Shown here: piece by piece, positions 1 to 64,000 of the stretch
How positions within the stretch are numbered: position 1 is the stretch's first letter
Layout of the letters: each line of letters begins with the position of its first letter
Assembly (NCBI GenBank): GCA_002377695.1
Contig: DFQH01000001.1
Span: 699,563 to 763,562 of the forward strand
Length of the DNA: 64,000 nucleotides
Origin: Citromicrobium sp. UBA3494
Lineage (GTDB): Bacteria > Pseudomonadota > Alphaproteobacteria > Sphingomonadales > Sphingomonadaceae
Direction of reading: 5' to 3'
Notes under the pieces: model-generated
Seen by the model: the letters and a program-made list of their open reading frames with translations, nothing else
What the model was told of the DNA's origin: nothing
Database searches by the model: none
Made by a program: the position numbers and the translations under genes

Positions 1-202
1 CAGTGCGGTGACGAACGTTCGACTGACGAGCCAACCCAATGACGGCCCTTCCACGGCGTTCCCGGTCGAATTGTCCGGGAGGCCCAAATCACGACAACTC
101 GGTGCAGCACGGGGTTGGACCGAATGGATGCGATAGCTCTTGGCGGGAGAGGTCTTCGCCGCCTATCCCCCGAGCACCAAGCCAATCTGGAGGAATTCGC
201 GC
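1..202. other. window edge, no supported gene
   Basis: No reading frame here shows a recognisable protein. Open frames run through it but they are continuations of frames antisense to, or shifted against, the acyl-CoA dehydrogenase that follows. It probably holds the promoter and leader of that gene. A GGAGG at about 189-193 is the likely ribosome binding site of the gene starting at 203. Confidence 0.4.
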
Positions 203-1369
203 GTGCCCATTCCCGCTGCCCGGAACGACCATCCCGAAATCCGCGACGCGGTGCGCGCGCTGGTGCGTGGCTTCGGCGACAGCTATTTCCGCGAGAAGGA
301 CGATGCGCGCGAATATCCGGAGGAATTCGTCGAGGCGCTGACCAAGGAAGGCTGGATGGCCGCGCTGATCCCCGAGGAATTCGGCGGCGCGGGGCTCGGC
401 CTGACCGAAGCCAGCATCATCATGGAGGAGATCAACCGGGCGGGCGGCAATTCGGGCGCGTGCCACGGGCAGATGTACAATATGAACACGCTGCTGCGGC
501 ATGGCAGCGAGGAACAGAAGGCGAAGTTCCTCCCCGAAATCGCCAGCGGCGCGCTGCGGCTGCAGAGTATGGCGGTGACCGAGCCGACCACCGGCACCAA
601 CACCACCGACCTGAAAACGCGCGCGGTGCGAAAGGGCGATACCTACGTGGTCGAGGGGCAGAAGGTGTGGATCAGCCGCATCCAGCATTCGGACCTGATG
701 ATCCTGCTCGCCCGCACCACGCCGCGCGAAGAGGTGAAGCGCAAGTCCGACGGGCTCTCGATCTTCCTCGTCGATCTGTCGAAGGCCATCGGCAACGGGA
801 TGGAAATCCGCCCGATCCGCAACATGGTCAATCACGAGACCAACGAGGTGTTCTTCGACGGACTCGAACTGCCCGCATCCAGCCTCATCGGCGAAGAGGG
901 CAAGGGTTTCCGCTATATCCTCGACGGGCTCAACGCCGAACGCGCGCTGATCGCGGCGGAGTGCATCGGCGATGGCTACTGGTTCGTCGAGAAGGCGGCG
1001 GAATATGGCAGCGAGCGCGTCGTGTTCGACCGGCCCATCGGCCAGAATCAGGGTGTCCAGTTCCCCATCGCGCAGGCCTACATGGAGGTGCGCGCGGCGG
1101 ACCTGATGCGCTACGAGGCGTGCCGCCTGTTCGACGATGGCCAATCATGCGGGGCGGAAGCCAACATGGCCAAGCACCTCGCCGCCGAAAGCTCATGGAA
1201 AGCCGCGAACGCCTGCATGCAGACCTTCGGCGGGTTCGGCTTCGCGGCGGAATATGATGTGGAGCGCAAGTTCCGCGAAACGCGGCTCTACCAGGTGGCC
1301 CCGATCAGTTCGAACCTGATCCTGAGCTATGTCGGCGAGCATGTGCTGGGGATGCCGCGGTCGTTCTAA
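203..1369 (+). CDS. acyl-CoA dehydrogenase family protein
   Basis: A 388-residue flavoprotein of the acyl-CoA dehydrogenase family, which oxidises acyl-CoA thioesters at the alpha-beta bond using FAD and passes electrons to ETF. The N-terminal helical domain, the middle beta domain (VTEPTTGTNTTDLKTRA, near residues 112-130) and the C-terminal helical domain (MQTFGGFGFAAEYDVERKFR) are all present and of normal length. The Glu in LNAERALIAAE may correspond to the catalytic base of isovaleryl/long-chain types, because the usual YEGTSE motif is replaced by APISSN; that placement is inferred. I chose GTG 203 because a GGAGG lies about 9 bases upstream; longer in-frame starts lack similarity to the family. 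The substrate cannot be told from sequence. Confidence 0.9.
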   Translation: MPIPAARNDHPEIRDAVRALVRGFGDSYFREKDDAREYPEEFVEALTKEGWMAALIPEEFGGAGLGLTEASIIMEEINRAGGNSGACHGQMYNMNTLLRHGSEEQKAKFLPEIASGALRLQSMAVTEPTTGTNTTDLKTRAVRKGDTYVVEGQKVWISRIQHSDLMILLARTTPREEVKRKSDGLSIFLVDLSKAIGNGMEIRPIRNMVNHETNEVFFDGLELPASSLIGEEGKGFRYILDGLNAERALIAAECIGDGYWFVEKAAEYGSERVVFDRPIGQNQGVQFPIAQAYMEVRAADLMRYEACRLFDDGQSCGAEANMAKHLAAESSWKAANACMQTFGGFGFAAEYDVERKFRETRLYQVAPISSNLILSYVGEHVLGMPRSF

Positions 1370-1524
1370 CCGCTCGCATCTCTATGGAAAATAATAATCG
1401 TCGCACGATAACGAACAAAATAACAGTATCCGCAACACGGACCACCGAATATTTCGCCAATCTTTCAAATTGTGCCTTCTGGGAATTCTCGGAACATCGC
1501 CGGCTGCCCATCCCTTGATTGGGT
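1370..1524. promoter_or_regulatory. AT-rich intergenic region upstream of the RlpA-like gene
   Basis: About 150 bases distinctly richer in A and T than the flanking genes (runs such as AAAATAATAATC and AACAAAATAACAG). It is the likely promoter region of the RlpA-like gene. No defined operator or terminator hairpin was recognised. Confidence 0.35.
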
Positions 1525-2115
1525 ATGGGGATAGAACATAACAGCATCGACCATTCCGCTCACCACATGCCCAGCCGCCGCGAGCGGTTGCGCGCTTTCA
1601 TGCGACTGAAATCGCAGCGCCGCTATCTGATCGGCGGGATTGCCGCGCTGGGCGTGTCGACCGCCGCCTTCGCAGGGGCGTTCGCCAATGAGAGCAATTC
1701 GCCCGATGTGGTGAAGCTGGGCGCAGGGAAGGCCAGTGTCGAAGCGGAGCCGCTCACGGCGTACGAGCCCCTCCCCACGCCGAGCGCGAAGGGCGAGCCG
1801 ACGCCCGTCACCTCGGAAAGCCCGATGGCCGCCGGCGAGGCGAGCTACTACGGCAGCGAGCTAGCGGGCAACCGCACCGCCAGCGGCGAAGTGTTCGATC
1901 CGCAAAAGCTGACCGCCGCGCACCGCACGCTGCCGCTGGGCAGCGAAGTCCGCGTCACCAATCCGCGCAACGGCAAGAGCGTTATCGTGCGGATCAACGA
2001 CCGCGGCCCCTTCCACGGCAACCGCGTGATCGACCTGTCGACTGCCGCCGCACGCACGATCGGCCTGATCCGCTCCGGCACGGGCCGGGTCAACTTGGCC
2101 CTGATGCTGGACTGA
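1525..2115 (+). CDS. RlpA-like septal/rare lipoprotein A family protein
   Basis: A 196-residue envelope protein with a short basic cytoplasmic tail, a hydrophobic segment (IGGIAALGVSTAAFAGAFA, about residues 36-54) and a C-terminal double-psi beta-barrel of the RlpA family. Visible family motifs are GEASYYGSELAGNRTASGE, AAHRTLPLG, VTNPRNGKSVIVRINDRGP and VIDLSTAAA. RlpA proteins bind denuded peptidoglycan glycans at the septum and some are lytic transglycosylases; the conserved Asp of INDRGP is present. The SPOR domain seen in longer relatives is absent, so this is the short form. The start is uncertain: TTG 1519, ATG 1525 and ATG 1567 are all in frame and none has a clear Shine-Dalgarno. It converges on the kinase gene ending at 2128. 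Confidence 0.85.
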   Translation: MGIEHNSIDHSAHHMPSRRERLRAFMRLKSQRRYLIGGIAALGVSTAAFAGAFANESNSPDVVKLGAGKASVEAEPLTAYEPLPTPSAKGEPTPVTSESPMAAGEASYYGSELAGNRTASGEVFDPQKLTAAHRTLPLGSEVRVTNPRNGKSVIVRINDRGPFHGNRVIDLSTAAARTIGLIRSGTGRVNLALMLD

Positions 2116-2127
2116 GCCGCTTCCCGC

Positions 2128-3609
2128 TCAACGCGCGAGCGGTTCCAGGTTGGCTTCGAGCACGCAGACGAGCCCTTCGGGTTCGTAGCGAATATCCACC
2201 GTCGTTCCGCGCCTCGACGTAATCCCGCTATTGATGAGCTTGGTGCCGAAGCCCTGCCGGCTCGGCTCCTCCACCCGGGGTCCCCCACGCTCCTGCCAGG
2301 TCAGCGTCAGGGCATCGCACTCTTCCCCCGGCTCTACCGTCCATGAGACCGATACCGTGCCGGTTTGGTTCGACAGGGCCCCGTACTTGACCGCGTTGGT
2401 GGTCAGTTCGTGAATGATCATGGTGAGCGCCAGTGCGACTTCCGGAGAGAGCAGGAAATCCGGCCCTTCCAGCAGCACACGATCCTCGAAAGAGCCGAAA
2501 GCCGCCTCGATGGTCAACCTCAGCACATCGTTCACCTGCGCCGGGCTCCAGCTCGATTCGGTCAGCAGGCCGTGCGCCGCTGCGAGTGCCTGCAGGCGCG
2601 CCTTGTAGGTGGCGATCGCTGCATCGGCGCCCTCGACATTGCGGAAGGTCTGCTGCGCCAGCCCCTGAACCACTGCCAGGGTGTTCTTCACCCGATGGTT
2701 GAGTTCGTTGATGAGCAGTGCCTGACGCTGCTCGTATTCGACCTCCTCGGTCACGTCGTAACCCTGGACCATGATCCCGCTCACCCGATTTTCCGCCTCG
2801 AAGATCGGCTGGAAAATGAAGTTGAGCACGCGCTCCGCGGTGCCGGACTCGCGCGCTTCGAGCACCACGGGTTCGCGACGTCCGAAATAGGGCTCGCCAC
2901 TGCGATAGACCCGGTCGAGAACCTCGGTGAAACCCTGCCGCGCGACCTCGGGCAGCGCCTGCTCGACCGTCTGGCCGAGGATGTCGTCCCTCCCCACCAG
3001 GTCCAAATAGGCGGCGTTGGTCATCTCGAAAACATGATCGGGTCCGGCCAGAACCGCGACGAATCCCGGGGCCTGGTAGAAAAGTTCCATCAGCCGCCGG
3101 CTCTCACGCGCGAGATCGCGGTTGCGCGCCTGCACCGCGCCGGCGCGGCGAACGACGCCCATCTCGTCGCGCATCCGGCGCAGTTCCTGCAGCTCCGTCA
3201 CGTCGACCGTGTGTTGCAGGATGAATTTCAGGACCCCCGCCTCGTCTCTTACCGGGGTGTGGGTCGCGCTCCAGTAGCGCGTTTCCATTCCGCCATCGGG
3301 CCGGGCGATGTCGTAGCGAATCAGCGCGATCTCGTCGGCCTCGCCGGTCTGCAGCACGGTATCGAGCGAATCTTTCAGCTGCCGGTAGCTTTCCGATTGC
3401 GGATCGCTCGGAAATGCCTCGAACATCGTCTTGCCGGTAATATCCGCGCGGTTGCGCATGGTGACCTTGAGATAGGCGTCGTTCATCCAGACGAGCCGCA
3501 GGTCCGTGTCGAGAAGCACATAGGGATTGGGAGAAATCTCTGCGAGACGGGCGATAGCTAGCTTCAAGTTGGGCCTTCGCGATACGGCGTGGTTGCCGCG
3601 CAGGTGCAT
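2128..3609 (-). CDS. PAS-domain HWE-family sensor histidine kinase
   Basis: A 493-residue cytoplasmic sensor kinase. Two PAS modules are visible, one near residues 15-130 (PYVLLDTDLRLVWMNDAYL) and one near 165-290 (GFVAVLAGPDHVFEMTNAAYL), followed by a kinase core. The phospho-acceptor region LNELNHRVKNTLAVVQ-like (here INELNHRVKNTLAVVQGLAQ) and the N-box HELTTNAVKYGALS mark it as HWE type, common in alphaproteobacterial light, stress and general-stress signalling. No LOV Cys motif was noticed and there is no transmembrane segment, so the stimulus is probably intracellular. No response regulator lies next to it, so it is an orphan kinase. The C-terminal ATPase region is short, as usual for the family. 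The start ATG 3609 is the longest plausible; its ribosome binding site is weak. Confidence 0.88.
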   Translation of the reverse strand: MHLRGNHAVSRRPNLKLAIARLAEISPNPYVLLDTDLRLVWMNDAYLKVTMRNRADITGKTMFEAFPSDPQSESYRQLKDSLDTVLQTGEADEIALIRYDIARPDGGMETRYWSATHTPVRDEAGVLKFILQHTVDVTELQELRRMRDEMGVVRRAGAVQARNRDLARESRRLMELFYQAPGFVAVLAGPDHVFEMTNAAYLDLVGRDDILGQTVEQALPEVARQGFTEVLDRVYRSGEPYFGRREPVVLEARESGTAERVLNFIFQPIFEAENRVSGIMVQGYDVTEEVEYEQRQALLINELNHRVKNTLAVVQGLAQQTFRNVEGADAAIATYKARLQALAAAHGLLTESSWSPAQVNDVLRLTIEAAFGSFEDRVLLEGPDFLLSPEVALALTMIIHELTTNAVKYGALSNQTGTVSVSWTVEPGEECDALTLTWQERGGPRVEEPSRQGFGTKLINSGITSRRGTTVDIRYEPEGLVCVLEANLEPLAR

Positions 3610-3702
3610 AGAGCATGGCCCCGCCCCCTGTCATCACGCGATGTCGGCAGCCGAGCGGGCCTTGCGGGGTGGCCCCGCGTCGGGCAGGCGCCAACTGCGG
3701 CC

Positions 3703-3744
3703 AGCGGACAGGGACGAGCGGACAGGGACGAGCGGACAGGGACG
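3703..3744 (+). repeat. three tandem copies of a 14-base unit before ybeY
   Basis: The unit AGCGGACAGGGACG occurs three times in a row without a mismatch (3703-3716, 3717-3730, 3731-3744) and ends two bases before the ATG of ybeY. Each unit holds an AGGGA that could act as a Shine-Dalgarno; the third lies 6-9 bases from the start codon. The unit is not a multiple of three, and lies outside the likely coding region. Confidence 0.9.
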
Positions 3745-3746
3745 AC

Positions 3747-4229
3747 ATGCGACTTGAAATCGACGTTGAAGGCTGGCCGGGGCAGGACTGGCCCGAACTG
3801 GCGAGCGAGGCTGCGCGGGCCGCGGCCGCGGTCGAACCGGCGCTGGCCAACCCGCGCCTGGAGGCCAGCATCCTGTTCACCAGCGACGTGGAGGTTCACG
3901 AGCTCAACCGGGGCTGGCGCGAAAAGGACAAGCCTACCAACGTGCTTTCCTTCCCCATGCTGGAGCGCGCCGAACTGCTGGAGCTTGCGCCCGAAGGCGC
4001 GCCCGTACTGCTGGGCGACATCGCGCTCGCGCACGAAACATGCGCGCGAGAAGCGGCCGAGAAGGGCCGCTCGCTGCACGAACATGCCAGCCATCTGGTG
4101 ATCCACGGCCTGCTCCATCTTGCCGGGCGCGATCATGAAATCTCGCCACACGATGCCGAGGAAATGGAGGCGCTGGAGGTGAAGGCGCTTGCACAGCTGG
4201 GCATCGCCGACCCATATGGGGATCGCTAG
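3747..4229 (+). CDS. ybeY: endoribonuclease YbeY
   Basis: A 160-residue zinc-dependent endoribonuclease needed for 16S rRNA 3-prime maturation and ribosome quality control. The family signature HGLLHLAGRDHE near residues 120-131 supplies the three metal-binding His residues, and the preceding NVLSFP and LLGDIAL segments also match. The start ATG 3747 follows the 14-base tandem repeat directly. A longer in-frame extension exists but would read through that repeat, so it is unlikely. The next gene, corC, follows after 24 bases as in many proteobacteria (phoH-ybeY-corC); phoH is absent here and its place is taken by a divergent kinase gene. Confidence 0.93.
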   Translation: MRLEIDVEGWPGQDWPELASEAARAAAAVEPALANPRLEASILFTSDVEVHELNRGWREKDKPTNVLSFPMLERAELLELAPEGAPVLLGDIALAHETCAREAAEKGRSLHEHASHLVIHGLLHLAGRDHEISPHDAEEMEALEVKALAQLGIADPYGDR

Positions 4230-4253
4230 GCAACAGGAGTGCACCACAGGGCC

Positions 4254-5177
4254 ATGCCCGAAAGTGATTCGGCCGCGGGAGACGCGGACAGTAGACGCGG
4301 GCTTTGGCTCGCGATGCGCAAGTTCTTCGATCAGCAGCGCGGCGAACGCAGCCTGCGCCGCCAGATCGAGGAGACGATAGACGAGCATGAAGGCGACAGC
4401 GCCTTCGGGGACGATGCGCCGGGAAATGGCGATCTTTCCTCCGAAGAACGCCAGATGCTCCGCAACCTCCTGCATTTCAGCGAGCACGATGCGGACGATG
4501 TCGCCATCCCGCGTGGGGAGATCATCGCGGTCGAAGCCGGGGCGACCTGGAAAGATCTTCTCGCGGTCTTTTCCGAACACGGCCATTCGCGCCTGCCGGT
4601 CTACCGCGAACAGCTCGACGAGGTGATCGGGATGATCCACATCAAGGATGTGTTCCCTTTCCTCGTGGACGACCGGCCCGCTCCGGAAGACTGGACCACG
4701 CTGATGCGCCAGCCGCTCTACGTCCCGCAGAGCCGCGGTGCGCTCGACGTGCTGGCGGACATGCGCACCAACCGGACCCACCTCGCCATCGTGGTCGACG
4801 AATTCTCGGGCACGGACGGGATCATCACGATCGAGGACCTGGTCGAGGAAATCGTCGGCGAGATCGAGGACGAGCATGACGAGCTGGCGCAGGACCTGAT
4901 CCGCCAGGTCGACGAAGGCGTGTGGGAGATCGACGCGCGCGCGGAGCTGGAAGACATCGCCAAGCGGATCGACCCGGCGCTGGCCGAGGTGGAGGAATCG
5001 GTCGATACGATGGGCGGCCTCACCTTCATCCTCGCCGAACAGGTCCCGCAGGTCGGCACCAGCGTGCAGCATCCCAACGGCTGGACAATCGAGGTGATCG
5101 AGGGCGACGAAACCCATGTGAAGCGCGTAAGGCTGCACGCCCGGGACGAAGCGCGCGACGGCGGGGAAGATGAATAG
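4254..5177 (+). CDS. corC: CorC/HlyC-type CBS-domain protein
   Basis: A 307-residue cytoplasmic protein of the CorC/TlyC group: a short acidic N-terminal region, two CBS domains (about residues 75-200, with VAIPRGEIIAVE, GHSRLPVYRE and NRTHLAIVVDEFSG), and a C-terminal transporter-associated domain (about 220-300, DTMGGLTFILAEQVP). It has no DUF21 membrane domain, which separates it from the longer TlyC proteins. Members are linked to magnesium and cobalt efflux or to membrane integrity; exact function is inferred. A GTG at 4239 is also in frame. ATG 4254 is preferred, with AGGAG at 4235-4239, a rather long spacing. It follows ybeY and is probably co-transcribed. Confidence 0.88.
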   Translation: MPESDSAAGDADSRRGLWLAMRKFFDQQRGERSLRRQIEETIDEHEGDSAFGDDAPGNGDLSSEERQMLRNLLHFSEHDADDVAIPRGEIIAVEAGATWKDLLAVFSEHGHSRLPVYREQLDEVIGMIHIKDVFPFLVDDRPAPEDWTTLMRQPLYVPQSRGALDVLADMRTNRTHLAIVVDEFSGTDGIITIEDLVEEIVGEIEDEHDELAQDLIRQVDEGVWEIDARAELEDIAKRIDPALAEVEESVDTMGGLTFILAEQVPQVGTSVQHPNGWTIEVIEGDETHVKRVRLHARDEARDGGEDE

Positions 5178-5258
5178 GTAGCGTGCAATTTACGCAACGC
5201 CACCCTGACCCAAAATAACGCTTTTTCGCGGCGCGCCATCCTGTAACAGTTCCGCGCA

Positions 5259-6143
5259 ATGTCCAACCGCCGCCTTCCACCCTTGCGTTCGCTCGAAGCG
5301 TTCATGTTCACCGTGCGGCTGGGTTCGGCGCGCGCGGCGGCCAACCAGCTGGGGCTGAGCCCGTCTGCGCTCAGCCGCCGGATCGCCACGCTGGAAGAGT
5401 TCATCGGCAAGAAGCTGTTCACCCGCGCGCGGCAGGCGATGCAGCTGACCGACGAGGGCGCGGCGTTTCACGAGGCGGTCCTGCCGCATTTCGAAGCACT
5501 CGCGCGTGCGGTGGAAGGCCAGTCCGAAAGCACGCGCCTGCTGCGGCTGCGGCTGGGCGTATTGCCGCTGTTCGGCAGCCAGCGGCTGTTTCCGCGGCTG
5601 GGCGAATTGCGGCGGCTGCACCCCATCCTGCATATCGACATCGATACCGGCCCGCATCTGGAAGACCGGGTGGGCGACCTGCTGGATGCCGCCATCATCC
5701 TCTCTCGCGGACCGACGTCCGGCCTGCACGCCGTACGGCTGGACGAGAACAAGGTGCATGCGATCACCAATCGCGAACTGGCCGAGATGCTGGGCCCGAG
5801 GCCGGATGCGGCGCTGCTGGCCAAGCAGACCTTCCTGATCCACAACGAATTGCCGCACAGCTTCACCGCCTGGAAGGACGCGCTGGACCTGCACGATCTC
5901 GAACCTGCGGCCATCGACCATTACGATTCCGGCCAGCTGATGCTCGAAGCGGCCGCCCAGGGGCTGGGCATTGCGATCATGCACGACGACCATCGCCGCC
6001 GCGCGGCCGACGAACGGCTGGTCGACCTATATGACGCGGACGTGGACAGCCCGTACAGCTACTGGTTCGTCTGCAAGCCCGGCGCGCTTGAAGAGCGCCC
6101 CGTGCGCATGTTCCACGACTGGCTGGTGAAAGCTGGGCTTTGA
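5259..6143 (+). CDS. LysR-family transcriptional regulator
   Basis: A 294-residue LysR-type regulator. The N-terminal winged helix-turn-helix is clear (SLEAFMFTVRLGSARAAANQ then LGLSPSALSRRIATLEE, residues about 8-45), followed by the linker and a periplasmic-binding-like effector domain (about 90-290). The HTH resembles GcvA-type regulators, but the ligand and targets are unknown. Its stop codon overlaps the start of the small gene at 6140 (TTGA), so the two are probably translationally coupled. No divergent target gene is present, which is less usual for this family. Confidence 0.9.
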   Translation: MSNRRLPPLRSLEAFMFTVRLGSARAAANQLGLSPSALSRRIATLEEFIGKKLFTRARQAMQLTDEGAAFHEAVLPHFEALARAVEGQSESTRLLRLRLGVLPLFGSQRLFPRLGELRRLHPILHIDIDTGPHLEDRVGDLLDAAIILSRGPTSGLHAVRLDENKVHAITNRELAEMLGPRPDAALLAKQTFLIHNELPHSFTAWKDALDLHDLEPAAIDHYDSGQLMLEAAAQGLGIAIMHDDHRRRAADERLVDLYDADVDSPYSYWFVCKPGALEERPVRMFHDWLVKAGL

Positions 6144-6601
6144 CGCCCAAATACATCTGGGTCCGCCCCGGCAGCGCGATGCCAGAGCTGGGGCCGGAGC
6201 CATATCGGGCGTTGCTGGTTGCCAAAACTGAGGCTGAATGCGGCTGGCGCGCCCGCTTTACCCATCATCCGGTTGCGACCGGATGCATGTATTTCCTTGC
6301 CTGGGGTGACGACTGCAGCGTCTGGCATGACTGCGTCGATGCAGCCAACTTGGCTGCACATGATTTCGGCGACATTCCCGACGATGCGTTGGTCATGACC
6401 ACTTGGCACCAGAATGAGTCTTTGGAGGAAGCCATGTGGTTTAGCCACCACTGTGCCAGCCATCCCGATGTCGAATTGCAGCGGTTCCATATCCTGCATC
6501 TCGGCGAGCAGGGTGATCCCGAGCGAGTGTTATCCCTGTACGACACAGCTATCAATGCGCCGCTCGACGAACGCGGCAACGCGCCCTGGGATCGAGTTTA
6601 G
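6140..6601 (+). CDS. conserved hypothetical protein, DUF7684-like
   Basis: A 153-residue soluble acidic protein rich in Trp, His and Cys. I do not recognise its function with confidence; the pattern (KYIWVRPGSAMP at the N-terminus, YFLAWGDDCSVWHDCVD, ALVMTTWHQNESLEEA and a WFSHHCASHP segment) resembles small uncharacterised proteins grouped as DUF7684. No signal peptide or membrane segment is seen. The start is TTG 6140, overlapping the stop of the LysR gene; ATG 6179 is an alternative but would drop the conserved-looking N-terminus. It ends 17 bases before a palindromic repeat. Confidence 0.65.
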   Translation: MTPKYIWVRPGSAMPELGPEPYRALLVAKTEAECGWRARFTHHPVATGCMYFLAWGDDCSVWHDCVDAANLAAHDFGDIPDDALVMTTWHQNESLEEAMWFSHHCASHPDVELQRFHILHLGEQGDPERVLSLYDTAINAPLDERGNAPWDRV

Positions 6602-6617
6602 CGGCCAGCCTTGATCC

Positions 6618-6695
6618 CCGCTCACCCTGAGCCTGTCGAAGGGTCGTTCTCCTTGTTCAAGAAGGACGGTGCTTCGACAAGCTCAGCACGAGCGG
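6618..6695. repeat. sphingomonad palindromic repeat (CTGAGC..TGTCGAAG type)
   Basis: Two arms of 24 bases, 6618-6641 and 6672-6695, are inverted copies of each other with 4 mismatches, enclosing about 30 bases. The arms contain CCTGAGCCTGTCGAAG and CTTCGACAAGCTCAG, a sequence type often repeated in sphingomonad genomes. It lies between the convergent ends of the hypothetical gene and the isomerase gene, the usual place for such REP-like elements, and could act as a two-way terminator. Confidence 0.8.
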
Positions 6696-6708
6696 TTGAT
6701 CGATTGGG

Positions 6709-7170
6709 TCAGCCGACCGTCGCCTTCACGATCTTGCCCGGGTTTGCGGGCGGTTCACCCTTGGGCAGTGCGTCCACGTGTTCCATTCCGCTCTCGACCT
6801 GGCCCCAGACGGTGTACTGGCCATCGAGGAATTCGGCGTCGTCGAAGCAGATGAAGAACTGGCTGTTCGCGCTGTCGGGAACCTGCGTGCGCGCCATCGA
6901 GCAGGTGCCGCGGGTGTGCGGTTCGGAGTTGAACTCCGCCTTCAGGTCGGGCTTCTCGCTGCCGCCCATGCCGGTGCCGGTCGGGTCGCCGCCCTGCGCC
7001 ATGAAGCCGGGGATCACGCGGTGGAACACGACCCCGTCGTAGAAGCCGTCCTTGGTCAGCTCGGTAATCCGCTCCACGTGGCCGGGCGCCAGATCGGGGC
7101 GCAGCTTGATCACCACGTCCTTGTTCTCGCCATCGCCGGTGTCGAGGGTGAAGGTCAGTTTTTCCGCCAT
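6709..7170 (-). CDS. peptidyl-prolyl cis-trans isomerase, cyclophilin type
   Basis: A 153-residue single-domain cyclophilin that speeds cis-trans isomerisation of proline bonds. Typical motifs are FHRVIPGFMAQGGDPTGTG, the FNSEPHTRGTCSMART segment, SQFFI and the FLDGQYTVWGQV loop; the catalytic Arg of FHRVIPGF is present. No signal peptide is seen, so it should be cytoplasmic. The start ATG 7170 has a strong AAGGAGA 6 bases upstream; an in-frame extension to 7299 lacks family similarity. It is monocistronic and convergent with the gene at 6140. Confidence 0.93.
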   Translation of the reverse strand: MAEKLTFTLDTGDGENKDVVIKLRPDLAPGHVERITELTKDGFYDGVVFHRVIPGFMAQGGDPTGTGMGGSEKPDLKAEFNSEPHTRGTCSMARTQVPDSANSQFFICFDDAEFLDGQYTVWGQVESGMEHVDALPKGEPPANPGKIVKATVG

Positions 7171-7319
7171 GGGAATCTCCTTGAGAATTTGCGTTGGCCC
7201 GTTCGCTAGACGCCGCACAGCGCCCTGTCGAGTTGCAGGCCGAGCTGGACCCGGGTCAGGGCCGGGTCGGTGACGCCCCGACTTGCTTTTGCGGGCCATC
7301 GCCTTAGGGGCCGGAAGGC
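7171..7319. promoter_or_regulatory. divergent intergenic region, ppi / mgtE
   Basis: 149 bases between two divergent start codons, so it must hold both promoters. I looked for a magnesium-sensing M-box leader ahead of mgtE and did not see one. No clear operator was recognised. Confidence 0.35.
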
Positions 7320-8789
7320 ATGGCCGCCGATCCTCTCCTCGACGAAACGACAGACACCGCAGAGGTGATCGAGGATAACGCGCAGGACGGCGCGCACGAA
7401 GGCGGCCGCCCGGACGACCGGGTGGACGACGCCCGGCACGACGAGGAAAACCGGCTCAAGCCCGAATATGTGCGCGCCGTGCGCCTTGCGCTGGAGGAAG
7501 ACCGGCGCGGCGAGGTATACGAGCTGGTCGAACCGCTCCACCCCGCCGACGTCGCCGACCTGCTCGAACTGCTCGACAATGACGAGCGCGGCCTGCTGAC
7601 CATCGCGATCAGCGACCTGATGACCGGCGAAGTCGTCGCCGAGCTGAACGACTGGGTCCGCGAGGAAATGATGGAGGGGCTGCCCGCAGAGGCGGTGGCC
7701 CTGATCGCCGAGCAGCTGGAAACCGACGACGCGGTCCAGATGATCGAGGACATGGACGCGGAGGAGCGCGAAGCGGTCCTCGCCGAAATGGAGGCGGAAG
7801 GCCGCGCCGCGATCGAAAGCGCGCTGTCCTTCCCCGAGGAGACCGCCGGCCGCCTGATGAGCCGCGAGTTCGTGGCGGTGCCCGAACATTTCACCGTCGG
7901 CGACCTGATCGATTACCTGCGCATCCACGGCACCCTGCTGGGCGATTTCTTCGAAGTCTTCGTGGTGGACGAGGCACACCACCCGGTCGGCACCTGCGCG
8001 CTCAGCTGGATACTCACCACGCCGCGCACAATCGCGCTGACCGACGTGATGAAGCGCGACCAGACCGTGATTCCCGTTCTGATGGACCAGGAAGAGGTCG
8101 CGCTGATGTTCCAGAAATACGCGCTGATCTCCGCCGCAGTGATTGACGGGACCGGGCGGCTGGTCGGCCAGATGACGGTCGACGACGTGGTCCACATCAT
8201 CTCCGAGGAAGCGGGCGAGGATGCGCTGCTGCTCTCGGGCGCGGGCGACGGCGACATCAACGAGCCGATCCGCGAGGCTTACTCCAGCCGCGTGCGCTGG
8301 CTGGTCGCCAACCTCGGCACCGCGCTGGTCGCGTCGCTGATCATCGCGGCCTTCGGCGCCGCGATCGAGAAGCTGGTGGCGCTCGCCATCCTGATGCCGA
8401 TCGTCGCCAGCATCGGCGGGAATGCGGGCACGCAGACCATGGCGGTGACCGTCCGCGCCATCGCCACCAACCAGCTGACCAAGGCCAACACGGGCAAGAT
8501 CCTGCTGCGCGAACTGCGCGTCGCGATCCTCAACGGCGTGACCATCGCGGTGCTGGTCGGCATCGCAACCGCCATCGTGTTCGACTTGAAACTGGGCGGA
8601 GTCATTGCGCTGGCGATGGTCATCAATGTGATCACGGCAGGTCTGGCGGGCGTGCTGGTTCCGGTGCTGTTCGAACGCGCCAAGCAGGACCCTGCGGTAG
8701 CTTCGTCCGTGTTCGTGACGATGGTGACCGACTCAATGGGCTTCTTCGCGTTCCTTGGCCTGGCGGTGGCGAGCGGGTTGGTGGGGTGA
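7320..8789 (+). CDS. mgtE: magnesium transporter MgtE
   Basis: A 489-residue MgtE magnesium channel. It has the superhelical N domain (about residues 45-160, HPADVADLLELLDNDERG and ETDDAVQMIEDMDAEERE), two CBS domains (about 165-290) that gate by sensing cytoplasmic magnesium, and a C-terminal block of five membrane segments (about 320-489) with the family pattern MPIVASIGGNAGTQTM at about 360. The N-terminus carries an extra acidic stretch. ATG 7320 is preceded by GGAAGG. It stands alone and faces away from the isomerase gene. Confidence 0.95.
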   Translation: MAADPLLDETTDTAEVIEDNAQDGAHEGGRPDDRVDDARHDEENRLKPEYVRAVRLALEEDRRGEVYELVEPLHPADVADLLELLDNDERGLLTIAISDLMTGEVVAELNDWVREEMMEGLPAEAVALIAEQLETDDAVQMIEDMDAEEREAVLAEMEAEGRAAIESALSFPEETAGRLMSREFVAVPEHFTVGDLIDYLRIHGTLLGDFFEVFVVDEAHHPVGTCALSWILTTPRTIALTDVMKRDQTVIPVLMDQEEVALMFQKYALISAAVIDGTGRLVGQMTVDDVVHIISEEAGEDALLLSGAGDGDINEPIREAYSSRVRWLVANLGTALVASLIIAAFGAAIEKLVALAILMPIVASIGGNAGTQTMAVTVRAIATNQLTKANTGKILLRELRVAILNGVTIAVLVGIATAIVFDLKLGGVIALAMVINVITAGLAGVLVPVLFERAKQDPAVASSVFVTMVTDSMGFFAFLGLAVASGLVG

Positions 8790-8960
8790 ACAAGCGAACA
8801 GTGACTTCTTCGAGCGAAGTTACTGCTCGGACGAGGCAATCTGCGACAAGCATGTGTGCGAGGACCTCGGCAATAGCAGCGGCGCCTGCGACGCTTGGCA
8901 GAGGCATTGCGAGAACTCCGATGATCGGGAGTGCCAGGTGCCTTTGGATCGCCCCTAGGC

Positions 8961-9044
8961 TGTCATTGCGAGGAGCCGCAGGCGACGCGGCGATCCAGAG
9001 TCGGCGCGTGCCAACCTGGATTGCTTCGCTACGCTCGCAATGAC
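8961..9044. repeat. sphingomonad palindromic repeat (GTCATTGCGAG type)
   Basis: The left end reads TGTCATTGCGAGGAGC and the right end GCTACGCTCGCAATGACG, which are inverted copies at their outer 11 bases (GTCATTGCGAG). Inside are GCGATCCAG and CTGGATTGC, a second inverted pair. This two-level palindrome is a type repeated many times in sphingomonad genomes. It is a different family from the repeat at 6618. Confidence 0.8.
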
Positions 9045-9068
9045 GAGGATATTACCTAGCTCACGCCC

Positions 9069-9146
9069 ATGCTGCTTAACCTGACGACGATCGCGTTCGG
9101 CGCACCGCCTTTTGCCGATCTGGGAAGCTGGATAATCGATAAGTGA
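9069..9146 (+). pseudogene. remnant of the 5-prime end of a DUF1489 gene
   Basis: Starting at ATG 9069 this encodes MLLNLTTIAFGAPPFADLGSW before running into a stop at 9144. The first 21 residues match 16 of the first 21 of the intact DUF1489 protein starting at 10342 (MPLNLTKIAFGAQSFADLES). At the DNA level 51 of the first 63 coding bases match, and 11 of the 15 bases before the ATG match too. It is a truncated second copy, now separated from the intact gene by a sensor kinase gene. Confidence 0.8.
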
Positions 9147-9176
9147 GGCGGCGCATCGGAACTAATCTACGTTGCG

Positions 9177-10286
9177 ATGACTCCGGACCTCAGTTGTGGC
9201 ATTGGTGCCCCTCGAAGGGATGAAGTTATCGCAAGTTCGCAAATAGATGCCCGGCCCGAGAGGATCTGGGACCTAGCGCCCGACCTGTTCGGCATTCTCG
9301 ACGATACCGGGATCTTTCAGCATACCAATCCGGCATGGCGTACGGTCTTGGGGTGGACGCCCGAAGAGGTGGAAAGCCGCAGGTTTACGGATTTGCTGCA
9401 CCCCGACGATATGGAAGCGTCGATCGCGGCCTTCGAAGAGATGCAAGGCGGCAAGCCGGCGCTCCATTTCGAGAACAGGTTTCGCCACAAGGACGGAAGC
9501 TACGTCTGGCTGTCGTGGAACGCGATTCCGGATGGCGGCATCTATTATTGCACCGCGCGCAACATCGAGACCGACAAGCAGAACAAATCCTCGCTCGACA
9601 CAAGTCGCGAGCAGGCGCAGCTTCGCGAACAGTTCATCGCGGTGCTCGGCCACGATCTGCGCAATCCGCTCGCGGCGCTGCGCGCCGGCGTGAGGATGCT
9701 GGAGCGCGAGGAGCTCAGCGATCGCGGAACGGTCATTATCGCGGAGAGCGAAAAGTCCATCAAGCGCATGTTCGACATGATCGACGATCTGATGGACTTC
9801 GCACGATCCCGGCTCGGAAGCGGGCTCTCGCTCGACATCGAAGAGAGCGCCGATCTTGGGGGAACGCTGGCAGACGTCCTGCAAGAGATCGCGGTTGCCC
9901 ATCCCGAAGCGCGGTTCCAACCCGACATCGCAATCGACAATCCGGTTCGCTGCGACAAGGGCAGGATCAGTCAGCTTACCTCCAACCTGCTGGCCAATGC
10001 CGTCACTCACGGCGATGCCAATGCGCCGGTGACGCTCCGCGCGCGCGGCGGCGGGGACTATCTGGAAATCTGCGTCGGCAATGCGGGTGAACCTATCCCC
10101 GATGCGGTTCGCAAAGGTCTGTTCGAACCTTTCGTGAGGGAAGAAGCCCGACCCTCGCAGGAAGGACTGGGGCTGGGGCTCTTCATATCGTCCGAGATCG
10201 CCAAAGCGCATGGCGGGACGCTCTGCGTCAAGTCGGACACCGATGGGACGTATTTCACCTTCTCGATGGGACAGGCACAGGGCTGA
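9177..10286 (+). CDS. PAS-domain sensor histidine kinase
   Basis: A 369-residue soluble kinase with one PAS domain (about residues 33-135, LFGILDDTGIFQHTNPAWR, FRHKDGSYVWLSWNA), a HisKA dimerisation domain with the phospho-acceptor His in VLGHDLRNPLAALRAG (about 158-173), and an HATPase domain with N-box TSNLLANAVTHGD and G-box EGLGLGLFISSEI. It has no receiver or DNA-binding domain, and no response regulator lies nearby. The start ATG 9177 lacks a good Shine-Dalgarno. It is flanked by imperfect direct copies of the DUF1489 gene start (9054 and 10327), which suggests insertion or duplication at this site. Base composition looks slightly less GC-rich than its neighbours by eye. Confidence 0.9.
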   Translation: MTPDLSCGIGAPRRDEVIASSQIDARPERIWDLAPDLFGILDDTGIFQHTNPAWRTVLGWTPEEVESRRFTDLLHPDDMEASIAAFEEMQGGKPALHFENRFRHKDGSYVWLSWNAIPDGGIYYCTARNIETDKQNKSSLDTSREQAQLREQFIAVLGHDLRNPLAALRAGVRMLEREELSDRGTVIIAESEKSIKRMFDMIDDLMDFARSRLGSGLSLDIEESADLGGTLADVLQEIAVAHPEARFQPDIAIDNPVRCDKGRISQLTSNLLANAVTHGDANAPVTLRARGGGDYLEICVGNAGEPIPDAVRKGLFEPFVREEARPSQEGLGLGLFISSEIAKAHGGTLCVKSDTDGTYFTFSMGQAQG

Positions 10287-10341
10287 CCGCCGTTCACGCA
10301 CCCGGCTTGCCCCGCCCCTATCCCGCACCTACCTCGTCCCC

Positions 10342-10731
10342 ATGCCGCTCAACCTGACCAAGATCGCGTTCGGCGCGCAGAGCTTTGCCGACCTCGAAAG
10401 CTGGTACGCGAACCGGCGCAGCCCCAACCTCACCACCCGCTATCGCCCCACGCGGTGGGAGGAGTGCATCGGCGGCTCGCTGTTCTGGATTCACCAGCAC
10501 AACCTGGTCGCGCGCAGCGAAATCCTGGGTTTCAGCGAGACCGACAACGGCCGCTGGTCGATCGATCTCGAACCGCGGCTGATCCCGGTCTATCCGCAGC
10601 CCAAGCGCGCGCACCAGGGCTGGCGCTACCTCAAGGGCGAGCCGCCGCGCGACCTTGGCGAGGGCGAGGAAGTGGGCGACGTGCTGCCGGGCGCGCTCGC
10701 CACCAGGCTGCAGAAGCTGGGGCTGATCTGA
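10342..10731 (+). CDS. DUF1489 family protein
   Basis: A 129-residue protein of the alphaproteobacterial family DUF1489, function unknown. Recognisable conserved parts are MPLNLTKIAFG at the start, TTRYRPTRWEE, GGSLFWIHQHNLVARSEILGF and PKRAHQGWRYL. It has no signal peptide or membrane segment. ATG 10342 was chosen because this is where the family begins; the in-frame extension to 10210 reads back into the kinase gene. A truncated second copy of its first 25 codons lies at 9069. Confidence 0.85.
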   Translation: MPLNLTKIAFGAQSFADLESWYANRRSPNLTTRYRPTRWEECIGGSLFWIHQHNLVARSEILGFSETDNGRWSIDLEPRLIPVYPQPKRAHQGWRYLKGEPPRDLGEGEEVGDVLPGALATRLQKLGLI

Positions 10732-10781
10732 TTTGGAACGCTCCTGCGCCCCTAACCGTTGACGGGGAAAGGAGAAATTAC

Positions 10782-11030
10782 ATGCCAGAACGCCAATCGC
10801 GTCACCCCGACAACGACCTGATCGACAAGATCACCGAAAACCCCACGCCCGACCAGCAGGGCCGCGCCGATGGCGATGTGAACCGCCGCGTCGGGGCGCG
10901 CGACGAACTCAACCGCGCGACCGACCCGGACAATCGCGAACCGGCCGTCGGCTCGGACAATCCGGAGCAGGATGCGCGCAAGGGCGAGAAGACCATGCGC
11001 GCCATCAAGAAGGGCGAACAGGCTTCCTAA
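10782..11030 (+). CDS. small hydrophilic hypothetical protein
   Basis: An 82-residue, highly charged protein with many Asp, Asn, Arg and Glu and almost no hydrophobic residues, so it is probably disordered. Repeated DN/NP motifs occur (HPDNDLID, DPDNREP, GSDNPEQD). A clear Shine-Dalgarno AAAGGAGA lies 7-13 bases before ATG 10782, which supports real translation. No function is recognised; the composition recalls small stress-associated proteins, which is only a guess. It sits alone between DUF1489 and a secreted small protein. Confidence 0.65.
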   Translation: MPERQSRHPDNDLIDKITENPTPDQQGRADGDVNRRVGARDELNRATDPDNREPAVGSDNPEQDARKGEKTMRAIKKGEQAS

Positions 11031-11172
11031 TGCCGGCGCGGGGCGCGCCCGAACCTTCGGGCCGCGCCCCACTCGTCCAAACTCATTCACGGCCCAGCGC
11101 GCTATGGTTGAAGTGGCGCGGTGCGATCATGAGGTGCGCGCCCGTATCGATTCATCCGAACGGGAGACACCC

Positions 11173-11517
11173 ATGAAACTCGCATATGCCGCGCTCGCGG
11201 CTGCATCGCTCGCCGCCCTTTCCCAGCCCGCAGTGGCCCAGGAAGCCCAGGCACCGTCCGCGCAGCAGATGGCGCCGGTTTCCGACGCCGAGCTGGAAAA
11301 CTTCGTCATTGCCGCATCGATGATCGGCCAGATCCAGCGCAGCGAGGAAATCGCGGGCGCGGAGAAGGAAAAGGCCGCGATGCAGGTTCTTTCGCAGGCG
11401 CAGATGACGCCGCAGCGCTTCAACACCATCGGCGCCGCGCTGCAGACCAGCGAGACGCTTCAGGCGCGCGTCGACCAGACCCTGGCCCGCCTCAAGAAAG
11501 AACAGGCCGAAGGCTGA
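11173..11517 (+). CDS. secreted DUF4168-like small protein
   Basis: A 114-residue exported protein. A signal peptide is clear (MKLAYAALAAASLAALSQPA followed by VAQ and likely cleavage near residue 22). The mature part is helical, with repeated Gln and Ala (VSDAELENFVIAASMIGQIQ, LSQAQMTPQRFNTIGAALQ) and matches the pattern of DUF4168. The function is unknown; it should be periplasmic. GGGAGAC lies just before ATG 11173. A rho-independent terminator follows 31 bases after its stop. Confidence 0.75.
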   Translation: MKLAYAALAAASLAALSQPAVAQEAQAPSAQQMAPVSDAELENFVIAASMIGQIQRSEEIAGAEKEKAAMQVLSQAQMTPQRFNTIGAALQTSETLQARVDQTLARLKKEQAEG

Positions 11518-11548
11518 TCGCCCCAACGCGATTGCCAGAAATACGAGG

Positions 11549-11577
11549 AACCCCGCCCCATCCGGCGGGGTTTTTTG
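11549..11577 (+). terminator. rho-independent terminator after the DUF4168-like gene
   Basis: A 9-base perfect stem (AACCCCGCC at 11549-11557 with GGCGGGGTT at 11564-11572) with a six-base loop is followed by a run of T (11571-11576). The T run follows the stem on the plus strand, so it ends the transcript of the gene at 11173. The minus-strand gene starting at 12547 ends just beyond it at 11588; on that strand the A run precedes the stem, allowing weaker two-way use. Confidence 0.85.
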
Positions 11578-11587
11578 TGGGCCGCTG

Positions 11588-12547
11588 CTACTCCGCCGCG
11601 AGCCAGGGTGCCTCGATGCTCCAGAAGATCACGTCGACGCCCAGGTAATCGCGCGCGAAGGCGACGAACTCCGCGCGGGTGAATTTCTCGCCCGTCTCGG
11701 GATTCGTGTAGGTCAGCGTCGGCTCCTGGATCGCCATCGCGACCAGCGGCAGCGCATCCTTGTGGCGGTTGAAGAAGGGATAGCTGTTCTTCATCTGCGC
11801 GCGCTTGTGCGGGACGATATCGGGTCCGCCAGCACCGATCCCCTGCTCCACGGCGAGCGCGAAGGCCCGCTCCATGTAGCGATGGTCGTTGTTCCACTCG
11901 CACGGCCAGAAGTTGAGGTACTGGACCATGTGCGTCTCGTCGAACGCCGCGCGCGCGGCGCGCATGTTGTCGAGCGTGGCGTCGAAATAGGCATCGCAGG
12001 TGAAGCCGTTCGCGTCGCCCTCCTCAGCCAGCGGATCGAAGGAGCTTTCGGGCAGGTTCACGCCGAACAGCCGTCCGTCGAACCGCTCGCCCAGCGCTGC
12101 GAGTAGCGCCTGGAAGCGCGCGCGCACCGCCGGGTTCCAGTGCATCGCGGTCCACCCCTGCCCCTCCGGCTCGCCCTCGCCCGGGTTGTCGTATTGCCGC
12201 GCGAGCCCGCCGCCATACTCGGGATCGTCGAGGAGGTATTGCGGCACGTTGCGCGCGGTCGGCAGGAAGAACCGGTCCTGGATCTGCGCGAAGAGCTGCT
12301 TTCCGCGCGCATCGGTGAGCGCGAGGTCGGCCTCGATCGCACTGAAATCGTACACGCCCTTTTCCGGTTCCAGCATCCGCCAGGTGTAGATCACCTGCGC
12401 GCCTTCGATGTCGCGCCGGTCGAGCAGGTCGACATTCTCCGCAAGATCGCCGGTATAGATGAAATCGCGTGGCTCCTCGCTGGCGGCAGCCGGCACGGCG
12501 GCCAGCAGTCCGAGCCAGCAGAGCAGGACCGCCGCGAGTTTCGTCAT
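11588..12547 (-). CDS. secreted glycoside-hydrolase-like hypothetical protein
   Basis: A 319-residue exported protein with signal peptide (LAAVLLCWLGLLAAVPAAAS, cleavage near residue 23). The pattern QVIYTWRMLEPEKGVYDFSA, then GKQLFAQIQDRFF, VNLPESSF, MVQYLNFWPCEW and a closing VDVIFWSIEAPWL, is like the TIM-barrel of glycoside hydrolases of the GH42/beta-galactosidase sort, with candidate acid residues in LPESS and the SIEAP strand. The exact family and substrate are not recognised, so this is a fold-level inference. Its ATG overlaps the stop of the upstream DsbA-like gene by one base (TAATG), so it is the last gene of a four-gene operon. Confidence 0.65.
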   Translation of the reverse strand: MTKLAAVLLCWLGLLAAVPAAASEEPRDFIYTGDLAENVDLLDRRDIEGAQVIYTWRMLEPEKGVYDFSAIEADLALTDARGKQLFAQIQDRFFLPTARNVPQYLLDDPEYGGGLARQYDNPGEGEPEGQGWTAMHWNPAVRARFQALLAALGERFDGRLFGVNLPESSFDPLAEEGDANGFTCDAYFDATLDNMRAARAAFDETHMVQYLNFWPCEWNNDHRYMERAFALAVEQGIGAGGPDIVPHKRAQMKNSYPFFNRHKDALPLVAMAIQEPTLTYTNPETGEKFTRAEFVAFARDYLGVDVIFWSIEAPWLAAE

Positions 12548-13221
12548 TACGCAACCTTCTGCGCGACCCGGCGCAGCGCGTTGACATAAGCTTCGGCGGG
12601 CTGCGCGCCGGGGATCATGAATTTCTCCGCCACGATCATCGCGGGCACGCCGGTGATGTTCATCTCGAACGCGGCGCGCTCTTCGGCGCGGACCTTGTGG
12701 GTGTAATCCGCATCTTCCAGCGCGGCCTGCGCTCCCGCCCGGTCCAGCCCGTTCTCTTCGGCGATATCCAGCAGCACCTCATGCTCACCGATCCGGCGGC
12801 GGGCGTTGAAATGAGCAGCAAACAGCGCGAGCTTCAGCTCGGTCTGCTTCCCTGGCCCGTAGGTTTCCAGCGCCCAGGCGAGCAGTTTGTGCGCCGCCAG
12901 CGTGTTCCACATCATTGCATCGGGCGCGGGTTCGCCACGCTCATAGTCGAGCGAGACGCCCGCCGCCCGCGCCGCTTCGCGCATCTGGTCCTGAACGCCG
13001 CGCGATTGTTCCAGCGTCCGGCCGTACTTGCGCGCGATATGCGCGGTGCGCTCCTCGCCGTCCTGTGGCATGTCGGGGTTCAGCTCGAAGGCGTGCCAGC
13101 GGATGTCCGCCTCGATCTCGCCTTGCAGCGTGTCGAGCGCCTTACGTAGGTTGCCCCAGCCCACGAGGCACCACGGGCACATCACATCCGACCAGATGTC
13201 TATGGTGAGCGTCTGCGTCAT
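12547..13221 (-). CDS. DsbA family oxidoreductase, FrnE type
   Basis: A 224-residue cytoplasmic thioredoxin-fold protein of the DsbA/FrnE/2-hydroxychromene-carboxylate-isomerase group. The active-site CPWC is at residues 15-18 (SDVMCPWCLVGWGNL). The helical insert and the C-terminal ITGVPAMIVAEKFMIPGAQP with the cis-Pro loop are all present. No signal peptide is seen, unlike classic DsbA. The start ATG 13221 overlaps the TGA of nudC (ATGA), indicating translational coupling; GTG 13233 would extend the protein by four residues. Probable role is thiol-disulphide exchange in the cytosol. Confidence 0.9.
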   Translation of the reverse strand: MTQTLTIDIWSDVMCPWCLVGWGNLRKALDTLQGEIEADIRWHAFELNPDMPQDGEERTAHIARKYGRTLEQSRGVQDQMREAARAAGVSLDYERGEPAPDAMMWNTLAAHKLLAWALETYGPGKQTELKLALFAAHFNARRRIGEHEVLLDIAEENGLDRAGAQAALEDADYTHKVRAEERAAFEMNITGVPAMIVAEKFMIPGAQPAEAYVNALRRVAQKVA

Positions 13222-14120
13222 TGCGCGATCCACCAGCGGAACAGCTGATGCGCGATGGTGTGCGGCGGGGGCGAGACCATCGGCGCGTCGTCCCTCGCTT
13301 CGAGCGAGGCGATCACATCCTCGCGCGTGAACCAGTGCGCCTCTGCCATCTCGGTCTCGTCCAGCGTGATTTCCGTCCCTTCGGCCTGGCCGATGCAGCC
13401 GATCATCAGCTGGCTGGGGAAGGGCCAGGGCTGGCTGAGGATGTAGCGGACATCGCGCACCACGACGCCCACTTCCTCCAGCACTTCGCGCGCCACGCCT
13501 TCCTCGATCGTCTCACCCGGCTCGACGAAGCCGGCGAGCGCGGAAAAGCGTCCCTCGGGCCAGCCGAGCCCACGGCCCAGCAGCAACTTGCCGCCATGCT
13601 CCACCAGCATGATGGTGACCGGGTCAGTGCGCGGGAAATGGTCCGCGCCGCAAGCCTCGCAGGTGCGTTGCCAGCCGCCCTTGGCGACCCTGGTCGTGCC
13701 ACCGCATTGCGCGCAGAAGCGGTGCCGGGCGTGCCAATCCACCAGGCTGCGCGCGCCGCCGTACAGCGCCAGCTGGTCCGGCGCGAGCGCGGTCATCAGC
13801 GACCATAGCTGCGGGTTCGCCATGCGCGGGCGGGCATCGCCTTCGCTCGGGACGCAGGCGAAGCAGGCCTTCTCTCCCCCATCCGACCGATCGAGGCCCA
13901 GGAACACCAGCTCCGCATCCTCGGGCGCGTCGGCCAGCGTGCCCCACGACAGCCGCCCGGCTTCATCCATGGAAGGGTTCAGCCCGTCGAGCAGCAGCAG
14001 CCGCGCTTTCCAGTCCATCCGCGCGGCAAGCCCATCGGGGTCCGCGCGCAGATTGTCCGCCCGATCGAGCGGGGAACCGGAAAACGCGATCGGCCTGGCT
14101 GTGGCAGACGCCTCAGACAC
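13218..14120 (-). CDS. nudC: NAD(+) diphosphatase NudC
   Basis: A 300-residue Nudix hydrolase that splits NADH to NMNH and AMP and can remove NAD caps from RNA in E. coli. It has a zinc ribbon (CAQCGG and CEACG pairs, near residues 160-180), then the Nudix box (GFVEPGETIEEGVAREVLEE then VGV), and after it the NudC-specific SQPWPFPSQLM motif. The start GTG 14120 overlaps the end of the serine hydrolase gene by 8 bases; the in-frame upstream extension to 14306 is antisense-like sequence inside that gene and shows no similarity. It is followed by the FrnE-like gene with an ATGA overlap. Confidence 0.9.
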   Translation of the reverse strand: MSEASATARPIAFSGSPLDRADNLRADPDGLAARMDWKARLLLLDGLNPSMDEAGRLSWGTLADAPEDAELVFLGLDRSDGGEKACFACVPSEGDARPRMANPQLWSLMTALAPDQLALYGGARSLVDWHARHRFCAQCGGTTRVAKGGWQRTCEACGADHFPRTDPVTIMLVEHGGKLLLGRGLGWPEGRFSALAGFVEPGETIEEGVAREVLEEVGVVVRDVRYILSQPWPFPSQLMIGCIGQAEGTEITLDETEMAEAHWFTREDVIASLEARDDAPMVSPPPHTIAHQLFRWWIAQ

Positions 14121-15426
14121 CGTAGTGCGCGGCGAGATCGGCTTCGACCAGTTCGGAGAACTTGCCCTGGATCGGGTAGGCCTCGCTCGGCATGTATTGG
14201 GTGAACAGCTGCGCGCGCAGGCCGCGCTTGAAATCGACCATCGCGGCAGTGCCAGCCGCGCCGCCCCAGCCGTAGCTGCAGCCGACCACGCGCCCGCCCG
14301 CGCCATAGCCCTGCCCTTCGGTCCAGCTGCCGGTCAGGTCCACCGTGTCCGGCAGGATGTTCGACGTGCCGACCATGACCGCACCTTCGCTCAGCACGCG
14401 GGTGCCGTCGATCATGCCCTTGCCCAGCAGCATGCGCAGGAACCGGTCGTAATCGCGCGGGGAGGAAACCAGCCCGGCGCCGCCGAAGGGGAACGCAGGC
14501 TTGTCGAGATAGATGGAGGACGCCGCCGGATCGATCGGGATCACCTTTCCGCCGAACACGGCATAATTGGTGGTGAACCGCCCGACCTCGCTTTGCGGCA
14601 CGGTGAAGAAGGTGCTCGTCATTCCCGTCGGGCCGAGAATCCTCTCCTGCATCACCTGGTCGAACGGCTTGCCTTCGACCACTTCGATCACGCGGCCCAT
14701 CAGGTCGAGGCCGACCGAGTAGGACCACCGGGTGCCCGGCTGGTAGACCAGCGGCACGGTGGCCAGCCGATCGGCGAACAGCTCCAGGCTCTGCGCGGTC
14801 TGCGCCATTCCCATGCCGGGGATCGGCACGCGGCTGACCTGTCCCGCGACGAGGCCCAGCCGGTCGTATTCGTCCTTTATCGGGCCCTGCTGGACGATCT
14901 GATACCCGAGGCCCGCTGTGTGCGTCAGCAGATGGCGGATGGTGATCGGATTGCTGGCGGGCTCCAGATTATCCTCGGTGATCGCACCGTCATATTCCTT
15001 CTGCACCTGCATGTTCGCAAAGGCGGGCAGAATGTCCGACAGCGGTTGGTCGAGCCCCATCCTGCCTTCCGAAATCAGCTGCATCGCCAGCATGCCGGTG
15101 ATCGGCTTGGTCATCGAATAGATGCGGTAGAGCGAGTCGATGTCGGCCTGGGTGGTGCCGCCCATCGCCAGCGTTCCGCCGCCCACGGTGTGGGCGTGGT
15201 CTTCCTGCTTCCACCCGAAGGTGGCGATCATGTTGGCGACCTTCTTTTCGGCGAGATAGCTCTCGATCTCGGCGGCCACGCGCGGCCAGGCCTCGCTGAC
15301 GTCGTGCGCCAGCAGCGCGCTGCCGAAGGGCAGCGTGGCAAGCATGCCGCCGCCCGCGACCAGTGCTCCGCCCTTGAGGATGCTGCGGCGAGAGAACCCG
15401 CCCTCGTCGAATTGGGTATATGCCAT
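14113..15426 (-). CDS. serine hydrolase (class C beta-lactamase fold)
   Basis: A 437-residue protein with a twin-arginine type signal (FSRRSILKGGALVAGGGMLA, residues 11-30), so probably exported folded through Tat. The penicillin-binding/beta-lactamase family catalytic SxxK motif is SMTK (YRIYSMTKPITGMLAMQLI), followed by LTHTAGLGYQ and the YSVG segment where the family has Tyr-x-Asn-like residues. A GYGAGG loop lies near the C-terminus. Such proteins are usually esterases or D-aminopeptidases rather than beta-lactamases; the substrate is unknown. ATG 15426 has AGAGAGACC upstream. It opens the operon with nudC, the FrnE-like gene and the secreted hydrolase-like gene. Confidence 0.85.
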   Translation of the reverse strand: MAYTQFDEGGFSRRSILKGGALVAGGGMLATLPFGSALLAHDVSEAWPRVAAEIESYLAEKKVANMIATFGWKQEDHAHTVGGGTLAMGGTTQADIDSLYRIYSMTKPITGMLAMQLISEGRMGLDQPLSDILPAFANMQVQKEYDGAITEDNLEPASNPITIRHLLTHTAGLGYQIVQQGPIKDEYDRLGLVAGQVSRVPIPGMGMAQTAQSLELFADRLATVPLVYQPGTRWSYSVGLDLMGRVIEVVEGKPFDQVMQERILGPTGMTSTFFTVPQSEVGRFTTNYAVFGGKVIPIDPAASSIYLDKPAFPFGGAGLVSSPRDYDRFLRMLLGKGMIDGTRVLSEGAVMVGTSNILPDTVDLTGSWTEGQGYGAGGRVVGCSYGWGGAAGTAAMVDFKRGLRAQLFTQYMPSEAYPIQGKFSELVEADLAAHYGV

Positions 15427-15587
15427 CAGGTCTCTCTTCCGGTTCGGTTGCGCTTGGAAACTAAAGCGCCATCGTGAGCCGTCAATGAGGCAATTGGTCC
15501 GGCCATCCTGTTGGCCGTCCAAGGCGCGGCGCTTCAGGGTTCATTTACCATCTTGCCAGAAGCCGGTGCCTTAGACATATAAGACAC

Positions 15588-15809
15588 ATGCTCAATATTC
15601 TCTCCTGGCTGTTCGGCCTCGTCGGCCTCGTTATCGTGATCCTCGGGCTGATCCCCTTTATCGGGATCCTCAACTGGATCGCCCTGCCCTTCCTCGTCAT
15701 CGGGACGATCCTGGGCTTCCTGTCCTCCAGCACCAGCGGGCGGACCTTCTGCATCATCATCATGATCATCTCGATCATCCGGCTGGTGCTGGGCGGCGGC
15801 ATCCTCTGA
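15588..15809 (+). CDS. small membrane protein
   Basis: A 73-residue protein made of two to three hydrophobic helices (LSWLFGLVGLVIVILGLIP, IALPFLVIGTILGFL and IIIMIISIIRLVLGG), with almost no soluble part. It is not recognised; similar tiny inner-membrane proteins are common in sphingomonads. No strong Shine-Dalgarno is visible before ATG 15588. It converges on mutY with a gap of 20 bases. Composition strongly supports a real membrane protein. Confidence 0.6.
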   Translation: MLNILSWLFGLVGLVIVILGLIPFIGILNWIALPFLVIGTILGFLSSSTSGRTFCIIIMIISIIRLVLGGGIL

Positions 15810-15829
15810 TCGCCTGAAAAAAAGGCCGC

Positions 15830-16882
15830 CTAGAGCAAGCGCTCCCGCGCCACCCCGGCGAGCCGAGCCGCCTTGGCGAACAGGGTCGGAAGGCCCGCTT
15901 CCGGCAGCTTTGCCAGCGGCCACCAGACGCCATCTCCGGGTGGGTCTGCATCCGCACCATCCAGACGCAGCACCGTCAGTTCGATGGTGAAATGCGTGAA
16001 GGTGTGGCGGACCGCCCCTGTATCGGCCCATTCTCCCCGCATCGGCGCCACGCCCGCCCCGTCGGCCCTGGCCGACCAGCCATCGTCGGGCAGCGCGCGC
16101 ATCCCGCCCAGCATGCCTTCGGGTGGGCGCTGCACCAGCCAGACGTGTCCTTCCCGCTCCATCCAGTAGGCGCACCCCTGTCGCACGGGCTTGGCCTTTT
16201 TCGGCGCCTTGGCCGGCAGGCGTTCGGGATCGTTCCCGCGCGCGGCGCACGCTCCCGCCAGCGGGCAGGCATCGCAGTTCGGCTTGCGCGGCGTGCAGAT
16301 GCGGCTGCCCAGATCCATCATCGCCTGCGCGAAGTCTCCCGCGCGCTCTTCCGGAGTGATCGTGTCCGCTGCCGCGCGGATCGCCTTGCGCGCAGCGGGC
16401 AGCGGCTGCTCGATTGCGAACAGCCGCGCCACCACCCGCTCGACATTCGCATCGACCACCACGGCACGCCGCCCGAAGGCAATCGCAGCGATGGCAGCGG
16501 CAGTGTAGTCGCCCACGCCCGGCAGCTTGCGAAGCCCCTCTTCGGTATCCGGAAAACCGCCCAGATCGGCGACCGCGCGCGCCGCCTTCACCAGATTGCG
16601 CGCACGCGAATAATAGCCCAGCCCAGCCCACGCGGCGAGCACGTCCTCCTCGGGAGCCGCCGCCAGCGCCTCGACATGCGGCCACCGGTGGGTGAATGCC
16701 GCGAAGTAAGGCTTCACCGCCGCCACGGTCGTTTGCTGAAGCATGATTTCGGACAGCCACACCCTGTAGGGATCGGGCGGCGGTTGGCCCGGCAGGGCGC
16801 GCCACGGCAGCGCGCGCGCATGCGTGTCGTACCAGGCGAGAAGTTTTGCCGGAATCAGTGCGTCGGGGCGGGTGGCGGTCAC
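15830..16882 (-). CDS. mutY: A/G-specific adenine glycosylase MutY
   Basis: A 350-residue base-excision repair glycosylase that removes A mispaired with 8-oxoguanine. Visible are LPWR and DPYRVWLSEIMLQQTTV, the helix-hairpin-helix LPGVGDYTAAAIAAIAFG, the VVDANVERVVARLF segment with the catalytic Asp, the iron-sulphur cluster spacing C-x6-C-x2-C-x5-C (CTPRKPNCDACPLAGAC) and a C-terminal NUDIX-like domain that recognises 8-oxoG (VQRPPEGMLGGM, HTFTHFTIEL). The GTG 16882 start fits the family; longer in-frame starts run into the divergent dciA gene. The gap to dciA is only 29 bases. Confidence 0.93.
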   Translation of the reverse strand: MTATRPDALIPAKLLAWYDTHARALPWRALPGQPPPDPYRVWLSEIMLQQTTVAAVKPYFAAFTHRWPHVEALAAAPEEDVLAAWAGLGYYSRARNLVKAARAVADLGGFPDTEEGLRKLPGVGDYTAAAIAAIAFGRRAVVVDANVERVVARLFAIEQPLPAARKAIRAAADTITPEERAGDFAQAMMDLGSRICTPRKPNCDACPLAGACAARGNDPERLPAKAPKKAKPVRQGCAYWMEREGHVWLVQRPPEGMLGGMRALPDDGWSARADGAGVAPMRGEWADTGAVRHTFTHFTIELTVLRLDGADADPPGDGVWWPLAKLPEAGLPTLFAKAARLAGVARERLL

Positions 16883-16911
16883 GCGCGGGCTATGGCATTC
16901 TCTCCCTTCCA

Positions 16912-17487
16912 ATGGAACGCACCCCTCCTCCCAAATCGCCCACCACGAAAAAGCGCACCGGCAGAGGCTCGGCGAAAGGCAACGTCCGCCCGTTCGAGCG
17001 GCCACGCGGCGGCGGGCCGAAGGCGGTGGGCGATCTGATGCCGCAGGTCGGGCGGACGGCCTTCCGCCGGTACGGCTTCGTCCAAAGTTCGGTCGTCACC
17101 CGCTGGCCGGAGATCGTCGGCCCCGAACATGCGAAGGTCTGCGCGCCCGAGGCGATCCGCTTCCCACCCGGCGAGCGATCCGAGGGAATCCTGCAGATGG
17201 TGGTCGCGCCCGCGCATGCGCCGATCATCCAGCACGTGATCCCCGAGATTATCGAACGGGTGAACCGCTTCTTCGGCTATCGCGCCGTCGCCAAGGTGAA
17301 GATGCGGCAAGGTGCGGTTCAGCAACGCGATGTAGAGGCCGAAAAAGGCGCCCGCCCGCCCGAACTCAAGCCGATTCCCATGGAACTGGGCGACAGTTTG
17401 CGCGATATCGGCGACCCCGAACTGCGCGCGGTGCTGGAAGGGCTGGCCCGCACGATGGGTAACGACACGGAAGGATCGCAGGAGTGA
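16912..17487 (+). CDS. dciA: DciA family protein (DUF721)
   Basis: A 191-residue protein of the DUF721/DciA family; DciA loads the replicative helicase in bacteria lacking DnaC. Family features are a basic disordered N-terminus (TKKRTGRGSAKGNVRP), then VVTRWPEIVGPEHAKVCAPE, and IIQHVIPEIIERVNRFFGYR with an AVAKVKMRQG strand. A GTG overlap links it to the next gene (stop TGA at 17485-17487, next start GTG 17484). Start ATG 16912 excludes a short extension from 16846 that overlaps the mutY start. Confidence 0.88.
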   Translation: MERTPPPKSPTTKKRTGRGSAKGNVRPFERPRGGGPKAVGDLMPQVGRTAFRRYGFVQSSVVTRWPEIVGPEHAKVCAPEAIRFPPGERSEGILQMVVAPAHAPIIQHVIPEIIERVNRFFGYRAVAKVKMRQGAVQQRDVEAEKGARPPELKPIPMELGDSLRDIGDPELRAVLEGLARTMGNDTEGSQE

Positions 17488-18173
17488 AACGGATCGTCGC
17501 AGGCCTGATGGTGCTGATTGCCGGGCTGGCGAGCATGGCCGCAACGCAGAACTGGCTGGGCACGGTGGAGCGCACCCCCGTGTCGCACCTCGTCGGCAAC
17601 CCCGATGCGCCCGTCACGGTGACGGAGTATATCAGCTACACCTGCCCGCATTGCCGCGACTTCACCATGCAGGGCGAAGAGATCCTGAAGGTCGGCTATG
17701 TCCAGCCGGGCGACCTGCGGTTCGAATACCGCCATGTGGCGGCGAACATTATCGACATGACCGCCACGATGCTGGCGTTCTGCGGTGCGCCCGAGAAATT
17801 CCCGCGCAACCATGCCGCGCTGATGGCCGCGCAGCCTCAGTTCAACGCGCTTCGCCGGATGGCCACCAAGAGCCAGACGGACCGCTGGACCAATGGCGAC
17901 CTGGCCGCCCGCCGCCGCGCCGTGGCGAGCGACCTCAACCTGTATGCGATCCTCGAACAGCGGGGCTATTCGCGCTCCGAACTCGATCAGTGCCTCGCCG
18001 ATCAGGCACTGGCCAACGCAATCGAGAGCGCCATCGCGCAGGACGTGGAGAAATACGGCCCGATCCCGACGCCCAGCTTCGCGGTCAACGGGCAGATGCT
18101 CGAAAACGTGCATGGGTGGGAAAGGCTGAGCCAGGTGCTTGCCTCGCCCCTGCCTGCCGCTCCATCCGAATAA
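17484..18173 (+). CDS. DsbA-like thioredoxin-fold protein, CPHC type
   Basis: A 229-residue exported protein with a hydrophobic N-terminal segment (IVAGLMVLIAGLASMAA) and a DsbA/DsbG-like thioredoxin fold. The redox site is CPHC (about residues 54-57, YISYTCPHCRDFTMQG). The cis-Pro loop appears as GPIPTPSFAVNG. It likely acts in periplasmic disulphide formation. GTG 17484 overlaps the end of dciA by four bases, indicating coupling. A second, divergent relative follows directly at 18270. This pair before smc is a common alphaproteobacterial arrangement. Confidence 0.88.
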   Translation: MKRIVAGLMVLIAGLASMAATQNWLGTVERTPVSHLVGNPDAPVTVTEYISYTCPHCRDFTMQGEEILKVGYVQPGDLRFEYRHVAANIIDMTATMLAFCGAPEKFPRNHAALMAAQPQFNALRRMATKSQTDRWTNGDLAARRRAVASDLNLYAILEQRGYSRSELDQCLADQALANAIESAIAQDVEKYGPIPTPSFAVNGQMLENVHGWERLSQVLASPLPAAPSE

Positions 18174-18269
18174 GCGTGTAGAGTGCCGGTGGAGAACCCG
18201 TCGCCGCCCCTTCCGAATCGCTGGCCAGCGCGCCTATCCTTCCCAATCGGCTCGAAAAAGGACCGTCCG

Positions 18270-19046
18270 ATGACCCTACGCACCAACACCGGGCGCTTTG
18301 CCCTCACCGCCGTGGCCCTGCCGCTTGCCCTGGCGCTCGCCGCCTGCGGATCGGGCGACGGAGGCGAAGCCGCGCTCAACGGGGAGCCGGCCGCCGAAGT
18401 CGCCGCGCCCGACGGGCAGGAATGGTCCGAAGTGGCGCAGATCACCGATCGCAACGGCTATCTGGTCGGCAATCCCGATGCGCCGATCAAGCTGCTCGAA
18501 TACGGATCGCTCACCTGCCCGGGCTGCGCGCAGTTCTCCATGCAGGCGAGCGAGGCGTTGATGAACGAATATGTCGACAGCGGACGCGTCAGCTTCGAAT
18601 TCCGCAGTTTCGCAATTCACGGCCCGATCGACCTCGCGCTCACGCGTCTGATCGACTGTGGCGAACCCTCGCAGGCCGTGCCGCTGGCCGATCAGGTCTG
18701 GGCCAACCTGCAGACGCTGCTTCCGCCGGTTCAGGAACGCGCGCAGCAGCTCGACCAGGCGCTTTCGCTGCCCGAAGACCAACGCTTCGTCGCCTTTGCG
18801 GAAACCGCAGGCCTGCTCGATTTCTTCGCCGCACGCGGGATCAGCCGCGATCAGGCGCGCACCTGTCTTGCCGATGCGGAGCGGTTGACCGAAATCGCCG
18901 AGGCCTCCCAGTCCTACGGCACGCAGGACGATATCCGGGGCACGCCGACGTTCCTGCTCAACGGCACCGAACTGGCGCTGGACCCCGGCCCCACCTGGCC
19001 GCAGGTCGAGGCGGCCTTGCAGCGCGCGGGCGCCCGCGAAGAGTAA
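18270..19046 (+). CDS. DsbA-like thioredoxin-fold lipoprotein, CPGC type
   Basis: A 258-residue predicted lipoprotein: LALALAAC gives a lipobox with the acylated Cys near residue 28, followed by an acidic linker. The thioredoxin fold has the redox pair CPGC (about 84-87, YGSLTCPGCAQFSMQA) and cis-Pro loop IRGTPTFLLNG. Compared with the neighbouring CPHC paralogue, the middle dipeptide PG suggests a different redox potential, but this is inference. ATG 18270 was chosen; the frame stays open to 18183 without family similarity. Smc follows after 20 bases. Confidence 0.86.
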   Translation: MTLRTNTGRFALTAVALPLALALAACGSGDGGEAALNGEPAAEVAAPDGQEWSEVAQITDRNGYLVGNPDAPIKLLEYGSLTCPGCAQFSMQASEALMNEYVDSGRVSFEFRSFAIHGPIDLALTRLIDCGEPSQAVPLADQVWANLQTLLPPVQERAQQLDQALSLPEDQRFVAFAETAGLLDFFAARGISRDQARTCLADAERLTEIAEASQSYGTQDDIRGTPTFLLNGTELALDPGPTWPQVEAALQRAGAREE

Positions 19047-19066
19047 TGGCCAACTAAGGCGCCTCG

Positions 19067-22000
19067 ATGGAGATACGGCGACTTCGTCTTTCCGGCTTCA
19101 AGAGCTTCGTCGAGCCCGCCGAACTGCGCATCGAACCGGGGCTGACCGGCGTGGTCGGCCCCAATGGTTGCGGCAAGTCCAACCTGCTCGAAGCGATCCG
19201 CTGGGTGATGGGGGAAACCTCCGCCAAGTCGATGCGCTCGGGCGGGATGGAAGATGTGATCTTCGCGGGCACCGAACAGCGCCCGCCGCGCCAGTTCGCC
19301 GAAGTGGTGTTGACCGGTTCGGACGACAGCGGAGACGAGCTGGAAGTCGTGCGCCGGATCGAACGCGGCGCGGGCAGCGCCTACCGCGTCAACGGCAATG
19401 ATGTTCGCGCGAAGGATGTTGCGCTGGCCTTCGCCGATGCCGCGACCGGCGCGCACTCCCCCGCGCTGGTCAGCCAGGGCAAGATCGCGCACATGATCGC
19501 GGCCAAGCCTGCCGAGCGACGGCAGATGCTGGAAGAGGCAGCGGGGATTGCGGGGCTGCACGTGCGCCGCAAGGATGCCGAGAGCAAGCTGCGCTCGACC
19601 GAGAAGAACCTCGAACGGCTGGAAGACCTGCTGGCCGGCCTCGACAGCCAGATCGCCAGCCTGCGCCGCCAGGCCAGGCAGGCGGAGCGCTATTCGAAGC
19701 TGACAGACGAGATCGGCGTGGCCGAGGCGCGGCTGGTCTTTGCCCGGTGGCGCGATGCGGCCGCCAGCGCAGAGGCCGCGCGCAAGGCTGCGGGCGAGGC
19801 GGAAAGCGCGGTCGCTGCCGCCAAGGCCCGCGCTGGGGAAGCCGAAGCCGCCCAGCGCGAGGCAGCGGAAACGCTTGCCGATGCGCGCGATGCGCTGGTC
19901 GCCGCGCGCACCGATGCGGGCGCGCAGGAACAGCGTCTAGCCAGCCTGGAGAAGGAACGCGACGCCGCGCTCGCCCGGCTCGCCGATCTCGACCGGCAGG
20001 CCGAGCGGCTGGAGCAGGACCGGGAGGATTACGGACGCACCGGGCGCGATGCCGCCGATGCGCTCAAGCGTCTGGAAGCCGAACTTGCGGCGAGCGAGCA
20101 GGCCCGTGCGCAGGCCGAAGAAGCGCTTCCGCAGGTGATCGCGGATGCCGAACGGGCAGAGCAGGCGGAACGCGCGGCAGAGCTGGACCTTGCCCGCGCC
20201 AACGCGGATTTCGCCGCGCTCGACGCCGAATGGCGCGTGGCGCGCGCAGCGGTGGAGCAGGCCGAGCGACGGGTCGCCAGCCTGGCCAGGGAGGCGGAAC
20301 GGCTCGACGAGGCGCAGCGCGCGCGGGCGAGCGAGGACGATCCGGCAAAGGCTCTCGAGGCGGCGAAGCACGATGCCGCACAGGCAGGTGAGCGCCGCGA
20401 AGAACTTGCCGCACGGATCGTCGATCTGCGCGCAGCGCGCGATGCGGCACGGAGCGAACTGGAGCAGGCGCAGGAAGCCCTCGCGGGCGCACGGGCCGAG
20501 CTTTCGGGCGTGGAGCGCGAGCATGCCGCGCTGGAGAAGGATCGCGCCCATCGGGACAAGGCGCGCGCGGCCAAGGCCGGGCTGCCGGTGGCGCTCGACA
20601 AGGTTCGTGCGGAGCCCGGATATGAAGCCCCGCTGGCCGCCGTGCTGGGGCGCGACGGGCGCAGTCCGCTCGGCCTGATGCCCGATGCGCAGGATGGCCG
20701 CTTCTGGACCGGCGCGCCGCAACCCGATCCGGTGGAGCATGCCCTGCTCGATCATGTGCCCGACTGCCCGGAGGAGCTGCGGGCACGCCTCGCGCGGGTA
20801 GAAGTGGCACAGGCGGATGATGGCCGCGCGCTGGAACCGGGAACCTGGCTCGTGACCATGAAGGGTGCGCTGCGCCGGTGGGACGGGCTGGTGGTGCGCG
20901 GCGAAGGCGGCGCGGAGGCGGCAAGGCTCGAAGCCGCCAACCGGCTTGCCGCTCTGGCCGAGCAGCTACCCGCCCTGCAGCAGGCCGTGGCGGATGCCGA
21001 AAGGCGCTCTGCCAAGGCGCGCGAAGAGCTGGATGCAAGACAGGCCGATTTCTCCCGCGCCGAAAGCGAGAGCGAGGGGGCGGCGCAAGCCGAGCGCGAG
21101 GCCCTGCGCGCGCTCGACCGGGCCGAGGCCGCGCTGGCCAGCCATGCCGACAAGGCACGCCAGCTCGAAGAAGCGCGGCAGGACCTCGCGGATCAGCGCG
21201 CGACGGCAGAGCGTGAACTGGAAGCCGCGCAGGGGAAGCTGGCAGAGCTGACCGATCCCGAAGCGCTCGCCGGTCGGCGCGATGCGGCCCGCGAGGCGCA
21301 CGAGACCGCACGCGGTCGGCTGAGCGCGGCCACGGCTGCACGTGCGGCGCAGGAACAGGCGCTGGCGGTGGCGCGCGAGCGTGTCTCGGCGCACAAGGCG
21401 GACCGATCGCACTGGGATCGCCGGGCGGACGAAGCCGCGCGGCGTCTCGCCGACATGGACGGGCGCGTGACCGAGATAGACAGTGCGCGCGAAGAAATCG
21501 GCGATCTGCCCGATCGGCTGCTGGCCGATATAGAAGCAGCGCGCACCAGCCATAAGGAAACCGCTGCGCGCCTTGCAGCCCTGCAGGAAACGCTCGACAC
21601 CGCGCAGGCGACCGCCGATGCGGCGGATGCAGCGCAGCGCGGTGCCAACGAAGCCCTCTCCGAAGCGCGCGAGCGGCGCGCGCAGCTCGCCAACCAGGCC
21701 GAGAACGAGGATTCCCGCCGCGCGGAAATGGCGCGCGTTTCTGGCGAGCGGTTCCACAAGCCGCCGCCGCTGCTGCCCGCAGCTTTCGGTTTCGCCGAAG
21801 AGGATGTGTCGAACCGCGATGCCGAAGCCGAAGCGCTCGACAGGTTGACCGCCTCGCGCGAACGAATCGGCCCGGTCAACCTGGTCGCGGCGGACGAGCT
21901 GGCCAGGATCGAGGAAGAGCACGGTTCCACCGCCGCCGAGCGCGAGGAGCTGACCGAAGCCGTGCACCGCCTGCGCGGCTCGATCGGACAGTTGAACCGA

Positions 22001-22489
22001 GAGGGGCGAGAGCGGCTGAAGGCGGCGTTCGAGCAGGTCGACGCCCATTTCCAGAAACTGTTCGCGCGTCTGTTCGAGGGCGGCAGCGCCCACCTCGCGC
22101 TGATCGACAGCGACGATGTGCTGGAGGCCGGGCTGGAGATCTACGCCCAGCCGCCGGGCAAACGGCTGCAATCGCTCACGCTGCTGTCGGGCGGGGAGCA
22201 GGCGCTTACGGCCATCGCGCTCACCTTCGCGCTGTTCCTGACCAATCCGGCGCCGATCTGCGTGCTGGACGAGGTCGATGCACCGTTGGACGATGCGAAT
22301 ATCGACCGCTTCTGCGACCTGCTCGAGGCGATGACCCAACAGACCACCACCCGCTATCTGATCGTCACCCATAATGCCGTGACGATGAGCCGGATGCACC
22401 GCCTGTTCGGCGTCACCATGATCGAGCAGGGCGTCAGCCGCCTGGTCAGCGTGGACCTGCAGGCCGCCGAACTGCTGGCGGCAGAGTAG
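19067..22489 (+). CDS. smc: chromosome segregation protein SMC
   Basis: An 1140-residue SMC ATPase that organises and segregates the chromosome with ScpA/ScpB, which are not in this window. The N-terminal Walker A is GPNGCGKSN (residues 31-39). Long coiled coils rich in Ala, Glu and Arg run from about 165 to 500 and 645 to 950 around a hinge near 505-630. The C-terminal ATPase half has the signature LLSGGEQALTAIAL near 1040 and Walker B PICVLDEVDAPLDDAN near 1062. Length and layout are normal. It follows the DsbA pair with no room for its own terminator. Confidence 0.96.
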   Translation: MEIRRLRLSGFKSFVEPAELRIEPGLTGVVGPNGCGKSNLLEAIRWVMGETSAKSMRSGGMEDVIFAGTEQRPPRQFAEVVLTGSDDSGDELEVVRRIERGAGSAYRVNGNDVRAKDVALAFADAATGAHSPALVSQGKIAHMIAAKPAERRQMLEEAAGIAGLHVRRKDAESKLRSTEKNLERLEDLLAGLDSQIASLRRQARQAERYSKLTDEIGVAEARLVFARWRDAAASAEAARKAAGEAESAVAAAKARAGEAEAAQREAAETLADARDALVAARTDAGAQEQRLASLEKERDAALARLADLDRQAERLEQDREDYGRTGRDAADALKRLEAELAASEQARAQAEEALPQVIADAERAEQAERAAELDLARANADFAALDAEWRVARAAVEQAERRVASLAREAERLDEAQRARASEDDPAKALEAAKHDAAQAGERREELAARIVDLRAARDAARSELEQAQEALAGARAELSGVEREHAALEKDRAHRDKARAAKAGLPVALDKVRAEPGYEAPLAAVLGRDGRSPLGLMPDAQDGRFWTGAPQPDPVEHALLDHVPDCPEELRARLARVEVAQADDGRALEPGTWLVTMKGALRRWDGLVVRGEGGAEAARLEAANRLAALAEQLPALQQAVADAERRSAKAREELDARQADFSRAESESEGAAQAEREALRALDRAEAALASHADKARQLEEARQDLADQRATAERELEAAQGKLAELTDPEALAGRRDAAREAHETARGRLSAATAARAAQEQALAVARERVSAHKADRSHWDRRADEAARRLADMDGRVTEIDSAREEIGDLPDRLLADIEAARTSHKETAARLAALQETLDTAQATADAADAAQRGANEALSEARERRAQLANQAENEDSRRAEMARVSGERFHKPPPLLPAAFGFAEEDVSNRDAEAEALDRLTASRERIGPVNLVAADELARIEEEHGSTAAEREELTEAVHRLRGSIGQLNREGRERLKAAFEQVDAHFQKLFARLFEGGSAHLALIDSDDVLEAGLEIYAQPPGKRLQSLTLLSGGEQALTAIALTFALFLTNPAPICVLDEVDAPLDDANIDRFCDLLEAMTQQTTTRYLIVTHNAVTMSRMHRLFGVTMIEQGVSRLVSVDLQAAELLAAE

Positions 22490-22497
22490 CGCTTACG

Positions 22498-23283
22498 ATG
22501 ACGATAGAGGCGAGCGCCCGGGCCGAGATCGCCCGGCGGCTGGAAACCATCCGGCGCGAAGAGGGCATCACCTACCTGCTCGCCATCGAATCGGGTTCGC
22601 GCGCGTGGGGATTTCCGTCACCCAACAGCGACTATGATGTGCGCTTCATCTATCGTCGCACCGCACCGGAATATCTTTCCCTCCAGCCGAAGCGCGACGT
22701 CGTGGAGCGGCCGATCCTCGACGATTTCGATGTGAATGGCTGGGATATTTCGAAGACGCTGGGCCTGTTGCTGAAGCATAATGCGGTGGTCTCGGAATGG
22801 CTCGATTCGCCGATCCGCTACCTGCCCGAAGCACCCGTAATCGGCGAATTGAGAGCGCTGGTGGATCGCTTCTTCAATCCGCACGGTTATGCCCTGCACT
22901 ACGCGAATCTGGGCGCAAATCAGGTCCACCGCTGGCTTGAGGACGAACTGACGGTCCCAGCCAAAGCCTATTTCTATGCACTTCGGCCCGCCCTGTGCAT
23001 CCGCGCGCTCCGGCTCGATCCCGATCGGCGGCCACCCATGCGATTGCAGGATCTGATGGCGGCGACCGCCCTTGACGCGGAGCTGATCCGCACGATCGAG
23101 GAGCTGATCGAAACAAAGGCGCAGGCACGCGAAAAGGCCCCGACACACAGATCGGCGCGACTCGAAGCGCTCATCACCGATGAGTTGCAGCGTGTGGACG
23201 AGGTGCCGGAGCGCCGCGATGACGCATCCTTTGCCGCAGCGGTCGACGCGTTTTTCGTGGGGATGGTCCTAGCGGGGGACTAG
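22498..23283 (+). CDS. nucleotidyltransferase domain protein (RlaP/YcgL-like)
   Basis: A 261-residue protein of the polymerase-beta-like nucleotidyltransferase superfamily. The core motif is GSRAWGFPSPNSDYDVRFIY (near residues 32-51), with the two Asp that bind metal; this matches the group sometimes linked to RNA ligase repair (RlaP, Pfam PF10127). The C-terminal half is helical. Its target is unknown. It starts 8 bases after smc ends, so it is probably in the same transcript. Its stop codon uses the same CTAG as the convergent merR gene. Confidence 0.8.
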   Translation: MTIEASARAEIARRLETIRREEGITYLLAIESGSRAWGFPSPNSDYDVRFIYRRTAPEYLSLQPKRDVVERPILDDFDVNGWDISKTLGLLLKHNAVVSEWLDSPIRYLPEAPVIGELRALVDRFFNPHGYALHYANLGANQVHRWLEDELTVPAKAYFYALRPALCIRALRLDPDRRPPMRLQDLMAATALDAELIRTIEELIETKAQAREKAPTHRSARLEALITDELQRVDEVPERRDDASFAAAVDAFFVGMVLAGD

Positions 23284-23807
23284 TCCCCGACAGCCTCGGC
23301 CAGAGCGGCGCGGATATCCTTCAGCTTGCGCACGACATCCATGCGCAGATCGGATTCTCCGCGCAAGCTGGTGGACGTCCCGAAGGACCCGTCGGCGCGC
23401 GCCGCGCCACCTTCGGCCGATATCTGGTGCGCTGCACGGTCCCGGGGATCGTCCCGGTCGGGCAGGTCCTTCGCGGTCAGGTAACGCCGCATGCCTTCGC
23501 GCGGGGCTTCGGACTGTCCGTCATCGTCAGGTTCGCTCATGCCTGCCCGCCCCTTCTCGATCGCTGCACGCGCACCTTTCAAGGTGTAGCCTTCCTCGTT
23601 CACCAGCCGGTCGATGGTCTGCACCAGCGCCACATCCTCGGCCCGGTAATACCGGCGGCCGCCACTGCGCTTCAGCGGCTTGAGCATCGGGAACTGTTCT
23701 TCCCAGTAGCGCAGGACATGGGGTTTGAGGCCAAGGGCCCGCCCAAGCTCGCCGATGGTCCGAAGCGCATCCGCGTCCTTTCCATCGTCGAAGCTCCAAC
23801 GGGTCAT
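23280..23807 (-). CDS. MerR-family transcriptional regulator
   Basis: A 175-residue regulator with a MerR winged-helix domain (about residues 14-85: LRTIGELGRALGLKPHVLRY, then the RRYYRAEDVALVQTIDRLV segment). The C-terminal half is charged and not recognised. It is the last gene of rpmF-plsX-fabH-ihfA-merR, a standard alphaproteobacterial order; the function of this regulator in the group is unclear. Its TAG stop lies on the palindrome CTAG shared with the plus-strand nucleotidyltransferase gene. Confidence 0.88.
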   Translation of the reverse strand: MTRWSFDDGKDADALRTIGELGRALGLKPHVLRYWEEQFPMLKPLKRSGGRRYYRAEDVALVQTIDRLVNEEGYTLKGARAAIEKGRAGMSEPDDDGQSEAPREGMRRYLTAKDLPDRDDPRDRAAHQISAEGGAARADGSFGTSTSLRGESDLRMDVVRKLKDIRAALAEAVGD

Positions 23808-23822
23808 GCTGGCCGGATCATA

Positions 23823-24125
23823 TCAGCTTCCGCTTGCGATCCGGTCGCGCAGGGTCTGGCTGGCGCGGAAGGTCATCACGCGGCGCGGCGTAATCGGCAC
23901 TTCGACCCCGGTCTTGGGGTTGCGGCCGATGCGTTCCTTCTTGTCGCGCAGGATGAAGCTGCCGAAGCCGGAAATCTTCACGTTCTCGCCGTCTTTGAGC
24001 GCGTCGCACATATGCGCGAGCACCGATTCGACGAGCGCGAGCGATTCCACCCGGCTGAAGCCGAGCTTGCGATTGATAGTTTCGGCCAGATCGGCCCTGG
24101 TCAGCGTACCCGCCGAACGCGACAT
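23823..24125 (-). CDS. ihfA: integration host factor alpha subunit
   Basis: A 100-residue histone-like protein, normal IhfA length. The pattern [20 protein letters not shown], then [24 protein letters not shown] and the closing [11 protein letters not shown] is that of IHF-alpha. With IhfB it bends DNA by about 180 degrees. It starts at ATG 24125; a longer frame to 24200 is not similar to the family. It lies between fabH and merR. Confidence 0.95.
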
Positions 24126-24253
24126 GGACTGGAACCCCCTGTTATGATTCTTGTGGTTGTTCGAGTGCGACCCATTGCAAGATGTTCTATCGGTTAGCAA
24201 TTGTTACGTCGGAGGGCAATTGCACAGACCTTTTTTTACACGGTGCTCTCGCG

Positions 24254-25216
24254 TCACATCCGCACGAGGCTGGCGCCCCAGGTGAAGCCGCCGCCCATCG
24301 CTTCGAACAGCACCAGATCGCCCTGCTTGATCCGCCCGTCGGCGCGTGCCGCAGCGAAAGCCAGCGGCACCGACGCGGCGGAGGTGTTGGCATGGCGATC
24401 CACCGTCACGATTACCTTTTCCGGCGGCAGTCCCAGCTTCTTCGCCGTCCCTTCGAGGATGCGGATATTGGCCTGGTGCGGGACCACCCAGTCTATGTCG
24501 GAAATCTCGATCCCCGCCTTGGCGACAACGTCGGTCAGCACCTGTGCCAGGTTGCCCACCGCGTGGCGGAACACCTCGCGCCCCTTCATCCGCAGGTGGC
24601 CCACGGTCTGCGTGGTCGAGGGCCCGCCATCGACATAGAGCAGGTCGTGCTGCGCGCCGTCGGCATGCAATTGCGAGGTCAGAATGCCGCGCGAGCCGTC
24701 GCCGTCCTGCGCTTCCAGCACGATCGCGCCCGCGCCATCGCCGAACAGGACGGCGGTGGTACGATCCTCCCAGTCGAGGATGCGGCTGAAGGTTTCCGCG
24801 CCGATCACCAGCGCGCGCGTCGCCTGCCCGCTGACCAGCATCGCGTCGGCGGTGCTCATCGCATAGAGGAAGCCCGAACATACGGCGGCGACATCGAACG
24901 CGGGGCAGCCATTGCAGCCGAGCGCGGCCTGAACCTTGGTAGCGGTGGCGGGGAATGTGTTGTCCGGCGTGGCCGTGGCCAGCACGATCAGGTCGATCTC
25001 GCTCGCGTCGATCCCCGCATCGTCCAGCGCGGCGCGCGCCGCCTCGATCGCCAGCGTGCTGGTGGTCTCCCCCTCGCCGGCGATATGGCGCTGGCGGATA
25101 CCGGTCCGCTCCACGATCCATTCGTCGCTGGTATCCAGCTGTGCGGCCAGTTCGTCATTGGTGACGATGCGCTCCGGCAAGGCCGAGCCTGCGCCCCGAA
25201 TCACCGAGCGAATCAC
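24254..25216 (-). CDS. fabH: beta-ketoacyl-ACP synthase III FabH
   Basis: A 320-residue condensing enzyme that starts fatty-acid chains from acetyl-CoA and malonyl-ACP. The catalytic Cys is in [14 protein letters not shown] (near residue 113), with the His in VPHQANIRI (near 248) and Asn in [14 protein letters not shown] (near 278). The start GTG 25216 overlaps the TGA of plsX (GTGA), so the two are coupled. A gap of 128 bases follows before ihfA. Confidence 0.95.
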
Positions 25217-26301
25217 TTGGCGTCGCTCTCGATCTTGCTGGGGCCGCTGCTCCTGGACGCACCATTGCCATGCGCCAGCAGGCTGTCGCCCAACGCGCCC
25301 AGATCCTCACCGATCCGCGCGGTAAGGTCTTCTTCCAGCAGCCGGGCGGCGACCGCAACGGCGTGGGCCACACCCTTGGCATTGGCGCTTCCGTGGCTCT
25401 TCACCACAACGCCGTTAAGGCCGAGGAAGACTGCGCCGTTATGGTTGTTGGGGTCGAGATGATGGCGCAGCAGCTCGGTCGCGGGACGCGAGACGAGGAA
25501 GCCGACCTTGGAGCGGAAGGATGAGCGGAACGCGGTCTTCAGCAGGTCCGTCACAAAGCGGGCCGAACCCTCGATCGCCTTCAGCGCGATATTGCCGGAA
25601 AAACCGTCGGTCACCACCACGTCGACATCGCCGCGGTTGATCTTGTCGGCTTCCACGAAGCCGTCGAATTCCAGTTCCAGCGTTTTGGTCGCGCGCAGGT
25701 GCTGCGCGGCTTCCTGCACCTCGTCGGTGCCCTTGATGTCTTCGGTGCCGATATTGAGCAGGCGCACGCGCGGACGCGGACGGCCGGTCACGATCCGCGA
25801 ATAGGCGGCGCCCATGATGGCGAACTGGACGAGATTGCGCGCATCGCACTCGGTATTGGCACCAAGGTCGAGCATGATGACATCCTGCTCTTCCAGGGTG
25901 GGCAGCAGCGCCGCGAGTGCGGGCCGGTCGATCCCCGGCAGGGTGCGCAGCGCGACCTTGCTGATCGCCATCAGCGCGCCGGTATTGCCCGCGCTGACAG
26001 CCGCGCCCGCTTCGCCGCGCTTTACCGCGGCGACCGCTTCGCCCATCGAGGTACCCTTGGAGCGGCGCAGCGCCTGCGAAGGCTTGTCCTCGCCGGCGAT
26101 CACATCTTCGCAATGGCGAATCTCGGCAGCCCCGGCCAGGCCGGGATGACTTTCCAGCGCGCGTTCGATCCGCGCCGAATCGCCCATGAGAAGGAAACTG
26201 AAATTCTCGTGCCGGCGACGTGCGAGGGCGGCACCCTCGACCATTACGCGCACGCCCTCGTCGCCGCCCATCGCGTCAACTGCGATACGCGGCAGACTCA
26301 T
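25213..26301 (-). CDS. plsX: phosphate acyltransferase PlsX
   Basis: A 362-residue enzyme that makes acyl-phosphate from acyl-ACP for phospholipid synthesis. The N-terminal [20 protein letters not shown] and internal [22 protein letters not shown] and [11 protein letters not shown] are typical. ATG 26301 is chosen; the frame is open to 26427 but that part lies across the rpmF gene. The last bases (TGA) overlap the fabH start. The gene follows rpmF by 32 bases. Confidence 0.95.
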
Positions 26302-26333
26302 TGCAATCTCCGAACTTGATCGCGCGGACGCGA

Positions 26334-26513
26334 TCAGAAACCGACGGCTACGACTTCGCGGCCGTTGTAGAAGCCACAGTGCGGGCACAGGTTGTGGGGG
26401 CGCTTGAGCTCGCCACAATTGTTGCACTCGTGGAAGGCTTCGACCTTCAGCGAATCATGCGCGCGCCGATTGCCACGGCGATGCGGCGAAACTTTTCTTT
26501 TTGGGACAGCCAT
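26334..26513 (-). CDS. rpmF: 50S ribosomal protein L32
   Basis: A 59-residue basic protein: [20 protein letters not shown] at the start and the zinc-binding pattern [20 protein letters not shown] near residues 30-49. This is L32 of the zinc-binding kind. It is short and so easily missed; I translated it from the minus strand between 26513 and 26334. It is the first gene of the rpmF-plsX-fabH group. Confidence 0.95.
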
Positions 26514-26704
26514 GGCGGCACCTGTTCCTACGTTGAATATTCGATATTTAAGGACCGCCCTTAAGCGAGGGGTAGGGCCAGCACAACGGCTTAGTCGTGC
26601 CCCGCTAACGCTCCGTCAATGGCGGAAGAGGCGCGCGGTATACTGATTTTGCTCCTGGACGCAAGGGGTGCGTTGCTTGCGACCGGGTAATGAGGGGAAG
26701 TGCG

Positions 26705-27106
26705 ATGATGGAAATCGAGTTGCCGGTATCGCTGACGGGCGCGGCCATGTTCGGCCTGCTGGCGCTGTGGCTTGCGGTGCGCAGCGGCCGGGCAAGGTTG
26801 AAAGCCGGGGTCGGCCATGGCGACGGCGGCGACATGCTGCTCGCCCGGCGGATGCGCGCGCAGCTCAATTTCGTGGAGACCGCGCCCTTCGTGCTCGCGC
26901 TGATCGTGGTGATCGAACTGGCGGGGCGCGGCGGGATCTGGCTGCACGGCGTGTCGATCCTGTTCGTGCTGGGCAGAGTACTGCACGGCATCGGAATGGA
27001 CGCCGACAACGCCGGGCTGCCGCGCCAGATCGGCACCGGCGTCACGATGCTGACGCTGCTGGGGCTGAGCGTGTTCGCCGCGCTGGCGGGGTTTGGAATC
27101 GCCTGA
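26705..27106 (+). CDS. MAPEG family membrane protein
   Basis: A 133-residue integral membrane protein of the MAPEG family (membrane-associated proteins in eicosanoid and glutathione metabolism). Four hydrophobic stretches are present, with the family-like ARRMRAQLNFVETAPFVLAL segment near the middle. Bacterial members of this group are mostly uncharacterised and may be glutathione-dependent. ATG 26705 has GAGGGG before it; ATG 26708 is the alternative. It is convergent with the MBL-fold gene at 27118. Confidence 0.82.
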   Translation: MMEIELPVSLTGAAMFGLLALWLAVRSGRARLKAGVGHGDGGDMLLARRMRAQLNFVETAPFVLALIVVIELAGRGGIWLHGVSILFVLGRVLHGIGMDADNAGLPRQIGTGVTMLTLLGLSVFAALAGFGIA

Positions 27107-27117
27107 AAATCAGCACC

Positions 27118-27792
27118 CTATGCCAGCGCCGCATCGCCCACGAAGGGGTTGGTCCGCCGCTCTTGCCCGAAGGTGCTGGTGGGGCCATGGCCGGGAATGA
27201 AGGTGACATCGTCGCCCAGCGGCCACAGCTTCTGCGTAATCGCGTCGATCAGGCTTTGGTGATCGCTCATCGGAAAATCGGTGCGTCCGATGCTTCCCTG
27301 GAACAGCACGTCGCCCACGATCGCGAACTTGCGGTCACGGTTGAAGAAGATCACGTGGCCCGGCGTGTGCCCCGGGCAGTGGATCACCTCCAGCGTCAGG
27401 TTGCCGACGGTCACGGTGTCGCCATCCTCCAGCCAGCGGTCGGGCTCGAAGCTCGCCGCCTCCATCTGGAAGCGCGCGCCATCCTCGTCGAGGCGGCTGA
27501 TCCAGAACCGGTCCGCCTCGTGCGGGCCTTCGATCGGCAGGCCCAGTTCCTTCGCCAGCATGCCCGCCTGCCCGCAATGGTCGAGATGGCCGTGCGTGAT
27601 GAGGATCTTCTCCAGCTCCACGCCGGCCTTGGCGACGCCTGCCTTCAGCTTGTCCAGATCGCCGCCCGGATCGATCAGCGCCGCCTTGTTGGTTTCGGTG
27701 CACCAGATCAGCGAGCAGTTCTGCTGCAGCGGCGTGACCGGCAGGATCGCGGCTTTCATCGGCGAGGATTGGGTAGAAGGTGCGTCTGTCAT
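27118..27792 (-). CDS. MBL-fold metallo-hydrolase, glyoxalase II-like
   Basis: A 224-residue cytoplasmic metallo-hydrolase. The metal-binding motif THGHLDHCG is near residues 64-72, with further His in CPGHTPGHVIFFNRD, Asp in IVGDVLFQGSIGRTDFP and His in FIPGHGPTSTFG. This pattern matches glyoxalase-II-like thioesterases (YcbL type). ATG 27792 is preferred to a longer frame to 27855. It is divergent from the cytochrome-like gene at 27875. Confidence 0.9.
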   Translation of the reverse strand: MTDAPSTQSSPMKAAILPVTPLQQNCSLIWCTETNKAALIDPGGDLDKLKAGVAKAGVELEKILITHGHLDHCGQAGMLAKELGLPIEGPHEADRFWISRLDEDGARFQMEAASFEPDRWLEDGDTVTVGNLTLEVIHCPGHTPGHVIFFNRDRKFAIVGDVLFQGSIGRTDFPMSDHQSLIDAITQKLWPLGDDVTFIPGHGPTSTFGQERRTNPFVGDAALA

Positions 27793-27874
27793 GGCAAACG
27801 AGATGGAACACCGATTGATCGGTGGCAAGGGGAGCGATAGCTTCGCCCAAGGCATTCAGGAGAGACAGGCCGCC

Positions 27875-28264
27875 ATGAAACCGCAACTTATAATGCTCGG
27901 AGCCATCACCATGCTCGCGCTGCCGGCGTGCCAGTCATCCGCGCCGGACGGCTCTGCAACCCAGCCGACCCGCGCACAGCTGGCCGAGACCGACGAGGAC
28001 GGGGTGCCCATGCTCGTCAACGCCATGTGCGGCAGCTGCCACGCGGTGACGGCGGGAGATGTCTCGCCGTTGCCGCAGGCGCCGACCTTCCCCGCAATCG
28101 CCAATCGCGAGGAGCTGACCCGCGAGACGCTGACCGCGTATTTGCGCGATGCGCACAACTACCCCGACATCATGGATGTAGGGCTGACCGATGAGGATGT
28201 GGCGCTCGTGACCGAATATATGGTCTCGCTGCAGGACCCCGACTACCGCCAGCCACCGTCCTGA
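27875..28264 (+). CDS. cytochrome c-like lipoprotein
   Basis: A 129-residue exported protein. The N-terminus ends in LALPAC, a lipobox, so it is probably a lipoprotein. A single haem-binding motif CGSCH (in NAMCGSCHAVT) follows near residue 53, and a Met in MDVGLTDEDVALVTEYMVSL could supply the axial ligand. The helix pattern fits class I cytochrome c. CAGGAGAG precedes ATG 27875. Its electron partners are unknown. Confidence 0.85.
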   Translation: MKPQLIMLGAITMLALPACQSSAPDGSATQPTRAQLAETDEDGVPMLVNAMCGSCHAVTAGDVSPLPQAPTFPAIANREELTRETLTAYLRDAHNYPDIMDVGLTDEDVALVTEYMVSLQDPDYRQPPS

Positions 28265-28405
28265 GCGGATCGGGCGATTTCGCCGGTCCGCGCGCAAGGC
28301 CCGGTCTGCCAGCACGCAAGCACGCGTAGCGCACAGGACCGCGACCGGCAGACATGAGGCCGCTCCGCCGACCATCTCGCAGCGTCCGCTGGCTGGTCGC
28401 GCCGC

Positions 28406-29092
28406 TCACAACCGTCCGCTCTTCCACACGACGCGGCCCAGCACCTCGACCTCGTCCAGCGACACTTCGACCGGCGGATAGGCGAGGTTCTGACTGAGCA
28501 GCGCGATCCGCCCTGCCCCCGCGCTGGCCAGCCGCTTGACCATCAGCGTGTCGCCCATGCGCACCACGTGCACCCCGTCGCGTTCGAACCGCGATCCGCG
28601 GTCGACCAGAATCTCGTCGCCGTGGCGCAGCAACGGCTCCATCGAATCGCCCTCCACCGTAAGGGCGGAGAGCATTTTCGGGTCGAAGCCGTTCTCGCGC
28701 AGCCAGCGGCCCGAAAAACCGAAATTGTCGAACGGAGTCTCGCCGCCTGCAAACTGGCCCGGCCCTGCGGCCGCGGCGAGCGAGAGGCGCGGGATGGCAT
28801 GGAAATCCTCGTCGCCGCGGGAGGCGGCATAGGATTTTTCCCCCACCCCATCCGGCGCACCGCCCAGCTCGCTCTCGTCCACACCGAAGAATTCCGCGAG
28901 CACCTTGCGATCCTGCTCCTCCAGCTTGCGCGGACTTCCCTTGCGGATGAACTGCTGAAGATAGCTGGAATTGCGGCCAATAAGCGCGGAAAGCCCCGCA
29001 AGACTGGAGCGACGCTCCCTGGCCAGCTCGAGCAGGCGGGTCCGCGCATCGCCGCTATCCACCATCGATGGAGATCTAGGATCGTCACTCAT
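28406..29092 (-). CDS. S24-family (LexA/CI-like) repressor
   Basis: A 228-residue regulator. Residues about 17-70 look like a DNA-binding helix-turn-helix (LSALIGRNSSYLQQFIRKGS), and residues 120-228 are an S24 signal-peptidase-like domain with the catalytic Ser150 in VEGDSMEPLLRHGDE and Lys186 in DTLMVKRL. An Ala109-Gly110 pair lies in LSLAAAAGPGQF, a plausible self-cleavage site as in LexA and CI, but that is inference. ATG 29092 is chosen with AGGGA about 9 bases upstream; ATG 29098 is also possible. It is divergent from two small genes at 29204 and 29382. Confidence 0.85.
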   Translation of the reverse strand: MSDDPRSPSMVDSGDARTRLLELARERRSSLAGLSALIGRNSSYLQQFIRKGSPRKLEEQDRKVLAEFFGVDESELGGAPDGVGEKSYAASRGDEDFHAIPRLSLAAAAGPGQFAGGETPFDNFGFSGRWLRENGFDPKMLSALTVEGDSMEPLLRHGDEILVDRGSRFERDGVHVVRMGDTLMVKRLASAGAGRIALLSQNLAYPPVEVSLDEVEVLGRVVWKSGRL

Positions 29093-29118
29093 AGGCATTT
29101 CCCTATATGAAAGATTTT

Positions 29119-29134
29119 TCCTAGACAAGTAGGA
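29119..29134. promoter_or_regulatory. dyad upstream of the S24 repressor gene
   Basis: The sequence TCCTA-GACAAG-TAGGA is an inverted repeat (arms 29119-29123 and 29130-29134) 27 bases before the repressor start. It is a candidate operator for autoregulation and for the divergent genes at 29204. The spacer is 6 bases and the arms are only 5, so the evidence is modest. A related half-site TTTCCCTA lies at 29098-29105. Confidence 0.4.
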
Positions 29135-29203
29135 TTTCGCGCGCGAGCAATCCTTCACCGCGGCCAATGATTCGATCCCATCGGGCATGAGTGAGGGAAA
29201 AAT

Positions 29204-29392
29204 ATGCTGATTCGAAGGATAGAGAAGTTTCTGCGCGAGTTCGACATGCCTGCGACGAAATTCGGGCGGCTCGCCGCGCACGATCCGCGCTTCGTGCTCG
29301 ACCTGCGCAACGGCCGCCTGCCGCGTGCGGGCACCGAACAGCGCGTCGACGGCTTCATGCGCGAATGGCGGGAGGCGCGTCATGCGGGCTGA
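29204..29392 (+). CDS. mini helix-turn-helix-like protein
   Basis: A 62-residue basic protein (MLIRRIEKFLREFDMPATKF at the start). The segment PATKFGRLAAHDPRFVLDLR then NGRLPRAGTEQRVDGFM looks like a small Cro-type DNA-binding fold: a helix, a turn, and a recognition helix followed by a basic wing. Function is not known. It overlaps the next gene by 11 bases. No good Shine-Dalgarno (only TTCGAAGG near 29190) could be settled on. Confidence 0.6.
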   Translation: MLIRRIEKFLREFDMPATKFGRLAAHDPRFVLDLRNGRLPRAGTEQRVDGFMREWREARHAG

Positions 29393-29732
29393 AGCCATTC
29401 ACGCGCCCCGCCCTTCCTCGCGCGGCCATGCCCGCAGGCTGGAAGCTGCGCTGCAACAGCTTGCGCAGGGGCACGGCACGGTCCTCGCCCATCGCGAGCG
29501 CAGCTGGGCGAGCATCACCTTCGCGGGTACGCGCCACACGCTGCGCATCGCCTTCGACACGCCGGAGGCCATCGAAGGCGGCGAGGCGCTGATCGCCGCC
29601 CTGCCCGATCATGAATTCGCGCTTCCGGGAAGGCTGGTGGCGGATGCCACGGTGGGCGCGGTGGATCACGTGCTGGAGCCTGCTCCATGCCTCACCGTCA
29701 CATGCGAACTGCTGCTGCTGGAGGATTGCTGA
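29382..29732 (+). CDS. conserved hypothetical protein
   Basis: A 116-residue soluble protein, not recognised. It has a basic N-terminus and a mixed alpha-beta pattern (GHGTVLAHRERSWASITFAG, TRHTLRIAFDTPEAIEGGEA, FALPGRLVADATVGAVDHVL, LTVTCELLLLEDC). The ATG 29382 overlaps the mini-HTH gene by 11 bases in another frame, so the two are probably translated together. The neighbourhood with the divergent repressor suggests joint control. Confidence 0.6.
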   Translation: MRAEAIHAPRPSSRGHARRLEAALQQLAQGHGTVLAHRERSWASITFAGTRHTLRIAFDTPEAIEGGEALIAALPDHEFALPGRLVADATVGAVDHVLEPAPCLTVTCELLLLEDC

Positions 29733-29796
29733 GGAGGCCCCGGATGGGGGCTGTGTTTTTGTCCCCTGGACACTGTGTCAGCTGTGTCAGGCGCGC

Positions 29797-30735
29797 CTAG
29801 TAGCCGAGCGCAAGGTCCATCTGCGGCTGCACGGGTTCGCCCGCGTGCCATTTGTGCAGATTCTCGATGAAGCGGTCGGCGGACCGCATGAACATGCCCG
29901 TCTGCGCGCGGCCCGACAGGTGCATGGTGACCTGCGCATTGGCGAGCGACCAGAGCGGGTGGTCTTCGGGCAGCGGTTCGGGATCGGTCACGTCGAGCAA
30001 GGCTGCCTCGATGCTCTTCGCTTCAAGGGCATCGACCAGCGCGGGCTGATCCACCACATCGCCGCGCGCAACGTTCACCAGCACGGCATTGCCCTTCATC
30101 GCCGCGAGCTCGTCCGCACCGATCATGTGATGCGTGTCGGGGGTGGAGGGCACCGCCAGCACCACCCAGTCGAATTCGCCCAGCCTACCGCGCCACTCGT
30201 CGGGCTTCAAAGCACCATCCGCACCCGAGCGGCGCACCGGCACGACCTCCATGTCGAAGGCTTCGAGCCGGGTCTTCACAAGTCTGCCGATTGCGCCGAG
30301 ACCCAGCAGCAGCACGCGTTCGCCCGCCAGCTCGCGCTTGCCGGGGCTGTCGAGTAGCCACTCATGCCGGTCCTGCGCGCGCACCACCTCGCGGTAGCCC
30401 TTGGCATGGGCCAGCATCAGCATGACGACATATTCGGCGATGGTGATCGCGTTGATGCCTGCGCCGTTGGTCACGATCGTCCCGCGCTCGTCCAGCAGAT
30501 CGAGCGGCAGGAAATCGAGCCCGGCATAGATCGAGTTGAGCCATTTGAGGTTGGTCGCGGCGGCCACCACCTCGCACATCGGGCCGGGCTGGTTGAAGTC
30601 GAACCAGCCGATCTCCGCACGCGGCGCCAGCTCCAGCGCCTCCTCCTTGCTCATGAACCACAGCGGCTCGACCCAGTCGGGAAGGCGTGGCTCGACCAGC
30701 GGGCGGATCAGGGTGGAAAGAACGGCGGTGGTCAT
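29797..30735 (-). CDS. D-isomer-specific 2-hydroxyacid dehydrogenase family protein
   Basis: A 312-residue cytosolic dehydrogenase of the D-2-hydroxyacid family, which reduces 2-keto acids with NAD(P)H. The nucleotide-binding loop is LLLGLGAIGRLVKTR, and the family parts TNGAGINAITIAEYVVMLML and VLVNVARGDVVDQPALVDAL are visible. The usual catalytic Arg lies in that second stretch; the terminal His motif appears shifted (NAQVTMHLSGRAQTG). The ATG 30735 overlaps the DUF559 stop codon (ATGA). Its Shine-Dalgarno GGGAGGGG is provided by one arm of the inverted repeat at 30741. The substrate is unknown. Confidence 0.88.
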   Translation of the reverse strand: MTTAVLSTLIRPLVEPRLPDWVEPLWFMSKEEALELAPRAEIGWFDFNQPGPMCEVVAAATNLKWLNSIYAGLDFLPLDLLDERGTIVTNGAGINAITIAEYVVMLMLAHAKGYREVVRAQDRHEWLLDSPGKRELAGERVLLLGLGAIGRLVKTRLEAFDMEVVPVRRSGADGALKPDEWRGRLGEFDWVVLAVPSTPDTHHMIGADELAAMKGNAVLVNVARGDVVDQPALVDALEAKSIEAALLDVTDPEPLPEDHPLWSLANAQVTMHLSGRAQTGMFMRSADRFIENLHKWHAGEPVQPQMDLALGY

Positions 30736-31118
30736 TCACTCCCCTCCCGCTTGCGGGAGGGGCCGGGGGTGGGCTCTTCTTGGAGCGCTGCGCAGATGGT
30801 CTCGATCACACCCTCTGTGTTGGCGATTACATCGGCATTTGAAAAGTGCAGAACGCGATATCCTTCGGCTCGCAGATACACATCGCGGGCTTCGTCGCGT
30901 TCGGGCAGCACATCGTGCGAATGGCCGTCGACCTCGACGATCAGCTTGCGCGAGCGACACAGGAAATCGGCGAAGAACGGCCCGACCGGCATCTGGCGGC
31001 TAAATTTCACGCCGAGCTACGACTTGGCGAGATGCTTCCACAACTCGCGTTCCGCGGGTGTGGCGGCATTGCGCAACTCGCGGGCGCGCTTGGTGTCGCG
31101 GTTGGTCCAGGTCGGCAC
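30732..31118 (-). pseudogene. DUF559 endonuclease-like gene broken by an amber codon
   Basis: Read from GTG 31118 this frame encodes a 128-residue DUF559 protein (VSR/restriction-like endonuclease fold) except for a TAG at 31017-31019. The part before the stop is TKRARELRNAATPAERELWK then HLAKS; the part after is LGVKFSRQMPVG, then FFADFLCRSRKLIVEVDGHS with the conserved catalytic-type Asp of VDG. The family consensus continues through the stop without a frame change, so one base change (for example CAG to TAG) explains it. The last residues (PTPGPSRKREG) are encoded by the left repeat arm. The stop overlaps the start of the dehydrogenase at 30735. Confidence 0.8.
30741..30774. repeat. inverted-repeat arm, left of the DUF559 gene
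   Basis: This 34-base arm starts CCCCTCCCGCTTGCGGGAGG and ends with GGGGTGGGC. Its inverted partner lies at 31131-31164; 30 of the 34 bases match. The arm is itself a hairpin (CCCTCCCGC with GCGGGAGGG). The outer end lies 6 bases from the start codon of the dehydrogenase. Confidence 0.85.
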
Positions 31119-31130
31119 GGGCGTACTTGT

Positions 31131-31164
31131 GCCCACCCCTAACCCATCCCGCAAGCGGGAGGGG
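31131..31164. repeat. inverted-repeat arm, right of the DUF559 gene
   Basis: The inverted partner of the arm at 30741-30774, with four differences over 34 bases. It begins GCCCACCCC and ends CAAGCGGGAGGGG, and lies 6 bases from the cysS stop codon at 31170. Together the arms bracket the DUF559 pseudogene, so the cassette from 30741 to 31164 (424 bases) looks like one unit placed between cysS and the dehydrogenase. Confidence 0.85.
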
Positions 31165-31169
31165 GATTG

Positions 31170-32693
31170 TCAGCCGAGCTTCCATTCCCAGCCGAGCGGG
31201 TCGCCATCCATGACCTCGACCCCCTTGGCGGCGAGATCGTCGCGGATGGCGTCGGATCTGGCGAAGTCCTTCTGTGCCCGTGCATCCTTGCGGTCCGCGA
31301 GGGCCTGCTCGATCTCGTCCTCGGTCAGACCTGCGTCCTTCGGGCGGATGCGCAGGTCTTCGCGAGACAGATTGAGCAGGTCGAGACCGAGGACTGCGTC
31401 CATTGCGGCGATGGAGCTCAGCTTTTGAGCAGGATCGACCTTCTTGATCGTCAGCGCCTCTTCCAACGCGGTAAGGGCAATGGATGTATTGAGGTCGTCG
31501 GCCTGCGCTGCTTCGAACTTTTCGAGGACCGGTGCCAGCTTGCCCCAATCGTCACCCTGAACTTGTTTCAGGGTCCAGCTCCCATCCTGCACAAAGGGCT
31601 CGGGCTGCTCGCTGGATGCCGAAACGAGTTCGGCATGACGGTTTTTGAGCTGTTCGACCCCCATCACCATCCGCTTCAACCGGGTCAGCGCCGCGCCGAG
31701 GCCTTCCCACGAAAACTCCAGCTCGCTGCGGTAATGCCCCTGCAGGCACATCATCCGATACGCGAGCGGATGGTAGCCCTTGTCGATCAGCAATTGCAGC
31801 CGCAGGAACTCGCCCGAGCTTTTCGACATCTTGCCCGTCCGCTCGACGAGGAAGTTGTTGTGCATCCAGTACCGCGCACCGGAATGCGCGGCGTCATCCA
31901 ACCCGCCGCAGCCGCAGTAGGCCTGGTTCTGCGCGATCTCGTTGGGGTGGTGGATTTCGCGGTGGTCGATCCCGCCGGTGTGGATGTCGAACGGGAAGCC
32001 CAGCAGTTTGCCGCCCATCACGCTGCACTCAAGGTGCCAGCCCGGTGCGCCGCGGCCCCACGGCGAATCCCACTCCATCTGCCGCGTCTCGCCTGCGGGC
32101 GTGGTGCGCCAGATCGCGAAGTCGGCGGCGTTGCGCTTGCCCTCGACCGTGTCGATCCGGCCCTCGCCCTCTTCGGTCACGGCGCGAGCCAGCCGCCCGT
32201 AATCCTCGACCGTGGAGACGTCGAAATAGAGCCCGCTCTCAAGCTGGTAGCAGTGCTTCGGCTCGATCTGCTTGGCGAAGTCGATCATCGCGTCGATGTA
32301 ATCGGTTGCGACCGACCATTCGGCGGGCTCCCGGATGTTGAGCGCCTTTACGTCGGCCTTGAAGGCCTGCGTGTAATGCTCGGCAATGTCCCAGATCGAC
32401 TGCTTCTTCTGCGCAGCCATCTTCTCCAGCTTGTCCTCGCCCGCATCCGCGTCGTCGGTCAGGTGGCCGACATCGGTGATGTTGATGATGTGGGTGAGCT
32501 TATGGCCCGTCCAGCTGAGCGTGCGGCCGAGCACGTCGGCGAACACATAGGCGCGCATATTGCCGATATGCGGGTAGTTATAGACCGTCGGCCCGCAGGT
32601 GTAGACGCGCGCCTCCCCCTCGTGGATCGGAACGAAGGGTTCGAGCTGTCGGTTGAGGCTGTTGAACAGGGTGAGTTGCGGCGCATCGGTCAT
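31170..32693 (-). CDS. cysS: cysteine--tRNA ligase with an in-frame palindromic insertion
   Basis: A 507-residue class I synthetase that charges tRNA-Cys. HIGH is seen as PHIGN in VYNYPHIGNMRAYVFAD, the KMSKS loop as GKMSKSSGEF, and the zinc-binding Cys/His residues in CGPTVYN, ECSVMG and HPNEIAQNQ. It is about 30 residues longer than a usual CysS because residues about 352-381 (RHAELVSASS ... TLKQVQGD) are encoded by a palindromic element at 31551-31640. The insertion lies before the anticodon-binding helices (DDLNTSIALTALEEAL) and the frame continues, so the enzyme is probably functional. ATG 32693 is preferred over an upstream extension. Confidence 0.95.
   Translation of the reverse strand: MTDAPQLTLFNSLNRQLEPFVPIHEGEARVYTCGPTVYNYPHIGNMRAYVFADVLGRTLSWTGHKLTHIINITDVGHLTDDADAGEDKLEKMAAQKKQSIWDIAEHYTQAFKADVKALNIREPAEWSVATDYIDAMIDFAKQIEPKHCYQLESGLYFDVSTVEDYGRLARAVTEEGEGRIDTVEGKRNAADFAIWRTTPAGETRQMEWDSPWGRGAPGWHLECSVMGGKLLGFPFDIHTGGIDHREIHHPNEIAQNQAYCGCGGLDDAAHSGARYWMHNNFLVERTGKMSKSSGEFLRLQLLIDKGYHPLAYRMMCLQGHYRSELEFSWEGLGAALTRLKRMVMGVEQLKNRHAELVSASSEQPEPFVQDGSWTLKQVQGDDWGKLAPVLEKFEAAQADDLNTSIALTALEEALTIKKVDPAQKLSSIAAMDAVLGLDLLNLSREDLRIRPKDAGLTEDEIEQALADRKDARAQKDFARSDAIRDDLAAKGVEVMDGDPLGWEWKLG
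31551..31640. repeat. palindromic element inside cysS (GTCACCCTGAA...GGCATGAC type)
   Basis: Exactly 90 bases (30 codons) with two inner inverted repeats: CCTGAACTTGTTTCAGG on one side and ATGCCGAAACGAGTTCGGCAT on the other, and outer ends GTCA/TGAC. The type is repeated in intergenic regions of many alphaproteobacteria. In the cysS reading direction it encodes a peptide containing RHAELVSAS and WTLKQVQGD, the usual translation of this element. Confidence 0.88.
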
Positions 32694-32743
32694 GGGCGCG
32701 CAGATGCGCCAAGCGAACCGGCTGCGCAACAGGGAGCGACCAT

Positions 32744-33379
32744 ATCAGCAAGGATTCCGGAACAGACCCCCTATCGCGTATCCTCGGCGGCATTGCCATC
32801 GCGGGGTGCGCGATCTCGGTCGCATGCGACCTGCTGGGCGCTGCGCTCTCCGAAAGGATCGGCCTGGTCCGCGACACGATCAGCAACCTTGCCGCGGGAC
32901 AGTGGGACATCCTCTCCGACCTTGGCATCTATGCCTTCGTGGTGGGCGTGCTGGCTGTGACCGCAGGCCTGGTCCGCTGGCGCGTTTCGCGGTGGGACTG
33001 GCGCGCGGGCACCGTGTTACTGGTTCTGCTGGCGCTCGATTACGCGCTGATCGCGGCCTACGAGGCCTATTCGACCGGCGACGGCCCACAGATCCATTAC
33101 AAGCTGGTCTATTTCATGGGCGCGGCCTTCCCGCTCACCGTGCTGCTGACCGCAGGCCAGTTCCACGAGATAGAGCGGCGGCTGGGCATCGCGCTTTATG
33201 TCGGCGGCGTATTATGGGCGGTTGTCGCGCCCTTCCTGTTCGTGGTGCCGACCGCATGGGATGGGCTGTACGAGCGTGCGCTCGCCTTCGGAAAGCTGGC
33301 ATGGTTCGTCACCATGGGCGTGATGATCTGGCGCGATCCGGACATCGTAAGGCGGATACCGAAGGACGAGCGGCGTTAG
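32744..33379 (+). CDS. DUF998-like membrane protein with no ATG/GTG/TTG start
   Basis: Counting from an ATC at 32744 this is a 211-residue integral membrane protein with about six hydrophobic segments (GGIAIAGCAISVACDLLGAA, IYAFVVGVLAVTAGLV, AGTVLLVLLALDYALIAAY, MGAAFPLTVLLTA). It resembles DUF998 proteins, with the typical ISNLAAGQWDILSDLG region. The first ordinary start codon in frame is GTG 32939, which would cut off the first 65 residues including the first membrane segment and that conserved region. AGGGAG at 32731-32736 lies 7 bases before the ATC. So either ATC is used, or the start codon has mutated. It is divergent from cysS. Confidence 0.65.
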   Translation: MSKDSGTDPLSRILGGIAIAGCAISVACDLLGAALSERIGLVRDTISNLAAGQWDILSDLGIYAFVVGVLAVTAGLVRWRVSRWDWRAGTVLLVLLALDYALIAAYEAYSTGDGPQIHYKLVYFMGAAFPLTVLLTAGQFHEIERRLGIALYVGGVLWAVVAPFLFVVPTAWDGLYERALAFGKLAWFVTMGVMIWRDPDIVRRIPKDERR

Positions 33380-33792
33380 ACCTCGCTGCAATAATCCGGG
33401 TTGTCCGACGTATCGCCGAAGTTGCAGCCGCGCTTCAGCTCGGCGCGGATACGCTCGCACGAATTCTGGATGTTGCACGGCGGCCGGGTGGCTGGCGACA
33501 TGGCATAGCACTGCTCGGAGAGTTCCTCCGCCTTCTCGCGCCCCAGTTCGGCAAGGCACGATCCGGCTTCGGCCTGCGCCGCGCTGTTGTCCAGCGGAGG
33601 GCGGCCGTCTTCGCTTGCGGTGGGCCGAGACGTGGAGGCGGCCTGGTCCGGAGCGGCCGGATCGGTCGGGCGAGCCGGATCGGACGAGGGCGCTTCGGTC
33701 GGCTGCTGGTCGGGAGCTTCCGTCACCGGCGTACCGCAGGCCGCGAGCGCGCCCGAGGCCGCAATTATCGAAACCCAGCCGATCTTGTGCAT
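33376..33792 (-). CDS. lipoprotein with a Cys-rich C-terminus
   Basis: A 138-residue predicted lipoprotein: the lipobox GALAAC gives an acylated Cys near residue 18. The middle (about 19-70) is a Pro/Thr/Ala/Asp-rich linker, and the C-terminal part has six Cys (CLAELG, QCYAMS, PCNIQNSCERI, GCNFGD, YCSEV) that could form disulphides. The protein is not recognised. Its stop overlaps the end of the convergent membrane gene by 3 bases. Confidence 0.65.
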   Translation of the reverse strand: MHKIGWVSIIAASGALAACGTPVTEAPDQQPTEAPSSDPARPTDPAAPDQAASTSRPTASEDGRPPLDNSAAQAEAGSCLAELGREKAEELSEQCYAMSPATRPPCNIQNSCERIRAELKRGCNFGDTSDNPDYCSEV

Positions 33793-33850
33793 GCTCGCTC
33801 CCTTGCTCCGCACACCGTCAATCACCAGGCGCGGCACACGGTTCCGCGCT

Positions 33851-34336
33851 TCAGCCCCCCATCGCGGCAATCGTCGCGAAGACCACGATGCCGATACCCG
33901 CGATCGCCATCACAACGGTCAGCCCGCGCGGAATCGCGGCGCCCTGCACGCCACCCGTATCGCGTCCGCCAGCGCTCAGCACTGCCGTGCCCAGCAGGAA
34001 GGCGAGCGCGGTGCCGAGCCATTCGAGCGTTTCGAGCAGCGATGACATCGGCACCGGCGTCACCGGGAAAATCTCGAACAGGTCGAGCAGGTAGGTGGCC
34101 GCAAAGCCGATCGCCGCCGCCATGCTCCACCCCCGGCGCACACCTCCGCGCCAGGTCATCCACGCGAGCACCAGCGAACCGAGGCCGAGCACGGTCAGGA
34201 AGATGTTGAAGGCGGCCAGCACGCTCGCCGGATAGGCGCTGAAATCGCGGGTCTCCACGAAGCCGCCGGGGATCATCAGCGCAAGGTTGATGGCCGACAA
34301 AGCGAGCAGCAGGGCAACGAGATGGCGCGGGTTCAT
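33851..34336 (-). CDS. integral membrane hypothetical protein
   Basis: A 161-residue protein with four hydrophobic segments (HLVALLLALSAINLALMIPG, VLAAFNIFLTVLGLGSLVLA, MAAAIGFAATYLLDLFEIFP and GLTVVMAIAGIGIVVFATI). No function is recognised. It follows the nitroreductase gene (34350-35027) by 13 bases in the same direction, so the two may be co-transcribed. Confidence 0.7.
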   Translation of the reverse strand: MNPRHLVALLLALSAINLALMIPGGFVETRDFSAYPASVLAAFNIFLTVLGLGSLVLAWMTWRGGVRRGWSMAAAIGFAATYLLDLFEIFPVTPVPMSSLLETLEWLGTALAFLLGTAVLSAGGRDTGGVQGAAIPRGLTVVMAIAGIGIVVFATIAAMGG

Positions 34337-34349
34337 GGATCGTATGCTC

Positions 34350-35027
34350 CTATTCGAAGCCGTCGAAGCGCACGTGGTCCTCCAGCGGAACGCGGCTGCG
34401 TTCGAAGCTGTTCACCGGGGCGTCGGGATCGCGATAGCCGATGCCCATTCCGCAGAAGAACATGTGCGTTTCGGTGCTGACGCCGATGTGCTCCATGATC
34501 GGATCGGCATAATAGGCGAGGAATTCCTGCGGGCAGGAATCGAGGCCCTGCTCGCGCAGCAGCAGCATGATGGTCTGCAGCCACATGCCGGTGTCACTCC
34601 ATTGCGCTTCCTTCACGATCCGCAGGAAGTAGCACAGCAGCAGGACGGGCGCGCCGAAGCTGGTGAGGTTGCGCCCCATCGCGGCGGCGCGCCCGGCCTT
34701 GTCCTCCCGCTCGATCCCAAGCGATTCGAACATCGCCGCGCCCAGTTCGTACAACCGCGACTTGTATTTCTCTTGTTGCTTGGGCCCGTCCCAGTCGTAT
34801 TCGGGCTGCTTCATCTGCGAATTGCGCAGCTTTTCACGCAGCTGGGTGAGCGGCGCGCCGGTCAGGATCGTCGCTTCCCATGGCTGGTAGTTGCAGCCCG
34901 AGGGCGCCCAGCGTGCGGTGTCCATGACCTTGCGGATCGTCTCCAGCGGCACGGGCGTATCGAGGAATTCGCGCACCGAACGGCGCGAGGTGACGGCTTC
35001 GGAAACGGACATCGTGGGACTGCTCAT
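34350..35027 (-). CDS. nitroreductase family protein
   Basis: A 225-residue FMN-dependent nitroreductase. The family N-terminal motif SRRSVREFLDTPVPLETIRK and the flavin loop ARWAPSGCNYQPWE are present, with GYRDPDAPVNSFERSRVPLE at the C-terminus as in type 1 nitroreductases. It probably works as a homodimer reducing quinones or nitro compounds. ATG 35027 is chosen; ATG 35012 is an alternative, and the frame open to 35162 lies across the amidase leader. Confidence 0.88.
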   Translation of the reverse strand: MSSPTMSVSEAVTSRRSVREFLDTPVPLETIRKVMDTARWAPSGCNYQPWEATILTGAPLTQLREKLRNSQMKQPEYDWDGPKQQEKYKSRLYELGAAMFESLGIEREDKAGRAAAMGRNLTSFGAPVLLLCYFLRIVKEAQWSDTGMWLQTIMLLLREQGLDSCPQEFLAYYADPIMEHIGVSTETHMFFCGMGIGYRDPDAPVNSFERSRVPLEDHVRFDGFE

Positions 35028-35145
35028 GCGAGGCTGGCTAGCGCCTGACCCGCGCCACGCCAACTGGGTGGGCGCATTTCGCGCTGTCCTACTCGCAAAA
35101 CGCGCTCTAGCTGGATTCGCCCTGCGACCCTTCCGGGAGGACACC

Positions 35146-35817
35146 ATGGGCGATCCCACCACCTACCATTTCGATCTCGACGCCGAGCAACGACCCCAGC
35201 ATGCGCCACTGGAGGAACGCTGGTGGCCCGGCATCCGCGATGCGGCGCTGAGGGCGTCGGGCGCGCGCATCTACGACGCAATCAAAGGCGTGCGCGCGGT
35301 GGTGATCCACGCGACGGCGGGCGGCAGCTCGGCGGGCGCGGCGAGCGTGATCTTCGACCGGCGCGCAAGCTTCCACTGGCTAGTGCCCGACGAGGACGAG
35401 CCGCAGCACGGGCAATTCGTGTGGGCGACCTGTCACGAGGCACGCGCGGCCTGGCACGTGCGCAATGCCTGCTCTCACCCGGCGATCTGGGGCGGTCGCG
35501 GCAGGATCAACCACTGGTCGCTCGGGATCGAGGTGGTGAACCGACAGGTCCACTCGGACGCGTTCTCGGACTGGCAGGTCGAGGCAACCGCGCAGATCGT
35601 CCGCTACGCCTGGGCCAAGTACCCCAACCTGCGCCATGTGGTGAGCCACGCGATGCTCGATCCTGCACGCCGCAGCGATCCGGGCAGCCTGTTCCCGTGG
35701 GAGCGGTTCAGGGCGGCGGTGCTGGATGGGCGCGAGGATGCGGTCTCGGGGCTGGTTGCCGGGGCAGCGGAGATGGAAGCGGTGCTGCCGTCAGCGCCGT
35801 TTTGCATGGTGGTGTGA
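35146..35817 (+). CDS. N-acetylmuramoyl-L-alanine amidase (amidase_2)
   Basis: A 223-residue amidase-2 domain protein without signal peptide. The zinc ligands appear as His in VVIHATAGGSSA and later His in LRHVVSHAMLDPARRSDPG, with the closing PWERF motif. Such enzymes cleave the bond between N-acetylmuramate and L-alanine in peptidoglycan, and cytoplasmic AmpD-like forms recycle wall fragments; without a signal peptide this one is likely of that kind. GGGAGG lies 7 bases before ATG 35146. Confidence 0.88.
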   Translation: MGDPTTYHFDLDAEQRPQHAPLEERWWPGIRDAALRASGARIYDAIKGVRAVVIHATAGGSSAGAASVIFDRRASFHWLVPDEDEPQHGQFVWATCHEARAAWHVRNACSHPAIWGGRGRINHWSLGIEVVNRQVHSDAFSDWQVEATAQIVRYAWAKYPNLRHVVSHAMLDPARRSDPGSLFPWERFRAAVLDGREDAVSGLVAGAAEMEAVLPSAPFCMVV

Positions 35818-35871
35818 GCGAGTCCTAAGGGACTATCCTGGCATCGGTGGGATTCCCGGGCTCGGTAGGCG

Positions 35872-36171
35872 TCATTGCGGTCCATCGCTTAGCAGCGCGA
35901 CGATGTTTCTGCGTCCGCTCGCGACGCGAAGCACGAACACGGCCTCATCATCATGTTCGAATATAATGAGGTACTTGCGGAAGTTTGCCGCCCGCACACC
36001 CCGCCCCCATTCGGCGCGCTCACGAAATCTTTGAGGATTGTCCGCAATGCTCTCGATAAATTCGCGGAGCGAAGACAGAAATCGTCGCGCCTGCTCGGGA
36101 TCGTCTTGCGCGATATAATCGCTGATCGCCTCGATATCGGCGAGCGCATCCGCAAGATAGATGAGGTTCAA
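35872..36171 (-). CDS. parE: ParE-type toxin
   Basis: A 99-residue RelE/ParE superfamily toxin. The pattern YLADALADIEAISDYIAQDD at the start and RFRERAEWGRGVRAANFRKYLIIFEHDD towards the end fit ParE, which inhibits DNA gyrase, or related RelE toxins. The start overlaps the antitoxin stop (36168), so the two are translationally coupled. Which target it has cannot be told from sequence. Confidence 0.85.
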   Translation of the reverse strand: MNLIYLADALADIEAISDYIAQDDPEQARRFLSSLREFIESIADNPQRFRERAEWGRGVRAANFRKYLIIFEHDDEAVFVLRVASGRRNIVALLSDGPQ

Positions 36172-36455
36172 GTGGCCTGCCCGTGCGCCTTTTGTGCAGC
36201 AATTTCGTCGACCCGTTTGAGTGCCTGTTCAAACACCTCATCCGCCGTGAAGCCTTTGCCCTGCCGAGCCTTGTCGAGAAGTTCACGCATCGCGGCGTTC
36301 TCGGCATCGATTCGGTCCTGCGCGCTGCTCCAGTCACGCAGCGCCTCGCGGACGACCTCGCTGGTGGTCGCGTATTCGCCGCGCTCGACGGCGGCGCGCA
36401 GGCGCGCGGCCATTTCGGCGGGCATGGTGACGGTGATGCGTTCGAGCTTACTCAT
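36168..36455 (-). CDS. parD: ParD-type antitoxin
   Basis: A 95-residue ribbon-helix-helix antitoxin. The first strand and helices are LERITVTMPAEMAARLRAAV followed by RGEYATTSEVVREALRDW, the typical ParD fold, and the C-terminal part is a toxin-binding helix. It precedes parE, the usual order. The start ATG 36455 lies 14 bases after a palindrome at 36469 that is likely its operator, and no Shine-Dalgarno is visible, so the transcript may be nearly leaderless. Confidence 0.85.
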   Translation of the reverse strand: MSKLERITVTMPAEMAARLRAAVERGEYATTSEVVREALRDWSSAQDRIDAENAAMRELLDKARQGKGFTADEVFEQALKRVDEIAAQKAHGQAT

Positions 36456-36468
36456 GCGTATGCATATA

Positions 36469-36483
36469 TCACACTTTGTGTGA
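36469..36483. promoter_or_regulatory. palindrome upstream of parD (candidate operator)
   Basis: TCACACTTTGTGTGA is a perfect inverted repeat (6 bases each side of a TTT centre). On the minus strand a TATATG follows 4 bases later and could be a -10 element. This is where ParD-type antitoxins bind to repress their own operon. Confidence 0.6.
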
Positions 36484-36488
36484 AGAGG

Positions 36489-36941
36489 CTATATAGCGGC
36501 TTGCTGATAAGCAGCGACCAGCAGGCCGAGGGAGTTGGGATCAGTCAACCTATAAGCTCGGCGCGGCCCCTTTCGCCTGCGTATTTCGACGCCATCGCGC
36601 TTTGCTTCAACGTTCGATAATCCCGAATAGACAAGCCGCTCGCTTCGAATTTGGGTTTCAAAAATAACCGCCTTGCTCGTAACAATGAGACGGCCTTGGG
36701 CCTTGGTATCGTGGTCCGAGATCCCTTCGAGGATTGCGAACACTACCTCACCGCGAACTGGATGGTAGCCGTAGCTCTCGGGGCTAGCGACCTGACAATC
36801 TCCGGCCGAAATGCGGCGACAGTAGTCATTGACGGAGCGAGCAAAATGGTGGGTGAATTTCGCATCTGCACGTTTTTCAGCTCGATATCCGAACGCACCA
36901 ATAATCAATAGGAGCGCTAGGAGAGCTATCGCCCAGACCAA
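36489..36941 (-). CDS. single-pass membrane protein of low GC content
   Basis: A 150-residue protein with one N-terminal membrane segment (MVWAIALLALLLIIGAFGY) and a soluble part that resembles a small beta-sandwich or PH-like fold (GRLIVTSKAVIFETQIRSER, LVYSGLSNVEAKRDGVEIRR). It is not recognised. By eye the sequence is clearly lower in GC than its neighbours, a hint of foreign origin. It is three bases from cobT on the same strand and next to the parDE promoter. Confidence 0.55.
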   Translation of the reverse strand: MVWAIALLALLLIIGAFGYRAEKRADAKFTHHFARSVNDYCRRISAGDCQVASPESYGYHPVRGEVVFAILEGISDHDTKAQGRLIVTSKAVIFETQIRSERLVYSGLSNVEAKRDGVEIRRRKGPRRAYRLTDPNSLGLLVAAYQQAAI

Positions 36942-36944
36942 TTC

Positions 36945-38768
36945 CTACCCCTCCACCTCGAACAGATCCGCCATCTGCCCGATCATCGTGCCGCCCAGTT
37001 GCTCGACATCCATGATCGTCACCGCGCGCTTGTAGTAGCGGGTCACGTCGTGGCCGATCCCGATGGCAACGAGCTGGACCGGTGAGGCCTTCTCGATCCA
37101 CTCGATCACCTTGCGCAGGTGCGCTTCGAGGTAGCCTGCTCGGTTTACCGACAACGTACTGTCATCGACCGGCGCGCCGTCGGAGATGACCATCAGGATG
37201 CGGCGATCCTCGGGGCGGGCGAGCAGGCGCTGGTGCGCCCACATCAGCGCCTCGCCGTCGATGTTCTCTTTCAGCAGGCCTTCGCGCATCATCAGGCCGA
37301 GGTTGCGGCGCGCGCGGCGCCAGGGCTCGTCGGCCTGCTTGTAGACGATGTGGCGCAGGTCGTTGAGGCGGCCGGGCTGGGGCGGCTTGCCATCCGCGAG
37401 CCATTTCTCGCGCGTGTGCCCGCCCTTCCACGCGCGGGTGGTGAAGCCGAGAATTTCGGTCTTCACCCCGCACCGCTCCAGCGTGCGCGCGATAATGTCC
37501 GCGCTGATCGCGGCGATGGAGATCGGCCGCCCGCGCATCGAGCCCGAATTGTCGATCAGCAGCGTGACGACCGTGTCCTTGAACTCGGTCTCCCGCTCGC
37601 GCTTGTAGGACAGCGAATGGCCGGGGCTGACGACCACGCGCGCCAGCCGCGCGGCGTCGAGCATCCCCTCTTCCTGGTCGAAATCCCAGCTGCGGCTCTG
37701 CTGAGCCATCAACCGGCGCTGGAGCCGGTTGGCGAGCTTGGTGACGACCGATTGCAGACCCGTCAGCTGGCTGTCGAGATAGGCGCGCAGCCGGTCCAGT
37801 TCCTCGGCATCGCACAGTTCGGTTGCCGCGATTTCCTCGTCGAATTTCTTCGAATAGATCTTGTAGTCGAAATCGTCCGGAATGTCGGTCCAGTGGCGGT
37901 TCGGGCGAACGGGCATCATGCCCTCTTCGCCGTCGTCGCCAGCATCGTCGCTGTCGCCTTCCTCTTCGGAAAGCTCGGCCTCGCCATCCTCGTCCGCGTC
38001 GCCTTCGGCCTGTTCGGCGGCGGCTTCGGGGCTCTGCTGGGGCGACTGGTCGCCGCCATCTTCCTCGTCGGTATCGTCTTCCGGAGTCTCGCCGTCCTCG
38101 TCGTCGCCTTCCTCGTCCGCATCCTCGGGCGAACTGTCGGCACCCTCGATCAGGTCGAGCTGGCGCAGCATCTCGATCGAGAGGTCCTGGAAGGCCTTCT
38201 GATCGTCCAGCTTGTCGGCCAGCGCGGAGAAATCGCCGCCCGTGCGTTCGGTCACGTAGCCGCGGACCAGTTCCACGCCCTTCTTCGCGCGCTCGGGGAT
38301 CGGCTTGCCGGTCAGCGCCTCGCGCATCATCAGCGATACGGCGGTGGAAAGCGGCACGTCGCGCGCTTCGGTGGCGCGGGCAATCGGATCGCTTGCGGTA
38401 CGCAGCTCTGTCGCGGCGGAGAGATTCTCGCCCACGCCCGCGAAGCCCTGCGCGCCCAGCGCCTCGTAGCGCACCTGCTCGACCGCATCGTAGACCGCGC
38501 GCGCCACCGGATCACCGGGCGCGCCGCTGTCGTGCAGGGCGGTATCATGCAGCCGCATCTTGAGCGCGAAGCTATCCGCAAAGCCGCGCGCTTCGGCCGC
38601 CTGTTCGCGCGGCAGCTGGCGGCCGGGAAGCGGCACGCGGAAGTTCTTGCCCGCCGCGCCGGGCCGATCCGCGCTCCACGCGACCTCGACCTCGGGCTCG
38701 CGCGCGATGGCGCGCGCACCGCCGGTGAGCGCGCGCTTGAACTTGTCGAGAGGGGTTTCTTCGCTCAA
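36945..38768 (-). CDS. cobT: cobaltochelatase subunit CobT
   Basis: A 607-residue protein of the aerobic cobalamin pathway; with CobS and CobN it inserts cobalt into hydrogenobyrinate diamide. The N-terminal region is typical ([16 protein letters not shown]), a very acidic stretch (about residues 205-290) follows, and the C-terminal von Willebrand A domain has the MIDAS motif DNSGSM near residue 405. Length is normal for CobT. Neither cobS nor cobN is in the window. It runs into a 150-residue membrane gene 3 bases downstream. Confidence 0.93.
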
Positions 38769-38785
38769 CTTAGTGGATGCTCACC

Positions 38786-39439
38786 TTAGAGGATGGACTG
38801 CCCGGTGGACTGCCAGTCCTTCAGGAAGCCCTCGATCCCCTTGTCGGTCAACACGTGCTTTACGAGGTCCCGGATCACCTTGGGCGGTGCGGTCATCACG
38901 TCGGCACCGATCTTCGCGGCTTCGAGCACGTGGTTGGTGTGGCGCACGCTGGCCACCAGGATTTCGGTGTCGAAGGCGTAGTTATCGTAGATCAGGCGAA
39001 TATCGTCGATCAGCTTCATTCCGTCGAAGCCGTTATCGTCGTGCCGCCCCACGAAGGGCGAGATGAAGGTCGCGCCGGCCTTCGCCGCGAGCAGCGCCTG
39101 GTTGGCGGAGAAGCACAGCGTCACGTTGACCATGGTGCCATCGTCGGTCAGCGCGCGGCAGGTCTTCAACCCATCGAGCGTCAGCGGCACCTTGATGCAG
39201 ACATTGTCCGCAATGGCGCGCAGCTTGTCCGCTTCCTTCATCATCGTCTCGTGATCGAGGGCGACCACCTCGGCGCTGACCGGGCCATCCACGATCCCGC
39301 AGATTTCCTTCGTCACCTCGATGAAGTCGCGGCCCGACTTGTGGATCAGCGAGGGATTGGTCGTCACCCCGTCGATCAGGCCGGTTTCGGCCAGGTCCTT
39401 GATCTCGGCAATGTCGGCGGTGTCTGCGAAGAACTTCAT
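38786..39439 (-). CDS. fsa: transaldolase / fructose-6-phosphate aldolase
   Basis: A 217-residue enzyme of the short transaldolase family (FSA/TalC). Motifs are [20 protein letters not shown] at the N-terminus, [11 protein letters not shown], and the Schiff-base Lys of [19 protein letters not shown] near residue 85, with the later YISPFVGR-like [12 protein letters not shown]. It may make sedoheptulose or fructose-6-phosphate from dihydroxyacetone or erythrose-4-phosphate. It precedes cobT by 17 bases in the same direction. Confidence 0.9.
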
Positions 39440-39498
39440 TTTCGTTACAAACCTGTCATATGAGCGTCACAATCGAACCCCGGATGTCAGGATTCTCC

Positions 39499-40140
39499 AT
39501 GCGATCAGTTAGCCATTCGGCACGCGTCCTTCCACTTGCCGCCGTGCCCCTGCTTTTGCAACCGAGCGCGGCACTCGCCGATGAAAGCGAATTCTGGATG
39601 GAACTCGCCGCGAAGGGCGAGATCGCGCCCGGCACCAGCCTGAAACTGGAGGTGGAAGAGCGGCGCAAGAACGGGCCGAACGAGTATATCCTGGGCGCCG
39701 TGGTCGATACCGAGGTGGGGGACGGGTTCTCGATCGGCGGCGGAGTGGAAGTGCACGACACCGACGGCTTTTCGGAGATTCGCCCCTACCAGCAGGTGGG
39801 CTACTCCAGCGGCATCCTCTCTCTGCGTACCCGGATAGAGGAGCGCTTCTACGACAGGTCGGACCGGATGGCCCTGCGTCTGCGTCAGCGGGTGCAGCTT
39901 AGCGACGAGATCGCGCCCAGGCTGAAGGCGGCAGGTTCGGTCGAGCTGCTCTACCAGCTGCGGTCACGCAACGACGGCGGACCGCAGCGGATCGACCAGT
40001 GGCGCTTCAATACGGGGCTGACCTACCGCGTGGCGGATCGGCTCGACGTCACGGGTGGCTATCTGCTGCAGCTGCGCCCGCGCCCCGGCGGCGACACCTA
40101 TACCCACGTGCCGCAGGCGAGTATTGCATACCGGTTCTAG
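39499..40140 (+). CDS. DUF2490-like outer membrane beta-barrel protein
   Basis: A 213-residue exported protein with a signal peptide (MRSVSHSARVLPLAAVPLLL then QPSAALADES). The rest has alternating amphipathic strands (TSLKLEVEERRKNGPNEYIL, RTRIEERFYDRSDRMALRLR, RFNTGLTYRVADRLDVTGGY) and ends in a C-terminal aromatic residue (IAYRF) as outer membrane barrels do. It matches the DUF2490 family of unknown function. ATG 39499 is preferred because CAGGA lies 7 bases upstream; ATG 39460 and 39484 are also in frame. Confidence 0.75.
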   Translation: MRSVSHSARVLPLAAVPLLLQPSAALADESEFWMELAAKGEIAPGTSLKLEVEERRKNGPNEYILGAVVDTEVGDGFSIGGGVEVHDTDGFSEIRPYQQVGYSSGILSLRTRIEERFYDRSDRMALRLRQRVQLSDEIAPRLKAAGSVELLYQLRSRNDGGPQRIDQWRFNTGLTYRVADRLDVTGGYLLQLRPRPGGDTYTHVPQASIAYRF

Positions 40141-40177
40141 GCATTTGCGCGGCGTCCGGGCTACCGGCTGCCTCGTA

Positions 40178-41305
40178 CTACGTGCCTTCGCCGTAGCTGG
40201 CCCAGAAGATCTCGTTGCAGAAGAATATCGTTTCGCCATCCTTGCGCTCGATCCGCGTCAGCACCCCGTCGAAGTCGCCGTACTGGCCCCGTTTGTCGAT
40301 CTGACGCCGCTCCGAACCATCTGCGTTGACGACGAAGCCCTGCGCGGAGAGCTTGCGCGCCACGGTTTCCACCGGCTCTGCAAACCGGATGCCCGTCGCA
40401 TCGACACCGTGACTGCGTTCAAAGAAACCGTCGGTCAAGCCGAGCACGGTCAGCCCGTTCCACTGTCCGCGAAAGTCGACCGACTTCCAGGTGATGCCAT
40501 CCCTGTCGGGACGGCTGACCCGACCCATCACGGGCTGCGAGACACCGGGGACGCGAACACGCTGGCCTATCGGGCGCTCACCGCGTTCGTCGAAACGCAT
40601 AGTGCCGGAGATCACATCTGCGGCTTGCCTGCTCCACTGGCAGCGGCGCGGGTTCGTGAAATCGAGCCATCGCAGGTCGCCGACGCCGCCACGCGCAATG
40701 GGCGGGGGTGAGCGATACCCATCATTGCCCTGCGGCTCATTGCCCTGGGGCGCGGTCTGCGTGGAAGAAGCGCGTCCGCCATACGGTCCGTCACTCGTCA
40801 GCTGGGTGACCATGCCCGCCGCCTGCACCTTCATCCGCGTTTCCGACGCGGGATCGAGCCAGATGTCCTCGAGCAGAGAAAAGGCCTTGTCCTCGAACGC
40901 GGTGTCATTGCCCGCAAGGCGATAGGCAAGCTCCGCATAGAGCCAGGCCGCATCGCCGCTGCCGATCATCTTGGCCGCCTCGTAAAACCCCTCTGGCGTG
41001 CCCTCCATCCCGGCCTTGACGAAATACTCCACCACATCGTCCTTGCAGGGCGATCGGTTGGCGAAGTTCATGATCATGGAGGGGCCCTCGGGCGGCTCGA
41101 TATTGCACATTGCGGCCAGCACGAACCAGTCGTCCCCACTCATGGGCTGGTCCTTCTTCTGCATCTTGCGCAAGGCCTTGCGCGTCTTCTTCCAGTCCCC
41201 GTACTTTTCCGTATAGGGCCGGGTGATATCGCCGAACTCGCGCGCCGAGGCCCCCGACGCGTCGAGCAAGAGCGCGGCAATCGCCGCCGCCATGAAGATC
41301 CGCAT
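40178..41305 (-). CDS. secreted hypothetical protein
   Basis: A 375-residue protein with a signal peptide (MRIFMAAAIAALLLDASGAS then AREFG). The first half looks like Sel1/TPR-type helical repeats (DDWFVLAAMCNIEPPEG, YEAAKMIGSGDAAWLYAELA), the middle is a Gln/Asn/Pro-rich linker (near residue 190), and the last part has beta strands and conserved-looking Cys (NPRRCQWS, FFCNEIFW). No family is recognised; the domain readings are from sequence pattern only. Confidence 0.65.
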   Translation of the reverse strand: MRIFMAAAIAALLLDASGASAREFGDITRPYTEKYGDWKKTRKALRKMQKKDQPMSGDDWFVLAAMCNIEPPEGPSMIMNFANRSPCKDDVVEYFVKAGMEGTPEGFYEAAKMIGSGDAAWLYAELAYRLAGNDTAFEDKAFSLLEDIWLDPASETRMKVQAAGMVTQLTSDGPYGGRASSTQTAPQGNEPQGNDGYRSPPPIARGGVGDLRWLDFTNPRRCQWSRQAADVISGTMRFDERGERPIGQRVRVPGVSQPVMGRVSRPDRDGITWKSVDFRGQWNGLTVLGLTDGFFERSHGVDATGIRFAEPVETVARKLSAQGFVVNADGSERRQIDKRGQYGDFDGVLTRIERKDGETIFFCNEIFWASYGEGT

Positions 41306-41382
41306 GTCACACCCTCCCTGAAAACCTGTCCAAGATTAGAAAAGGTATCCGCGCGAAGGCAAGGCCGGGTTGCGGAACGCTC

Positions 41383-42078
41383 CTAGAGGCGCGAGCCGAC
41401 GCCGAGCGCACCGATCAGCACCGGATCGTTGGTCGATTGCGGGTCGGCGCGGATCGCCGCTTCCTCGCGCCCGATCTCGGTCCAGATCGTATCGTTTACG
41501 CTGAGGGCGACGCGGTTCGCCGCCGCGCCGATATCCACCCCGACTGCCGCCGAGACGAGCTGGCCGATCAGCGGGTCCTGCGCCACGCGCATCGCCTCGC
41601 CCAGTTCGGGCACCATCGCGTCGATCAGGCGGTTGCCGGTCTGCTCCCGCAGATAGGCCGTGGCCGCTGTCGGCCCGCCGGTGATGAGATCGATCGTGTT
41701 GCGCACGCCGATCAGGCGGATCGTATCGTAGATCACTGGCGCCGCACGCTCGCTCGCGTCGATTGCGAAACCGGCGAAGTCCCGCTCCACGCGCGCCTTG
41801 ACGAGGCCGGAGGTGAGAATATTCGCCAGCACGTTGCCGCGCGTACCCAGCAATGTCTCCAGCCCGATCTGCGCAACCTGCTGGTCCCAGAAGCCGCCCG
41901 GCGCGGTAAGACGGGCGAAGGCCCGCTCGCTCGACAGGAGGAGCAGCCGCTCGATCACGTTGGTCACCCGGCCCTGATAGGTGGTGCAGCCGCCGATCAT
42001 CAGGGCACCCGCGCCCACGCCGATGGAGCCCAGCAGCTTGCGCCGATTCAGCCCTGCTTCGAGAATTCCGGTCATCAT
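41383..42078 (-). CDS. DUF4197 lipoprotein
   Basis: A 231-residue protein. The N-terminus has a Tat-like NRRKLLGSIG and ends in the lipobox-like LMIGGC, so it is probably a lipoprotein (Cys near 30). The mature part fits the DUF4197 family (LSSERAFARLTAPGGFWDQQ, DLITGGPTAATAYLREQTG). Function is unknown. It begins 56 bases before the divergent priA gene and has its own promoter there. Confidence 0.8.
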   Translation of the reverse strand: MMTGILEAGLNRRKLLGSIGVGAGALMIGGCTTYQGRVTNVIERLLLLSSERAFARLTAPGGFWDQQVAQIGLETLLGTRGNVLANILTSGLVKARVERDFAGFAIDASERAAPVIYDTIRLIGVRNTIDLITGGPTAATAYLREQTGNRLIDAMVPELGEAMRVAQDPLIGQLVSAAVGVDIGAAANRVALSVNDTIWTEIGREEAAIRADPQSTNDPVLIGALGVGSRL

Positions 42079-42134
42079 CTCACCTTCCCTGCTTGTCGCG
42101 CGGGAGCCCCCGCGCCCATATTGGCGGCCGACCC

Positions 42135-44312
42135 ATGCGCCGTATCCGCCTCCTCGTCCTCAACGCCGCGCTCGGCGTGCTCGACTATCGCGTGCCCGAT
42201 GGCATGGCGGTGGAGCACGGCAACGTGGTGGTTGCCCCGCTGGGCCCACGCCAGGTCACCGGCATCGTGTGGGAGGAGGAACGCCTGCCGGGCGCCGAGG
42301 TGCCCGAGGAAAAGCTGCGCCCGATCCTGTCGGTGCTGCCGGTTGCGCCGGTCCGTCCGGAACTGCGCCGCCTGATCGAATGGACCGCGGATTATTACTG
42401 CGCACCCATGAGCTCTGTCGCGCGGATGGTGCTGGCAAGCGGCGGCGCGCTGAAAGGCGGCGTGAGCGTGACCGAGTATCGCCTGACGGGCGAACAGCCC
42501 GACCGGATGACGCCGCAGCGCAAGATCGCGCTGGAGAAGCTGGAAGGCGCGCAGGGCACGATTCGAGAACTCGCCGCCCTGGCGGGGGTTTCCGAAGGCG
42601 TCCTGCGCGGGCTGGTCAACCAGGGCGTGCTCGAGCCGGAGGAGGTCGACGCCGACCGACCCTATCCCCGCGCCCTGCCCGATCATGCCGAGCCGGTGCT
42701 GTCGGCGGATCAGAAGCAGGTCGCGGACGAACTGGCGGAGGCTGTCGAGGCGGAGGATTTCGCACCGATCCTGCTCGACGGGGTGACCGGATCGGGCAAG
42801 ACCGAAACCTACTTCGAGCCGGTGGCGTCCGCTATTCGCGCAGGCAGACAGGTGCTGGTTCTGCTCCCCGAAATCGCGCTGACCGAGAATTTCCTGCGCC
42901 GGTTCGAGGATCGCTTCGGCGCGCCGCCGGTGCTGTGGCACTCCTCGCTCAAATCCTCCGAACGCCGCCGCGCATGGCGCGCCATTGCACGGGCCCCCGA
43001 AGACGGCGGTGCGCAGGTGGTGGTGGGTGCACGCTCGGCACTGTTCCTGCCTTACGCGAACCTGGGGCTGATCGTGGTCGACGAGGCGCACGAGATCAGC
43101 TTCAAGCAGGACGATGGCGTGCGCTACAACGCGCGCGATGTCGCCGTCATGCGGGGCCATTTCGAGCGGATTCCGGTGGTGCTCGCCAGCGCGACGCCAG
43201 CGCTCGAAAGCCTGCACATGGCCGAGACGGGTACGTATCGAAAGCTTGATCTGCCCAGCCGGTTCGGCGGGGCCACGCTGCCGACGATCCGCCTGATCGA
43301 CCTGACGCAGGAGCCGCCCGAGCGCGGCCGCTGGCTAGCGCCCAGCCTTGCGCGCGAGCTGTTCGCGCGGATGGAGCGCAAGGAGCAGACGCTGCTGTTC
43401 CTCAACCGGCGCGGCTATGCCCCGCTCACGCTGTGCAGGAATTGCGGCTACCGCTTCCAGTGCAAGCAATGCAGCGCATGGCTGGTGGAGCATCGCTTCA
43501 GCCACAGGCTCGCCTGCCACCATTGCGGGCATGAGGAACCCTCGCCCGCGCAGTGCCCCGAATGCGGCGAGGCCGACACTCTCGTCCCATGCGGACCAGG
43601 CGTGGAGCGGGTGGCGGACGAGGTGCGCGAGATCGCCCCCGAAGCGCGCATAGCGGTCGCCACCTCGGACACGCTGAACACGCCCGCGCGCGCCGCCGAA
43701 TTCGTTGCGATGGCAGAGGCCGGTGCGATCGACGTGATCGTGGGCACCCAGCTGGTGACCAAGGGCTTCCACTTCCCCGACCTCACGCTGGTGGGCGTGG
43801 TCGATGCGGACCTTGGCCTCGAAGGCGGCGACCTGCGCGCGGCAGAGCGCGTCTATCAGCAGATCGCGCAGGTCGCGGGCCGCGCGGGCCGCGCCTCCAA
43901 GCCGGGCGAGGTGCTGATCCAGACGCGGCATCCCGAGGCGCCGGTGATCGCCGCGCTGGCGGAGGGCGACCGCGATGCCTTCTACGCCGCAGAGCTCGAT
44001 GCGCGCAGGGACGCGAACGCCCCGCCCTTCGGTCGCTGGGCGGCCATCATCGTCTCGAGCGAGGACGAAAAGGAGGCGAGGCTTTCCGCCGCGCGGATCG
44101 GCGATGCGCGCCCCCGACTGGACGACATCATGATCCTCGGCCCCGCACCCGCCCCGCTCGCGCAGTTGCGCGGCCGCTACCGTTATCGCCTGCTGATCAA
44201 TGCGAAGCGCACCGCCGCCCTGCAGGATGCGATCCGCGACTGGCTCGGCCCGCTGGACCTGCCGCGCGGCGTGCGCGTCGGGATCGATATCGATCCTTAC
44301 AGTTTCGTCTAG
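42135..44312 (+). CDS. priA: primosomal helicase PriA
   Basis: A 725-residue replication-restart helicase. The N-terminal DNA-binding domain (LLVLNAALGVLDYRVPDG) is followed by the helicase core: Walker A LDGVTGSGKTETYFEP near residue 218, DEAH in LIVVDEAHEISFKQDDG near 315, then paired Cys of a zinc domain (CRNCGYRFQCKQCSAW, CHHCGHEEPSPAQCPECG) near 435-480. The helicase C-terminal motifs and GRAGRASKPGEV loop are present. ATG 42135 is used. It is followed 3 bases later by the photolyase gene. Confidence 0.95.
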   Translation: MRRIRLLVLNAALGVLDYRVPDGMAVEHGNVVVAPLGPRQVTGIVWEEERLPGAEVPEEKLRPILSVLPVAPVRPELRRLIEWTADYYCAPMSSVARMVLASGGALKGGVSVTEYRLTGEQPDRMTPQRKIALEKLEGAQGTIRELAALAGVSEGVLRGLVNQGVLEPEEVDADRPYPRALPDHAEPVLSADQKQVADELAEAVEAEDFAPILLDGVTGSGKTETYFEPVASAIRAGRQVLVLLPEIALTENFLRRFEDRFGAPPVLWHSSLKSSERRRAWRAIARAPEDGGAQVVVGARSALFLPYANLGLIVVDEAHEISFKQDDGVRYNARDVAVMRGHFERIPVVLASATPALESLHMAETGTYRKLDLPSRFGGATLPTIRLIDLTQEPPERGRWLAPSLARELFARMERKEQTLLFLNRRGYAPLTLCRNCGYRFQCKQCSAWLVEHRFSHRLACHHCGHEEPSPAQCPECGEADTLVPCGPGVERVADEVREIAPEARIAVATSDTLNTPARAAEFVAMAEAGAIDVIVGTQLVTKGFHFPDLTLVGVVDADLGLEGGDLRAAERVYQQIAQVAGRAGRASKPGEVLIQTRHPEAPVIAALAEGDRDAFYAAELDARRDANAPPFGRWAAIIVSSEDEKEARLSAARIGDARPRLDDIMILGPAPAPLAQLRGRYRYRLLINAKRTAALQDAIRDWLGPLDLPRGVRVGIDIDPYSFV

Positions 44313-44315
44313 GAT

Positions 44316-45881
44316 ATGGCTTCCCGACCTGTCCTCGTCCCCGTGCTTGGCGATCAGCTGGCCCGCACGCTCGCCTCGCTCCGGGGGCGGACCAAGGACG
44401 ACACCGTTATCCTGATGATGGAGGTGTGGGACGAGGCGACCTACGTGCGCCATCACAAGCAGAAGATCGCGCTGATCTTCTCCGCCATGCGCCATTTCGC
44501 CGCCGAACTGCGCGATGCGGGGTGGAGCGTCGATTACGTCGAGCTGACCGATCCGGACAATTCGGGCAGCTTCACCGGAGAGGTCGCCCGCGCCATCGAA
44601 CGCCACGATCCGCGCGCTGTCCATATCGTGGAGGCGGGCGAGTGGCGGGTGCAGCAGGCCATCGAGGAGTGGCCCGACAAGTTCGCCTGCGACGTCGAGA
44701 TCCTGCCCGACGACCGCTTCGTATGCTCGCTGGCCGAATTCCGCGACTGGGCGGATGATCGCGATACGCTGCGGATGGAGTTCTTCTACCGCGAGATGCG
44801 CAGGAAGACCGGGCTGCTGATGAGCGACGGCAAGCCCGAGGGCGGCGAATGGAACTACGACAGCGAAAACCGCAAGCCCCCGAGGGAAGGCCTATCCGCG
44901 CCGCAGCGGCCGCTGTTTGCGCCTGACGAGATCACGCGCGAGGTCATCGAACTGGTCGAGGACACCTTCGCCGACCACTTCGGCAGCCTCGACAACTTCG
45001 GCTGGCCCGTTACCCGCGACCAGGCGGAGGAAGCCGCCGACGCCTTCTTCGCCGAACGGATCGAGTGCTTCGGGCCTTACCAGGACGCGATGGTCCACGG
45101 GCAGGACGACCTGTTCCACTCGATGCTTTCGACCAGCATCAACCTCGGCCTGCTCGATCCGCTGGAGCTGTGCCAGCGTGCGGAGCAGTCATACCGTAAT
45201 GGCAAGGCGCCCCTGAACAGCGTGGAGGGCTTCATCCGCCAGATCATCGGCTGGCGCGAGTATATCCGCGGCTTCTACTGGCTGCACATGCCGCACCTGC
45301 AGCGCGCCAACGCGCTCAACGCCCAGCGCGGCCTGCCCGAGTTCTTCTGGACCGGCGAAACCGACATGCGCTGCCTGGCGGACTGCATCCGCTCCACCCG
45401 CGACAACGCCCATGCGCACCACATCCAGCGGCTGATGGTGCTGGGCAATTTCTGCCTGATCGCGGGGATTTCCCCGCGTGAGGTGCAGGACTGGTATCTG
45501 GTCGTCTACGCCGATGCCTACGAATGGGTCGAACTGCCCAACGTGGCGGCGATGGTGCTCTACGCCGACGACGGCAAGCTTGCCTCCAAGCCCTATGCCG
45601 CGAGCGGAAACTACATCAACAAGATGAGCAATTACTGCGCCGACTGCGCCTACTCGGTCAGCAAGAAGACCGGCGAAGGCGCGTGCCCTTTCAACTCGCT
45701 CTACTGGCACTTCATGCACCGGCATCGCGACCGGCTTGAAAGCAATCACCGCATCGGACGTATCTATTCCAACTGGGACCGGATGGGCGAAGACAAGCAA
45801 AAGGCCTATCTGGAAACCGCCGAGGGATTTCTCGTTTCGTTGACACCTGCCGACAGCAAGTGGGCGCGCGCAACGGATTGA
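44316..45881 (+). CDS. FeS-type cryptochrome/photolyase family protein
   Basis: A 521-residue photolyase-like flavoprotein of the FeS-BCP (PhrB, CryPro) group. The N-terminal deoxyribodipyrimidine-photolyase-related domain is present (LVPVLGDQLARTLASLRGRT), then the FAD-binding helical part (GFIRQIIGWREYIRGFYWLH, NYINKMSNYCADCAYSVSKK). Four Cys for an iron-sulphur cluster are placed as CLADC... and NYCADC with GACPFN, in agreement with the family. Members repair (6-4) lesions or act as blue-light sensors; one cannot tell from sequence. It follows priA directly. Confidence 0.9.
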   Translation: MASRPVLVPVLGDQLARTLASLRGRTKDDTVILMMEVWDEATYVRHHKQKIALIFSAMRHFAAELRDAGWSVDYVELTDPDNSGSFTGEVARAIERHDPRAVHIVEAGEWRVQQAIEEWPDKFACDVEILPDDRFVCSLAEFRDWADDRDTLRMEFFYREMRRKTGLLMSDGKPEGGEWNYDSENRKPPREGLSAPQRPLFAPDEITREVIELVEDTFADHFGSLDNFGWPVTRDQAEEAADAFFAERIECFGPYQDAMVHGQDDLFHSMLSTSINLGLLDPLELCQRAEQSYRNGKAPLNSVEGFIRQIIGWREYIRGFYWLHMPHLQRANALNAQRGLPEFFWTGETDMRCLADCIRSTRDNAHAHHIQRLMVLGNFCLIAGISPREVQDWYLVVYADAYEWVELPNVAAMVLYADDGKLASKPYAASGNYINKMSNYCADCAYSVSKKTGEGACPFNSLYWHFMHRHRDRLESNHRIGRIYSNWDRMGEDKQKAYLETAEGFLVSLTPADSKWARATD

Positions 45882-45885
45882 AAAC

Positions 45886-46410
45886 ATGGCCGAAGAACTC
45901 GAGAACGCTCTCCCGGACGGCATCACGCAGCTGGCCCACGCCGTGCTCGGGGCTGCATGCGAACGGGAATTGCGACTGGCGACCGCCGAAAGCTGCACCG
46001 GCGGTCTGCTTGCCTCGCTGCTGACCGATGTCCCGGGCTGCAGCCATGCGTTCGAGCGCGGTTTCGTCGCCTATTCCGACGCAGCCAAATGCGACCTGCT
46101 CGGAATCGAGCGCAAGCTGGTCGAGGATTGCGGGGCGGTCAGCCGGAATGTCGCGCTGGCAATGGCGCAGGGCGGCCTCGAACGCTCCGAAGCGGACATC
46201 CTGGTCTCCATAACCGGGTTCGCCGGGCCGGGCGGGGAAGACGACGAGGAAGGCCTCGTCCACCTGGCCCTTGCACGCAGGAACGGCGAAACCGTGCACC
46301 GGGAGGAGCATTACGGGGCGGTCGGACGCGACGGGGTCCGCCTCGCTGCGCTACGCACCGCGCTGGACATGATGTGCGATGCCGTGGGTCTTCAGCGAAG
46401 CGCCGCCTAG
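45886..46410 (+). CDS. CinA C-terminal domain protein (NMN deamidase type)
   Basis: A 174-residue CinA-like protein; the C-terminal CinA domain converts nicotinamide mononucleotide to nicotinic acid mononucleotide in characterised members. The family signature LRLATAESCTGGLLASLLTD is near residues 27-46, with SITGFAGPGG near 107. The N-terminal MoeA-like domain of full CinA is absent. It is 5 bases after the photolyase stop and its own stop shares CTAG with the convergent gene. Confidence 0.9.
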   Translation: MAEELENALPDGITQLAHAVLGAACERELRLATAESCTGGLLASLLTDVPGCSHAFERGFVAYSDAAKCDLLGIERKLVEDCGAVSRNVALAMAQGGLERSEADILVSITGFAGPGGEDDEEGLVHLALARRNGETVHREEHYGAVGRDGVRLAALRTALDMMCDAVGLQRSAA

Positions 46411-47162
46411 GCTACCTGCGCGTCCGCGTCCTCACGCTTGGCGAGCTTGTGTTCGTCTTCGATCAGCCCCGCTTTCCAGTAGCTGGAGATGTAGAGCGAT
46501 TCGCCGCGCAGCCCCAGATCCTCGCGCAGGAAGGCGCGCAGGTTTCGCATGGAGGAAAATTCGCACGCCGCCCACGCGGCAAGCCGTCCCTCCGGCAGGT
46601 CCACATTCCGCAGCGCGTCGACGAGGAGGTCGGGCTGGCTGCCTGGCTCGCGGTTGACCAGCCAGCGGATTTCGACGCCGTCGGGTTTGTCCAGCTCGAG
46701 CTTGTCTGCCTCGTTCTGAATCTCGATCGCGGCCACGCCGCGCGCGCCCGGCGGCAAGGCGGCGAGATTTACGCCGATTGCAGGCAGCGCGGTCATGTCG
46801 CCGGCGATCAGGTAGACATCGTGGCCGGACGCCAGCGGCTTGGCTGCACCGGGCCCGCCCACGGTGATGCGGCTGCCCGGTTCGGCCGTGAGCGACCACT
46901 TCGTGGCCGGGCCCGCCGCCTCGCCCCCGTGGAGCGCAAAGTCGATATCCAGTTCACCATCGCGCTGGTGCCGGATCGTATAGGTGCGGACGATCGGCTT
47001 GCCGTTTTCCGCCTCGCCGAGAAACAGCTTGAGGTAGCCGCCTTCCTGATCTGCCGGAAATCCGGCGAGACCCGGGCCGCCGACGGTAACCCGCTGGAGC
47101 GAAGGGGTGATCCGGTCGCGGCGGAGGACGGTCAACTGGCGGGGTTCGGGTCTCTGGCTCAT
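46407..47162 (-). CDS. siderophore-interacting protein
   Basis: A 251-residue FAD-binding ferric-siderophore reductase family protein (ViuB type). The flavin motif VRTYTIRHQRDGELDIDFAL is near residues 75-94, followed by HGGEAAGPATKWSLTAEPGS and ITVGGPGAAK. It would reduce iron-loaded siderophores in the cytosol. ATG 47162 is chosen over an upstream frame to 47198. Its stop codon is on the CTAG shared with the convergent CinA-like gene; no siderophore uptake genes are near it. Confidence 0.88.
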   Translation of the reverse strand: MSQRPEPRQLTVLRRDRITPSLQRVTVGGPGLAGFPADQEGGYLKLFLGEAENGKPIVRTYTIRHQRDGELDIDFALHGGEAAGPATKWSLTAEPGSRITVGGPGAAKPLASGHDVYLIAGDMTALPAIGVNLAALPPGARGVAAIEIQNEADKLELDKPDGVEIRWLVNREPGSQPDLLVDALRNVDLPEGRLAAWAACEFSSMRNLRAFLREDLGLRGESLYISSYWKAGLIEDEHKLAKREDADAQVA

Positions 47163-47292
47163 GACGGGGCAATTAATGCGAACGCTTCGCAAATGCAATG
47201 GCGGGCAGCGCCCTACCGTTGCCGGCCTTGCGGAACATCGGCCCGCCGCACGACTTGGATAGGTAAACCCCTAAACAAGAAAGCGACCCCCA

Positions 47293-48672
47293 ATGTCACA
47301 AGCCACCACCGTAAACCCCGCCACCGGCGAACAGCTGGAAACCTACCAGCACCTCACGAAGGACGAAGCCTTCGCCAAGGTCGATGCCTGCCACGATGCC
47401 TTCGCCCAATGGAAGCTGCGCAGCCTCGAAGACCGGGCGCAAGTCATCAAGGGCCTCGGCAAGGCATTGCGCGACAACAAGGAAGAGCTCGCCCAGCTGA
47501 TGACCGCAGAGGTCGGCAAGCTGCTGAAGGACAGCCGCGACGAGGTCGCCCTGTGCGCCGCGATCTGCGATTACACCGCCGCGAACGGTCCCGAGGAACT
47601 GGCGGACGAGAAGCGCGACCCGAACAATGCCGGGCGCGGCATCGTCACCTACTCGCCCATCGGCGTGATCTACGGCATCCAGCCGTGGAACTTCCCCGCC
47701 TATCAGGTGATCCGCTACGCCATCGCCAACCTGATGACCGGTAACGGCGTGCTGCTGAAGCATGCGGCCAACTGCACCGGCAGCGGCCTGAAGATCGAGG
47801 AGATTTTCCGGAAGGGCGGCCTGCCCGATGGCCTGTTCACCGTGCTGGTGATCGACCACGATACTTCGGACGAAGTCATCGCCTATGACAAGGTGCGCGG
47901 CGTCACGCTGACCGGGTCCGACGATGCGGGCAAGCATATCGCCGAAAAGGCGGGCAAGGCGCTCAAGAAAACCGTGCTCGAGCTGGGCTCCAACGATGCC
48001 TACATGGTGCTGGAGGACGCCGATCTGGACAAGGCCGTCGGCATCTGCGCCACCGCGCGGCTGTATAATAACGGTCAGACCTGCATCAACGGCAAGCGCT
48101 TCATCGTGACCGAGAAGGTCTACGACGCATTCGTCGAGAAATACGTCGCCAAATTCGAAGCGATCAAGACCGGCGACCCGACTTCCGATGATACCGACAT
48201 GGGCCCGATGGCACGCGAGGACCTGCGCAAGACCTTGCAGGAGCAGGTCGACAAGTCGGTCGAGAATGGCGCGAAGATCGCGTGCGGCGGCGCAATTCCG
48301 GACGGCCCCGGCGCGTTTTATCCGGCCACCGTGCTGACCGACGTGGCACCGGGCCAGCCCGCCTATGACGACGAGCTGTTCGGCCCCGTCGCCAGCGTCA
48401 TCAAGGCGAAGGATGACGAGGATGCGATGCGCATCGCCAACGACAGCCGCTACGGCCTGGGCGGCGGGATCATGTCGAAGAACGTCGACCGTGCGATCGA
48501 GCTGGCCAGCAAGCATTTCGATACGGGCATGGTCTTCATCAACACCTTCGGCGTGGCCGACCCCTCCATGCCCTTCGGCGGCGTGAAGAACTCGGGCTAC
48601 GGCCGCGAGCACGGCGGCTTCGGGGTGAAGGAATTCGCCAACGCCAAGGCCATCTTCGTCGGCGCCGACTGA
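47293..48672 (+). CDS. NAD(P)-dependent aldehyde dehydrogenase, succinate-semialdehyde type
   Basis: A 459-residue aldehyde dehydrogenase. The catalytic Glu is in KTVLELGSNDAYMVLEDADL (near residue 230) and the Cys in YNNGQTCINGKRF (near 263); the NAD-binding IYGIQPWNFPAYQVIRYAIA is near 127. Length and motifs are like succinate-semialdehyde dehydrogenases (YneI/Sad type). AACAAGAAAGCG precedes ATG 47293. A strong hairpin follows its stop. Confidence 0.92.
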   Translation: MSQATTVNPATGEQLETYQHLTKDEAFAKVDACHDAFAQWKLRSLEDRAQVIKGLGKALRDNKEELAQLMTAEVGKLLKDSRDEVALCAAICDYTAANGPEELADEKRDPNNAGRGIVTYSPIGVIYGIQPWNFPAYQVIRYAIANLMTGNGVLLKHAANCTGSGLKIEEIFRKGGLPDGLFTVLVIDHDTSDEVIAYDKVRGVTLTGSDDAGKHIAEKAGKALKKTVLELGSNDAYMVLEDADLDKAVGICATARLYNNGQTCINGKRFIVTEKVYDAFVEKYVAKFEAIKTGDPTSDDTDMGPMAREDLRKTLQEQVDKSVENGAKIACGGAIPDGPGAFYPATVLTDVAPGQPAYDDELFGPVASVIKAKDDEDAMRIANDSRYGLGGGIMSKNVDRAIELASKHFDTGMVFINTFGVADPSMPFGGVKNSGYGREHGGFGVKEFANAKAIFVGAD

Positions 48673-48735
48673 CCCGGCCGACAAGCACAGCCGAAACGAC
48701 ACGGTAGCGTCTTTCCCGACGCTCCGGGCGAAATG

Positions 48736-48769
48736 GGCCGCCGCCGCCGACACACCGGCGGCGGCGGCC
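48736..48769 (+). terminator. strong GC hairpin after the aldehyde dehydrogenase gene
   Basis: A perfect 14-base stem (GGCCGCCGCCGCCG at 48736-48749, complement at 48756-48769) with the six-base loop ACACAC, followed by TTCTT. It lies 64 bases after the stop. The T run is short and broken, so it is not a textbook terminator, but the stem is very stable. Confidence 0.65.
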
Positions 48770-48807
48770 TTCTTGCGAAGCCCGCCGAACTTGCAGCCCA
48801 TCCATCG

Positions 48808-48826
48808 ATACGATACCGTTTCGTAT
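48808..48826. promoter_or_regulatory. operator-like palindrome over the TetR start codon
   Basis: ATACGATACCGTTTCGTAT is a 19-base inverted repeat (one mismatched pair around a central C) that ends inside the ATG at 48825. Its arms (ATACGA/TCGTAT) are the type bound by TetR-family proteins. Occupancy here would block translation or transcription of the regulator itself. Confidence 0.6.
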
Positions 48827-49415
48827 GGAAAACAATCCGCGAAAGGCCGCCGGCCGCCCCCGTAGCGAGGAAGCGCGCGAAGCGATCCTTCTCGCCGCGC
48901 TCGCAATCCTGGTGCGCGAGGGATACGAAAATCTGTCGATCGAAGGCGTTGCCCGCGAGGCGGGCACGGGCAAGAGCACGATCTATCGCTGGTGGGGAGG
49001 CCGGGGCGATCTGGCGGTGGATGCCTTTTTCGCCACCATCGACGAGACACCCGATCTGCCCGAAACCGGTTCTGCCGAGGAGGATTTCCGCAACCAGATC
49101 AACGGCATGGCCCGCGATCTGCGCGGCCCGCCCGGTCGGGCATTCGCAGCCCTGCTGATGGGCGGGCGGGAAAGCCCCACCGTCTCGGCAGCGGTGCGCA
49201 GGCGCTGGCTCGACCCGCGCCGCGACTGGGCGCGCATGCGCATGGCGCGCGCCGCGGAAGCGGGCGAATTGCTGCCCGGGGTGGAACCGCGTGCGGCCCT
49301 CGCCCTGCTCTACTCGCCGCTCTATTCTCCGTTGCTGTTCGGGAACACGATCCCGCCCGCACAGGACCTGTCTGCCTGCTTCGATCTGGCCGCGCGCACG
49401 ATCTTCAGGCGTTAG
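48825..49415 (+). CDS. TetR-family transcriptional regulator
   Basis: A 196-residue TetR regulator. The N-terminal helix-turn-helix is LLAALAILVREGYENLSIEG then VAREAGTGKSTIYRWWGGRG, residues about 24-62. The C-terminal ligand-binding part is helical (LLMGGRESPTVSAAVRRRW, ALLYSPLYSPLLFG). The ATG lies on an inverted repeat, suggesting autoregulation. Its targets are unknown; the upstream aldehyde dehydrogenase is one candidate. Its stop overlaps the convergent ada gene by 4 bases. Confidence 0.9.
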   Translation: MENNPRKAAGRPRSEEAREAILLAALAILVREGYENLSIEGVAREAGTGKSTIYRWWGGRGDLAVDAFFATIDETPDLPETGSAEEDFRNQINGMARDLRGPPGRAFAALLMGGRESPTVSAAVRRRWLDPRRDWARMRMARAAEAGELLPGVEPRAALALLYSPLYSPLLFGNTIPPAQDLSACFDLAARTIFRR

Positions 49416-50455
49416 TCCTCACGCTCCCGCCGCAGCAGCTCTGCCTTGATCTTCATCCCGTAGGCATAGCCGCCCAGCCCGCCATCCGCGGCGATCACAC
49501 GGTGGCATGGAATCAACACCGCGACATTGTTCGCACCGTTGGCCCCGCCCACTGCGCGGCTGGCGTTCGGTTTGCCGAGCGCCGCGGCAAGCTCGCCATA
49601 GCTGCGCGTCTCGCCCGGCGGGATTTCGCGCAGAGCCTGCCAGCACGCCTCCTGGAAGGCCGTGCCCTGCACGTCGAGCGGAATGTCCGCGCCCGTCCCC
49701 GGCCGCTCGACTGCGGCAACCACCCGCCCGAGCAGCAGCGCGAAATCGGCCCCGCCCTCCACCAGTTCCGCATCGGGGAACCGGGCACGCAGCGCGTCTT
49801 CGCGCTCGTCGAAAGAGAGGCGGCATACCCCCCTGTCGGTGGCGGCGACCAGCATGGGGCCCAGTGTCGTTTCCACGACCGCCCAGCGGATCGTCACTCC
49901 CCTGCCGCCATTCTTCCAAGCGCTCACGCTCATCCCCATTCTGCCTTCCATCGCCGCGTAGAAGCGGCTGGGCGCTTCGTAGCCGGCATCGTAGATCGCG
50001 TCGGTCACGCGGGGAGCGCCCGAAAGCGCGTCCCGCGCCCGCTCTTCCTTCAGCGCACGCGCATAGGCGGCAGGCGAAAGCCCGACAGCCCGCTTGAAAA
50101 CGCGCTGGATGTGTGTGGGCGAATAGCCCGTAATGGAGCCCAGTTCGTCCAGCGTGGGGCGCTCTCCCCCGCGAATCGCGTCGATCGCCGCGCGCACCGC
50201 CGCCTCGTCGCGCGCAATATCGTCGGGCAGGCAGCGCTTGCACGGCCTCAGTCCCGCCGCGCGCGCCTGCGCCCCGTCGGCGAAGAACCGCACGTTCTCG
50301 CGCGCGGGATGCCGCGCCGCGCAACTCGGACGGCAATAGATGCCGGTGCTGATCACCCCGGTGACGAACTGCCCGTCGAACGTCCGGTCGCGCCGCCGCA
50401 CGGCGTGCCACGCCTGCTCCTCGTCGATCGGCGCTTCGCTTTCATCTTTCGTCAT
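49412..50455 (-). CDS. ada: Ada bifunctional transcriptional regulator / O6-methylguanine methyltransferase
   Basis: A 347-residue fusion: an N-terminal Ada domain with four Cys (ISTGIYCRPSCAARHPARE and GLRPCKRCLP) that repairs methyl-phosphotriesters, an AraC-type HTH (TLDELGSITGYSPTHIQRVF, residues about 100-180), and a C-terminal methyltransferase with the acceptor Cys in VAVLIPCHRVIAADGGLGGY near residue 317. Typical of an adaptive response to alkylation. ATG 50455 is preferred. It is convergent with the TetR gene. Confidence 0.95.
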   Translation of the reverse strand: MTKDESEAPIDEEQAWHAVRRRDRTFDGQFVTGVISTGIYCRPSCAARHPARENVRFFADGAQARAAGLRPCKRCLPDDIARDEAAVRAAIDAIRGGERPTLDELGSITGYSPTHIQRVFKRAVGLSPAAYARALKEERARDALSGAPRVTDAIYDAGYEAPSRFYAAMEGRMGMSVSAWKNGGRGVTIRWAVVETTLGPMLVAATDRGVCRLSFDEREDALRARFPDAELVEGGADFALLLGRVVAAVERPGTGADIPLDVQGTAFQEACWQALREIPPGETRSYGELAAALGKPNASRAVGGANGANNVAVLIPCHRVIAADGGLGGYAYGMKIKAELLRRERED

Positions 50456-50535
50456 GACCTTGCTCTTAGAATAGTGACGGATTCGCCGCATCCCGAAGCT
50501 TGCGGCCAAATCCACCGACGTTCAAATAGGCCGCC

Positions 50536-52191
50536 ATGACGCGAATCCTCTTTCTCCTCGCAATCCTGCTGGCTGCGCTCGCGGGCACGCCCGCCCATGC
50601 CGAAGCTGCCGATATCGACGCAGCCGCGCGCGGCGTCGTGCGGGTGGTCATCTTCGACAAGGCCGTGGAGGAGACGGGGGAGGAACAGCTTTACCCGGTC
50701 AGCCACGGAACCGGCTTCGCGGTCTCGCCGCAGCGGATCATCACCAACGCGCACGTCGTGCGCGAGGCCATGTCCGCCGGCCCCTTCGGAGAGGATCGGG
50801 TAATCGGCATCGTCCCGCCCGATGGCGATGCGCCCGCCTTCGCCCGAATCGTGGCGATAGACCCGGGCACCGATCTCGCGCTGCTGGCCATCCAGGGATC
50901 GCTGCGCATGCCCCCGCTCACGCTTGCTGCCAACAAGCCGGGCGGCAGCGGCGATACCGTGACCTCCGTGGGCTACCCCATGAATGTGGACCGCGCGCAG
51001 GGGCTCTCGATCCAGGATATCGTGCGCTCGCAACCGCCGGTGAAGAGCCGGGGCTTCATCTCGGGCGAGCGGCCCAGCCGCCAGTTCGACACGATCCTGC
51101 ATACCGCGCCCATCGCGCGCGGCAATTCGGGCGGTCCGCTGCTGGATAATTGCGGGCGCGTTCTGGGCGTCAATTCCTTCGGCGCGGAGAGCGACGGGAC
51201 CGACGCGGAATTCTATTTCGCGGTCTCGAATCGCGAACTGCTGCCCTTCCTGCGCGCGCACAACGTAAGCCCCCGCCTCAACGATCTGCCCTGCCGCAGC
51301 CTGGCCGAGCTGGACGAAGCCGAGCGCCAGCGCCGGGCCGCCGCCGCGCAGGCCGCGCGCGAACAGATGGAGGCCCGCTCCGAAGCGGCGAGCGAAAGGC
51401 GTGCCCGCCTTCAGCTCGAAGCCGAGATGGAAGTCCAGGAAGAGCGCGAGAATCGCATCGCACTTTCCCTGCTGTTGCTGATCGCGGCGATCGGGCTCGG
51501 CGTGCTCGGCTACATGCTTGCCCAGCGCCGCGAGCGCGAGCTGGCGAGCGGGGAAGCACTGCCCGACGAAGCGCTTGAAGACGATCCGGAATGGGATAGC
51601 GATGCACGCAAGGGCCTGCCCGAATGGCTGCCTGCCGCGTGCTACGCCCTGGCCGCAATCTGCGTGGTGGCCGCAGCCGCACTCTACCTCACCCGCCCCG
51701 GGCTCGACGCGATCGACCGGCGGGTGGCGGCGGCGCTGGAAGAGGAAACCGGCAGCCAGCAAGCCGGAGACGACGCCGCGCTGGCGAATGCGGGCAAGTT
51801 CGTGTGTACGCTGGAGCCCTCGCGCAGCCGCGTGACGGGCGATGCGCAGAAGTCGGTCTCGCTGCGCTGGTCGGCGGATGGCTGCGTGAACGGGCGCACG
51901 CAATACGGCTTTGCCGGCGGCCAGTGGGCGCGCGTATTCGTGCCCAACGAGGAAGATATCGTCAGCGTCGCGCGTTACGACCCGGAAACCCGCACCTACC
52001 GGGCGGACCGCTATCTGCTGTCGCGCGAAGCCATTGCCGCCGCGCGCGAGGCACGCGGTTCCTATTCGGCGCCGTCCTGCGATGCGCCCGACGGCGCGGC
52101 GGAGCTGGGGCGACGGCAGGACGCGGTGCTGGCCGCCCTTCCCTCCCAGCCGAACGAGCGGCTGGTCTATACCTGTCAGCCTGCGGACTGA
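50536..52191 (+). CDS. membrane-anchored trypsin-like serine protease
   Basis: A 551-residue protein. A signal peptide (ILFLLAILLAALAGTPAHA) precedes a trypsin-2-like domain: His in NAHVV near residue 69, Asp in GTDLALL near 112, and Ser in ARGNSGGPLLDNCGRVLG near 198. A coiled-coil region (about 260-310) follows, then two membrane segments (about 312-330 and 362-382) and a C-terminal soluble part with Cys (KFVCTLEPS, DGCVNGRTQYGFA). The C-terminal part is not recognised. No PDZ domain was noticed, unlike DegP. Confidence 0.85.
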   Translation: MTRILFLLAILLAALAGTPAHAEAADIDAAARGVVRVVIFDKAVEETGEEQLYPVSHGTGFAVSPQRIITNAHVVREAMSAGPFGEDRVIGIVPPDGDAPAFARIVAIDPGTDLALLAIQGSLRMPPLTLAANKPGGSGDTVTSVGYPMNVDRAQGLSIQDIVRSQPPVKSRGFISGERPSRQFDTILHTAPIARGNSGGPLLDNCGRVLGVNSFGAESDGTDAEFYFAVSNRELLPFLRAHNVSPRLNDLPCRSLAELDEAERQRRAAAAQAAREQMEARSEAASERRARLQLEAEMEVQEERENRIALSLLLLIAAIGLGVLGYMLAQRRERELASGEALPDEALEDDPEWDSDARKGLPEWLPAACYALAAICVVAAAALYLTRPGLDAIDRRVAAALEEETGSQQAGDDAALANAGKFVCTLEPSRSRVTGDAQKSVSLRWSADGCVNGRTQYGFAGGQWARVFVPNEEDIVSVARYDPETRTYRADRYLLSREAIAAAREARGSYSAPSCDAPDGAAELGRRQDAVLAALPSQPNERLVYTCQPAD

Positions 52192-52199
52192 CCTGAACG

Positions 52200-52754
52200 A
52201 TGGAACAGGCGCTCGTCCTCATTTCCATCGTGCTCGGTGTCGCCATCACCTTCGAACTGGAGAATCTCAACCGGCTGGTCCGCGCGCCCAATGTCCGCTG
52301 GCATTGGGCACAGCCGATCTTCGCAGCCTTCGCGCTGATGATTGTGCTGATGTTCTGGTGGATGATGGCGAATCGCGCCGACGGACGATCCATCACCCTT
52401 GGCGAATTCCTGCCGATCATGGGATTGCTGGTGGCCATCGTGCTGATCGCGGCGGCCGCCCTGCCCGACAAGGTGCCGGAGGAGGGTCGGCTCGATCTCG
52501 GCGAATATTACATGGCCAACCGGCGCTACCAGTGGTCGCTCGTCCTCATACTCGTCGCAGCGGTCGGCGGGGGTTGGCTCGCGACGCTCTTCGCACGCTA
52601 CGGATTCGTCCAGGGGATGATCCGCGGCTGGGGTGAATGGCTGCCGATGCTGCTCGTCGTCTGGATGATCTTTGCCGACAAATGGTGGAAGGTGGGCGCG
52701 GGTTATGTAGCAATGTCGTTCATTCCGATCGCATGGCTTTCGCGAACACTCTGA
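52200..52754 (+). CDS. integral membrane hypothetical protein
   Basis: A 184-residue protein with about five hydrophobic segments (VLISIVLGVAITFELENLN, WAQPIFAAFALMIVLMFWWM, PIMGLLVAIVLIAAAALP, WSLVLILVAAVGGGWLATLF, MLLVVWMIFAD). It is not recognised. It starts 8 bases after the protease stop, so it is probably in the same operon and may be a partner. Confidence 0.7.
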   Translation: MEQALVLISIVLGVAITFELENLNRLVRAPNVRWHWAQPIFAAFALMIVLMFWWMMANRADGRSITLGEFLPIMGLLVAIVLIAAAALPDKVPEEGRLDLGEYYMANRRYQWSLVLILVAAVGGGWLATLFARYGFVQGMIRGWGEWLPMLLVVWMIFADKWWKVGAGYVAMSFIPIAWLSRTL

Positions 52755-52912
52755 CGTGCGACCCACGAATCACACCCCCTCGGCTTGCGCTTCGCAAACC
52801 CCAATGCTAGGCGCGCGCCAGCCTTGCCGGGGCGGCCCCCTTTACGCTTAGGATGCGGCCCCGTACGGCAAGTACCGCTTTCGTTTTTCCGAACCCGAAG
52901 AGGAACCCAGGC
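52755..52912. promoter_or_regulatory. region upstream of the ATP synthase operon
   Basis: 158 bases with no gene. It holds a hairpin-like TTGCG-CTT-CGCAA and an AGGAA upstream of the GTG at 52913. The promoter of atpH-atpA-atpG-atpD-atpC should lie here. No other element was recognised. Confidence 0.4.
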
Positions 52913-53455
52913 GTGGAGATTTCCGCCGGTATTCAGGCTAGCCTTGCAGGACGCTACGCTGTTGCCCTGTTCGAGCTCGCCTCAGAGGACGGCGTAGTGA
53001 GCCCGGTCGAGACCGATCTCGACACGCTTGCCGCCGCGCTCGACCAGTCATCCGATCTCGTCGGGCTGACCACGAATCCGCAGCTCGGCCGCAAGGCCAA
53101 GATGGCGGCGATCGAAGATGTGGCCAAGCTGCTCGAACTCAATCCGCTCACCCGCCGCTTCCTCGGGGTGCTGGCGGAGAACCGCCGGCTCGCCGAACTG
53201 CCGCGCATGATTCGCGCGTTCCGCGAAATCGCCGCCGCGCAGCGTGGCGAGGTCAGCGCGCAGGTCATCAGCGCGCACCCGCTGGCGGAAGACCAGATCG
53301 CTTCGCTCAAGAAGAAACTGACCGCGCGCGAAGGCCGCACGGTCAAACTGACGCACAGCGTCGACCCGGACATGCTCGGTGGCCTCATCGTCACCATCGG
53401 CTCCCGGCGGATCGACGGTTCGATCCGCACCCGTCTCAACGCGCTTACGCAGGCA

Positions 53456-53467
<12 letters not shown>
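52913..53467 (+). CDS. atpH: ATP synthase F1 delta subunit
   Basis: A 184-residue F1 delta subunit, the usual length. The N-terminal [20 protein letters not shown] and C-terminal [20 protein letters not shown] and [15 protein letters not shown] are typical. GTG 52913 has AGGAA in front; the frame is open 60 bases further up but lacks similarity. It is the first gene of the F1 operon; F0 genes (atpB, atpE, atpF) are not in the window, which is normal for the class. Confidence 0.92.
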
Positions 53468-55042
<1,575 letters not shown>

Positions 55043-55066
55043 GCCCTAGAAGGACAGGGAGCCGAG

Positions 55067-57440
<2,374 letters not shown>

Positions 57441-57444
57441 GCAC

Positions 57445-57933
57445 ATGGCCACGGAGCAGCAGGCACCGGCCCCCATCGGGGTCGACCTTCTGCTCCGGCG
57501 GCTGTTGCAGCTGGGGATCGCCGATTTTCTGCTGATCTCCGCCTTCGACATCCATCGCTGGCGGCGCGAGAACTGGCAGGATTTCGAGGAAATGTTCCAG
57601 ATCGCGGCGCGCATGGTGTTCGACCAGCCTGCCCAGCCCGTCTGGCTCTATGCCTTCGCCTTCCCCTTTGTGGCCGCCAATTTCGGCTGCATGGTCCAGT
57701 GGCTTCGCGGCAAGCGCGCACCGATCATGGTTCCGCTGTTCGCCATCAGCGCCATCGCCATTGCCGCAATGCCGCTGGCGGCATGGCAGACGGTGGTGCA
57801 CCGCATGATCTGGCCGGACATCCTGAGCTTTATCGGCTATGGGATCGGCGGCGCCATTGCGATCATTATCGGGCTGCGGCTCGACAGCACATCACAGGCC
57901 GCCGCCATGCGGCAGACCGCTACGGAGATTTGA
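57445..57933 (+). CDS. membrane protein inserted between atpD and atpC
   Basis: A 162-residue integral membrane protein with about three hydrophobic segments ([58 protein letters not shown]). The start ATG 57445 is 4 bases after the atpD stop and its own stop is 4 bases before the atpC start, so it is transcribed with the F1 operon. It is not an F0 subunit in length or pattern and no function is recognised. It is unusual for the canonical beta-epsilon gene pair to be split. Confidence 0.75.
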
Positions 57934-57937
57934 CAAG

Positions 57938-58195
57938 ATGCCCCTCCATTTCGAACTGGTGACCCCGGCCCGTCACGTCCGTTCCGACGATGTCCACATG
58001 GTCGTCGTACCCGGCACCGAAGGCGAATTCGGCGTGCTCGAAGGCCACGCACCCTTCATGTCGACGATCCGCGACGGTGCGGTGCAGATCTTCAAGACCG
58101 CCGGTGCCAGCCCGGAGACGATCGAGGTGCGCGGCGGCTTCGCCGAAGTGGGCGAGAACGGCCTGACCATCCTCGCCGAACACGTCGAAAGCTGA
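57938..58195 (+). CDS. atpC: ATP synthase F1 epsilon subunit
   Basis: An 85-residue epsilon subunit, the short form without the C-terminal helical hairpin. The core is [40 protein letters not shown] and [20 protein letters not shown]. The short form is common in alphaproteobacteria and lacks the regulatory C-terminal helices. ATG 57938 is preceded by a weak Shine-Dalgarno. It is separated from atpD by the membrane gene. Confidence 0.93.
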
Positions 58196-58221
58196 TCGCC
58201 GCTTCGGGCGATTGCTCCATC

Positions 58222-58608
58222 ATGCCGCGTATCCCGCTTAGCCCGATACTGGTGCGTCTGGCGCAGGTAGCGCTGGTGGCCTTTGCCTGCATCGCCTTCG
58301 CGCTCGCCATCATGCCCGGCGGCGACGGCCCCGGCCGCATCAACGACAAGCTGCTGCACGGCCTCACCTTCTTCGCGCTGGGTGGGCTGACCGGCGCAGG
58401 CTTTCCAGGGCGCAGCCCACTGGCGCTGTTCTTCGCGCTCGCCTTCTTCGGCGGGCTGATAGAGATCGCCCAGTGGTGGACCGACTGGGGCCGCTCCGCC
58501 GAATGGGCAGACCTTGGCGCAGACCTGATCGGCGCGGGTCTCGGCCTGCTGATTGCGCGCGGCATCACGCGCGAGCCAGGGCCCGCCACGCCGGGAACGC
58601 CCGCCTAG
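58222..58608 (+). CDS. VanZ-like family membrane protein
   Basis: A 128-residue membrane protein. Hydrophobic segments (VALVAFACIAFALAIMP, LALFFALAFFGGLIEIAQWW, LGADLIGAGLGLLIA) and the VanZ-like pattern DKLLHGLTFFALGGLTGAGF and IEIAQWWTDWGRSAEWADLG are clear. The family is named after a teicoplanin-resistance factor but most members are uncharacterised. It ends 2 bases before the convergent HNH-like gene. Confidence 0.85.
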   Translation: MPRIPLSPILVRLAQVALVAFACIAFALAIMPGGDGPGRINDKLLHGLTFFALGGLTGAGFPGRSPLALFFALAFFGGLIEIAQWWTDWGRSAEWADLGADLIGAGLGLLIARGITREPGPATPGTPA

Positions 58609-58610
58609 AC

Positions 58611-58862
58611 TCAGCGCGTGGGCGCGTGGAAATCGGGCGGCTTGTCCGCGATCCAGTCCACGAATTTCGCGACCGCTTCGTTTTCCTTCAGTCGCGCCGG
58701 ATCGTCACCGATCCGCGCCAGCTGCGCATTGGTGAAGTTCGCGTGGATGGTGCGGTGGCAGATCGGGTGGACCGGCACCCTCACGCGCCCTTTCTTGGCC
58801 TTGGGCACCGGATGATGCCACTGCAGGCGGCTTTCGATGGGCCGGCCGCACAGCCAGCACAC
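58611..58862 (-). CDS. small HNH-type nuclease-like protein
   Basis: An 83-residue protein with a short HNH pattern: CWLCGRPIESRLQWHHPVPK at the start and a later CHRTIHANFTN, with Cys and His suited to metal binding and the central His-His. HNH proteins of this size can be nicking nucleases, but function here is not known. The start is GTG 58862, close to the end of the lipoprotein gene upstream. It is possibly a trimmed relative of phage HNH endonucleases. Confidence 0.65.
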   Translation of the reverse strand: MCWLCGRPIESRLQWHHPVPKAKKGRVRVPVHPICHRTIHANFTNAQLARIGDDPARLKENEAVAKFVDWIADKPPDFHAPTR

Positions 58863-58881
58863 CAGCGGGCCGCCCCTGCCA

Positions 58882-59508
58882 TCAATCGACCCCGTAGAAG
58901 ATATCCTTGCTCACTCCGCCATAGGATTCGCCAGCCAGCACATCGACCGATTCCACCCGGGCCGTGCATTGCCGATCCGCCACGACCTCTCCGTCGCGCA
59001 CGACGAGAACGCCATCGGTGAATTCGGGATTGTTCGGCTCTCCCGACGCGAAATTGGTGCGCACCGACCGACTGTAGACAATATAGCGGACCGGGCCGTT
59101 GGCAAACTGGATCTGGGATTCGCCTCCACCGGAATAGGGCGTGCTGGAAAAGCGCCCCCCGGTCAGCACGATTTCCGCCGTGTCCGAGCCGTAGCGATAC
59201 TGCGCGACTTGATTGCCCTGCTCATCGCTTACGCCGCACACCGCGATCTGCTTGCGACCCGCCTCGCAGAAGAACAGCGTCTGTTCATCCTGAGCGCATG
59301 CCACGGGCTGGGCCATCTGCTGCATCGTCTGCTCTGCCACATCGGCATCGTCCTCAGCATCGCTATCCACGCCCTCCGACGCCTGGCTTGCGGGCGTGTC
59401 CGCGCGCGTTTCCAGGTCTGCGGTGTTTAGCTGCTCCGCCCCGTCACCCGTCTGGTCGCACGCCACGATAGACAGCGCGAGCGCCGCCAATAGCCATGCA
59501 TGCTTCAT
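58882..59508 (-). CDS. lipoprotein of unknown function
   Basis: A 208-residue predicted lipoprotein. The N-terminus is WLLAALALSIVAC, a lipobox with Cys about 16. An acidic, Thr/Asp-rich linker (about 25-65) follows, then a domain with paired Cys (VACAQDEQTLFFCEAGRKQI, VCGVSDEQGN) and an ending RQCTARVESVDVLAGESYGG. Not recognised. Its ATG overlaps the stop of glmU (ATGA), so it is translated after glmU. Confidence 0.65.
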   Translation of the reverse strand: MKHAWLLAALALSIVACDQTGDGAEQLNTADLETRADTPASQASEGVDSDAEDDADVAEQTMQQMAQPVACAQDEQTLFFCEAGRKQIAVCGVSDEQGNQVAQYRYGSDTAEIVLTGGRFSSTPYSGGGESQIQFANGPVRYIVYSRSVRTNFASGEPNNPEFTDGVLVVRDGEVVADRQCTARVESVDVLAGESYGGVSKDIFYGVD

Positions 59509-60860
59509 TTGCCCTGCCCCGCCTTCTTCTTCTTCATAGTGTCGTGGAAGCGATCCGCCCAGCCCGGCTTGATCGACTGTTCGGCGCGCTCCATCCGCAG
59601 CTCGCCCGCATCCACATCGCGTGTCACCGTGCTGCCCGCCGCCACGATGGCATCCGCGCCGATGGTGACGGGCGCAACCAGTGCCGAATTCGATCCGATG
59701 AAGGCACGTTCGCCGATCACCGTCTTGTACTTGAAGTAGCCATCGTAATTGCACGTAATGGTGCCCGCGCCGATATTCGCGCCCGCACCCACTTCGGTAT
59801 CGCCCAAATAGGTCAGGTGGCTCGCCTTGGCGCCTTCGCCCAGCGTCGCCTTCTTCATTTCTACGAAATTGCCGACGAAGGCGTCCTTCTCCAGCACCGC
59901 ACCGGGCCGCAGGCGCGCATAGGGGCCGACCTGCGCGCCCTCGCCCACCGTCGCACCCTCCAGATGACTGAACGCCTTGATGTGCGCACCGTTGGCAATC
60001 CGCACCCCGGGGCCGAAGACCACATTCGGGTCGATCGTCACATCGCGCCCGATTTCGGTATCGTAACTGAAGAACACGGTTTCGGGCGCGCGCAGGGTCG
60101 CCCCGCCCGCCATCGCTTCCTCTCGCTTCAAGTCCTGCCACTGCGCTTCGGCGCGGGCGAGTTCGGCGCGGCTGTTGATCCCGGCGACTTCGCCCGGGTC
60201 CGAAGCAGTCACCGCGGCACAGGTGTCGCCATCGGCGATCGCGATGTTGACGATATCGGGCAGGTAATATTCGCCCTGCGCATTGTCGTTGCCCACGCGG
60301 CGCAGCAGAGCGAACATGTCGGCGGCGCGCGCGGCCATCAGGCCCGAATTGCACAGGTTGCACGCGCGCTCTTCTTCGGACGCATCCTTGAATTCGACCA
60401 TCTTGGCGATCTTGCCCTGGTCGTCCGCGATCACGCGGCCATAGGCGAGCGCATCGTCGGGCTCGAAGCCGAGCACCACCACTTTGGGCGCATCCTCGGC
60501 ATGCAGCCGGTCGAGCATCGCCTGCATCGTCTCGCCGCGCACGAAGGGAACGTCGCCGTAGAGGACCAGCACGTCGCCGGTGAAATCGTCCAGCGCGTCC
60601 TCGGCCTGCTGGACCGCATGGCCAGTGCCGAGCTGCGGCTCCTGCACGCGCGTCTGCGCTTCCTCGCCCAGCGCGGCCTCCAGCTGCTCGCGCCCCGCGC
60701 CGACCACCACGACCTTGTGTTTCGGCCCAAGCGTGTCGAGCGAGTCGATCAGGTGATGCAGCATCGGGCGCCCGGCAATAGGGTGCAGCACCTTGTGCAG
60801 ATCGGATTTCATGCGGGTGCCCTTGCCCGCGGCGAGGATGATGGCGGCGAAATCTCTCAT
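59505..60860 (-). CDS. glmU: bifunctional GlmU (UDP-GlcNAc pyrophosphorylase / GlcN-1-P acetyltransferase)
   Basis: A 451-residue enzyme making UDP-N-acetylglucosamine for peptidoglycan and lipid A. The N-terminal uridyltransferase has LAAGKGTRMKSDLHKVLHP (residues 8-26) and the C-terminal left-handed beta-helix has hexapeptide repeats (AFVGNFVEMKKATLGEGAKA, GAGANIGAGTITCNYDGYFK) with the acetyltransferase His region. ATG 60860 is used. It is divergent from gph and followed by a coupled lipoprotein gene. Confidence 0.96.
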   Translation of the reverse strand: MRDFAAIILAAGKGTRMKSDLHKVLHPIAGRPMLHHLIDSLDTLGPKHKVVVVGAGREQLEAALGEEAQTRVQEPQLGTGHAVQQAEDALDDFTGDVLVLYGDVPFVRGETMQAMLDRLHAEDAPKVVVLGFEPDDALAYGRVIADDQGKIAKMVEFKDASEEERACNLCNSGLMAARAADMFALLRRVGNDNAQGEYYLPDIVNIAIADGDTCAAVTASDPGEVAGINSRAELARAEAQWQDLKREEAMAGGATLRAPETVFFSYDTEIGRDVTIDPNVVFGPGVRIANGAHIKAFSHLEGATVGEGAQVGPYARLRPGAVLEKDAFVGNFVEMKKATLGEGAKASHLTYLGDTEVGAGANIGAGTITCNYDGYFKYKTVIGERAFIGSNSALVAPVTIGADAIVAAGSTVTRDVDAGELRMERAEQSIKPGWADRFHDTMKKKKAGQGK

Positions 60861-60920
60861 GAGCGGCGCTGTGCCACCATCGGCTTGCAGAATGAAGAAG
60901 GTTTCGCCACGCGGGTGGGC

Positions 60921-61643
60921 ATGAGTGATTTTCCCTTCGATGCGATCGGGCTCGATCTCGACGGCACCCTGCTCGATACCAAGGCAGACCTTGCCGCTGC
61001 GGTGAACCATGCGCTGGCCGAAGGCGGCTACCGGCAGGTTCCCCCCGAAGAGGTGGAAGGCCTGATCGGCGGCGGCGCGAAAGTGATGCTGGCCCGCGCG
61101 ATCGAACGGCAGGGCGGCAGCCTGGAGCGCGAGGATTTCCGCCCGCTCTACAAGACCCTGCTGCGCTATTATTCGGAGCACAACGCGGTGCATACCGCGC
61201 CCTTCCCCGGCGTGATCGAAACGCTGGACGCACTTGCCGCGATGGACGTGAAGCTGGCCGTGGTGACGAACAAGTTCGAAAGCTTCGCTGCCGAGATCCT
61301 GGACCAGCTGGGCCTTTCGAACCGCTTCGTGACGCTGATCGGGGGCGACAGCCTCGGCAAGGACGCCGAAGGAAATTTCCGCGCCAAGCCCTCCGCCGAT
61401 CCGATCCACGCTGCGATCGAGCGCTGCGGCTCACAAAGCTTCGCCTTCGTCGGCGACAGTTCCTACGATATCAACGCCGCGCGGGCCGCCGATGTCCCGG
61501 TGATCGCTGCGGGCTATGGCTATTGCGACAAGCCCGCCGATCAACTGGGCGCGGACGGCGTGATCGACCGGTTCGATGCGCTGATCCCCGCGCTCAGGCA
61601 AATCGACGGAGCGTCACGATCCATCGACGAAGGCGCGCGATGA
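60921..61643 (+). CDS. gph: phosphoglycolate phosphatase, HAD superfamily
   Basis: A 240-residue HAD phosphatase. Motif I is DLDGTLLDT (near residues 11-19), motif II VVTNKFES near 113, and motif IV FVGDSSYDINAARAADVPVI near 174. The cap domain pattern fits Gph, which removes phosphoglycolate formed in DNA repair and oxidation; related substrates are possible. ATG 60921 was chosen; it is 60 bases from the glmU start on the other strand. Confidence 0.9.
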   Translation: MSDFPFDAIGLDLDGTLLDTKADLAAAVNHALAEGGYRQVPPEEVEGLIGGGAKVMLARAIERQGGSLEREDFRPLYKTLLRYYSEHNAVHTAPFPGVIETLDALAAMDVKLAVVTNKFESFAAEILDQLGLSNRFVTLIGGDSLGKDAEGNFRAKPSADPIHAAIERCGSQSFAFVGDSSYDINAARAADVPVIAAGYGYCDKPADQLGADGVIDRFDALIPALRQIDGASRSIDEGAR

Positions 61644-61737
61644 AGCCTCGAACAAGGTTGGCAAAGGCGCGCCCTGCGTGGATGATCGATGCATCGACCA
61701 GTTTGTTTCCAAACGGTTCTTCCCGGGGAGTCCCATC

Positions 61738-63888
61738 ATGAAATCCGCGTCCATCCGCGCACTCGCCGCATCGCTTGCCCTGTCCGCAGCCTGGGCACCC
61801 GCCTTATTCTCACCTCTTACCGCACAGGATTCGAACACCGTCATGGAGCCTGAATTCGAGGCCGAAAACGATCCCTTCATCTGGCTGGAGGAAACCCGCA
61901 GCGAACGCGCGCTCGAATGGGTCGAGGCCGAGAACCAGAAGACGGTCGCCGCCCTGCAATCGGACCCCCGGTTCGAGGAACTGAAGGCCGAAGCGCTGGC
62001 CATCTACGACGCAGAGGACCGCGTTCCGGGCGTCAGCTTCACGCACTACGGCATGGTCAATTTCTGGCAGGACGCGAAGAACCCCAAGGGCATCCTGCGC
62101 CGCACCACGCTGGAAAGCTGGCGGACCGACAATCCCGAGTGGGAGACCATCCTCGATATCGACGCGCTGGCGGCAGAGGAAGGCAAGGAGTGGGTCTATG
62201 GCGGGATGAACTGCCTGCCGCCCCACGGCATGCGCTGCATGGTCTACCTGTCCGATGGCGGCAAGGACGCAAGCGTCGCGCGCGAGTTCGACCTCGAAAC
62301 GCTCGATTTCGTGGATGGCGGCTTCGAGCTGCCCGAGAGCCAGGGCAGCGCCAGCTGGATCGACCGCGACACGCTGCTGGTCAGCCGCGATTTCGGCGAA
62401 GGCACGGTGACGGAGAGCTTCTACCCCTTCACCACGCGCGAATGGAAGCGCGGCACGCCGCTGGAATCCGCGCAGGAGATTTTCCGCGGCGAACCGACCG
62501 ACGTCTCTGCCGGGGCCTACCTGCTGCGCGACGGCGAGGGCACGATCCACGGACGAATCGGCTATCGCGGCGTGTCATTCCACGAACGCGAGTATTTCGT
62601 GGAGCATGATGGCGAATGGGTGAAGCTGGACCTTCCGGCCAAGGCCGGCCCGTTCGGCATTATCGACGGGCACATGCTGTTCACCACCGATGTCGACTGG
62701 GAATCGAACGGCGTGATGTTCCCGGCGGATTCGATCGTCGCGGCCGATCTGGAAGAATGGAAGGCCGACCCCAACGGCGCGCAGAAGGTGCTCGTCTGGG
62801 CGCCGGGTGAACGCCAGACCAAGCGCGGCGGCGCGTCGACCAAATCGAGCATGTACGTCTCCATCCTCGACAATGTGAAGGGCAAGGTCCTCAAGTTCGA
62901 TTACGAGGACGGCGGCTGGGGCTGGACGGAGATCGACCTGCCGAAGAACGCCACGGTCGGTGTTGCCACCGCGTCGGACGACACCGACCAGATCATGTTC
63001 ACCTCGACCGACTTCCTCTCGCCCGGCACCTATTACTATGCCGAGGACGGCGTGAACCTGGAGGTCGTGAAGGAAAGCCCCACCCGCTTCGATGCCGAGG
63101 GGATGACAATCGAGCAGTTCGAGACGACCAGCCCGGACGGCACCAGGATCCCCTACTTCCTCGTGAAGCCCAGGGGCATGGAGATGGACGGCAGCACGCC
63201 GGTGCTGATGGGCGGCTATGGCGGCTTCCAGGTGCCGCGCCTGCCCTCCTACCTCGGCAGCACGGGCAAGATGTGGCTGGAGCGGGGCAATGCCTATGTC
63301 CTCGCCAATATTCGTGGCGGCGGCGAGTTCGGGCCCAACTGGCACCAGAGCGCCATTCGCGAGAACAAGCAGCGCACGTGGGACGATTTCATCGCCGTGG
63401 GCCGCGATCTGGTAGAGCGCGGGATCACCAGCCCCGAACATCTGGGCGTCGAAGGCGGATCGCAGGGTGGTCTGCTGGTCGGCACCGCCTTCACCCAGGC
63501 CCCCGACCTGTTCAACGCCGCGATCGTCCAGATCCCGCTGTTCGACATGCTGCGCTATCAGTATATCGGGCGCGGTGCCTCTTGGATCGGCGAGTATGGC
63601 GACCCGCGCATTCCCGAGCAGCGCGCATGGATCGAAGGCTATTCGCCCTACCAGAAGCTGCTGGAGGAGAAGGACTACCCGCGCGTATTCTTCGTCACCT
63701 CCACCGCCGACGACCGCACCCACCCCAGCCACGGGCGCAAGGCCGCCGCGCGGATGTCCGCGCAGGGCGACGATTACCTCTATTACGAGGATACAAAGGG
63801 CGGCCACTCGGGCGGCGTCGACAACGAACAGCGCGCCACGTTGCGCGCGATGCAGATGGTCTACCTGCTGCAGCAGCTGGCGGACTGA
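61738..63888 (+). CDS. prolyl oligopeptidase family serine peptidase (S9A)
   Basis: A 716-residue exported peptidase with signal peptide (LAASLALSAAWAPALFSPLT, near residues 9-28). A beta-propeller domain (about 110-440) precedes the alpha/beta hydrolase. The catalytic Ser is in VEGGSQGGLLVGTAF near residue 573, Asp in TSTADDRTHPSHG near 657 and His in DTKGGHSGGVDNE near 687. It would cleave short peptides after proline in the periplasm. ATG 61738 is used. Confidence 0.92.
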   Translation: MKSASIRALAASLALSAAWAPALFSPLTAQDSNTVMEPEFEAENDPFIWLEETRSERALEWVEAENQKTVAALQSDPRFEELKAEALAIYDAEDRVPGVSFTHYGMVNFWQDAKNPKGILRRTTLESWRTDNPEWETILDIDALAAEEGKEWVYGGMNCLPPHGMRCMVYLSDGGKDASVAREFDLETLDFVDGGFELPESQGSASWIDRDTLLVSRDFGEGTVTESFYPFTTREWKRGTPLESAQEIFRGEPTDVSAGAYLLRDGEGTIHGRIGYRGVSFHEREYFVEHDGEWVKLDLPAKAGPFGIIDGHMLFTTDVDWESNGVMFPADSIVAADLEEWKADPNGAQKVLVWAPGERQTKRGGASTKSSMYVSILDNVKGKVLKFDYEDGGWGWTEIDLPKNATVGVATASDDTDQIMFTSTDFLSPGTYYYAEDGVNLEVVKESPTRFDAEGMTIEQFETTSPDGTRIPYFLVKPRGMEMDGSTPVLMGGYGGFQVPRLPSYLGSTGKMWLERGNAYVLANIRGGGEFGPNWHQSAIRENKQRTWDDFIAVGRDLVERGITSPEHLGVEGGSQGGLLVGTAFTQAPDLFNAAIVQIPLFDMLRYQYIGRGASWIGEYGDPRIPEQRAWIEGYSPYQKLLEEKDYPRVFFVTSTADDRTHPSHGRKAAARMSAQGDDYLYYEDTKGGHSGGVDNEQRATLRAMQMVYLLQQLAD

Positions 63889-63918
63889 GAAGTTGGTTGC
63901 AAAACTGGGCCCAATAAC

Positions 63919-64000
63919 TCCTCCCCCTTGAGGGGGAGGTTGGGTGGGGGTGTGCGGCGCTGACGATAAATGCCGTACACCCACCCCCAGCCCCTCCCTC
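63919..64000. repeat. palindromic repeat cut by the window edge
   Basis: Left part CTCCTCCCCCTTGAGGGGGA is a hairpin, followed by GGTTGGGTGGGGGTGTGC; the far part CACCCACCCCCAGCCCCTC is its approximate inverted copy. The pattern is like the arms around the DUF559 gene at 30741 and 31131. The right arm is incomplete at base 64000. Confidence 0.75.

Follow-up and report, generated by a model that had tools for sequence, protein, structure and literature searches.

The window, the whole stretch of 64,000 nucleotides that was analysed, belongs to the genome referred to here as G000. It contains a small cassette, built of a DUF559 gene and two inverted arms, at the junction between cysS and a 2-hydroxyacid dehydrogenase gene. 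The features are the following, in window coordinates:

29797..30735, minus strand: 2-hydroxyacid dehydrogenase gene (PF02826), the other neighbour of the cassette (ORF and Pfam match)
30732..31118, minus strand: DUF559 (PF04480) nuclease gene with one in-frame TAG (domain match and ORF piece)
30741..30774, plus strand: 3′ arm, downstream of the DUF559 gene; hairpin, CCG, G-rich tail towards the gene
31017..31019, minus strand: in-frame TAG within the DUF559 domain (read from the letters and from the domain search)
31131..31164, minus strand: 5′ arm, upstream of the DUF559 gene; hairpin, TTA, G-rich tail towards the gene
31170..32729, minus strand: cysS (PF01406), neighbour of the cassette and marker of the junction for empty sites
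63920..64000, no strand assigned: pair of inverted palindromes with no gene (63920-63953 and 63978-64000), truncated where the window ends; its arm subtype is related to that of the cassette but distinct

The two arms are 34 nt long each, are spaced 356 nt apart and are complementary at 30 of 34 positions (88%, by inverted-repeat search), which agrees with the 34-base inverted arms that the earlier note had described around the gene. They end 5 bases short of each neighbouring gene, cysS and the dehydrogenase gene, and not 6 bases as had been claimed. The DUF559 gene is oriented from the TTA arm to the CCG arm. Its GTG start at 31118 is our choice, its stop overlaps the start of the dehydrogenase gene and its C-terminal residues are encoded by the 3′ arm, an overlap that had been claimed before and that the ORF coordinates confirm. 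A whole-genome search placed the DUF559 domain at 30783-31097 (112.2 bits, coordinates converted from the contig) with a single in-frame TAG, present both in the letters and in the domain search of the assembly at the position first reported for it. The ORF piece downstream of this codon (30732-31010) matches PF04480 with an E-value of 1.7e-23 and 83 bits, against a gathering cut-off of 20.6. No Rfam family matched the region 30600-31300 up to E 1. The similar arm that had been noticed at 63919 is a real arm with a partner, but it belongs to a different subtype, which makes it a sister repeat rather than another copy of the cassette arm.

The TTA arm and the CCG arm of the window cassette both recur in the relatives G005, G006 and G007. 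The genus of G000 is probably Alteriqipengyuania, as G001, a member of it, carries a DUF559 gene whose sequence and contig coordinate are those of a DUF559 gene in A. abyssalis NZ-12B. CysS was identified in 27 of 60 genomes (E ≤ 1e-100), and the arrangement downstream of it was sorted by reading. The window-type cassette occupies the junction in four of the 27 (G000, G005, G006 and G007), and a different DUF559 gene with different arms is found there in two genomes of other genera (G013 and G024), so that the junction has been filled at least twice. A different paired repeat stands at the junction in five genomes (G001, G002, G003, G004 and G008; loci L053, L064, L065, L062 and L052, respectively). 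In all five it is an inverted pair of the CACCCCGGACTTGATCCGGGGTG kind, which implies that in these cassette-free relatives the site was reused by unrelated repeats. The insert-free junctions that the earlier note had proposed looking for exist in six genomes (G009, G017, G021, G022, G027 and G034), where the dehydrogenase gene begins at most about 15 bases downstream of cysS; the remaining ten have other arrangements or altered synteny. No target-site duplication is evident by eye at the cysS junction, for which the empty sites come from genomes that are not close strains.

Three of the four copies of the window-type cassette are broken, each by a different lesion: the TAG in G000, a TGA in G006 and, in G005, a split between frames that shows as two overlapping partial matches. 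The copy in G007 is intact. The inactivation claimed for the window copy agrees with the stop codon that the assembly shows in its domain, and the G006 and G005 copies are broken as well. The G000 and G007 copies differ at 16 synonymous and 13 non-synonymous codons of the 104 compared (stops skipped), which makes it probable that the gene was under constraint until it broke. In the window's lineage the nuclease gene is decaying and the arms persist. As a separate observation, cysS itself carries an in-frame insert at 31548-31640 (residues 364-394, RHAELVSAS...LKQVQGDD), which is also present in G001 and G008, varied in G027 and missing from the other same-genus genomes examined; it looks like a repeat-encoded peptide within an essential enzyme.

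The arrangement of a DUF559 gene between arms is widespread and is not a product of chance. Loci from named genomes were taken as the best 80 of at least 558 confirmed relatives, which are those closest to the query and not a random draw; their sources are alpha-, beta-, gamma- and deltaproteobacteria, together with records that bear the names Nitrospira, Binatia, Chloroflexi and Dadabacteria in their titles. One of them (L139), whose match was a run of N, was removed. Bracketing inverted arms scoring at least 18 were present at 54 of the 79 loci left from these best 80 of at least 558, and no arms reaching that score were detected at the other 25. For comparison, only 2 of 166 other small genes in the same loci had such arms, in a control search slightly more permissive than that for the DUF559 loci, as did 3 of 3,200 random placements across all 80 loci. 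Both control genes scoring at least 18 were kept, and among the controls with low scores one is another DUF559 gene. The density of arm palindromes is 43.7-fold higher within 300 bp of a DUF559 gene than in the rest of the same loci. In the genus, a search within 600 bp that had no matched control found arms scoring at least 16 on both sides of 21 of the 30 DUF559 loci read, and in the family 22 of the 28 loci read are bracketed in this way. Of the nine arm-less loci in the genus, five form one divergent positional group, and the armed genes occupy several places that are unrelated to one another. Other DUF559 genes, which the earlier note had suggested checking for flanking arms, therefore mostly have them in the genus, the family and the named genomes. 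At a locus of Legionella anisa (L146, ~9860-10460), the DUF559 gene has inverted ends of ~98 bp, longer than those at most loci.

Each arm is made of a hairpin followed by a tail, and the two parts are related in sequence. Of the 172 arms parsed, 144 carry in their tail a perfect mirror of the purine stem (A read as A or T), compared with 67 arms fitted by the unmirrored stem and none by a shuffled tail. When one arm was kept for each distinct asymmetric stem (n=39), the numbers were 28 mirrored, 9 unmirrored and 1 shuffled. Stem and tail thus vary together from lineage to lineage, and this co-variation supports the idea that what is recognised is a conserved shape, with three strands or an alternative pairing, which may form in cells. 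It also bears on the view that the arms are ordinary terminators or regulatory hairpins standing by coincidence on both sides of a small gene. The arms are short, G+C-rich intergenic hairpins and the 3′ arm lies just upstream of the dehydrogenase start, as that view would have it; however, no T-run follows the hairpins (read by eye from the letters), the same kind of arms is nearly absent from the other small genes, and the pairs are matched and inverted, with a mirror-image tail. We consider coincidence highly improbable, close to negligible. A terminator or plain regulatory hairpin is not supported, as both gene-less copies and the co-variation of stem and tail were found.

Arms also occur away from any DUF559 gene. 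The arm palindrome is found at ten places in the 2.9-Mb genome G000 (20 strand matches, two per place, with one mismatch allowed), where the reversed control pattern has no match. Two short inverted pairs in this genome join a TTA arm and a CCG arm in the order of the cassette, and further gene-less TTA/CCG pairs are present in G003 and G006. These pairs look like REPINs or MITEs of the cassette. Across 79 genomes of the family, the number of DUF559 genes correlates with that of palindromes (rho 0.63, against 0.24 for the reversed control pattern, kinship being ignored in both), and the correlation stays at 0.56 after subtraction of two palindromes per gene. Copy number was rejected as proof of a cognate pair, since type-A arms are few, with 0-9 strand matches in each genome of the genus, and G003 has a gene-less TTA/CCG pair and no type-A gene among its three DUF559 hits. 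Two genomes of the set behave differently. G081 contains 102 arm-core palindromes and has no DUF559 match, and may represent either repeats that outlived their nuclease or a counter-example. In G084, also without DUF559, the reversed control pattern has 143 matches versus 18 for the palindrome; the former apparently belong to another repeat family.

The type of arm differs between DUF559 lineages. Mantel tests restricted to loci with arms scoring at least 16 show that the arms are more alike where the proteins are, both in the family (rho 0.49, p 0.001, 46 loci) and among the named genomes (rho 0.21, p 0.003, 56 loci from the best 80 of at least 558). The dispersed palindromes were also compared with the DUF559 flanks of their own and of other genomes, using 400 kb from each of four repeat-rich genomes (G085, G060, G098 and G074) and an unequal number of reference flanks per genome (3 to 7). 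The mean was best for the own flanks in three of the four genomes (25.5, 24.2 and 24.5, others 14.5-19.8); G074 failed, with 16.6 for its own flanks and 14.4-19.6 for those of other genomes. Counted one by one, the palindromes for which the own flanks were strictly best were 18 of 34 in G085, 31 of 73 in G060, 11 of 30 in G098 and 4 of 25 in G074.

The dispersed arms might instead be REPs moved by a Y1/HUH transposase (RAYT), the DUF559 gene being a passenger caught between two of them. A RAYT gene flanked by two inverted REPs is a known case (PMC2817692), and the number of Y1_Tnp (PF01797) genes shows a weak correlation with that of palindromes (rho 0.34, partial 0.31). Nevertheless, Y1_Tnp is absent from G000 and from 65 of the 79 family genomes (present in 14), and among the 26 palindrome-rich genomes (at least 50 palindromes) it occurs in 8, compared with 25 for DUF559. 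The correlation between DUF559 and palindromes persists when only the 65 genomes lacking Y1_Tnp are taken (rho 0.57), and the partial rho for DUF559, the counterpart of the 0.31 for Y1_Tnp, is 0.62. A RAYT as the mover is therefore largely rejected, the weak Y1_Tnp correlation remaining, and we regard the passenger scenario as very unlikely.

The fold of the enzyme, as predicted for a relative (mean pLDDT 80.5), is nearest to 3hrl (E 4.3e-8), followed by I-Bth0305I (E 3.1e-5) and then by mitoribosomal proteins, with Vsr (1vsr) at rank 8 (E 0.013). A search of the PDB by sequence returned the same two leading entries below E 0.05 and nothing else: 3hrl (6.8e-39) and I-Bth0305I (0.0037), the latter listed as a mobile intron protein; weaker matches look like chance. 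I-Bth0305I stands for the EDxHD homing family (PMC3943268). The invariant residues of DUF559 are a D, an ExDG and an H, which by our reading fit the EDxHD motif. YcjD, the DUF559 protein of Escherichia coli K-12, was handled as a member of the PD-(D/E)XK superfamily in a 2005 paper (PMC1189080).

A nuclease of this fold could serve the host. DUF559 would then be a structure-specific or mismatch-repair enzyme, no mover of DNA, whose gene stands beside palindromes made by other means, possibly because it keeps them in check or because a gene is tolerated there. Vsr is among the fold matches, some DUF559 genes have no arms, and the Caulobacter protein VsrA, a Vsr-like DUF559 protein, has been tied to cytosine methylation and the DNA-damage response and proposed for T:G mismatch repair (PMC12907096). 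This explanation is in our opinion unlikely, as it accounts neither for the lineage-specific arm types nor for the gain and loss of a whole cassette at one junction, nor for the two-arm make-up that the gene-less pairs share. The closeness to homing enzymes, on the other hand, might point to strict homing, in which the nuclease cuts the uninserted allele, recombination copies the cassette into it and the arms are merely landing-site or regulatory sequence. I-Bth0305I is the nearest characterised fold besides 3hrl and belongs to the EDxHD family (PMC3943268), and a study of Legionella evolution reports that copies of a repeated segment, which holds a transposase and a DUF559 gene, recombined with each other (PMC12308824). 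Armed DUF559 genes at several unrelated positions in the genus and dispersed gene-less pairs are not, however, what allelic homing alone would produce, and we hold homing as the sole process to be decidedly unlikely.

Judged from their sequence, the cassette arms have the build of the intrastrand-triplex TM/PIT repeats of E. coli. TM elements consist of a C-rich stem, a G-rich stem, a three-base loop and a second G-rich stem. Holder et al. (2015) distinguished those with a TTA loop (type A) from those with a CCG loop (type B) and counted 23 copies in K-12, with five close inverted pairs that always join A and B (PMC4666352). The oligonucleotides form a triplex in the test tube, a stable triplex in vivo being unsupported; the repeats are linked to genome instability, and their loci are described as highly variable by an unclear mechanism, with no mobility genes reported nearby (PMC4666352). 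The exact E. coli motif, CCCTCNCCC N3-6 GGGNGAGGG N3 GGGNGAGGG, has no match in G000. In the phylum it occurs in 56 of 299 genomes, and DUF559 at E ≤ 1e-10 in 80 of 299. The two coincide: strong DUF559 matches are present in 41 of the 56 TM genomes versus 39 of the 243 others (odds ratio 14.3), and matches at E ≤ 1e-3 in 44 of 56 versus 64 of 243 (odds ratio 10.3), kinship being ignored in both comparisons. Fifteen of the 56 TM genomes are without strong DUF559, including some with 121, 36 and 21 strand matches. Among 20 loci chosen mainly from TM-rich genomes, arms scoring at least 16 were present in 12 and absent in 8.

Exact TMs bracket a DUF559 gene twice in G173, once in G330 and once in G267. 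The ycjD branch (K-12, G384 and G274) has a different layout, with TM elements that abut the gene on one side and do not bracket it. In K-12, TM no. 9 in the numbering of PMC4666352 lies 3′ of ycjD beside a degenerate second arm, and G384 and G274, two members of one family, have a TM pair at the ycjD-type place, exact in the former and with 2-3 mismatches in the latter. As a clean empty-site case, E. coli was rejected. The segment comprising ycjD and the TM is at least 80% covered in 3,364 of 5,426 genomes, and in the eight listed genomes with partial cover the fabI side alone was matched, so that there is no simple empty site.

The best-scoring control among the small genes looks, by its translation, like a GxxExxY nuclease. 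A search with PF13366 (GxxExxY) found 13 loci in 12 of the 79 genomes (L353-L365), nine of which are bracketed by inverted arms scoring at least 19 (no matched control). These arms have a purine-repeat make-up without the CTCCC palindrome and belong to a different class from those of DUF559. The location of PF13366 genes within arms of their own suggests that solo PD-(D/E)XK nucleases inside their own arms may be a wider principle.

DUF559 genes are associated with arms, the arms are dispersed, and one site has been occupied repeatedly. We consider it fairly probable that the cassette is a REPIN-like mobile unit in which a nuclease resembling Vsr and homing endonucleases replaces the RAYT, by way of an arm recognition, a cutting step and a copying route that we infer. 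The cassette would be a short mobile palindrome unit in the form that carries a gene, and the gene-less arms its REPIN-like pairs. The nuclease would recognise the arm in its folded or three-stranded state, for example while replication leaves it single-stranded, and would nick or cut this structure. Repair of the break would then copy the unit, either with its gene or as arms alone, to another place between genes, and in the window's lineage one such unit would have landed between cysS and the dehydrogenase gene. The earlier note had guessed at a small mobile unit with DUF559 in a transposase-like role; arms elsewhere and insert-free sites support this guess of a unit that its nuclease would move. 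That first reading missed the lineage-specific arm types, the TM/PIT build and the parallel decay of the local copies. In the open-access literature, no description was found that ties DUF559 to dispersed palindromic repeats; most subscription papers lie outside it, and such a description may exist elsewhere.

On a wider scale, the evidence seems to us evenly balanced as to whether there is a new class of mobile elements, in which solo PD-(D/E)XK nucleases spread pairs of folded arms, with DUF559 serving the TM/PIT repeats and PF13366 acting with unrelated arms. In such a class, which would run on these enzymes in place of transposases, each nuclease would carry two arms, recognise them by their folded three-strand shape and spread both itself and gene-less pairs, and DUF559 would explain the TM/PIT repeats from E. 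coli to alphaproteobacteria. Palindromic repeats of TM build are dispersed in many proteobacterial genomes, and no source was known for their mobility (PMC4666352). Were DUF559 to spread them, a function would be found for an orphan domain family and an engine for the repeats, and a REPIN-like system would have evolved around an unrelated enzyme. Should the nuclease be shown to move arms, this class of enzyme would form a new category beside the known kind of REP plus enzyme. E. coli K-12, with YcjD and 23 TM motifs in one genome, offers a system for testing the idea, and the mirror rule of the arms yields a structural hypothesis open to tests with DNA oligonucleotides.

Several known systems resemble the cassette in part. 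Insertion sequences have terminal inverted repeats and occur in a gene-carrying long form and in gene-less short forms, the MITEs. The cassette likewise has inverted ends and gene-carrying and gene-less forms, but none of the known classes of transposase was found within it. The TM/PIT repeats of E. coli share with the window arms the three-block build, the mirror-image third block and the TTA or CCG loop, and in both cases the inverted pairs join one TTA and one CCG element. The window arms differ in their shorter stems and in their nuclease, the TM paper reporting none for its repeats (PMC4666352). With the EDxHD homing endonucleases and Vsr, DUF559 would have in common the predicted fold of the catalytic domain and the acidic and histidine residues. 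Whereas EDxHD homing enzymes are multi-domain proteins with long target sites (PMC3943268), DUF559 consists of one very small domain and is enclosed by palindromes of its own. As in REPIN/RAYT systems, an enzyme gene stands between two inverted palindromes, related palindromes are dispersed as gene-less pairs, and the lineage of the enzyme tracks the type of repeat. The GT(A/G)G head (GTAG or GTGG) of the RAYT-associated REPs (PMC2817692) is absent at both window arms, and the place of the Y1/HUH transposase is taken by a PD-(D/E)XK-type nuclease of predicted Vsr/EDxHD fold.
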